DNA from: an uncultured Clostridia bacterium
GTDB taxonomy: Bacteria > Bacillota > Clostridia > Oscillospirales > Ruminococcaceae
Assembly: GCA_947627045.1 (NCBI GenBank)
Contig: CANQUM010000020.1
Location: 1-33,966, forward strand
Direction: 5' to 3'
Length of the DNA stretch: 33,966 bases
Positions 1 to 33,966 of the stretch are shown in pieces. The position numbers were made by a program, and so were the translations under genes. Position 1 is the stretch's first letter, and each line of letters opens with the position of its first letter. The notes below the pieces were generated by a model, which saw nothing but the letters and a program-made list of their open reading frames with translations, did not search any database and had not been told where the DNA came from.

Positions 1-365
1 TAGAGGTTTGGACAGACGGAACAATCTCTGCAAAGGAAGCTGTATCGTTAGCAGCCAAACTCCTCAGCGAGCATCTTAACCTTTTCGTTGATTTATCTGA
101 AGAAACGAGCGTTGTTGAGATAATGGTTGAAAAGGACGATAAGGGCAAAGAAAAAACGCTTGAGATGACCATTGAGGAACTTGACTTATCCGTGCGTTCA
201 TTTAACTGCTTGAAGAGAGCGGGAATAAATACTGTTAATGACTTGGTAGAAAAGTCAGAAGAAGAAATGATGAAGGTAAGAAACCTTGGAAAGAAGTCGT
301 TTGACGAGGTCAAGGAAAAACTAAGAAGTCTTGGATATGACTTGAGCTCAGAGGAAAACAGCTAA
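1..365 (+). CDS. rpoA: DNA-directed RNA polymerase subunit alpha, C-terminal part (5' end outside window)
   Basis: The reading frame is open from base 3, so the gene enters from the left and only its last ~120 codons are present. The first visible residues ([20 protein letters not shown]) match the end of the alpha N-terminal/dimerisation domain. They are followed by a charged linker and the alpha C-terminal domain, whose helix-hairpin-helix region ([19 protein letters not shown], then [15 protein letters not shown]) contacts UP-element DNA and activators. The ATG at 123 is internal and is not the start. The gene lies 35 bp upstream of rplQ, the usual end of the S10-spc-alpha operon in Firmicutes. 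Identification is by recognition of conserved family sequence. Confidence 0.96.
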
Positions 366-400
366 TCATTTCGTGAATATTAATATAAGGAGTGAATATC

Positions 401-742
401 ATGCCAGGTTCAAGAAAATTGGGCAGAACAAGCGACCAGAGAAGAGCAATGCTCAGAGCTATGGTTACTTTTCTACTGGAAAACGGTAAGATAGAAACAA
501 CTGTATCAAGAGCTAAAGAAGTTCAGGCTATGACCGAAAAAATGATAACGCTAGGTAAAACTCCTGAACTGCATAATAAGCGTCAAGTTCTTTCATATGT
601 AACAAAAGAGAGCGTTGCAAAGAAATTATTTGATGAGATTTCACCTAAGTACGCTGAGCGCAGCGGCGGTTATACAAAAATCATAAAAATCGGACCTCGC
701 CGCGGTGACGCTGCTGAAATGGCAATTATTCAGTTGGTATGA
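401..742 (+). CDS. rplQ: 50S ribosomal protein L17
   Basis: A 113-residue protein beginning [20 protein letters not shown], the characteristic L17 start, and ending in the family motif around [16 protein letters not shown]17 sits near the peptide exit tunnel of the large subunit. The ATG at 401 is preceded by AAGGAG about 8 nt upstream. A GTG at 392 is in frame but overlaps that ribosome site, so it was not chosen. It is the last gene of the rpoA operon and is followed at once by an intrinsic terminator. The length is normal for a bacterial L17. Confidence 0.97.
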
Positions 743-759
743 TCAAAAGCATTAAACAG

Positions 760-797
760 ACAACTCTTAAATTATTTAAGGGTTGTTTTTTTATTTT
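760..797 (+). terminator. Intrinsic terminator of the rpoA-rplQ operon
   Basis: A 12-bp stem (ACAACTCTTAAA with TTTAAGGGTTGT, one wobble pair) and a 3-nt loop (772-774) are followed directly by a run of T. It lies 17 bp after the rplQ stop and closes the long ribosomal-protein operon. Confidence 0.9.
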
Positions 798-882
798 TCT
801 TTTGTTAAAATTAATAGTGCAAATAGTATAAATTTATACAAAATTGTTGTCATAAATTTTACTTAAAATTTTCAAGTTGTAC

Positions 883-911
883 TAGCAAAAATATAAATAA
901 TAGTGTATAAT
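883..911 (+). promoter_or_regulatory. Candidate promoter for the Na/Pi cotransporter gene
   Basis: A perfect TATAAT is present at 906-911 in AT-rich DNA, about 125 bp before the cotransporter start. The hexamer 17 bp upstream (883-888, TAGCAA) is a poor -35 match, and a better TTGTAC (877-882) is too far away at 23 bp. The -10 box is seen directly. Its use as a promoter is inference. Confidence 0.45.
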
Positions 912-978
912 ATTTGTGGTTTTTATATTTCCATAATTATGATAGTTTAGCGTGAAATATTTTCATTTGTATTTATTA

Positions 979-1022
979 GCCTTTGCCGTAAAAAGTAAAT
1001 GCGGCAATCAAGTCAGAAAGGC
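979..1022 (+). promoter_or_regulatory. Two-part hairpin that would occlude the ribosome site of the Na/Pi cotransporter gene
   Basis: GCCTTT (979-984) can pair with AAAGGC (1017-1022), and inside it TGCCG (984-988) can pair with CGGCA (1002-1006), leaving a 13-nt A-rich loop and an unpaired stretch at 1007-1016. The outer 3' arm contains the AGAAAGG that is the only plausible Shine-Dalgarno for the ATG at 1035. Folding would therefore hide it. I recognise no named riboswitch family. Regulation by this fold is inference. Confidence 0.5.
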
Positions 1023-1034
1023 ATGGTAACTAAT

Positions 1035-2816
1035 ATGAATTTTTTTGCAGTTTTGACTTTAATAGGCGGACTTGTTATGTTCCTATACGGAATGAATGTA
1101 ATGGGGTCCGGTCTTGAAAAGCTTGCAGGCGGAAAGCTTGAAAAACTTTTTGATAAGCTTACATCAAATCCTTTCAAGGGATTTTTGTTAGGATTTGTTG
1201 TTACGGCGATAATTCAATCGTCTTCTGCAACAACAGTAATGCTTGTCGGCTTTGTAAACTCAGGAATTATGAAGCTTAAGCAGACCATTGGAATTATAAT
1301 GGGTGCTAATATAGGAACTGCTGTTACTGCGTGGATTTTGTCGCTAACAGGAATAGAGGGTGGAAATGTCTGGCTTGAAATGCTTAAGCCATCGTCGTTC
1401 ACACCTATCTTAGCGTTGATTGGCATAATATTCTTTATGTTTATGAAGACTGAAAAACATAAGAATATAGGAGTTATCTTGCTTGGCTTTACAATTCTTA
1501 TGTATGGAATGGACGCTATGAGCGGAGCAGTTGAGCCTCTAAAGGATATGCCAGAGTTTGCAAACATTCTTTTGATGTTCGATAATCCTTTACTTGGTAT
1601 TTTAGCAGGAGCTGTCTTAACTGCGATCATTCAGTCTTCGTCTGCTTCTGTTGGAATTTTGCAGGCTCTTTCGTCTACAGGTGCTGTTCGTTTTTCAACA
1701 GCATTGCCTATTATTTTAGGACAGAATATCGGAACCTGTATTACTGCGGCAATCTCAGCTATCGGAACAAATAAGAATGCTAAAAGGGTTGCAATAGTTC
1801 ACCTGTCATTTAATATTATTGGTACGATTATTTTTGTAGCAATATATTATCCGATAAACGCATTTGTACATTTCGCATTTGCAAATTCAGTTGTAAACGC
1901 ACTGGATATTGCAATTATCCACACGCTCTTTAAAGTTCTAACAACGATTATTTTGTTCCCGTTTATCAATGGACTTGAAAAGCTTTCTTATATAATTGTC
2001 AGAGATAAAAAAGATAAGGAAGAGAAAGAAAAGAAAAGCACATTTGCACTTCTGGACGACAGATTTCTGGCAACGCCGACTGTCGCTTTGGCACAGTGCA
2101 GAACACTTCTTGTAAAAATGTCAGAAATGGCAAGGGATAATATAAATCTTGCTATTAGCACAATAGATAAATTTGATAGTGAAGCCGCCAAGCAGGTGGA
2201 GAAAAATGAGGATATGGTTGATAAGTTCGAGGACAAGATAGGAACTTATCTGGTTAAGCTGTCAAGCAAGGATCTGTCTGTAAAGGACAGTCAGTCGATA
2301 GCTATGCAGCTTCATGTTATCGGTGATTTTGAAAGAATTTCTGATCATTCAAAAAATATCATCAATCTATCTAGCGAGATGAATGATAAGAAAATTGAGT
2401 TTTCTAAAAAGGCAAAGGCAGAGATTAAGGTTATATGCCGTGCGGTATCAGATATTCTTGATATGGCGGTTGAAGCGTTTGCCACTCAGGATAAGAATGT
2501 TGTCGGTAAGATCGAGGCACTTGAGGAGGCTATTGACAAGCTTTGCTTAAAGCTGAAAAACAGACATATTAAAAGGCTTCAAAAGGGAACTTGTACAATT
2601 GAGCTGGGCTTTATTTTTACAGACCTTTTGACGAACTTAGAACGTGTATCTGATCATTGTTCTAACATTGCGTTTTCAATTAAACAGGAGGAAGACGAGT
2701 CATTTGAATCGCATAAATATGTGAGAAAGCTAAAGGAAACCGGCGAGGATTTCGACAAAGATGTTGAGGAATTTATGGACATCTATCATATTCCAAAAAA
2801 ACAGGACAAACATTAG
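1035..2816 (+). CDS. Na+/phosphate cotransporter family protein with C-terminal PhoU-like domain
   Basis: A 593-residue inner-membrane protein of the NptA/YjbB (Na/Pi cotransporter II) family, which moves phosphate with sodium. The transport half (about residues 1-310) carries the two inverted-repeat signatures IIQSSSATTVM and IIQSSSASVG, the duplicated QSSS motif of this family. After a Lys/Glu-rich linker, about residues 340-590 form a helical PhoU-like domain with two similar halves (ERISDHSKNI and ERVSDHCSNI). The start is set at ATG 1035 because MNFFAVLTLIGGLVMFLYGMN aligns with the usual N-terminus. ATGs at 999 and 1023 are in frame, but the first lacks a ribosome site and the second sits on it. 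It appears monocistronic. Confidence 0.9.
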   Translation: MNFFAVLTLIGGLVMFLYGMNVMGSGLEKLAGGKLEKLFDKLTSNPFKGFLLGFVVTAIIQSSSATTVMLVGFVNSGIMKLKQTIGIIMGANIGTAVTAWILSLTGIEGGNVWLEMLKPSSFTPILALIGIIFFMFMKTEKHKNIGVILLGFTILMYGMDAMSGAVEPLKDMPEFANILLMFDNPLLGILAGAVLTAIIQSSSASVGILQALSSTGAVRFSTALPIILGQNIGTCITAAISAIGTNKNAKRVAIVHLSFNIIGTIIFVAIYYPINAFVHFAFANSVVNALDIAIIHTLFKVLTTIILFPFINGLEKLSYIIVRDKKDKEEKEKKSTFALLDDRFLATPTVALAQCRTLLVKMSEMARDNINLAISTIDKFDSEAAKQVEKNEDMVDKFEDKIGTYLVKLSSKDLSVKDSQSIAMQLHVIGDFERISDHSKNIINLSSEMNDKKIEFSKKAKAEIKVICRAVSDILDMAVEAFATQDKNVVGKIEALEEAIDKLCLKLKNRHIKRLQKGTCTIELGFIFTDLLTNLERVSDHCSNIAFSIKQEEDESFESHKYVRKLKETGEDFDKDVEEFMDIYHIPKKQDKH

Positions 2817-2904
2817 CGTAAACGGTTCTTTATGCTGAAGTAAACATTCTATTGATGATATTTTGTTTTTATTCATTACGTTATATATTTAGAGGGGTTA
2901 GGCT

Positions 2905-3753
2905 ATGAACAAGACTTATGAAAAGCTTCAGAAGTGTTATAAATATATTCGTAAAAAAACTGATTTTAAACCTGAAATTGCACTTGTTCTAGGCTCGGGA
3001 CTTGGCGATTATGCAGAGAGTGCAAATGTTCAGGTTGAACTGACGATCCCGTATTCAGAGATAAGCGGGTTTCCTACATCTACGGTTACAGGTCATAAGG
3101 GGCAGTTTGTTTTCGGAACGGTAAACGGCGTTAAAACAGCAATTATGCAGGGACGGGTTCATTATTATGAAGGGTATGATATTTCAGATGTGGTTATGCC
3201 GATTCGTTTAATGGGCTTGATGGGCGCAAAGGTTTTGTTCCTAACTAACGCTTCGGGCGGAATAAATGAGAATTTCAAGTGCGGTGATTTTATGCTTATT
3301 ACCGACCAAATATCATCATTTGTTAAAAGTCCTCTTATAGGCGAGAATATTGACGAACTGGGCGTTCGTTTCCCTGATATGAGCGAAATATACAATAGGG
3401 ATCTAATAGGTATTATAAAAAAATCAGCTGAGGAGCTTGATATACAGCTTAAAGAAGGCGTTTATATTCAAACGACAGGGCCTCAGTATGAAACTCCCGC
3501 AGAGATAAGAGCGTTTAAGGTATTGGGTGCAGACGCTGTGGGAATGAGTACGGCTTGCGAGGCAATTGCAGCAAATCATATGGGTATGAAAATATGCGGA
3601 ATATCCTGCATTTCTAATTTAGCGGCAGGTATCAGCAAAACTCCGCTTACGCATAAAGAGGTTCAGGAAACAGCAAACAGAGTTGCACCTGATTTTAAGA
3701 GACTTCTTACTGAAGCCATTGAAAACATATCTGACTATCTCAATGCCAATTAA
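2905..3753 (+). CDS. punA: Purine-nucleoside phosphorylase (trimeric, 6-oxopurine type)
   Basis: A 282-residue cytosolic enzyme that splits purine nucleosides with phosphate into free base and (deoxy)ribose-1-phosphate. Visible family signatures are LVLGSGLGDYAE (phosphate loop), GRVHYYEGY, LTNASGGIN, QYETPAEIRAFKVLGADAVG and SCISNLAAG. The Glu of YETPAE and the Asn of ISNLAAG correspond to the base-recognising pair of inosine/guanosine-specific trimeric PNPs. The His of LTHKEV fits the residue that reads the ribose 5'-OH. Those equivalences come from family knowledge. The ATG follows GAGGGG. It lies 17 bp upstream of the deaminase gene and is probably co-transcribed with it for purine salvage. 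Confidence 0.93.
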   Translation: MNKTYEKLQKCYKYIRKKTDFKPEIALVLGSGLGDYAESANVQVELTIPYSEISGFPTSTVTGHKGQFVFGTVNGVKTAIMQGRVHYYEGYDISDVVMPIRLMGLMGAKVLFLTNASGGINENFKCGDFMLITDQISSFVKSPLIGENIDELGVRFPDMSEIYNRDLIGIIKKSAEELDIQLKEGVYIQTTGPQYETPAEIRAFKVLGADAVGMSTACEAIAANHMGMKICGISCISNLAAGISKTPLTHKEVQETANRVAPDFKRLLTEAIENISDYLNAN

Positions 3754-3770
3754 CAGGAAAGTATAAAAGT

Positions 3771-5042
3771 ATGATAAGATTTTATAACGGAAAAATTCTC
3801 ACGCTTGCCGACGGATTTAATATAATAAACGGCGAGGTATGGGTGGATAATGATAAGATTTCTTTTGTTGGTAGACCGTCTGAAAAAGATTTGGAGGTTC
3901 ATTACTTCGAGCAGGAAATTGATTTAGACGGTAATCTTTTAATGCCTAGCTTTAAGAATGCGCATACACATTCGGCAATGACATTTTTGCGCTCATATGC
4001 CGATGATATGCCCTTGCAGGATTGGCTTACTAAACAGGTGTTCCCGATGGAGGCAAAGCTGACAGGGGAGCATATTTACGTCTTTACAAAGCTGGCAATA
4101 TTAGAGTATTTATCTAGCGGAATTACCGCTTCGTTTGATATGTATTTTAAACTGGATGATTATGTTAAGGCGAATATTGACGCAGGATTCAGAACGGTAA
4201 TATGTTCTTCAACAAATGATTTCGGGGGAAGCCCCGAACAGGACGAGGAGGACTATTTAAAGTTCAACAGCATTTCTCCTTTGATCTCTTATAAGTTCGG
4301 CTGCCATGCGGAATATACTACAAAGCTCGATACTATCAAAGGCATAGCAAAGCTGTGTCAGAAATATAAAGAGCCTTTTTATTCGCATAACAGCGAGACC
4401 GAAAGAGAGGTTTCTGAGTGCATTAGCCGTTATAATAAAACCCCAACACAGCTTTTTGACGATTTGGGGCTATATGAATACGGCGGCGGAGGTTTTCACT
4501 GTGTTTACCTCAGCGAAAATGATATGCAGATATTCAAGGAAAAAGGCCTGTGGGCGATTACAAATCCCGGCTCAAATACAAAGCTTGCCAGCGGAATTGC
4601 AGATCTATCACGAATGCTAGATATGAGGATCAATATTGCCATAGGAACAGACGGAGCGGCTTCTAACAATGCGCTTGATATGTTCAGGGAGATGTATCTT
4701 GCAGCAGGACTTCAAAAGCTAAAGTATATGGACGCTTCGGTATGCTCTGCAAAAGATGTTTTATATATGGCTACGGTGGGTTCAGCAAGGGCAATGGGTC
4801 TTGCTGACTGCGATACTATAGCGGCAGGCAAGCAGGCTGATCTGATAGTAATTGATATGAACAAACCGAATATGCAGCCTATTCATAATATCACTAAAAA
4901 TCTTGTATTCAGCGGTTCTAAACAGAATGTTAAGCTTACAATGTGTGCGGGAAAAATTCTTTACAGAGACGGTGTATATTATTTAGATGAGAATGAGAGG
5001 AATATTTATAAAAGGGCCAATAAAATGTTAGATGATTTTTAA
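3771..5042 (+). CDS. mtaD: Amidohydrolase: S-adenosylhomocysteine/5'-methylthioadenosine (or adenosine) deaminase family
   Basis: A 423-residue metal-dependent amidohydrolase with the TIM-barrel metal ligands in order: HTHS (His65, His67), the His of GCHAEYT, the His of YSHNSETEREV next to HCVYLSENDM, and Asp294 in GTDGAASNN. This is the MtaD/TrzN-like adenosine-derivative deaminase subfamily, which converts MTA, SAH or adenosine to the inosyl compound with release of ammonia. A small beta domain is formed by both ends (residues 1-55 and the last ~60). It starts 17 bp after the purine-nucleoside phosphorylase, which could take its inosine-type product. The true substrate cannot be read from sequence. 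Confidence 0.88.
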   Translation: MIRFYNGKILTLADGFNIINGEVWVDNDKISFVGRPSEKDLEVHYFEQEIDLDGNLLMPSFKNAHTHSAMTFLRSYADDMPLQDWLTKQVFPMEAKLTGEHIYVFTKLAILEYLSSGITASFDMYFKLDDYVKANIDAGFRTVICSSTNDFGGSPEQDEEDYLKFNSISPLISYKFGCHAEYTTKLDTIKGIAKLCQKYKEPFYSHNSETEREVSECISRYNKTPTQLFDDLGLYEYGGGGFHCVYLSENDMQIFKEKGLWAITNPGSNTKLASGIADLSRMLDMRINIAIGTDGAASNNALDMFREMYLAAGLQKLKYMDASVCSAKDVLYMATVGSARAMGLADCDTIAAGKQADLIVIDMNKPNMQPIHNITKNLVFSGSKQNVKLTMCAGKILYRDGVYYLDENERNIYKRANKMLDDF

Positions 5043-5098
5043 ACTAGTTAATTTTTTTTGCATATTGAGAAATTAAACAAAAAAATAGTAAAAAACAC

Positions 5099-5127
5099 TT
5101 GCAAAATACATTTAAAGGTGCTATAAT
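5099..5127 (+). promoter_or_regulatory. Promoter of the rimP-nusA-infB operon
   Basis: TTGCAA (5099-5104), a 17-bp spacer and a perfect TATAAT (5122-5127) make a strong housekeeping-type promoter. Transcription would start near 5134, giving a leader of about 220 nt before rimP. No strong terminator is visible between mtaD and this promoter. Confidence 0.8.
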
Positions 5128-5133
5128 TACTAC

Positions 5134-5356
5134 AATAGTTTTATTGAAAGACTGGAAATTTGACTTCCGGTCTTTCGTCTTTGTTTAGGAAATTAATGTT
5201 TTAAGTGTTTATCACAACTGAAGAAAGTGTGAAAATGATTTTTCACTCAAACATTGAGGGTCTTGGCAGCAAAATCAATGTGATAGTTTCGTTTTTAGAA
5301 CAAACTCAAATTTCAAAGAAAGGCGGTCTTTGCACAGCAAAGGCAAGGTGTTTACA
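5134..5356 (+). promoter_or_regulatory. Long structured 5' leader of the rimP-nusA operon
   Basis: This ~220-nt stretch has no gene. It begins with a 12-bp hairpin (GAAAGACTGGAA 5146-5157 with TTCCGGTCTTTC 5165-5176), followed by moderate T content (GTCTTTGTTT) that could act as a weak attenuator. Further on are an AGTGTGAAAA/TTTTTCACT hairpin near 5226-5248 and a tight CTTTGC-ACA-GCAAAG hairpin (5328-5342) just before the AAGGTG ribosome site. A leader regulated by NusA or another factor is inference. Confidence 0.55.
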
Positions 5357-5851
5357 ATGAAAAATAAAAAATCAGGTTCGACGGTTCATCGGATTGCCGA
5401 GCTGGCAAAACCTCTTTGCGGCGAGCTTGGGCTAGAGCTTTGGGACGTCAAGTTTGAAAAAGAGGGAGCAACATGGTATCTGAGGGTGTTTATCGACAAG
5501 GACGGCGGTATAAATATTGCCGACTGCGAGAACTTTTCAAGACCATTTAATAAATTGCTTGATGAAACCGATCCGATTTCTCAGTCTTATGTTTTTGAAG
5601 TTTCAGGACCGGGTTTGGGCAGAGAGCTTAGAAAGCCGGAACACTTTGAACGGTTTATAGGTGAGAAAATAAGAATTCGTTTTATACGGGCGAGAAACGG
5701 AGAAAAGGAAGCTGTCTGCACACTGAAGGGTTATTCAAAGCCGAACATTACGGTTCAGTTTGAAGGCTCGGACGAAAATGAAGTGATACCGCTTTCAGAT
5801 TGTGCATATGTAAAGCTAAATGACGACCAAGATTTATTTGACATAGAGTAA
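5357..5851 (+). CDS. rimP: Ribosome maturation factor RimP
   Basis: A 164-residue cytosolic factor for 30S subunit assembly. The N-terminal alpha/beta domain shows LGLELWDVKFEKEGATWYL, RVFIDKDGGINIADCENFSR and YVFEVSGPGLGRELR, all RimP hallmarks. The C-terminal SH3-like domain follows (IRIRF ... FEGSDENEVIPLSD). The start at ATG 5357 is supported by AAGGTG 6 nt upstream. An in-frame TTG at 5330 lies inside a hairpin and lacks a good ribosome site. It is the first gene of the operon, and nusA starts 18 bp after its stop. Confidence 0.95.
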   Translation: MKNKKSGSTVHRIAELAKPLCGELGLELWDVKFEKEGATWYLRVFIDKDGGINIADCENFSRPFNKLLDETDPISQSYVFEVSGPGLGRELRKPEHFERFIGEKIRIRFIRARNGEKEAVCTLKGYSKPNITVQFEGSDENEVIPLSDCAYVKLNDDQDLFDIE

Positions 5852-5869
5852 AGGGAGGAATTAGGAAAA

Positions 5870-6925
5870 ATGAACAAGGAATTTTTTGAGGCTCTTTCAC
5901 TTCTGGAGGAGGAAAACGGTATAGAAGCAGAGGTTTTGATTGAAAAGATCGAACAGGGCATATTCAAAGCAGTAAAGAGAGATTACCCAAACACAAATGA
6001 GGAAAACATTGAAGTTAAAATTGATGTTGAGAAGAACAGGCTCAATTTAAAAATCAACAAAAATGTAGTTGAAGAAGTCGAGGACGAAGCTAATGAGATC
6101 AGCTTAGAGGATGCGCTTGAAATTTCAAAGAGGGCAAAGATAGGCTCTAAGGTTGCAATAAAGCTGAATCCTACAAAGTTTAAGAGAATTGCGGCGCAAT
6201 CTGCAAAGCAGTCAATAAGAAGCGATATTAAAGAAATCGAAAGAGAGCGGCTTCTGTCGAACTATCAGGATAAAGAGCACGAGTGCGTTTCTGCAACTGT
6301 TCAGAAAGTTGAGCCGGGCACGGGAAATGCCATTTTGACTATTGACGGTAGCGAGGCTTATTTAGTGAGAAATGAGCAGATTCCGGGTGAGACTCTTCAC
6401 GAGGGAGATATTATAAAGGTTTATGTTGTAGGTATTGTAAATCCGGAGAGACGTCCGTCTGTTAAAATTTCAAGAACCCACAGAGATCTGGTAAAAAGGC
6501 TGTTTGAACTGGAGATACCGGAGGTTTATGACGGAACAGTTGAAATAATGGCGATCTCAAGAGAAGCCGGTTCAAGAAGCAAGGTAGCAGTATGGTCGAA
6601 GAATGAGAACGTAGACGCAATTGGCGCTTGCATAGGACCGAGACGTTCAAGAATTTCTGCGATTGTGAACGAATTAAAGGGTGAGAAGATCGACATAATC
6701 CCTTACAGCGAGGACGACGCAGAATTTATAGCCTCAGCGCTTTCTCCTGCCGATGTAATTAAGGTAACGCTTGCGGAGGACGGAACAAGAGCCTGCGAGG
6801 TCGTTGTTCCCGACGATCAGCTTTCTCTTGCTATTGGAAACAGAGGGCAAAATGCAAAACTCGCAGCCAGACTGACAGGCTATAAGATAGATATAGGCCC
6901 TGAAAATCCGATTCAGATAGATTAA
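5870..6925 (+). CDS. nusA: Transcription termination/antitermination factor NusA
   Basis: 351 residues, the short Firmicutes form. In order: an N-terminal RNA polymerase-binding domain (about 1-125), an S1 domain (about 130-200, CVSATVQKVEPGTGNAILTI), then KH1 and KH2 (ISREAGSRSKVAVWS, IGACIGPRRSRISAIVNELKGEKIDII, LSLAIGNRGQNAKLAARLTGYKIDI, each with a GXXG-type loop). The acidic C-terminal repeats of proteobacterial NusA are absent, as expected. It controls pausing and termination on RNA polymerase. GGGAGGA lies upstream of the ATG. It is the second gene of the operon. Confidence 0.97.
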   Translation: MNKEFFEALSLLEEENGIEAEVLIEKIEQGIFKAVKRDYPNTNEENIEVKIDVEKNRLNLKINKNVVEEVEDEANEISLEDALEISKRAKIGSKVAIKLNPTKFKRIAAQSAKQSIRSDIKEIERERLLSNYQDKEHECVSATVQKVEPGTGNAILTIDGSEAYLVRNEQIPGETLHEGDIIKVYVVGIVNPERRPSVKISRTHRDLVKRLFELEIPEVYDGTVEIMAISREAGSRSKVAVWSKNENVDAIGACIGPRRSRISAIVNELKGEKIDIIPYSEDDAEFIASALSPADVIKVTLAEDGTRACEVVVPDDQLSLAIGNRGQNAKLAARLTGYKIDIGPENPIQID

Positions 6926-6994
6926 CATTATTAAATAAGTAATACATTAAGGCGATAATGATTCATACAAAAGCAGTAAAGGAAGTTGGCGTAT

Positions 6995-7258
6995 ATGAAA
7001 ACAAGGAAAATTCCTATGAGATTGTGCATAGGCTGCGGAGAAATGAAGCCTAAAAAAGAGCTTATACGCATTGTAAAATCAAAAGAGGGTGAGATTTCAC
7101 TCGACTTGACCGGAAAGAAGTCAGGGCGGGGCGCATATATCTGCAATGATTTGAAGTGTTTTCAAAAGGTGAGAAAGGCAAGAAAGCTGGAACGCAGTTT
7201 TTCGTGTAAAATTTCTGATGAGATATATGATGAAATGGAAAGTGAGCTTTCAAAATGA
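6995..7258 (+). CDS. rnpM: YlxR-family RNase P modulator RnpM
   Basis: An 87-residue basic protein with the YlxR fold signatures PMRLCIGCGEMKPKKELIRI and GKKSGRGAYICNDLKCF, including paired cysteines. In Bacillus subtilis the homologue binds RNase P RNA and modulates tRNA processing; that is family knowledge. ATG 6995 follows AAAGGAAG by 9 nt. A TTG at 6986 in the same frame sits directly on this site and was rejected. The stop overlaps the next start (ATGA at 7255-7258), so translation of the two genes is coupled. Confidence 0.93.
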   Translation: MKTRKIPMRLCIGCGEMKPKKELIRIVKSKEGEISLDLTGKKSGRGAYICNDLKCFQKVRKARKLERSFSCKISDEIYDEMESELSK

Positions 7259-7560
7259 ATAAAATAATGGGACTTTTGACTATGGCGAGGAGAGCAGGAA
7301 AACTCTCTCTCGGTATGGATATGAGTAAGGATGCGTGCAGAAACGGAATTTCAAAAGGAATATGCACAGCTACTGACATTTCTCCTAAAAGTCTGAAAGA
7401 AATCAAGTTTGTTTGTATGAATGAAAATGTGCCGCTTTATTCACTCGGTATGGATATGAAAGCTGTCGGGATCGAGCTCGGTAAAAGCGTAGGAATAATA
7501 TCAATAAACGACAGCGGGTTTATGAAAAAAGCAAAGACCTATATGAAAAAATTGAAATAG
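7255..7560 (+). CDS. rplGB: L7Ae/L30e-family RNA-binding ribosomal protein YlxQ
   Basis: 101 residues with the L7Ae/L30e fold pattern: GLLTMARRAGKLSLGMD near the N-terminus, then ATDISPKSLKEIKFVC, VPLYSLGMDMKAVG and GKSVGIISIND. These proteins bind kink-turn-like RNA. Its place between rnpM and infB is conserved across Firmicutes. It starts inside the rnpM stop codon (4-bp overlap). Its precise role is not settled in the family. Confidence 0.9.
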   Translation: MNKIMGLLTMARRAGKLSLGMDMSKDACRNGISKGICTATDISPKSLKEIKFVCMNENVPLYSLGMDMKAVGIELGKSVGIISINDSGFMKKAKTYMKKLK

Positions 7561-7600
7561 ACAACGATATGTTTAATAATTAAGGAGGTTATTGAAACCT

Positions 7601-10108
7601 ATGGCGAAAAATTATAAACTGGGAGAGCTTGCTAAACATTTAAAGCTGCCTTCAGCTGATGTAATAAAGTGCCTTGACGGAGTGTTCGGAGAACCTAAAA
7701 AGACAGTTTCTTCGCTTACCCCTGAAGAGGTAACATATGTGTTTGAGTATTTTACTCAGAAAAATCAGGTTGACAGCTTTGATGCGTATTTTGCAAGCGG
7801 TAATGTTAAAGAAGAGAAAAAGGAAGAACCAAAGCCTAAAAAGACTGCAAAGAAACCTGCGGCAAAAACAACAAAGACAGCAGCAAAGCCTAAAAAGGCA
7901 GTTACAGATGACTCTGATACAAAGACAGAGAAGCCGAAAAAAACAGCAATATCTAAGACGGCAGAGCCAAAGGTGAAGGCAGAGGAGAAAAAGCCTCAGC
8001 AGGAGAAAAAGCCTCAGCAGAAAAAGAAATCACCTCCTAAAAAGCAGGATCACGGAACAAAGCAGAAACTCGTTTCAACGGGTTCTTCGCAGGGCGGAGT
8101 AACAGTATCTGAGGTTGAAAACACCTATTCTAAGACTAAGACCGTTGACACAAGAGGAAGCTATGTAAACCTTGATAAATATAATGAGAAATATGATACT
8201 CTTGCAGAGACGAAGTCAGGCAGGGGCAGGGATAACTATACCAAAAAGCAGAAGATAAAGCAGAAGTCTCAGCAGTACAGAAAGCAGCGTAAGTCAAACA
8301 AGGTCGAAACTGAGGCTCAAAAACTGAAGCGTCTAGAGCTTGAAAGGGCAAGAAAACAGCAGCTTAAAGTTTCTATTCCTGATGAGATTACCGTTTCTGA
8401 GCTTGCATCAAGACTGAAGGTAGTTGCTACTGAGGTAATTAAGAAGTTAATGGGACTTGGCATTATGGCTTCCATTAATGAGGTCATTGATTTTGACACG
8501 GCTTCTCTTGTTGCAGAGGAGTTAGGCGCAAAGGTTGAAAAGGAAGTTCACATAACTATTGAGGAACGTCTTATTGTTGACGAAGAGGATAAGGAAGAGG
8601 ATTTGGTCGAGAGATGTCCGGTAGTAGTTGTTATGGGACACGTTGACCACGGTAAGACATCAATTCTTGACAAAATCCGCAATGCGCATGTTACAGATTC
8701 AGAAGCAGGAGGAATTACACAGCATATCGGTGCATATCAGGTTATGTGCAACGGAAAGCCTATTACATTTCTTGATACTCCGGGACACGAGGCGTTTACG
8801 GCAATGAGACTAAGAGGAGCACAGGCTACTGATATTGCTATATTAGTCGTTGCAGCAGATGACGGAGTTATGCCTCAGACCGTTGAAGCTATTAATCATG
8901 CAAAGGCAGCAGGAGTTTCTATAATTGTCGCTATAAATAAGATGGATAAAGAGGGTGCGAACCCTGAAAGGATCAAGCAGGAGCTCACAGAGCATGAAAT
9001 TCTTTGCGAGGAATGGGGCGGAGATGTTATCTGCGTGCCTGTATCAGCAGTTACCGGAATGGGTATTGATGAGCTTTTGGAAAACATTCTGCTTGTTGCG
9101 GAGGTAAAAGAACTCAAGGCTAATCCTAACAGACTTGGAAAAGGAACTGTTATCGAGGCTAAGCTCGACAAAGGACGCGGACCGGTTGCGACTATTCTTG
9201 TTCAAAACGGAACGCTCAATGCAGGAGATATTATTATAGCCGGAACAGCTGTCGGACGGGTAAGAACAATGAAGAATGACAAGGGCGAGGAGATCAAGTC
9301 GGCAGGACCTTCTACTCCGGTTGAGATAACAGGCTTGGGAGAAGTGCCTGACGCAGGAGACGCTTTCAATGTAGTTGCTGATGAAAAGCTGGCAAGAGAG
9401 CTTGCAGAGCAGAGAAAACAGCAGGCTAAGGAAGAGATCTTCGGACAGTATCAGAAGGTAACATTAGAAAACTTATTCAGCCAGATCACAGAGGGAGAGA
9501 GAAAAGAGCTTCCTATTATCGTCAAGGCTGATGTTCAGGGTTCGGTTGAGGCTGTTAAGCAATCGTTAGAGAAGATTTCAAACGACGAGGTAAGAGTAAA
9601 GGTTATACACGGAGCTGTCGGAGCTGTTTCTGAGGGCGACGTTATGCTGGCGGCAGCGTCAAACGCAATTATAGTTGGATTTAATGTACGTCCTGATCCT
9701 ATTGCTAAAGAAAGCGCCGAGCGTGATGGGGTCGACATCAGACTTTACAGGATCATCTACGATGCAATAGAGGAAATCGAAGACGCTATGAAGGGTATGC
9801 TTGCTCCTAAATACCGTGAGGTCGAGACTGCTCGTGTTGAGGTAAGACAGGTATATAAGATTTCAAACGTCGGTCAGGTTGCAGGCTGTTATGTATTATC
9901 AGGCAAAGTTGGCAGAAATAACGAAATAAGAGTTGTTCGTGATGGTATTGTTATTGCTGAGGATAAGATGGCAAGCCTAAAAAGGTTTAAAGATGACGTT
10001 AAAGAAGTTGCCGAAGGATATGAATGCGGTATATCTTTGGAGAAATTCTCCGATATTAAAGAGGGAGACATTTTAGAAGCGTTCTATATGGAAGAGTACA
10101 GGGATTAG
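7601..10108 (+). CDS. infB: Translation initiation factor IF-2
   Basis: 835 residues. The N-terminal IF2N domain (about 1-55) is followed by a long low-complexity Lys/Ala/Pro/Gln linker (about 65-230, with a repeated EKKPQQ motif), then a second IF2N-type domain ([21 protein letters not shown]). The GTPase domain has G1 GHVDHGKT (346-353), DTPGH, NKMD and the SAVTGMGI region. Domains II, III and IV follow, ending in the fMet-tRNA-binding barrel. It positions initiator tRNA on the 30S subunit and drives subunit joining. ATG 7601 was chosen over an in-frame TTG at 7592 because AAGGAGG (7582-7588) is 12 nt away from the ATG but only 3 nt from the TTG, and [14 protein letters not shown] fits the family. 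Confidence 0.97.
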
Positions 10109-10205
10109 CAAATTTTTACTCTGAGGCATATCCGTACAGAAAATTATTAAAAAATGTCTTGCTATGAAAATCTTTGTGATTAATAAACTTTAAGGAGAGA
10201 GCAAT

Positions 10206-10553
10206 TTGGCAGGTTACAAACCAAGAAGATTATCTGAGGATATAAGAAGAATAATTTCAGGTAAAATCAGAGATTTGAAAGACCCGAGAATCAATAACAG
10301 CGGTATGATAACGATAGTACGCTGTGATGTTTCAAACGACATTTCATATTGTAAGGTTTACGTTTCGTCTTTCGAGGGCTATGACAAGGCTAAAGAGGCT
10401 GTGAAGGGATTTGAGTCGGCGTCAGGACTTTTGAAGCGTGAGATTTCCAATGTTCTCAGGCTCAGAAAATGCCCTGAGCTGGAGTTTGTAGCGGATAATT
10501 CTATGGAACATTCTCTTAAAATCAATAAGATCTTAAAAGACATTTCAGACTGA
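10206..10553 (+). CDS. rbfA: Ribosome-binding factor A
   Basis: A 115-residue KH-like protein that assists late 30S maturation at the 16S rRNA 5' helix. Conserved pieces are RRLSEDIRRIISGKIRDLKDPRI, CDVSNDISYCKVYVS and the C-terminal LRKCPELEFVADNSMEHSLKI. It starts with TTG at 10206, supported by AAGGAG 8 nt upstream and by the normal family N-terminus. It lies ~97 bp after infB in the same operon. Confidence 0.95.
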   Translation: MAGYKPRRLSEDIRRIISGKIRDLKDPRINNSGMITIVRCDVSNDISYCKVYVSSFEGYDKAKEAVKGFESASGLLKREISNVLRLRKCPELEFVADNSMEHSLKINKILKDISD

Positions 10554-10637
10554 TCTGATTCCTACAGTGAATTATTGCAGCATAATAACTTTATTGGAAG
10601 ACTAATTTTGCAGTTCCCGTAAAAGGAGTGTTGACAG

Positions 10638-11594
10638 GTGGATTTTTCAGAAATCAAGAGCTTTTTGGAAAGCGATAAATGTGATAACGTAACTATTCTA
10701 ACACATAAAAGCCCTGACGGAGATACTTTCGGATGCGGCTTTGCATTGTGTTATTTGCTTCGGGATATGGGTAAAAAAGCTAATGTCATAAACAATGAGC
10801 CTTTACCAAAAAAGTATAAAGAGTTTATGTATCCTGATTATAAGCCTATGGACTTTGAGGAAAAGTGCGTAATTGCAGTGGATATTGCCAGTTTGGAGCT
10901 GCTTGGCGATAATCTTGCTGAGTATAAACAAGAGGGAAAGATAGATCTGTGTATTGATCATCATATGACCAATAACAAGTATGCAAAGCTGTATTATATA
11001 GATGCTGAAGCTGCGGCAGCCTGTCAGATATTATACGAATTGATAAAATATATGGAAAGACCTGTTACTAAACTCATTGCGACCTGTCTTTATATAGGTA
11101 TTGCAACTGATACAGGGTGCTTTAAGTTTGAAAACGTAACTCCAAAAACGCATATGATAGCGGCAGAGCTTATTTCATACGGCATTAATCATTCATATGT
11201 AAACCGTATGATGTTTGATGTAAAGCCAATGGGAGTAATCAAGGTCGAGCAGGAGGTTTTAAAAAATCTTCAGTTCTGCTTTGACGATAGATGCGCTATA
11301 GAATTCGTGCCGAAGGCGCTTATAGACAATAGCGGTGTGGAAACTGCTGAGTTTGAGGAGCTGGCGACAATTCCGCTTACTGTTGAGGGCGTTGAAGTCG
11401 GCATAACCATTAAGGAAAAAGGAGACAACGAGTATAAGCTCTCGGTTAGAACCACTGAAAAGCATGACGCCTGCGCTTTTTGCAAAAGCTTCGGCGGCGG
11501 GGGGCATCTCCGTGCTGCAGGCTGTCAGATTATCGGAACATACGATGAAGTTTTGAAAAAAATAACGGACAGGGCTGCCGAACTGTTCAAATAA
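10638..11594 (+). CDS. nrnA: DHH/DHHA1 phosphoesterase, NrnA-type nanoRNase / pAp phosphatase
   Basis: 318 residues. The DHH domain shows LTHKSPDGDTFGCGFAL, AVDIASLELL, DHHMTN (about 106) and GIATDTGCFKFENV, the Mn-binding Asp/His set. The DHHA1 substrate domain ends with FGGGGHLRAAGCQI. NrnA degrades 2-5-nt RNAs and dephosphorylates pAp. It starts with GTG at 10638, with AAGGAG 9 nt upstream. It lies between rbfA and truB, the usual Firmicutes position. Confidence 0.93.
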   Translation: MDFSEIKSFLESDKCDNVTILTHKSPDGDTFGCGFALCYLLRDMGKKANVINNEPLPKKYKEFMYPDYKPMDFEEKCVIAVDIASLELLGDNLAEYKQEGKIDLCIDHHMTNNKYAKLYYIDAEAAAACQILYELIKYMERPVTKLIATCLYIGIATDTGCFKFENVTPKTHMIAAELISYGINHSYVNRMMFDVKPMGVIKVEQEVLKNLQFCFDDRCAIEFVPKALIDNSGVETAEFEELATIPLTVEGVEVGITIKEKGDNEYKLSVRTTEKHDACAFCKSFGGGGHLRAAGCQIIGTYDEVLKKITDRAAELFK

Positions 11595-11602
11595 CTGATA
11601 TT

Positions 11603-12505
11603 ATGAGTAAAGAATTAAACGGAATTATTGTTATAAACAAACCGAAAGGCTTTACCTCCTTTGATGTTATTGCAAAGCTGAGAGGTATTCTTCACATCAA
11701 AAGGCTGGGTCATGCGGGAACATTAGACCCGATGGCTACGGGAGTTTTGCCTGTGTTTGTCGGCAAGGCGACAAAGGCCTGCGACATTTTGCCTAACAAT
11801 GAAAAGAGCTACAAAGCGGGATTTAAGCTGGGAATTAAAACAGACACTCAGGATATTACGGGTAATATAATTTTTGAAGAAAAGTCAGACATTAGTTTTG
11901 ATAGTCTGGCAGAAAAGGTCAAGATATTTTTAGGCGAAACAGAACAGCTTCCGCCTATGTATTCTGCGGTTTCAGTTGGAGGAAAAAGGCTTTATGAGCT
12001 TGCCCGCGAGGGAAAAGAAGCAGAGAGAAAACCCAGAAAGATATACGTTAAAAATATAGAGATCGTAGAGTTTGACGAAGTTTCACAGACAGGAGTATTA
12101 GATATACATTGTTCAAAAGGAACATATATAAGAACGATAATTCACGATTTGGGCGAAGCTCTTGGAACGGGCGGGGTTTTAACCTCGCTTGAGAGAATGT
12201 ATTCAAGCGGATATGATTTATCTAAAAGCCATTCTCTTGAAGAAATACAGTCGCTTGCAGAAAGCGGTACTGACATTACAGAGATAATGTTTCCTATTGA
12301 CAGTGCTTTTGAGCAGTATGAAAAGGTTATTCTTAATTATAAGCACACAAGACTGTATAAAAACGGTGTAAGGCTAAGGCTTGAACAGGTTGGAATAAGA
12401 TGTGAAAATACATATCGTGTGTATGGAAGCGATAACGAATTTTTAGGTCTTGCATTTGCTGATAAAAAAGCAAATGAATTTATTATAAAAAAGAATTTCT
12501 TTTAA
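11603..12505 (+). CDS. truB: tRNA pseudouridine(55) synthase
   Basis: A 300-residue enzyme that makes pseudouridine at position 55 in the T-loop of tRNAs. The catalytic motif GHAGTLDPMATGVLPV is present with Asp42 as the nucleophile. Other family blocks are YSAVSVGGKRLYELAREG and CSKGTYIRTIIHDLG. The start lies only 8 bp after the nrnA stop and has no clear Shine-Dalgarno, which suggests translational coupling to nrnA. The C-terminal ~70 residues fit a PUA-like domain. Confidence 0.95.
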   Translation: MSKELNGIIVINKPKGFTSFDVIAKLRGILHIKRLGHAGTLDPMATGVLPVFVGKATKACDILPNNEKSYKAGFKLGIKTDTQDITGNIIFEEKSDISFDSLAEKVKIFLGETEQLPPMYSAVSVGGKRLYELAREGKEAERKPRKIYVKNIEIVEFDEVSQTGVLDIHCSKGTYIRTIIHDLGEALGTGGVLTSLERMYSSGYDLSKSHSLEEIQSLAESGTDITEIMFPIDSAFEQYEKVILNYKHTRLYKNGVRLRLEQVGIRCENTYRVYGSDNEFLGLAFADKKANEFIIKKNFF

Positions 12506-12591
12506 GCCGAGATAATTATGCTTTGAGCAGGATTATTTTTATTTTAAAAAGCTGTTGCATTATATTTGATCTTGGCAAAGGGATAGATGTT

Positions 12592-13521
12592 ATGATTTTG
12601 GACATTACAAAAAGCAAAAAGTCCTTTGAGAATAAAACTGTTGTTTCTATGGGGATATTCGACGGAGTTCACAAAGGGCATCAGGCAGTAATAAATACCG
12701 CTTGTGAACTAAAAGAGCAGGGGCTTGATTTTGTATTATTTACATTTAAAACGGATACTGTTACAACAAAGGGAAGCAGCGGATATATAGAAATGCTGTT
12801 ATCAGATGATTTAAAGAAAGAGCATTTTGAAAGATTGGGAGTTGATTATATATATGCTCCTGATTTTAATGAAATGAAAAATATGACTTCTGCTCAGTTT
12901 ATTGAGCAGGTTTTATATAGAAAACTGAACGCTGCGGCGGTCGTCTGCGGAGAGGATTTTCGTTTTGGAAGGAATGCCGAGGGCGACGCTGAAAAATTAG
13001 AAATGCTGTGTAAAAAATTTCGCATCAAGACAGTTATAGTTAAGCAAGCGCAGTATGAGGGAAAAAAGATAAGCTCGTCAGAGATAAGAGACTGTATAAG
13101 AAATGGTAAGATCAAAAGGGCAAATGAGATGCTCGGGTATAATTATTATTACAAGCTGCCTGTTCTGCACGGCAATGAAATAGGCAGAACACTTGACTTT
13201 CCTACTATAAATCAAAAGATATTAGAGAAACAAATATTACCTAAGTTCGGCGTTTATATTACCAGAACAAAAATAGACGAAAAATGGTATAACAGCATTT
13301 CAAACATAGGAGTAAAGCCTACGGTTGAGAAGATGTCTGTGCCGTTGATAGAGACGAATATTCTTGATTTTGAAGGTGATATTTACGGACAAGTTGTAAA
13401 GGTTGAGCTTATTTGTTTTCTAAGACCGGAGCGTAAATTTAAAAGTATTGATGAACTGAAAAAGCAGGTTTATTCAGACATAAAAAAGACATCTGAATTT
13501 TTTAAAACAGGGAGGATTTAA
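12592..13521 (+). CDS. ribF: Bifunctional riboflavin kinase / FAD synthetase
   Basis: 309 residues. The N-terminal adenylyltransferase domain carries [11 protein letters not shown] and [14 protein letters not shown]. The C-terminal kinase domain carries [18 protein letters not shown] and [10 protein letters not shown]. It makes FMN and then FAD from riboflavin and ATP. The reading frame is open back to a TTG at 12523, but ATG 12592 has AAAGGGA 8 nt upstream and begins the normal domain. It is the usual last gene of the truB-ribF pair. No FMN riboswitch is seen in the 86 bp before it. Confidence 0.94.
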
Positions 13522-13522
13522 A

Positions 13523-14977
13523 ATGAATAAGGTAAGAACAAGATTTGCACCCAGTCCTACAGGGTATATGCATATCGGAAATTTAAGAACAGCTCTTTTT
13601 ACTTATATTATTGCAAAAAAGAACGGCGGAGATTTTATTCTCAGAATTGAGGATACCGACAGAGAAAGACTTGTAGAGGGAGCAACAGACGTTATTTACA
13701 GTACTTTAAAAGAGTGCGGGCTGAACTGGGACGAGGGTCCTGATATTGGCGGAGAATACGGACCTTATATACAGTCTGAGAGAATGGGAATGTATAAGGA
13801 TTATGCAATAGAGCTTGTTGAAAAGGGCAAGGCTTATTACTGTTTCTGTGATAAGGAGAGACTTGATGAACTTAAAGCGGTTCAGGAGGCAAGCGGAGTT
13901 ATGCCTATGTATGACAGGCACTGCAGAAATTTAAGCGAAGAGGAGATCAAGGAAAAGCTAGACGCCAAAATACCTTATGTAATCAGGCAAAAGGTTCCCA
14001 CAGAGGGAGAAACCACTTTCCACGATGAGCTTTACGGCGACATAACTACTCCTAACTCAACGCTTGACGACCAGATACTTTTAAAAAGCGACGGCTATCC
14101 GACATATAATTTTGCAAATGTAATTGACGATCACTTGATGGGAATTACTCATATAGTAAGAGGAAACGAGTATCTTTCTTCAACGCCCAAGTACAATCTT
14201 CTCTATGAGGCATTCGGCTGGGAAGTTCCTAAGTATATTCACGTTGAGCATATTATGAAGGACAAGCAGCATAAGCTTGCAAAGCGTGACGGAGACGCGT
14301 CTTATCAGGATCTGATAAAGCAGGGTTATTTAACAGAGGCAATACTTAACTATATTGCGCTTTTGGGCTGGGCGCCAAAGGGAGAAAGAGAAATTTTCAC
14401 TCTTCCTGAGTTGATTGAGGAGTTTGACATATCGGGTCTTTCAAAGTCGCCTGCTATTTTTGACCCAATGAAGTTAAAGGCAATAAACGGCGAGTATATA
14501 AGAAAAATGCCTATTGAAGAATTTGAAAGCCACGCAATGCCTTATTTAAAGCAGGCTGTAAAGCGTGAAGACATTGACCTAAAACAGGTTGCAGAATTAC
14601 TTCAGCCGAGAACGGAGCTTTTTACCGATATTCCTGAGCAGATCGATTTTATAGACGAAATGCCTGAATATGACAATGCTTTGTATTGTCATAAAAAGAT
14701 GAAAACAAACGAGGAAAATTCTCTTGCGGCTTTAAAAGAGGTATTGCCTGTTTTAGAGAGCATAGATGAGAACAACTGGAATCAGGATACTATTTACAAC
14801 AAGGTAGTAGAGCTTGTCAAGAAAATGGAGGTAAAAAACGGTATGGTTTTTTGGCCGCTTAGGGTTGCAGTTTCGGGAAAATCCTTCACGCCGGGAGGCG
14901 GAGTTGAGCTTTGCGTTATCTTGGGTAAAGAGGAGTCAATAAAGAGAGTTAGGGCGGCAATAGAAAAGCTGTCTTGA
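13523..14977 (+). CDS. gltX: Glutamate--tRNA ligase
   Basis: A 484-residue class I synthetase that charges tRNA-Glu in the cytosol. The HIGH-type motif lies in [18 protein letters not shown] (His17-Ile-Gly). The KMSKS loop is HKLAKRDGD, a KLAKR variant of the usual KLSKR in this family. The bacterial anticodon-binding helical domain fills the C-terminal third and ends VRAAIEKL. It starts 1 bp after the ribF stop with GGAGG inside the ribF end, so it is tightly coupled to that operon. Its position directly after ribF is less common than elsewhere in Firmicutes. Confidence 0.95.
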
Positions 14978-15009
14978 TAACATTATTGTCATATAACTAT
15001 CACAATAAG

Positions 15010-15038
15010 TTGTTAGAATGTAAATGGTTTAGAATAAT
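15010..15038 (+). promoter_or_regulatory. Weak candidate promoter for the Gld-like ABC operon
   Basis: TTGTTA (15010-15015), a 17-bp spacer and AATAAT (15033-15038) lie about 25 bp before the ABC ATPase start. No terminator separates gltX from this point, so read-through is also possible. This is a pattern match only. Confidence 0.35.
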
Positions 15039-15063
15039 ACTATCGTAAGGAGGCAATCTCTGT

Positions 15064-16032
15064 ATGATTGAGGTTAAAAATCTTTCAAAGCATTTTGGAG
15101 ATAAAAAGGCTGTAGACGGCATTTCTTTCACTGCTGAAGACGGCGAGATACTCGGATTTCTAGGGCCTAACGGCGCCGGAAAATCCACAACGATGAATAT
15201 TCTCACAGGGTATATTTCGTCAACAGACGGTGTTGCGCTGATAGACGGCGTTGACATTCTTGAAAACCCTATCAAGGCAAAGCAGAAAATAGGCTATCTT
15301 CCTGAGCAGCCGCCGCTGTATATGGATATGACGGTTAAGGAATATCTTTCGTTTGTGTATGACTTAAAAAAGTGTAAGCTGCCGAGAAATACGCATCTTA
15401 AAGATATTTGTAATCTTGTAAAAATAGAGAATGTTTACAACAGAGTTATAAAGAACCTTTCAAAGGGATATAAGCAGAGGGTAGGTCTTGCACAGGCACT
15501 TGTGGGAAATCCTAACGTGCTTATTTTAGACGAGCCTACTGTGGGTTTAGACCCTAATCAGATCATTGAAATAAGGACGCTTATCAAAAGGCTGGGTAAA
15601 AATCATACGGTTATTTTATCTTCGCATATTTTGTCTGAAGTTCAGGCTGTGTGCGATAAGATCGTTGTAATAAATCAGGGCAAAATAGTTGCCGACGATA
15701 CTGAAGAAAACCTTTCTAAAAATCTCGTCAACAGCAATAAAATCATGGTCAAGATAGACGGGCCTTCTGACGAGGTACAAAAGGTTATCGGTTCAATTGC
15801 AGGCATTAAAACTGTTGAAATGATTTCTAAGGAAACCGACGAATTCTGCGAATTTTCCATTGAATCGGAGGATGGCGTTGATATTCGCCGTGAACTGTTT
15901 AAGAGGATTTCTGAACGAAGCTGGTACATTATGGAGCTTAAGACTTCTGATATGTCGCTTGAAGATATATTCTTGAGATTAACGGTCGGTGAGAGTATTC
16001 CGGCTGTAAAGAGAAACGGAGGTAATGAATAA
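15064..16032 (+). CDS. ABC transporter ATP-binding protein, GldA-like (ABC-2 type)
   Basis: A 322-residue ATPase. Walker A is GPNGAGKST (about 34-42). The Q-loop is GYLPEQPPLY, the signature LSKGYKQRVGLAQAL, Walker B LILDEPTVGLDP and the H-loop SSHILSEV. The C-terminal ~90 residues form the accessory region typical of ABC-2 export ATPases (VMVKIDGPSDEV-like). It resembles GldA of the Bacteroidetes gliding system and related ATPases found widely in non-gliding bacteria. AAGGAGG precedes the ATG. The stop and the permease start share one base (TAATG), so the two are translated together. Confidence 0.9.
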   Translation: MIEVKNLSKHFGDKKAVDGISFTAEDGEILGFLGPNGAGKSTTMNILTGYISSTDGVALIDGVDILENPIKAKQKIGYLPEQPPLYMDMTVKEYLSFVYDLKKCKLPRNTHLKDICNLVKIENVYNRVIKNLSKGYKQRVGLAQALVGNPNVLILDEPTVGLDPNQIIEIRTLIKRLGKNHTVILSSHILSEVQAVCDKIVVINQGKIVADDTEENLSKNLVNSNKIMVKIDGPSDEVQKVIGSIAGIKTVEMISKETDEFCEFSIESEDGVDIRRELFKRISERSWYIMELKTSDMSLEDIFLRLTVGESIPAVKRNGGNE

Positions 16033-16772
16033 TGAAAGCAATTTTTAGAAGAGAATTTGTTTCTTATTTTACTACTCCGATAGGATATATTTTTCTTGCT
16101 GTATTTTTTGCATTGGCAGGTATTGATTACTCTGTAACATCAATAGCTAAGGGTTCTACCGGTTCATCAGGAAGCACTCAGGGATACGGAACGGCTGAAT
16201 TAGCTCAGTTTTTTCTGTGGCTGCTTATTATATTAGTTATTTTGATTCCTATTCTCACAATGAGGACATTATCAGAGGACAAAAGACAAAAAACAGATCA
16301 GGTTCTTTTGACGTCTCCTGTCAGCTTATCGGGAATTGTCGGCGGAAAATTTCTTGCTGCATTTTTGGTGTATATTATGGGCGTTGCAATTACGCTGGTG
16401 TTTTCAGTAGTGGTTTCTGCTTTTGCTAAGCCTGACTGGATCACTATATTCGGAAATATTGTAGGTCTGCTTCTTTTGGGAGCGGCTTGTATTTCAATTG
16501 GTATCTTTGCGTCAAGCCTTACTGAAAATCAGGTGGTTTCAGCAGTTATAAGTCTGGCTTCAATCGGGCTGATGAGTCTGCTGTCGGTAATATCCAGCTT
16601 TATACCGATAGAGTTTGTAAAAACTGTTCTCAATAAATTATGCTTCTTAGAGAGATATATTGGATTTACATACGGTCAATTCGATTTATCGAGTGCGTTA
16701 TATTTCATCAGCGTTGCCGTGGCATTTATGTTCTTTACAGTAAGAGTGCTGGAAAAGCGCCGTTGGGCTTAA
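16032..16772 (+). CDS. ABC-2 type permease, GldF-like
   Basis: A 246-residue integral membrane protein with about six hydrophobic segments. It begins MKAIFRREFVSYFTTPIGYIF, typical of ABC-2/GldF permeases. The cytoplasmic coupling segment MRTLSEDKRQKTDQVLLTSPVS is the family hallmark (EDKR...LLTSPVS). A Gly/Ser/Thr-rich outer loop (KGSTGSSGSTQGYG) lies between the first two membrane spans. It overlaps the ATPase gene by 1 nt and precedes the GldG-like gene by 14 bp. The substrate is unknown. Confidence 0.88.
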   Translation: MKAIFRREFVSYFTTPIGYIFLAVFFALAGIDYSVTSIAKGSTGSSGSTQGYGTAELAQFFLWLLIILVILIPILTMRTLSEDKRQKTDQVLLTSPVSLSGIVGGKFLAAFLVYIMGVAITLVFSVVVSAFAKPDWITIFGNIVGLLLLGAACISIGIFASSLTENQVVSAVISLASIGLMSLLSVISSFIPIEFVKTVLNKLCFLERYIGFTYGQFDLSSALYFISVAVAFMFFTVRVLEKRRWA

Positions 16773-16786
16773 AGGAGGTAGCGAAG

Positions 16787-18502
16787 ATGAATAATATAAA
16801 TGAAAATGATTTTGAGCAGGAAAAGCAGGTTGTTTCTGAGACATCAGAAAACAGTTTGGAAGAAACTGTTGATTTGAATTCTGCTGAGAATGAAACCGAG
16901 ACAGAAATAAGTGAAGAAATCTCTGAAAGTTCGGATATTCAGGAAAATCAGACAGAGAATACAACAGAGGAAAAGGCTAAAAAACAAAAAAAGGCAAAGA
17001 AAAACTTTAAAAAGCTAAAGCACGGAACAATGGCGACTGTTTTAACTGTAGTTTTTATAGTTGTTTTGGTCCTTGTAAATATTGTTGCGACAAGCATTTT
17101 TGATAGGTTTCCGTTTACAATTGATATGACATCAGATGACTCGTATACGATTTCTGATGAAACAGCCGATTATATAAAAAGTGTTGATAAAGAAGTAAAA
17201 ATCACAGTATTGTCAGAGGAAAAAGAATTTTCATCAACATCGAAATATATTAGGCAGTCTAATGAGATTTTAAAAAATATCGTTAAAAGCAACAAAAACT
17301 TTTCAATCAAGTATATAGATTTACTGTCAAATCCGGAGGTCAAATCTGAATATGAGGATTCGCTTTCTGAGTATGACATAATAGTTGAATCGGGTAAAAA
17401 TCACGAGAGAACAACACTTGTACACCCGCAGGATTTAGTTAAGTTTTCATCTGATTTTGAGGAATCTTTTCAGCAGAATATGGGAGGAACTCTTGACTCG
17501 TTTATTGAGTATTACGGCGGTATGACCGCTATCCAGAATTATTCTGCGGGAGTTGAGAGCAACTGTGCAGAGCAGGCATTCACGTCGGCAATTTTAAAGG
17601 TTACAGACGCAAACCCTGTAACGGTTACACTGCTTACAGGAAGAAAAGAGCTGGCTTCGCTGACATATTTTAAGACCCTGCTCAATGCAAACGGATATTC
17701 AGTGAACAGTATTAATATAACTACGCAGGAAATTCCAAAGGAAACAAACCTTATTGTAATGGGAGCACCCAGTGTCGACTATACTGAAAGCGAAGTTGAA
17801 AAGGTATCGTCATTTTTAGACAACGGAGGAAAGCTGGAAAAGAATCTTCTGTATATCGAAAGTGTTCAGCAGCCTAAAACTCCGAATATCGACGAGCTTT
17901 TAGAGGAATACGGAATAAAGTTCAGAGATGAATTTGTATACGACTCAGACGGTGAAAATGCAAGCAACGGATATGTATTTATGGAGCGTGCAAGCAATAA
18001 CTTTATGGACGACATAAAAGACGATTCGCTGAGATTGTTCACCAGCGTTTACACAAAGCCTATTACTATAGACTATAATAACAAGGAAATGCTTACCTGT
18101 GAGCCTTATATTCAGACGTCTGACACAGGATACACAATGGATTCTGAAAATAAAAAGCTGACAAGCGGAGTAACTGTTACAGGAGCAGTCGGCTCTAAGG
18201 CGGCATTTGCCGGTGAGGATACCTATTACAGCAACCTGATTGCTTTAGGCTCTGAATTTTTCCTGGATGATACTGTACTTCAGATGTCGCAGTATCTGAA
18301 CAGACAGTGGATACTGAGCATTGTAAACGGTGTTACCGGAAAATCATCAGGCATTACCATTGAACCAAAGACTGTTGAGGGCGGAATGTTTGATCTTACC
18401 AATACGCAGATAAAGGTTTTGGAGTGGACATTTATTGTTATCATTCCTGTAATTGTTCTTGCAATAGGCATCATAATCTGGTTAAGGAGAAAGAACAGAT
18501 AA
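16787..18502 (+). CDS. GldG-like ABC-associated membrane protein
   Basis: 571 residues from ATG 16787, which has AAAGGAGG 8 nt upstream (the open frame extends further back but inside the permease gene). A very acidic, Glu/Thr/Ser-rich cytoplasmic stretch (about 1-62) and a Lys-rich patch precede a membrane span (about 81-105). A large extracellular domain follows, with the GldG/ABC_transp_aux pattern (FTIDMTSDDSYTISDETADY, VTLLTGRKELAS, LIVMGAPSVDYTESEVEKV). A second span (about 545-567) ends in WLRRKNR. This two-span design with a periplasmic-type core is that of GldG. The acidic N-terminal extension is an addition whose role is unknown. Confidence 0.85.
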   Translation: MNNINENDFEQEKQVVSETSENSLEETVDLNSAENETETEISEEISESSDIQENQTENTTEEKAKKQKKAKKNFKKLKHGTMATVLTVVFIVVLVLVNIVATSIFDRFPFTIDMTSDDSYTISDETADYIKSVDKEVKITVLSEEKEFSSTSKYIRQSNEILKNIVKSNKNFSIKYIDLLSNPEVKSEYEDSLSEYDIIVESGKNHERTTLVHPQDLVKFSSDFEESFQQNMGGTLDSFIEYYGGMTAIQNYSAGVESNCAEQAFTSAILKVTDANPVTVTLLTGRKELASLTYFKTLLNANGYSVNSINITTQEIPKETNLIVMGAPSVDYTESEVEKVSSFLDNGGKLEKNLLYIESVQQPKTPNIDELLEEYGIKFRDEFVYDSDGENASNGYVFMERASNNFMDDIKDDSLRLFTSVYTKPITIDYNNKEMLTCEPYIQTSDTGYTMDSENKKLTSGVTVTGAVGSKAAFAGEDTYYSNLIALGSEFFLDDTVLQMSQYLNRQWILSIVNGVTGKSSGITIEPKTVEGGMFDLTNTQIKVLEWTFIVIIPVIVLAIGIIIWLRRKNR

Positions 18503-18521
18503 GCATTAAGGAGAAATCTAA

Positions 18522-20042
18522 ATGAATTCTAAAGTAAAGAGTATTATCATATGTGTTGTTGTTATTGCTTGTCTGGGGGTTACGCTTCTTGTGCTTAATT
18601 TAACAGGCAAGAATGAAGATAACTCAAGCAGTACTGCGCCGAGCGTTGCCGACAGCGAGAAAACAATATCTCTGACAGATGATATTGCAGATGACCTTGA
18701 TAATACCTATGTTAAATCTATAGAAATCAAAAATGAGCGGGATAGCTTTACTGTCAGTCAGGTCAGCGGTAAAACTGACGAGTGGGAGATAAAGGCTTTA
18801 GACGGAATTGAGCAGTCAAACACTGTTTATTCGGGTCTGGCTTCAATTGCAGCAGATCTTTCTGCAACAGATATAGCAGAAGAAAATGCACAAGATCTAT
18901 CTAAGTACGGACTTGATAATGCAAAGACTAGATTTACCGTTACATTTTCTGATGATAATAACACAACGAGGACTTACTTGATTGGAGAAACAACTCCGAA
19001 CGAGAAAGATTACTATTTATGCGAAGAAGGAAAGAATACCGTTTACACGGCGGCAACAGGCTCGCTTTCATACTTTTTCTACACAAAAGAAGATTTTGTA
19101 GCCTTGACAATGCTTGAGAAGCCGGCAAGCGATGATGATTACCCGGATTTTATAAAGGAAACGATTAAATCTGAAGATCTCGACTACGATATGGTTATCG
19201 TAACACCTGAGAAAACTCTGAATTATATGCCGTCTGCGCAGGTTATGACAGAGCCGGTATTTGCGTATCTCGACGCAACAAATTCGGCAGAGATCACTCA
19301 CGGAATGTGGGGATTATCGGCAGCTTCGGCAGTTGTGGCAAAGCCGGATAAAAACGACTTCAAAAAGTACGGTCTTTCAAAGCCTTGCACTAAGGTCATT
19401 CTCGAGACAAGTGCGGGAACTTATACACTGTCTGTAGGAGATCCTATATATGCAAAGGATTCTAAGGGCAAGGAAACTACAACAGTTGAGTCATATTACA
19501 CTTATTTAGACGGCGTAAGCGGTAAAGATGTTATATTTACAGTTTCCGCCAAAAGCCTTCCGTGGGTGGGAGCAGAGCCGCCTGACTTTATTTCAAGTCT
19601 TATGACTTATAATGCCGCGACCGATTTAAAATCAGTAGTTGTTGATGACGGAAAGGATAAAACTGTATTTAAGCTGAAAGCTGTTGTTGATCCGAAAGCG
19701 CAGGCTGATGAAGATGAACAGCAGGAAATGAAGCTGAGTTCTGTAAAATTGAACGGCAAGGAGCTCAACGTCGAGGCGTGGAAGAGCTGGTATCAGGTTC
19801 TTCTACAGTGTCCTACTTCGGAGATCTATTTTAAAGAACCCAAAACGAAGTGTTATCTGACAATAAGCATCAACAGAAACGACGGCGACAAAGACGTTTT
19901 GAAGTTCTTTAAGGATACAAGCAGAAGAACTATTGTCAAGCTGAACGGCAAAACAAGCTATCGCATAGAAAGCTCATATGTAAATAAGCTGATGTCGGAT
20001 ATGCAGCTTGCGATAGAAGGCAAAGAAGTTCAAACAGATTAA
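18522..20042 (+). CDS. DUF4340 domain membrane-anchored protein of the Gld-like ABC module
   Basis: 506 residues with one N-terminal span (IIICVVVIACLGVTLLVLNL) and an extracytoplasmic remainder. Two similar halves are visible, each with a VKSIEIKNERDSFTVSQ- or DYDMVIVTPEKTLNYM-type strand and a K(D/N)xxKYGL(S/D) motif (LSKYGLDNAKTRFTV; FKKYGLSKPCTKVIL), the repeat pattern of DUF4340. Such proteins regularly follow GldG-like genes in many phyla. AAGGAGA lies 8 nt before the ATG and 19 bp separate it from the previous gene. The biochemical role is unknown; a partner domain for the exporter is inference. Confidence 0.82.
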   Translation: MNSKVKSIIICVVVIACLGVTLLVLNLTGKNEDNSSSTAPSVADSEKTISLTDDIADDLDNTYVKSIEIKNERDSFTVSQVSGKTDEWEIKALDGIEQSNTVYSGLASIAADLSATDIAEENAQDLSKYGLDNAKTRFTVTFSDDNNTTRTYLIGETTPNEKDYYLCEEGKNTVYTAATGSLSYFFYTKEDFVALTMLEKPASDDDYPDFIKETIKSEDLDYDMVIVTPEKTLNYMPSAQVMTEPVFAYLDATNSAEITHGMWGLSAASAVVAKPDKNDFKKYGLSKPCTKVILETSAGTYTLSVGDPIYAKDSKGKETTTVESYYTYLDGVSGKDVIFTVSAKSLPWVGAEPPDFISSLMTYNAATDLKSVVVDDGKDKTVFKLKAVVDPKAQADEDEQQEMKLSSVKLNGKELNVEAWKSWYQVLLQCPTSEIYFKEPKTKCYLTISINRNDGDKDVLKFFKDTSRRTIVKLNGKTSYRIESSYVNKLMSDMQLAIEGKEVQTD

Positions 20043-20090
20043 TAAAAAACAATTAAGGGCTAATATAAGACAATTTTCACATTGAGAATT

Positions 20091-20099
20091 TGTTATAAT
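20091..20099 (+). promoter_or_regulatory. Extended -10 promoter for the 96-residue orphan gene
   Basis: TGT followed by a perfect TATAAT (TGnTATAAT, 20091-20099) lies 31 bp before the next start. The -35 region is poor (CAATTT at 17 bp spacing), which is common for extended -10 promoters. Confidence 0.6.
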
Positions 20100-20129
20100 A
20101 GTGTAAAGCCATAGAAGGGAGTGAATAGT

Positions 20130-20420
20130 ATGGCAACAAAAAAATGCGACTTTTTCACATACAAGGGATTGCCGCTTGTAAGGAAAGGAAAGGAAATTTA
20201 TTACGGCAATATGTCAGATGATTATGTTGTTATGATTCAGATACTTTCAACTGAGAAAATAAACGGTTTAGACGTTGCAAACAGAGTAAGAATTTTCAGA
20301 ATAGCAACAGATGAGAGTATTCCGCCGAATGAGAGAATCAATAAGACTGCTGAGAAAACAAGTCTTTATGATGCTCTTGATATAGCAAGCGCATGGCTTT
20401 CTGATTATATTAAAAAGTAA
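20130..20420 (+). CDS. Hypothetical 96-residue protein
   Basis: The protein starts MATKKCDFFTYKGLPLVRKG. I do not recognise a named family. It is a soluble-looking alpha/beta protein with a beta-rich front half (KGLPLVRKGKEIYYGNMSDDYVVMI) and a helical end (SLYDALDIASAWLSDYIKK). The ATG at 20130 follows GGGAGTG, and an in-frame GTG at 20121 falls on that site. It is a single-gene unit with its own promoter and strong terminator. It has a normal ribosome site and codon use like its neighbours, so it is probably expressed. It has no membrane segment or signal peptide. Confidence 0.8.
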   Translation: MATKKCDFFTYKGLPLVRKGKEIYYGNMSDDYVVMIQILSTEKINGLDVANRVRIFRIATDESIPPNERINKTAEKTSLYDALDIASAWLSDYIKK

Positions 20421-20443
20421 GAAAAATCATTATTGTATAAATT

Positions 20444-20475
20444 AAGGTATTCCGCATTTTAGCGGAGTACCTTTT
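20444..20475 (+). terminator. Intrinsic terminator of the 96-residue orphan gene
   Basis: A 12-bp stem (AAGGTATTCCGC 20444-20455 with GCGGAGTACCTT 20462-20473, one wobble pair) has a 6-nt loop and a short T tract (CTTTTATCTTT). It cleanly separates this gene from the MBOAT gene. Confidence 0.85.
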
Positions 20476-20499
20476 ATCTTTGTGTTAAGAAAATACGCC

Positions 20500-20528
20500 T
20501 TGATAAAAGCTGTGATATATGTTAAAAT
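20500..20528 (+). promoter_or_regulatory. Promoter of the MBOAT/DHHW-like gene pair
   Basis: TTGATA (20500-20505), a 17-bp spacer and TAAAAT (20523-20528) lie about 40 bp before the TTG start of the MBOAT gene and directly after the upstream terminator. Confidence 0.7.
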
Positions 20529-20567
20529 ATAAAGAAATAATTGGCTTTGTATAAAGGAGTATGCAGT

Positions 20568-21938
20568 TTGTTATATTCGGATCTTATATTTATATATGGT
20601 TTTCTTCCGATAACTATACTGATAACGTTTTTGGATAGAAGTACGGAGTATAAAAATCTTATACTCGTTTTAACGTCGGTTGTATTTTTCACCTTCGGAA
20701 GACCGATTATTATATGTCTTTTGTTTTTGACAGTTATTTTTGATTATTTATTCGGTCTTGTAGCGGGATACGGCAGAAAAAAATGGCTAAGAGCATTGAG
20801 CTTTTTTTGTTCAATAGTTATGAATTCGACCTTATATATAGTTTTCTGCTGGAACTCTTTATTTAAAAACTTCGGTATTGAACAACTGACATTAACTAAA
20901 AAACTAATTCCTATGTGCATTGCTTTTTACACAATAAGAGGAATTTCATACGTCGGGGATGTATATAAGAAAAGGATCAAGCCTGAAAAGAATATATTCT
21001 GTCTGCTTGTTTATATGGTAAACTATCATTTTATGGTAGCAGGTCCTATTGTAAGATACGGAGATATTTCAGATAAGATAAGACGGAGAACAATAACAGG
21101 TCAGAATCTGAACGACGGTTTGAACAGATTTATAATTGGCTTTGCAAAGGTTATGATACTTGGGATTTCGTTTGAAAAAGTAAAAGAGGCAGGCTTGAAT
21201 TTTGCCGAGCTGACGCCATTCGGCGCATGGGTTGGTATGCTTGCGTTTATAGGGAATATTTATTTTGTTTTTACAGGCTATATAGATATGGCTATGGGAC
21301 TGGGACTGCTAAACGGTTTTAAGTATAAAGAAAACTTTTTGCCGTATTCTGTTAGAGGTTATGTAAGTGGAATAGTAAAGGGATTTAATAAGCTTCTTAT
21401 TGATTTTTTTGAGGATTTTTTGGTAGTTCCTTTTAAAAGAAACAAGAGCAAATATATATCAGGCGTATTACTTTCAGGTGTTTTGATTGGTTTGTGGTAT
21501 GGTTTCAGCCAGAATTTTTTGATATTCGGTTTGTATTTTGCTCTGCTGGTGATTATTGAAAAGCTGTTTTTAAAACGCATTTTAGATAAGCTGCCGAAGA
21601 TAATAGGATTTATTTATACATTCTTTGCCGTATTTGTAGGAGCGGCAATTGCATATTTTTCAAAGCTGGAGGATTTTCTGCACTGGTTTAAAGCTCTCTT
21701 CGGCGTAGGAACAGATTATATGTGGAGCGTTAATATGAGAAACAAGACGCTTTCATATTTGTTTTTGCTGATAATCGGTGTTTTCATTATTATACCGGGC
21801 TTTAAGAATATTATAAAATCTCAGCTTAAAGCCTATTCTCAAAAAAGCGAGAGGAATTATGCAGTTATTAGAATTTCACAGACAGTGTGTATATGTCTGT
21901 TATTAGTAATGGCTACAGCGTCGAGCGTAACAGCTTGA
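20568..21938 (+). CDS. MBOAT-family membrane protein lacking the catalytic histidines (probable pseudo-acyltransferase)
   Basis: A 456-residue polytopic membrane protein matching AlgI/DltB-type membrane-bound O-acyltransferases along its length. It starts MLYSDLIFIYGFLPITI, has FYTIRGISYVGDVYKK, the AGPIVRYGDIS block, NIYFVFTGYIDMAMGLGLLNGF and ENFLPYS. Where active members have RRWH before WFRDYVYIPL, this protein has KGFN (Asn274) before DFFEDFLVVPF. Where they have the invariant WHG, it has WYG (Tyr311). The following GLYHG reads GLYFA (Phe324). Both signature histidines are therefore absent, yet the fold and reading frame are intact. TTG 20568 is chosen because AAAGGAG lies 8 nt upstream and the N-terminus fits the family. 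An active acyltransferase seems unlikely; a scaffold or channel role is inference. Confidence 0.85.
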   Translation: MLYSDLIFIYGFLPITILITFLDRSTEYKNLILVLTSVVFFTFGRPIIICLLFLTVIFDYLFGLVAGYGRKKWLRALSFFCSIVMNSTLYIVFCWNSLFKNFGIEQLTLTKKLIPMCIAFYTIRGISYVGDVYKKRIKPEKNIFCLLVYMVNYHFMVAGPIVRYGDISDKIRRRTITGQNLNDGLNRFIIGFAKVMILGISFEKVKEAGLNFAELTPFGAWVGMLAFIGNIYFVFTGYIDMAMGLGLLNGFKYKENFLPYSVRGYVSGIVKGFNKLLIDFFEDFLVVPFKRNKSKYISGVLLSGVLIGLWYGFSQNFLIFGLYFALLVIIEKLFLKRILDKLPKIIGFIYTFFAVFVGAAIAYFSKLEDFLHWFKALFGVGTDYMWSVNMRNKTLSYLFLLIIGVFIIIPGFKNIIKSQLKAYSQKSERNYAVIRISQTVCICLLLVMATASSVTA

Positions 21939-21964
21939 GACTGATATAAAGGAATAGATTATTG

Positions 21965-22843
21965 ATGAGTAAAAAAAGAAAAAGAAAACTTAATAACTTG
22001 CAGTCTAACAGTGCAAACGGCAATTTCAAGGCAAATGATCATCAGAAAAAGGCTGATGATTATGATTACGAAAATGCCGTATACCCTGACAATGCTTGTC
22101 TTGCTGTTCCGCCTGAGGAAAGTGATGAAGATCTATCTAAGGGCGATATTGTTCTGCATAAAATAGGCAGGGAAGCTGTGGTCGGCGAATATAATTTTAT
22201 AAATGTTGCGGTCGTTTTTATACTTATTATGATAATGGGTATTTCCTTTGCACTTTTAAGGAATACCGATGAATATATAGAAAATAATAATAAAATTTCC
22301 ACTGAAACCGTTTTGAACGGCAAGTTTACGAAAAAACTTTCAAAAAACTATATGAAAAGACTTCCGGGCAAGCAATTATTATTTGATGCAAACAGAGTTT
22401 TCTCATATGCTTACGGTCTTGGGAGTTATAATGATGAAAAAGGTTTTGTTTCTGCTGATACGGGTAAAATAATAGGAATAAAAACCTATAATGAGCCTAT
22501 TATGGTTACTCTTACAACTACGGCTCCCCCAACGACAACGCAATACACAGGAAAAACGACAAATACCACAGTTAAATTAAGAGGTTCTGTATTTGTAGGT
22601 CCTCCCAGTCCCTTGACTACTACAAAGAAAACCAAGAAGACTACTACAAAGAAAACCACGGCAAAAACAACATCCGTAACAACTACTACTGCGTTTACAG
22701 GTACTACATGGTCGTTTAAGGGAACAACTACAAAAAGCGGCTTACCTGATTTCTCTATGACTACTTCACACACAACACTTGTTGAGCCGCCGACATCGGC
22801 AAGCACAACTATCGGAGTGAGCAATGAAGAACAGCAATTTTAA
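21965..22843 (+). CDS. Membrane-anchored DHHW-like N-terminal domain with Thr-rich tail, no esterase domain
   Basis: 292 residues. The cytoplasmic N-terminus is Lys-rich then acidic (1-77), with one membrane span at about 78-98. Residues about 99-170 read RNTDEYIENNNKISTETVLNGKF, KLSKNYMKRLPGKQLLFDAN and SYAYGLGSYNDEKGFVSADTGKI. This matches the start of DHHW/AlgX-type proteins, whose genes commonly follow MBOAT genes (ENR-like entry, D-x-F/L-PGR/K segment, NGV-DG turn). The SGNH/DHHW esterase domain that should follow is missing. Residues about 183-283 are Thr/Lys/Pro-rich (TTTKKTKKTTTKK). The start is ATG 21965 or TTG 21962; AAAGGA suits either. It follows the MBOAT gene by 26 bp and overlaps the next gene by 20 bp. 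The domain match is by eye. Confidence 0.7.
   Translation: MSKKRKRKLNNLQSNSANGNFKANDHQKKADDYDYENAVYPDNACLAVPPEESDEDLSKGDIVLHKIGREAVVGEYNFINVAVVFILIMIMGISFALLRNTDEYIENNNKISTETVLNGKFTKKLSKNYMKRLPGKQLLFDANRVFSYAYGLGSYNDEKGFVSADTGKIIGIKTYNEPIMVTLTTTAPPTTTQYTGKTTNTTVKLRGSVFVGPPSPLTTTKKTKKTTTKKTTAKTTSVTTTTAFTGTTWSFKGTTTKSGLPDFSMTTSHTTLVEPPTSASTTIGVSNEEQQF
22615..22658 (+). repeat. 24-bp coding tandem repeat in the Thr-rich tail
   Basis: The 20-mer GACTACTACAAAGAAAACCA occurs exactly at 22615-22634 and 22639-22658 (period 24 bp). It encodes duplicated TTTKKTKK-type segments. Such repeats can change length by slippage without a frameshift. Confidence 0.85.
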
Positions 22844-23771
22844 GTATTCTGATGACAATAAAAGATACCATACTTATAACTACTATCTCAGGCATAAGTA
22901 CGGAATAAAGGTGTTTAAAGTACCGCTTAACGCAAATTTCGGTTGTCCTAACAGAGACGGAACAAAAGGCATCGGAGGCTGCACCTATTGTTCGGGCAAA
23001 ATGAGCGGAGACTATGCAGGCGACCCTCTGTTGGATATTGAAAGGCAGTATAATGAGGTGAGGCAGGTTCTCTTGAAAAAGTGGGAGAAAGCTAAGTGTA
23101 TACCATATTTTCAGGCGGGTACAAACACATATGCTCCGATAGATAAGCAAAAAGAGCTTTTTGAAAGGTCGTTGACCTTTAAAGACGCTGTGGGTCTTAA
23201 CATTTCAACAAGGGCAGATTGCATAGACGAGAAAATTGCAGATATGCTTTATGATTTGTCGATAAAAACAAATCTTGAGGTTGAGTTGGGATTGCAGACA
23301 ATTTACGATACAACAGCAGAAAAAATAAACCGCTGTCATACCTATGATGATTTTTTAAAGGGCTTCAATATGCTGTATGAACGCGGTATAGATATTTGCG
23401 TTCATATAATAAACGGGCTTCCCGAAGAAACAAGAGAGATGATGATAAACACTGCTAAAACGGTAGGCGCTTTGAGACCTCACGGTATAAAAATCCATCT
23501 TCTTTATATGATTAAGGGAACAAAAATGTATGAGCAGTTTTTAAACGGTGAAATAAAGCCTCTTGAAAGGGACGAGTATGTTCAGATTGTGTGCGATCAG
23601 CTTGAGAGAATACCCGAAAATGTTGTTATAGAAAGAGTAACAGGCGACGGAGTAAAAGAGGATCTGGCAGCGCCGCTGTGGAGCTTGAAAAAGTTTTGCG
23701 TTATGAACGAGATCGACAAGGAAATGGCAAGAAGAAATTCGTATCAAGGAATACTTGTCAGTGAAGAATAA
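22824..23771 (+). CDS. TIGR01212-type radical SAM protein (YtqA/YhcC-like)
   Basis: 315 residues. The radical SAM iron-sulfur ligands are Cys41, Cys53 and Cys56 in GCPNRDGTKGIGGCTYC, the unusual long CX11CX2C spacing of the TIGR01212/Elp3-like group. Further blocks are YFQAGTNTYAP, ISTRADCI, LEVELGLQT and HIINGLPEETREMM. The reaction of this family is not established. ATG 22824 has GGAGTG just upstream and lies inside the end of the previous gene (20-bp overlap in another frame), so translation is coupled. It ends 24 bp before rimM. Confidence 0.9.
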   Translation: MKNSNFKYSDDNKRYHTYNYYLRHKYGIKVFKVPLNANFGCPNRDGTKGIGGCTYCSGKMSGDYAGDPLLDIERQYNEVRQVLLKKWEKAKCIPYFQAGTNTYAPIDKQKELFERSLTFKDAVGLNISTRADCIDEKIADMLYDLSIKTNLEVELGLQTIYDTTAEKINRCHTYDDFLKGFNMLYERGIDICVHIINGLPEETREMMINTAKTVGALRPHGIKIHLLYMIKGTKMYEQFLNGEIKPLERDEYVQIVCDQLERIPENVVIERVTGDGVKEDLAAPLWSLKKFCVMNEIDKEMARRNSYQGILVSEE

Positions 23772-23795
23772 TATAGTTTAGTGAGGAACATTCCA

Positions 23796-24305
23796 ATGAA
23801 AAAATACTTAGAGATTGGGAAAATAGTGTCGGTTCACGGACTTAAAGGCGACGTCAAGGTAGAGCCGTGGTGCAATGAGCCTGAATTTATCTGTGAGTTT
23901 GACATACTTTATTCAAAGGACGGTAAAAAAAAGTACGAGATAGAACACAGCAGGGTTCAGAAAAATATGGTGATAATGAAGCTGAAAGGCGTAGATTCTG
24001 TCGAAGACGGACAGGCTATGCGGAATAAAATTCTATTTATGGACAGAGACGACGTTGAACTTGAGGAGGGGTATTATTTCTTTCAGGATTTGATAGGTTT
24101 GACTGTTCTTGACGCAGACCGCCTAGAAATCTATGGGAAAATAAAGGAAGTCTTTCAGACAGGAGCGAACGATGTGTATCATATAAAGTCTGATGAGGGA
24201 AAGTCGTATTATATTCCGGCAATTGCAGAAGTTATAGTAAAGACTGATATAGAAGACGGTAAAATGTATATAAGACCGCTGGAGGGACTTTTCGATGAGG
24301 ATTGA
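23796..24305 (+). CDS. rimM: 16S rRNA processing protein RimM
   Basis: A 169-residue factor for 30S head assembly. The N-terminal RimM barrel has EIGKIVSVHGLKGDVKVEPW, and the C-terminal PRC-barrel has YYFFQDLIGLTVLDAD, GKIKEVFQTGANDVYHI, YYIPAIAEVIVKTDIE and MYIRPLEGL. ATG 23796 follows GAGGAA by 7 nt. A GTG at 23781 in the same frame lies upstream of that site and lacks its own. The last 11 bp overlap trmD, the usual tight pairing. The usual partners rpsP (upstream) and rplS (downstream) are absent here. Confidence 0.95.
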   Translation: MKKYLEIGKIVSVHGLKGDVKVEPWCNEPEFICEFDILYSKDGKKKYEIEHSRVQKNMVIMKLKGVDSVEDGQAMRNKILFMDRDDVELEEGYYFFQDLIGLTVLDADRLEIYGKIKEVFQTGANDVYHIKSDEGKSYYIPAIAEVIVKTDIEDGKMYIRPLEGLFDED

Positions 24306-25032
24306 CATAGCGACGCTTTTTCCTGAGATATGCGAAGCGTACCTTTCTGAAAGCATTATCGGCAGGGCAAGAGCTAAAGGCATTTTTGAGGTTAATTGCC
24401 ATAATATCAGAGACTATACGCTAGACAAGCACAGACGTGTTGACGATACGCCTTACAGCGAGCAAAAAGGTATGCTTATGCAGGCTGAACCGATATACAG
24501 GTGCTTTAAGGCTGTAACTGAAGGCATAAAGCCGTATGTTATATATGTATCTCCTCAAGGGAAACCGTTTGATCAGCAAAAGGCAAAGGAACTTTCTAAA
24601 CTTGACAGCATATTTGTATTATGTGGGCATTATGAGGGTGTTGATAACAGAATAATCGAAGAAATCGTTGATGAAGAAATTTCAATAGGTGATTTCGTTC
24701 TCACAGGAGGAGAGCTTCCGGCTCTGTGCTTGGTAGACGCCGTTGTGAGAATGTTAGACGGAGTTTTGTCGAGCCCTGATAATTATAAAGACGAAAGCCA
24801 TTTCAGTGGACTTCTTGAGTATCCGCAGTACACTAGACCAGAGGTTTGGCATAACAAGAGAGTTCCTGAAATTCTTTTGTCCGGTCATCATGCTAATATT
24901 GACAGGTGGCGGCATGAACAGTCTCTTATTGCGACATATGAAAAGCGGCCTGACTTAATTGATTTTGAAAAGCTTTCTGATATTGACCGCAGGTTTTTAG
25001 ACGATCATATAAAATCAAAATGTAAATTTTAA
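24295..25032 (+). CDS. trmD: tRNA (guanine-N1-)-methyltransferase
   Basis: A 245-residue SPOUT-class enzyme that makes m1G37 next to the anticodon and prevents frameshifting. It starts MRIDIATLFPEICEAYLSESI. The knot region has YVSPQGKPFDQQKAKEL, VLCGHYEGVDNRIIE and SIGDFVLTGGELPAL, which bind S-adenosylmethionine. The C-terminal tRNA-binding helices follow. It overlaps rimM by 11 bp with GGAGGGA upstream in rimM. No rplS follows. Intergenic DNA with candidate regulatory structures for ptsH comes next. Confidence 0.96.
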   Translation: MRIDIATLFPEICEAYLSESIIGRARAKGIFEVNCHNIRDYTLDKHRRVDDTPYSEQKGMLMQAEPIYRCFKAVTEGIKPYVIYVSPQGKPFDQQKAKELSKLDSIFVLCGHYEGVDNRIIEEIVDEEISIGDFVLTGGELPALCLVDAVVRMLDGVLSSPDNYKDESHFSGLLEYPQYTRPEVWHNKRVPEILLSGHHANIDRWRHEQSLIATYEKRPDLIDFEKLSDIDRRFLDDHIKSKCKF

Positions 25033-25105
25033 CATTATTTTGAAAAAATATACTCGACTATTAATGACACAAATCATTTGGAATTTAAAATTTATTAAGA
25101 TTTTT

Positions 25106-25147
25106 TGTACAAATTGCATTGTACATTAAGTTTTTTATGGTTAAAAT
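25106..25147 (+). promoter_or_regulatory. Palindrome overlapping a candidate upstream promoter of ptsH
   Basis: TGTACAA-ATTGCA-TTGTACA (25106-25125) is a perfect 7-bp inverted repeat. Its right arm contains TTGTAC (25119-25124), which with a 17-bp spacer and TAAAAT (25142-25147) forms a promoter-like pair. The palindrome could be an operator over the -35 box. Alternatively it is a weak terminator of trmD, since a T run occurs at 25131-25136. Confidence 0.45.
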
Positions 25148-25160
25148 ACACAAATATTGC

Positions 25161-25206
25161 GGACTGGATAACGCAGTCTGTAATCAAAAAGCAGAAATTT
25201 TGATTA
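25161..25206 (+). promoter_or_regulatory. Two adjacent hairpins in the ptsH upstream region
   Basis: GGACTG (25161-25166) pairs with CAGTCT (25174-25179, one wobble). Directly after it, TAATCAAAA (25181-25189) pairs perfectly with TTTTGATTA (25198-25206) around an 8-nt loop. If transcription starts near 25154 they would sit at the very 5' end of the RNA. No RNA family was recognised. Confidence 0.45.
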
Positions 25207-25232
25207 ATTCACTATTTTATACTAAATTATCG

Positions 25233-25260
25233 TTGACTAAGAAAAATATTAGGGTATAAT
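25233..25260 (+). promoter_or_regulatory. Main promoter of ptsH
   Basis: TTGACT (25233-25238), a 16-bp spacer and a perfect TATAAT (25255-25260) lie about 60 bp before the ptsH start. Confidence 0.75.
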
Positions 25261-25320
25261 ATATTTATACAAATGGCACAAGATTACTTTTGAGTAATTA
25301 ATGAAATGGAGAGATATGTA

Positions 25321-25590
25321 ATGTTTGTTAAAGATGTTGTAGTTCAGAACAAGGTGGGGCTGCACGCTCGTCCAGCTACTTTCTTTATTCAGAAGGCAAA
25401 TGAATTTAAGTCATCTATCTGGATCGAGAAAGAGGACAGAAGAGTAAATGCTAAAAGTTTGCTTGGAATTCTTTCTTTGGGTATTGTCGGCGGAACAGCT
25501 ATAAGAATCATTGCCGACGGAGCTGATGAAAAGGAAGCTGTAGACGGTTTGGTTGAGCTTGTTGAAAGCGGTTTCACGGAGGAAGTATAA
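25321..25590 (+). CDS. ptsH: Phosphocarrier protein HPr
   Basis: An 89-residue cytosolic phosphocarrier. From ATG 25321 (GGAGAG 8 nt upstream) the active-site His falls exactly at position 15 in GLHARPA. The regulatory Ser is at position 46 in NAKSLLGILSLGI, the site used by HPr kinase in Firmicutes. It therefore has both the PTS phosphotransfer residue and the catabolite-control residue, unlike Crh, which lacks His15. An earlier in-frame ATG at 25306 would add five residues and overlaps the ribosome site. It is a single gene with its own promoter and terminator; ptsI is not adjacent. Confidence 0.95.
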   Translation: MFVKDVVVQNKVGLHARPATFFIQKANEFKSSIWIEKEDRRVNAKSLLGILSLGIVGGTAIRIIADGADEKEAVDGLVELVESGFTEEV

Positions 25591-25622
25591 TTACTTGATT
25601 TAATAAACAAATATCAAAATTT

Positions 25623-25650
25623 GGCGAGGCACTGATGCTTCGCCGTTTTT
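25623..25650 (+). terminator. Intrinsic terminator of ptsH
   Basis: A 9-bp stem (GGCGAGGCA 25623-25631 with TGCTTCGCC 25636-25644, one wobble pair) has a CTGA loop and five T residues (25646-25650). It is a textbook terminator 32 bp after the stop. Confidence 0.93.
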
Positions 25651-25732
25651 GCGTATGAATGATTTTTCGAGTAATATGATACAATAATATTATTTATGCG
25701 TAAATAATTAAAAACTTCCTGTTTAAATATAG

Positions 25733-25761
25733 TTGACAAAGCTATGTTCATAGTTTATTAA
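25733..25761 (+). promoter_or_regulatory. Distal promoter upstream of the CdaR/PucR-type regulator
   Basis: A perfect TTGACA (25733-25738), a 17-bp spacer and TATTAA (25756-25761). A second, weaker pair follows, TTGATG (25769-25774) with TAATAT (25793-25798) at 18 bp. The DNA between the ptsH terminator and the regulator start (about 310 bp) holds no gene, only these AT-rich promoter-like signals. Confidence 0.55.
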
Positions 25762-25873
25762 CATAAAATTGATGATAATGTGTTACAATTTGTAATATAT
25801 ACAAAGAATAATGATTTTTTTGATAAAATTTTTATGTGTTATAGTTTTTCACCAAAAAAACGCTAAAATATTA

Positions 25874-25914
25874 TTGCAAAATTATCATTTTTTTGTTATC
25901 ATAATAATGATAAC
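25874..25914 (+). promoter_or_regulatory. Proximal promoter with overlapping palindrome (possible autoregulatory operator)
   Basis: TTGCAA (25874-25879), 17 bp, then TATCAT (25897-25902). The -10 box lies within GTTATCAT-AATA-ATGATAAC (25895-25914), a perfect 8-bp inverted repeat. A further ATTATCAT half-site occurs at 25881-25888. A protein bound here would cover the -10 box and start site. That the regulator just downstream binds it is inference. Confidence 0.5.
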
Positions 25915-25959
25915 TTGACCTATGTCGGTATATTAAATTTTATCAGAGGAGAAAAAGAC

Positions 25960-27045
25960 ATGTCAAACAGATTGTTTCAAAATGTTATTCACCAAATGAA
26001 GGACACAGTGGATTGTGTTATCGGAGTTATAGATGAAACAGCTGCAATAATTGCTTGTTCAGAGCTTTCCAAGATAGGAACTACAAATGAGTTTGTATCT
26101 TTTGATCTGAACGACTCGCACGAGTTATTCGTCCGTGACGGATATACATATAAGCCGTTCGGAAATCGTATAAAGCCTGATTTTGCAGTTTTTGTTGAGG
26201 GCGTTGACGAAATGGCTGCTAAGTTTGCAAATATTTTGGCAATATCTCTTTCAAGCCTAAAGCAATATTATGACGAGAAGTATGACAGAAATAATTTTAT
26301 TAAAAATGTCGTGCTAGACAATGTGCTTCCTGCTGATATTCTAGTAAAGGCAAGAGAGCTTCATTTTAATGCTGAGGTTTCAAGAGTAGTGCTGCTTATA
26401 AGGATTCTCTCAACTAACGACGTTTCTGCTTATGATGTTATACAGAATCTTTTCCCTGATAAGAATAAAGATTTTGTATTTAATATATCCGAATCTGATA
26501 TTGTGCTTGTAAAAGAAGTTCATGAAAATATAGAAACTTCTGATTTGGAAAAGCTGGCTAAATCAATTTCAGATACATTGAGCTCTGAATTCTATACAAG
26601 AGTAAATGTGGGTATCGGTACGGTCATAGAGGGCGTAAGCGATTTGGCGAGCTCTTTTAAAGAAGCTCAGATCGCACTTGAGGTCGGAAAGGTTTTTGAC
26701 ACTGAAAAAACAATTGTTTCATACGAAAACCTCGGAATTGCAAGACTTATCTATCATCTTCCTACAACTTTGTGTGAGACTTTTTTAAGAGAAGTCTTTA
26801 AAAAGGGTTCGATAGACTCGCTCGACCACGAGACGCTGTTTACTATTCAGAAATTTTTTGAAAACAACCTGAATGTTTCTGAAACGTCGAGAAAGCTGTT
26901 TGTTCACAGAAACACACTAGTATATAGACTTGAAAAAATAAAGAAGCTGACAGGTCTTGATCTAAGAGAGTTTGACCATGCGATCATATTCAAGATAGCA
27001 TTAATGGTCAAGAAATACTTGTCGGCAAATCCGGTTAAGTTTTAG
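25960..27045 (+). CDS. CdaR/PucR-family transcriptional regulator
   Basis: 361 residues. An N-terminal region (about 1-110) shows no clear motif. A middle GGDEF-like fold (about 120-290) has VNVGIGTVIEGVSDLASSFKEAQIALEVGK, the CdaR-type pattern. The C-terminal PucR helix-turn-helix is FFENNLNVSETSRKLFVHRNTLVYRLEKIKKLTGLDL with its RNTLxYRLxKI signature. It starts at ATG 25960 with AGAGGAG 8 nt upstream; the longer open frame from 25915 lacks a ribosome site and would run through the palindrome. The family senses small carbon or purine metabolites, but the ligand here is unknown. It lies 59 bp upstream of ftsE in the same direction. Confidence 0.88.
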   Translation: MSNRLFQNVIHQMKDTVDCVIGVIDETAAIIACSELSKIGTTNEFVSFDLNDSHELFVRDGYTYKPFGNRIKPDFAVFVEGVDEMAAKFANILAISLSSLKQYYDEKYDRNNFIKNVVLDNVLPADILVKARELHFNAEVSRVVLLIRILSTNDVSAYDVIQNLFPDKNKDFVFNISESDIVLVKEVHENIETSDLEKLAKSISDTLSSEFYTRVNVGIGTVIEGVSDLASSFKEAQIALEVGKVFDTEKTIVSYENLGIARLIYHLPTTLCETFLREVFKKGSIDSLDHETLFTIQKFFENNLNVSETSRKLFVHRNTLVYRLEKIKKLTGLDLREFDHAIIFKIALMVKKYLSANPVKF

Positions 27046-27104
27046 TATTTAGGCGGTCTTTGCAGAAACGGCAGACAAAGACTGAATTAGAAGGCGGTGT
27101 AGTT

Positions 27105-27791
27105 TTGGTAGAATTCAATGATGTATCGGTAACATACTCTTCCGGAGTTGACGCTTTAAATCACGTTACGCTTAAAATAAACGACGGGGATTTCGCATTT
27201 GTAGTTGGTTCGTCAGGCGCAGGAAAATCGACGCTTATCAAGTTGATTTTAAAGGAAATTGACGCTACAGAGGGAACAGTTACCGTAAATGGTTTTAATC
27301 TAAAAAAACTAAAGAGAAGAAAAATACCTAATCTTAGGAGAACTTTGGGAATAGTCTTTCAGGATTTCAGACTTATCCCTACAATGACAGTATATGAGAA
27401 TGTTGCATTTGTACTAAGAGTTATTGACGCACCGAAAAAATATATAAAAAGCAGAGTGCCGTATGTTATATCATTAGTGGGACTTGCTCATAAGGCAAAA
27501 GCGTATCCCGAAGAGCTTTCCGGCGGAGAACAGCAGAGGGTTGCTTTGGCAAGAGCGTTGGTAAACGACCCTCAGCTTATTATTGCGGACGAGCCTACAG
27601 GAAATATCGACCCTGCGCTTTCATATGAGATCGTGGAACTGCTCAAGGGAATCAACGAATGCGGTACAACTATTCTTATGGTTACGCATGAGCATGATAT
27701 TGTAAGGCATTTCGGCGGAAGAATTATAAATATCAACGCCGGCAGTATTGCTTTCGATGAAACAATAGGAGGCGCAAATGAAGCTCAGTAG
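27105..27791 (+). CDS. ftsE: Cell division ATP-binding protein FtsE
   Basis: A 228-residue ABC ATPase, the normal FtsE length. Walker A is GSSGAGKST (35-43), the Q-loop region FQDFRLIPTMTVYENVAF is typical of FtsE, and the signature is ELSGGEQQRVALARAL with Walker B LIIADEPTGNIDP. It starts with TTG 27105, AAGGCGG being 7 nt upstream. An earlier in-frame TTG at 27060 would add 15 non-conserved residues. With FtsX it transmits ATP hydrolysis across the membrane to a murein hydrolase. It overlaps ftsX by 14 bp. Confidence 0.95.
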   Translation: MVEFNDVSVTYSSGVDALNHVTLKINDGDFAFVVGSSGAGKSTLIKLILKEIDATEGTVTVNGFNLKKLKRRKIPNLRRTLGIVFQDFRLIPTMTVYENVAFVLRVIDAPKKYIKSRVPYVISLVGLAHKAKAYPEELSGGEQQRVALARALVNDPQLIIADEPTGNIDPALSYEIVELLKGINECGTTILMVTHEHDIVRHFGGRIININAGSIAFDETIGGANEAQ

Positions 27792-28686
27792 TATAAATTA
27801 CCTTGTTGGCAAGGGAATATCAAGTGTATGGAAAAATAAAATGATGTCGTTTGCATCATTCTGTATAATGCTTGTATCGCTGTTAATGGTAGGGCTTTCG
27901 GTGTTGGCTTCAATCAATATTAACAAAATCATCAGCGGAATTGAAGGCAAAAACGAGGTTATAGTTATTGTAAAAGACGGTACCGCCGATGAAGCAATCA
28001 CGGCTTTAGAGTCAAGCATTAAAGAGATAAAAAATGTTGACACAGTATCCTTTTATTCAAGAGAAGAAGCATGGAAATCAATGATTGACGATATGTCAAA
28101 GGAAGAGAAGGAGCTTTTCCAGTATGCAGAGGGAGATAACCCGCTGCCTGACACATATAAGGTTTCTGTAAAGAACATTGAAAAAATGGCTGATACAACA
28201 AATCGTATGTCTACGCTTGAGGGTGTTGAATCTGTTAAGGCGTCAAATGAATTTGCAGATGTGCTTATAAGCGTAAGAAATATCTTTTCGGTTATTGCAT
28301 TGGCGGTTATAGTAGCGCTTATTATAGTTTGTCTCGTTATTATTTCAAACACCACCAGAACAAGCGTTTTTGCAAGGCGAAAAGAAATCAACATTATGAA
28401 ATATGTTGGAGCAACGAATAAGTTTATTAAAATACCTTTCCAAATAGAGGGTACTATAGTAGGTTTAATTGCGGCTGTTGCAGCGTTTGTTTTGACAATG
28501 TTTGTTTACAGAGGAGCAGCTAATCTGATTCAGGAGAACTATCAGATATTAACGATATTAGGCATAGATTCTCTTTATTCATTTAAAGATATAATTATAC
28601 CTGTCGGTATTGCTTATTTAGTTGCTGGAGCAGTTATCGGTGCTATCGGTACAACAATAAGCACAAGCAAATATGTTAAGGTTTAG
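27778..28686 (+). CDS. ftsX: Cell division protein FtsX (permease-like)
   Basis: A 302-residue membrane protein with four spans, one near residues 20-45 and three in the C-terminal half. A large extracellular loop (about 50-165) is the part that binds the PcsB/EnvC-type hydrolase in other species. The conserved cytoplasmic segment TSVFARRKEINIMKYVGATNKFIKIPFQIEG is present. AGGAGG lies 7 nt before the ATG within ftsE. It does not transport a known substrate and works as a mechanotransmitter with FtsE. The hydrolase gene follows 57 bp downstream. Confidence 0.95.
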   Translation: MKLSSINYLVGKGISSVWKNKMMSFASFCIMLVSLLMVGLSVLASININKIISGIEGKNEVIVIVKDGTADEAITALESSIKEIKNVDTVSFYSREEAWKSMIDDMSKEEKELFQYAEGDNPLPDTYKVSVKNIEKMADTTNRMSTLEGVESVKASNEFADVLISVRNIFSVIALAVIVALIIVCLVIISNTTRTSVFARRKEINIMKYVGATNKFIKIPFQIEGTIVGLIAAVAAFVLTMFVYRGAANLIQENYQILTILGIDSLYSFKDIIIPVGIAYLVAGAVIGAIGTTISTSKYVKV

Positions 28687-28743
28687 AGAAATAAAAGATA
28701 GATAAAAATAAAGATATATTGCTTTAGATTAAGAGGGAACAAA

Positions 28744-30069
28744 ATGAAAGTGCAAGGTCTTACTAAAAGAGTTTTTAGCTGTGTTATCGCTGCGGCGTTA
28801 GCTTTTGGGGTCTTTTCCGGAATATCATCATCGGATGTCATTAAAACCTCAGCCTCAAAAGTTTCGGAGGCAAAGGAAAAGGTCGAGGAGTATAAGGCTC
28901 AGCAGAAAGAATTTGAGAAGCAAATTAAAGAAACTGAAGATGATATTGCCAGAGAAGAGGAAAATCAGAAGGCAATTAAAAAGCAGATGGATACCGTTCA
29001 GAAAACTATTCAGAGTCTGGACGAATACATATCGGAACTTCAGGCAAATATTGATGACTTGAACGGTCAGATCGAAAAAACTCAAGAGCTGGTTGATACA
29101 AAAAAGACTGAGATCGACACAGGAATTAGTAATTTCAAGAAAAGACTCCGTGCAATGTATATTGCGGGAAATGATTCATACACATCTATCATTCTCGGCG
29201 CAGAAGATTTTTACGATATACTGATGAAGGTCGAGCTTGTTAAGAGAGTTGCCGACCACGACAATAAAGTTATTGACAGGCTTGTAGCACTCAAGAATGA
29301 ATATGAGGCGGCAGAGAAAAAGCTCGAGGAGCAGAAGGCTCAAGTTGAAAGCGAAAAGGCTACATATGACAAGCAAAAAGAAGAAAAGAAACAGCAGAGA
29401 GCTAAGCTGAAACAACTGTATTCTCAGAGCGCTGAGGCGGAAAAAGCATTAAAAGAAGACAAGGCTGTCTTTGAAAAGAAGAAGGACGAGATAGCTAAGG
29501 AACAGGAAAGTGCTGAAGCGCAATGGGCAAAGCTCGTTGAAGAAGCTAGACAGCGTGCTGCAGCACGAGAAGCTGCAAGAAGTGCTGCATGGCAGAACGA
29601 TACCCCGAGCGGAAATACTGCCAGAACTGCCGGCGGTTCTTCAAAAGTAACAGGCGACTTTATATGGCCGGTTCCGGGATTTTACAATATCACTTACGGA
29701 GTAGGCTGGCGCTGGGGAGCTTATCATGCAGGTATTGATATAGCTTCAAGCGGAATCAGAGGCGCTCAGATTGTAGCTTCTGACGCAGGAACTGTAGTTC
29801 AGGCAGAAAATTATTGCCCCCACGACTACGGCAAAAGCGGAAGCTGCGGCTGCGGCGGAGGTTACGGCAGACATTGTATTGTCGATCATGGAAACGGATA
29901 TATGACTTTATACGGTCATATGGAAAATTGTATAGTGAATGTAGGCGACAAGGTAAATCAGGGGCAAACCTTAGGTTATGTCGGATCTACAGGATTTTCT
30001 ACAGGTGCTCATTGTCATTTTGAAGTAAGACTTAACGGAGTGGCTCAGGACCCTGAAAACTATGTATAA
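28744..30069 (+). CDS. Secreted M23 murein hydrolase with coiled coil (PcsB/EnvC-type, FtsEX partner)
   Basis: 441 residues. A signal peptide (Lys/Arg start, hydrophobic VIAAALAFGVFSGISS) precedes a long coiled coil (about 40-270), the region that docks on FtsX. A short linker with GNTARTAGGSSK follows, then a C-terminal LytM/M23 domain (about 300-441). Zn ligands are visible: His328 and Asp332 in HAGID and His425 in the HxH motif (His423-Cys424-His425). The motif reads HCHFEV rather than the usual HLHFEV. A Cys-rich insertion (Cys358, 368, 370, 378) sits before the conserved GYGRH block. The domain should be active. Placement after ftsEX supports the partner assignment. Confidence 0.9.
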   Translation: MKVQGLTKRVFSCVIAAALAFGVFSGISSSDVIKTSASKVSEAKEKVEEYKAQQKEFEKQIKETEDDIAREEENQKAIKKQMDTVQKTIQSLDEYISELQANIDDLNGQIEKTQELVDTKKTEIDTGISNFKKRLRAMYIAGNDSYTSIILGAEDFYDILMKVELVKRVADHDNKVIDRLVALKNEYEAAEKKLEEQKAQVESEKATYDKQKEEKKQQRAKLKQLYSQSAEAEKALKEDKAVFEKKKDEIAKEQESAEAQWAKLVEEARQRAAAREAARSAAWQNDTPSGNTARTAGGSSKVTGDFIWPVPGFYNITYGVGWRWGAYHAGIDIASSGIRGAQIVASDAGTVVQAENYCPHDYGKSGSCGCGGGYGRHCIVDHGNGYMTLYGHMENCIVNVGDKVNQGQTLGYVGSTGFSTGAHCHFEVRLNGVAQDPENYV

Positions 30070-30089
30070 ATTGATATTTATATAAAGAT

Positions 30090-30124
30090 AGTCAGAATCG
30101 TTTTTTCAGCGGTTCTGACTGTTT
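30090..30124 (+). terminator. Probable terminator of the ftsEX-hydrolase operon
   Basis: An 11-bp stem (AGTCAGAATCG 30090-30100 with CGGTTCTGACT 30110-30120, one wobble pair) has a 9-nt loop. The T tract after it is short (GTTTATG), so termination may be partial. Confidence 0.7.
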
Positions 30125-30141
30125 ATGTAGTACAATATAAT
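30113..30141 (+). promoter_or_regulatory. Candidate promoter of the cupin gene
   Basis: A perfect TATAAT is present at 30136-30141. The hexamer at 17 bp spacing is TTCTGA (30113-30118), a weak -35 that lies inside the terminator 3' arm. It implies a ~105-nt 5' untranslated region. Confidence 0.5.
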
Positions 30142-30166
30142 ATATTTTAGGGGCGGTAGAAGTATA

Positions 30167-30217
30167 TTTTCATCACAAAAGATATCTTGATTATTTACTT
30201 GGACGTGTTGATGAAAA
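30167..30217 (+). repeat. Long-loop inverted repeat in the cupin gene leader
   Basis: TTTTCATCA (30167-30175) and TGATGAAAA (30209-30217) are perfect 9-bp arms separated by 33 nt. They could fold in the leader RNA. A 7-codon ATG reading frame starts at 30211, but nothing supports it as a gene. Confidence 0.5.
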
Positions 30218-30252
30218 ATAAAAAATTTTTATAGAAAGGCAAGTGATTTATT

Positions 30253-30654
30253 ATGAATAAGGAGAATTTAAGTGTGTTTCCCGTTGGGGAAAAGAACGAA
30301 GCATTTGCAAAGTATTTTGTAGGTCAGAGCTATTTGAATATGCTGACTACTGAAGGCGTTTCCATAGGCAATGTTACGTTTGAGCCGGGTTGCCGAAACA
30401 ATTGGCATATTCATCACAAGGGCGGTCAAATTTTACTTGTTACCGCAGGACGAGGCTATTATCAGGAGTGGGGGAAGCCTGCGCAGGAGCTCAAGCCCGG
30501 AGATGTGGTGAATATTCCGCCTGAGGTGAAGCACTGGCACGGAGCGGCGCCTGACAGCTGGTTTGCACATCTTGCTGTAGAAGTGCCGGCAGAGGGAGCT
30601 TCTAATGAGTGGCTTGAACCTGTTGACAGTGAAGAATACAATAAATTAAAATAA
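30253..30654 (+). CDS. Single-domain cupin protein
   Basis: 133 residues forming one cupin barrel. Motif 1 is FEPGCRNNWHIHHKGGQILLVTAGRGYYQ with metal-ligand histidines 52 and 54. Motif 2 is LKPGDVVNIPPEVKHWHGA with His94 or His96. The usual Glu/His in the third ligand place reads Gln59, so metal binding may be altered. It has no fused domain and no signal peptide. Cupins of this kind often occur with carboxymuconolactone decarboxylase-like or redox genes, but none is adjacent here. The function cannot be named. AAAGG precedes the ATG, and a shared terminator follows. Confidence 0.88.
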   Translation: MNKENLSVFPVGEKNEAFAKYFVGQSYLNMLTTEGVSIGNVTFEPGCRNNWHIHHKGGQILLVTAGRGYYQEWGKPAQELKPGDVVNIPPEVKHWHGAAPDSWFAHLAVEVPAEGASNEWLEPVDSEEYNKLK

Positions 30655-30658
30655 ATAA

Positions 30659-30687
30659 AACCGGAGGGTAAGCGCCTTCCGGTTTTT
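30659..30687. terminator. Bidirectional terminator between convergent genes
   Basis: The stem ACCGGAGGG (30660-30668) with CCTTCCGGT (30675-30683) has a 6-nt loop. It is flanked by T residues on the plus side (GGTTTTTAAT) and by A residues on the left that become a T tract on the minus strand. It serves the cupin gene (ends 30654) and the minus-strand gene that ends at 30711. Confidence 0.88.
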
Positions 30688-30710
30688 AATATAATATGTT
30701 TTCTTAGTGA

Positions 30711-31424
30711 TTAGACTTCCAATATGTAATCGGGATAAGAATTTTCTGCAGCAGAAACAACTACAGATTTTGAGTAATCAGAGATACCTGCTCCGATATT
30801 GGGGTTGAACTTTGAATAGATCAAATCGACACAGAATAAAAGTATTAAAAAAATACAAATCAATAATACGATTTTATGCGGAATTTTTTTAATCAAGTCA
30901 TCTAGCAGAGGGGCTAAATAATAAACGCATAAACATCCGCCCAAGCCGAACAATACAGTGCCTATCAGGCAGACCCTGCCGTTTATATTTAGTGCGTATT
31001 GACTGTAATCCCACCAGCGAGTGCCTTTGGTGTATTCAAAGAACCAGCTAGTTGCGTATTCGATAACAGAGGAGGAAACAGCGATAACAATAAATGTATT
31101 AATAGGATTTTTTAAAATTCTCTTTGGAATATACAGAGAAAGGATACCGCCGAACCCGTATATAGGAAGCCAAGGACCGAAAAGCATTCCTCTGTTTACT
31201 ATTGTGCCTTCCACAATGAAGCTAAGTAAAACTTCCCAGAACCAGCCCAAAAACGATAGTGCAAAAAAAATAATTACTAATGAAATTAAATTATATTTTC
31301 TTACATATGTACGCTTGAGCTTTAAATGCCCGACGTTGTATCTGTCTGAAAAAGGAAGCTCCAGAGTTGAATTTTGGCAGTCCAGAGATAAATACTCTGT
31401 TTTGTCATTTTTATTGTTGATCAT
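30711..31424 (-). CDS. CmpB-like putative ABC transporter type IV membrane protein
   Basis: A 237-residue protein with about five membrane spans after a ~45-residue cytoplasmic N-terminus. The signature stretch LSFLGWFWEVLLSF, GTIVNRGMLFGPWLPIYGFGG is diagnostic of the family annotated as putative ABC-transporter type IV (ABC_trans_CmpB). Further conserved blocks are YATSWFFEYTKGTRWWDYS and NINGRVCLIGTVLFGLGG. Despite the family label there is no ATPase nearby and the activity is unproven. AGGAGG lies 6 nt before the ATG, with a strong promoter upstream. It is a single gene, convergent with the cupin gene. Confidence 0.85.
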   Translation of the reverse strand: MINNKNDKTEYLSLDCQNSTLELPFSDRYNVGHLKLKRTYVRKYNLISLVIIFFALSFLGWFWEVLLSFIVEGTIVNRGMLFGPWLPIYGFGGILSLYIPKRILKNPINTFIVIAVSSSVIEYATSWFFEYTKGTRWWDYSQYALNINGRVCLIGTVLFGLGGCLCVYYLAPLLDDLIKKIPHKIVLLICIFLILLFCVDLIYSKFNPNIGAGISDYSKSVVVSAAENSYPDYILEV

Positions 31425-31461
31425 ATGAAGCCTCCTTTCATTTTTTTAAGTAATATACATT

Positions 31462-31490
31462 ATTATAACACATTAAATTTTAATTTGCAA
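31462..31490 (-). promoter_or_regulatory. Promoter of the CmpB-like gene
   Basis: On the minus strand, TTGCAA (31490-31485), 17 bp, then TATAAT (31467-31462) preceded by TGT, so the -10 is also extended. It lies about 38 bp before the ATG. Confidence 0.78.
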
Positions 31491-31602
31491 CAATAAGTCG
31501 AACATTGAACACTGAACAATATACAAAAATTTCATTAGAATAAATATTAGTTATTTTTATATTATATTCTTAAATTTATCGTATGTTCACTAAAGTTTGT
31601 TA

Positions 31603-31632
31603 AAATAAAAAAGCGTACCAAATTTGGTACGC
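31603..31632 (-). terminator. Minus-strand terminator of the tRNA-Arg / repeat transcript
   Basis: GCGTACCAAATTTGGTACGC (31613-31632) is a perfect 20-bp palindrome. On the minus strand it is followed by six T residues and ATTTT (31612-31602). It would end transcription coming from the tRNA and metG side. On the plus strand no T tract follows. Confidence 0.8.
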
Positions 31633-31684
31633 ACAATGGATATTGTTTCTGTGGGTTTTATATAAATTATAGCGTGCCGTTGCA

Positions 31685-31899
31685 GAAGTGCCTGCGGCGG
31701 CTCGCTGTGAAATAATTTTAGTATAGCACTTAATATAAACGCGTAAACAAGAGGAGCAGCTCAATAGTGATTTTTGTACGCGAAGTGCCTGCGGCGGCTC
31801 GCTGTGAAATAATTTTAGTATAGAACTTAATATAAACGCGTGAACAAGAGGAGCAACTCAATAGTGATTTTTGTACGCGAAGTGCCTGCGGCGGCTCGC
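31685..31899. repeat. 97-bp tandem repeat, two full units plus a partial third, next to tRNA-Arg
   Basis: Unit 1 is 31685-31781, unit 2 is 31782-31878, and the third is 31879-31899 (21 bp only). Units 1 and 2 differ at three positions. Each begins with the same GC-rich 21-bp core, plus-strand start GAAGTGCCTGCGGCGGCTCG, followed by ~76 bp of AT-rich DNA. The third core ends 3 nt before the CCA end of the tRNA. The rest of the 478-bp region 31425-31902 holds only the promoter and terminator listed here. No gene is convincing on either strand. Confidence 0.93.
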
Positions 31900-31902
31900 C
31901 GC

Positions 31903-31977
31903 TGGTCTGCCCAGCGAGAATCGAACTCACATCAAAGGAGTCGGAGTCCTTCATTTTATCCGTTAAACTATGGGCAG
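31903..31977 (-). tRNA. tRNA-Arg (anticodon CCG)
   Basis: Folded by eye on the minus strand: acceptor stem CTGCCCA with TGGGCAG (7 bp), discriminator A and an encoded CCA end. The D-stem is GTTT/AAAT with the loop containing GG. The anticodon stem is AAGGA/TCCTT with loop CTCCGAC, so the anticodon is CCG and reads CGG. A 4-nt variable loop precedes the T-stem GTGAG/CTCGC with loop TTCGATT. It lies 46 bp after the metG stop in the same direction and has no clear promoter of its own, so it may be co-transcribed with metG. Confidence 0.93.
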
Positions 31978-31983
31978 TAATTA

Positions 31984-32019
31984 ATATCCACCGAATTTCT
32001 ACCGTTTTTCGGTGGATAT
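31984..32019 (-). promoter_or_regulatory. Hairpin between metG and tRNA-Arg
   Basis: ATATCCACCGA (31984-31994) pairs with TCGGTGGATAT (32009-32019), an 11-bp perfect stem. An internal ACCG/CGGT pairing competes with it. On the minus strand only TTAATTA follows, so it is a poor terminator for metG. It may be a processing or partial termination site in front of the tRNA. Confidence 0.5.
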
Positions 32020-32023
32020 ATTT

Positions 32024-33952
32024 TTATCTTATTTTACTTCCGACAGGAATACTCTGGTCGGGGAAAATGACGCCTGCAGAGCCGTCAGGCATATCAGCGG
32101 CACAAATCATTCCGTTTGACATTTCACCGCAGAGTTTTACAGGTTTAAGGTTTGCAACAACAATGACCTTTTTGCCTATCAAATCTTCCGGAGCATACCA
32201 ATCTGATATTCCCGAAACTACTTGTCGTCCGCCCCTACCGTCGTCAAGCTGGAGCTTTAGCAGTTTTTTAGAACGCTTAACCTTTTCACATTCTAAAACC
32301 TTTGCAACAATAAGCTCAACTTTTGAAAAATCGTCAATTGTGATTTCAGGAAGAGTCTCAGCTTTCGGTTTTTCATCAGCAGGAGCGTTGTTTTTAATAA
32401 TATTGTTAAGCTCGTCAATTTCCTTTTCAACATCAATTCTAGGGAAGAGCACCTCGCCCGGATTTACTTCAACATCAAGAGGTAATACTCCGAACTTCTT
32501 TGCGTTTTCATACGTTGCATAGTCTGACGCACCGATTTGTTCTAAAGCCTTTGGCATTGTTGCAGGCATAAAGCAGGACAAAAGCGTAGATGTAATCCGG
32601 ATAGCCTCTAAAAGGTTGTATAAAACCGTTGCAAGTCTTGCTTTTTTTGATTCGTCTTTAGCGAGGATCCAAGGAGTTGTTTCATCAATGTATTTGTTTG
32701 CCCTTGAAATGACATTGAAAATTTCTGCAAGTACATTGTTAAGCTCGGTCTTGTCTATTAGAGCGTCGGTCTTTTCACACAAGCTCTTGCACATTGAAAT
32801 CAGCTCGTCATCGAATTCTCCGCTTTCACGGTCTGTTATTAGCTTTTTGTCAAAGTATTTGTTTACCATCGCAACCGTTCTTGAAACTAAATTTCCGTAA
32901 TCGTTTGCAAGGTCTGAATTGATGCGGTTTATCATAATTTCATTTGAGAAGGAGCTGTCAGCACCGAGAGCCATTTCTCTTAATATGCTGTAGCGTATAG
33001 CATCGGCACCATAGCGTTCACCGAGAATGAACGGGTCGATCACATTGCCGAGCGATTTGCTCATCTTCTGTCCGTTAAACGTGATCCAGCCGTGAACTGC
33101 CAAATGCTTTGGAAGGGGCAGTTCAAGTGCCATAAGCATAGCTGGCCATATAATTGCGTGGAATCTCATTATATCCTTAGCAACCATATGAACGTCTGCC
33201 GGCCAGAATTTGTCATAGTCATTATATTCATCATTGTAAAAGCCAAGTGCTGTAATATAGTTAGAAAGTGCATCTATCCATACATAAACAACATGACCTT
33301 CGTCAAATGTAACCGGTATTCCCCATTTGAATGTAGTTCTTGAAACGCATAAGTCTTCAAGACCAGGCTTTATAAAATTATTTACCAGCTCAACAGCTCT
33401 GGATTTAGGCTGAAGATAATCTGTTTCGGTAAGAAGCTTCTCAATCCTGTCAGCAAAAGGCGACATCTTGAAAAAGTATGCTTCCTCCTTAGCTTCGGTA
33501 ACTTCACGGCCGCACTCAGGACATTTTCCGTCGACAAGCTGTGAATCAGTCCAAAAGCTCTCACAGGGAGTGCAGTATTTACCGCTGTATTCGCCTTTGT
33601 AGATATAGCCTCTATCATAAAGCTCTTTAAAAATTTTTTGAACGCTTTTGATGTGATAATCGTCGGTAGTTCTGATGTATCTGTCGTAGTCGATATTCAT
33701 AAACTTCCAAAGTCTTTTAAATATTTCAACTATCTCATCAACATATTCTTTCGGAGTAACGCCCTTTTCTGCGGCTTTTTGTTCAATTTTAAGTCCGTGT
33801 TCATCCGTTCCTGTCAGAAACATAACGTCTCTGCCCTGCATTCGTCTGTAACGTGCAATAGAATCGCACGCAACTGTTGTATAGCAATTACCGATATGCG
33901 GATTGCCGGACGGATAATAAATAGGTGTTGTGATATAATATGGCTTTGACAT
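32024..33952 (-). CDS. metG: Methionine--tRNA ligase
   Basis: A 642-residue class I synthetase that charges both initiator and elongator tRNA-Met. The HIGH motif is PHIGN (His19). A zinc-knuckle insertion has CTPCESFW and CPECG (four Cys). KMSKS lies in NGQKMSKSLGNVIDP (about 297-301), followed by the helical anticodon domain. The C-terminal ~110 residues are the OB-fold tRNA-binding/dimerisation domain (FSKVELIVAKVLECEKVKRSKKLLKLQLDD-type region). The gene is complete: AGGAGGAAG ends 5 nt before the ATG at the window edge. Any leader or T-box would lie outside the window. Confidence 0.97.
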   Translation of the reverse strand: MSKPYYITTPIYYPSGNPHIGNCYTTVACDSIARYRRMQGRDVMFLTGTDEHGLKIEQKAAEKGVTPKEYVDEIVEIFKRLWKFMNIDYDRYIRTTDDYHIKSVQKIFKELYDRGYIYKGEYSGKYCTPCESFWTDSQLVDGKCPECGREVTEAKEEAYFFKMSPFADRIEKLLTETDYLQPKSRAVELVNNFIKPGLEDLCVSRTTFKWGIPVTFDEGHVVYVWIDALSNYITALGFYNDEYNDYDKFWPADVHMVAKDIMRFHAIIWPAMLMALELPLPKHLAVHGWITFNGQKMSKSLGNVIDPFILGERYGADAIRYSILREMALGADSSFSNEIMINRINSDLANDYGNLVSRTVAMVNKYFDKKLITDRESGEFDDELISMCKSLCEKTDALIDKTELNNVLAEIFNVISRANKYIDETTPWILAKDESKKARLATVLYNLLEAIRITSTLLSCFMPATMPKALEQIGASDYATYENAKKFGVLPLDVEVNPGEVLFPRIDVEKEIDELNNIIKNNAPADEKPKAETLPEITIDDFSKVELIVAKVLECEKVKRSKKLLKLQLDDGRGGRQVVSGISDWYAPEDLIGKKVIVVANLKPVKLCGEMSNGMICAADMPDGSAGVIFPDQSIPVGSKIR

Positions 33953-33966
33953 ATTATCTTCCTCCT

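Follow-up and report, generated by a model that had tools for sequence, protein, structure and literature searches.

The locus and its neighbours

The window, that is, the whole stretch of 33,966 nucleotides analysed here, is a single contig (G000:C20) of a 2.1 Mb genome that was split into 75 contigs. Two adjacent genes encode an MBOAT-type membrane protein with replaced catalytic residues, termed pseudo-MBOAT below, and a single-span DHHW-type partner without esterase, and the gene for a radical SAM protein of the MnmL/YtqA type follows (Table 1). The longest frame of the MBOAT gene is open from TTG 20541, and the start listed in Table 1 sits nine codons inside this frame. The inner TTG is most likely the true start because relatives begin there and AAAGGAG precedes it. 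The MBOAT stop codon and the partner start are separated by a gap of 26 bases, and the 3′-end of the partner gene runs 20 bases into ytqA. Scans for promoter-like and terminator-like elements gave 25 and 2 hits, respectively, against 18.8 (sd 4.7) and 2.9 in shuffled sequences. As these counts show no clear excess, the view of the pair as one transcription unit is based on gene spacing and a conserved gene order.

Table 1. Positions of genes, candidate signals and protein segments at the locus (window coordinates)
Feature	Position	Strand	Remarks
Terminator-like hairpin	20444-20473		Just upstream of the promoter-like site
Promoter-like site	20500..20528	+	TTGATA-17-TAAAAT, TG before second hexamer; consensus match only
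Pseudo-MBOAT, 456 aa	20568..21938	+	Start TTG 20568
Asn274 codon	21387..21389	+	At first MBOAT His (WRRWHIS); N in 49/57 pseudo-MBOATs, H in 30/31 ordinary MBOATs
Tyr311 codon	21498..21500	+	At invariant catalytic His (WHG); Y in 47/57 pseudo-MBOATs, H in 31/31 ordinary MBOATs; alignment to DltB
Esterase-less DHHW-type partner, 292 aa	21965..22843	+	Start ATG 21965 (most likely)
Partner single transmembrane helix, residues 79-97	22199..22255	+	Hydropathy
DHHW-type entry segment, residues ~98-166	22256..22462	+	Presumed MBOAT-docking module; hhalign; with the anchor, lowest dN/dS of the partner
Thr/Lys/Pro-rich tail, residues ~183-292	22511..22840	+	Occupies linker position of ordinary DHHW partners
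Island YTGKTTNTT...VFVGP, residues ~194-214	22544..22606	+	Within tail; mostly retained across both clades of the genus; invariant columns
Radical SAM protein MnmL/YtqA	22824..23771	+	Next gene; TIGR01212, E 2e-98

Upstream of the pair lies an ABC transporter set (15064-20042), which we take to be Gld-like, and the genes downstream of ytqA are presumably rimM and trmD. A 99-aa protein (20121-20420) without a Pfam match lies upstream of the pair at 13 of the 16 loci examined, and a PcsB-like M23 peptidase with a coiled coil is encoded at 28744-30069.

A pseudo-MBOAT and an esterase-less partner

The window MBOAT has no PF03062 match at E<=1. Its sole Pfam result is Capsule_synth (E 0.21, under the cut-off of that model), and TIGR04091 matches it at E 2e-13 with 50 bits against a cut-off of 375. 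PF03062 scores above cut-off in two relatives with 48-49% identity (in genomes G001 and G002), and in a separate scan of nine pseudo-MBOATs this model found one and missed eight. Sequence homology to the MBOAT superfamily was found, and profile A4 matched DltB in the PDB at E 9e-7. Fold matches in the PDB also identify the protein as an MBOAT, with middling models (pLDDT 73.0 for the best and 48.1 for the worst of five). Ordinary MBOATs of the same genus are 25-30% identical to it. Since the window's own proteins fall short of PF03062 and PF14286, the MBOAT and DHHW assignments are based on relatives, profile–profile comparison and PDB sequence and fold matches. Annotation of such proteins needs caution, because most members score under the MBOAT model of Pfam or may be called acyltransferases without the residues that these need.

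Bacterial MBOATs require an invariant His, and MBOAT-SGNH pairs additionally need a Tyr, which sits in the C-terminal motif FxYxxF or on DltX, according to passages of PMC12148441 and PMC11035591. The His pair of ordinary MBOATs lies in the motifs WRRWHIS and LWHGA, and GFNKL and LWYGF stand in their place in the window protein. When 57 pseudo-MBOAT relatives were aligned with 31 ordinary MBOATs, the invariant His was found in none of the pseudo-MBOATs, and the upstream His was kept in one. Moreover, the acyl-shuttle Tyr of FxYxxF was present in all ordinary MBOATs and in no pseudo-MBOAT (with the C-terminus of one, L158, truncated at a contig end), and direct reading of the sequence showed that the motif is also absent from the C-terminus of the window partner. 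Of 103 columns conserved in ordinary MBOATs, 45 show the same residue in half or more of the pseudo-MBOATs. The other 58, which include the block around both His, do not. Having lost both the catalytic His and the acyl-shuttle Tyr, the pseudo-MBOAT is expected to be unable to transfer an acyl group. This agrees with the preliminary description, in which the protein was called an MBOAT pseudoenzyme.

The partner carries the N-terminal anchor and entry segment of the DHHW family (PF14286). With the transmembrane helix left out, hhalign compared 48 partners and 18 ordinary DHHW partners over the entry segment and gave a probability of 98.1, E 8.6e-14 and a score of 62.9, and 100 column shuffles reached at best a score of 14.0 and an E of 0.022. 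The match was weaker for the genus of the window alone (probability 81.6, E 1.1e-5, score 30.5 against 16.9 for shuffled columns). Outside the genus, PF14286 was matched at E<=0.01 by 6 of 33 partners (best 2e-5), and one further partner, L089, gave 5.3e-5, which is under the cut-off. The window partner by itself had no Pfam match at E<=1, PF14286 included, and no SGNH or DHHW catalytic domain follows its entry segment, the protein being Thr-rich to near the C-terminus. Hence, both the N-terminal likeness to DHHW proteins and the lack of an esterase, as first proposed, were upheld. In the published PatA/PatB model, the PatB segment that follows the anchor docks on the MBOAT.

The preliminary description also saw the second gene as switching to ~100 residues of Thr/Lys/Pro, and here our results differ. 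In 18/18 ordinary DHHW partners examined in the family, a polar linker separates entry segment and catalytic domain at the position of the tail, with a length of 39-120 residues (median 61). In an 809-aa protein (L099, at 265-2691 in genome G049), one chain runs from an extended cytoplasmic portion through anchor, entry segment and Thr-rich linker to a complete DHHW domain (PF14286, E 8.5e-48), and this arrangement is perhaps the ancestral layout. The frame beside it, seen at its end only, finishes with FLYFRF as in ordinary MBOATs. Because of these two observations, the Thr-rich tail is most likely the old linker, and, judged from sequence, the window partner would be what remains after a DHHW partner dropped its catalytic domain. 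The esterase-less tails exceed ordinary linkers in length (median 150, with three rows mis-parsed).

Tails differ between lineages in net charge, from about +9 to below −30. SH3_3 was found in five partners among the 33 from outside the genus (best 3e-12), within the tail where positions were given. Because of these differences in charge, and because recognised domains are confined to a minority of tails, nothing points to a wall ligand shared by all. In five genomes of the genus the partner ends in a domain of ~110 residues, modelled as a beta-sandwich with pLDDT 89.9 and with structural matches that are only middling. This domain is conserved in the clade B partners L039-L043 and L082-L086, and the one that was scanned had no Pfam match. 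Two patterns, picked post hoc after reading the tails, recur in them. A YTGK-like island occurs in 20/48 partners from four genera, 15 of them from the genus of the window (shuffled mean 1.9), and an N-x-(A/P)P-x-V-T-like island occurs in 13/48 partners from four other genera (shuffled mean 0.4); neither occurs in the 18 ordinary linkers. Such short conserved islands are perhaps binding motifs. The tails of L130-L168 show the islands NNDPPGAT/NNDAPEVT and FTGK/YTGK, varying by genus.

Distribution, pairing and selection

Both genes are present and adjacent in all 15 genomes of the genus. Over the family, the pseudo-MBOAT occurs in at least 48 of 396 genomes and in 10 of 126 genera, and a search of the order (394 genomes) with a strict limit gave no match outside the family. 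Of 40 loci outside the genus, 38 have a Thr/Pro-rich partner frame next (33 by script and 5 by eye) and the remaining two are cut. The pair is thus a subfamily seen in 10 genera and not one odd pair, and the suggestion that two partners with lost chemistry stayed together holds well beyond the window. A complete DHHW/SGNH esterase elsewhere that could serve this MBOAT, which would have told against the paired loss, was not found; PF14286 is unmatched in 7 of the 15 genomes, that of the window included. The next gene is ytqA at 14/14 fetched loci of the genus and at 28/40 loci outside it, where four of the 12 misses are near contig ends and eight are not. It is therefore a frequent neighbour of the pair. 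A quick tree of 44 pseudo-MBOATs and 26 ordinary MBOATs separated the two groups by a single branch (SH-aLRT 100, length 1.62), as one old origin would give.

Both genes are under purifying selection. Between species of the genus, dN/dS was 0.085-0.106 for the pseudo-MBOAT (seven pairs), and for the partner it was 0.015-0.045 in anchor and entry segment (value in 5/6 pairs), 0.137-0.191 in the tail (six pairs) and 0.124-0.297 in the N-terminal part (5/6 pairs), all ratios being rough because many dS values exceed 1. The strongest constraint falls on the segment that the published PatA/PatB model places with the MBOAT. Over 26 loci, MBOAT distances and entry-segment distances were correlated (0.82, and 0.69 with ytqA taken out; 0 of 2000 permutations), which may reflect shared rates rather than contact.

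Possible roles of the pair

We consider it probable that the pair, found in some Ruminococcus-like bacteria, is a non-catalytic descendant of bacterial MBOAT-SGNH pairs, two-part enzymes known for modifying sugars of the cell wall, with a docked platform and a wall-reaching tail. Both partners have lost their chemistry while the piece that apparently joins them is strongly conserved, hence the job of the pair at the cell surface is most likely non-enzymatic. Starting from an ancestor of the PatA/PatB, DltB/DltD or DHHW type, the pseudo-MBOAT would have kept the multi-pass MBOAT fold and lost acyl passing, and the partner would have kept anchor, entry segment and polar linker and dropped the SGNH domain. 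The pseudo-MBOAT would then most likely form a platform in the membrane to which the partner is held, and the flexible Thr-rich tail of the latter would reach into the cell wall to bind or space something there. The complex may accordingly link membrane and wall as a tether, a spacer or a sensor. That an entire subfamily within one bacterial family has retained both partners after the chemistry of each was lost sets docking apart from catalysis, and it offers a natural, testable case for roles of MBOAT partners besides transfer.

An alternative that we regard as unlikely is that the pseudo-MBOAT has another activity, in which its cavity transfers via another residue or passes a small molecule and the partner is an accessory subunit. 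Arg174 (57/57), Lys194 (54/57) and Glu331 (57/57) are conserved among pseudo-MBOATs together with the Asn274 and Tyr311 replacements, and the subfamily signature D23, R124, E140, G209 and W373 is conserved at 81-93%. Such conservation speaks against simple decay of the cavity and would allow a ligand to bind. However, the invariant His is needed in PatA and other MBOATs, according to passages of PMC12148441, and neither acyl-shuttle Tyr nor SGNH acceptor is left in the pair. Moreover, in genus g45 (L141, L147, L159 and L162) the block around Tyr311 is unrecognisable, yet the short partner is still next.

Regulation of ordinary MBOAT-DHHW systems within the same cell, through competition for partners or acceptors as is thought for HHATL in the Hedgehog pathway, appears quite unlikely. 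In favour of it, HHATL, in which Leu replaces the MBOAT His, interacts with Shh and negatively regulates the pathway (passages of PMC5831804), and 9 of 15 genomes of the genus carry a PF03062 match. Six genomes (G003-G006, G011 and G013), however, retain the pair without any PF03062 or PF14286 match, although G004 is only 79% complete, and the usual neighbour of the pair is ytqA.

That the pseudo-MBOAT works as a transmembrane receptor is conceivable, though very doubtful. Binding of a cytoplasmic acyl donor or lipid would be relayed via the docked entry segment to the wall-bound tail, with donor-side residues kept and transfer lost; Arg174, Lys194 and Glu331 may line the donor pocket. If true, this would be a signalling or structural use of an MBOAT-SGNH pair.

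The preliminary description thought a glycosylated Thr-rich stalk possible. In this reading, an O-glycosylated Thr stalk would be the main product, and the pseudo-MBOAT would only anchor it or help to export it. Tails with up to 37% Thr in the genus of the window are in line with this. We hold it to be highly improbable, since Thr drops to 14% in relatives, the tail occupies an ordinary DHHW linker position and shows conserved islands rather than composition alone, and no glycosyltransferase was found among 20 window proteins scanned with Pfam. Finally, that two genes on the way to loss are retained by chance beside housekeeping genes is scarcely credible: catalytic residues are gone from both and tRNA and translation genes are among the neighbours, but the low dN/dS and the single tree branch speak strongly against it, as does the presence in every genome of the genus and across 10 genera.

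In the literature consulted, MBOAT-SGNH pairs are enzymes that acylate wall polymers, and passages of PMC7710045 and PMC9487903 describe MBOAT/DHHW pairs as acetylation systems. The window pair shares with PatA/PatB, DltB/DltX/DltD and other MBOAT-SGNH pairs the MBOAT fold, the gene pair, a single-span partner, the post-anchor segment and a flexible linker, but lacks the catalytic His, the FxYxxF motif and the SGNH domain. CcsH/CcsI of clostridial cellulose loci and PatA1/PatB1 of Bacillus cereus are of the same kind as the ordinary MBOAT/DHHW pairs of the family; anchor, entry segment and linker of the partner are common to these ordinary pairs and the window pair, whereas the DHHW domain is missing from the latter and its neighbourhood (ytqA) is different. 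HHATL is the one MBOAT exception named in the literature consulted (passages of PMC5831804). This mammalian protein likewise lacks the catalytic His, and the window protein may work as a pseudoenzyme like it, but HHATL is an animal protein of the Hedgehog pathway. We know of no SGNH-derived partner of HHATL. Neither a bacterial pseudo-MBOAT nor such a pair is described among the matches listed from the open-licence PMC literature, where the passages of PMC11143907 and PMC12419801 contained nothing relevant.

Short DHHW-head proteins beside ordinary MBOATs of the same genus (L052-L056) resemble the window partner in anchor, entry segment (PF14286 positions 1-112 at most, E 7.4e-10 to 2.5e-8), Thr-rich end and lack of esterase, but their MBOAT has both His and ends in FLYFRF, and the next gene is different. 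Five genomes of the genus (G001, G002, G009, G014 and G008; L020, L021, L022, L024 and L025) have a second, separate system with an ordinary MBOAT that has both His and FLYFRF. Its partner is a DHHW-head protein of 193-285 aa with a Thr-rich end and no esterase, for which PF14286 gives the same span and range of E values. Hence, loss of the partner esterase also occurs next to an active-looking MBOAT. The partner is followed by a protein that carries a DLDNTLWGG stretch in some of these loci, as in FkbH (weak match).
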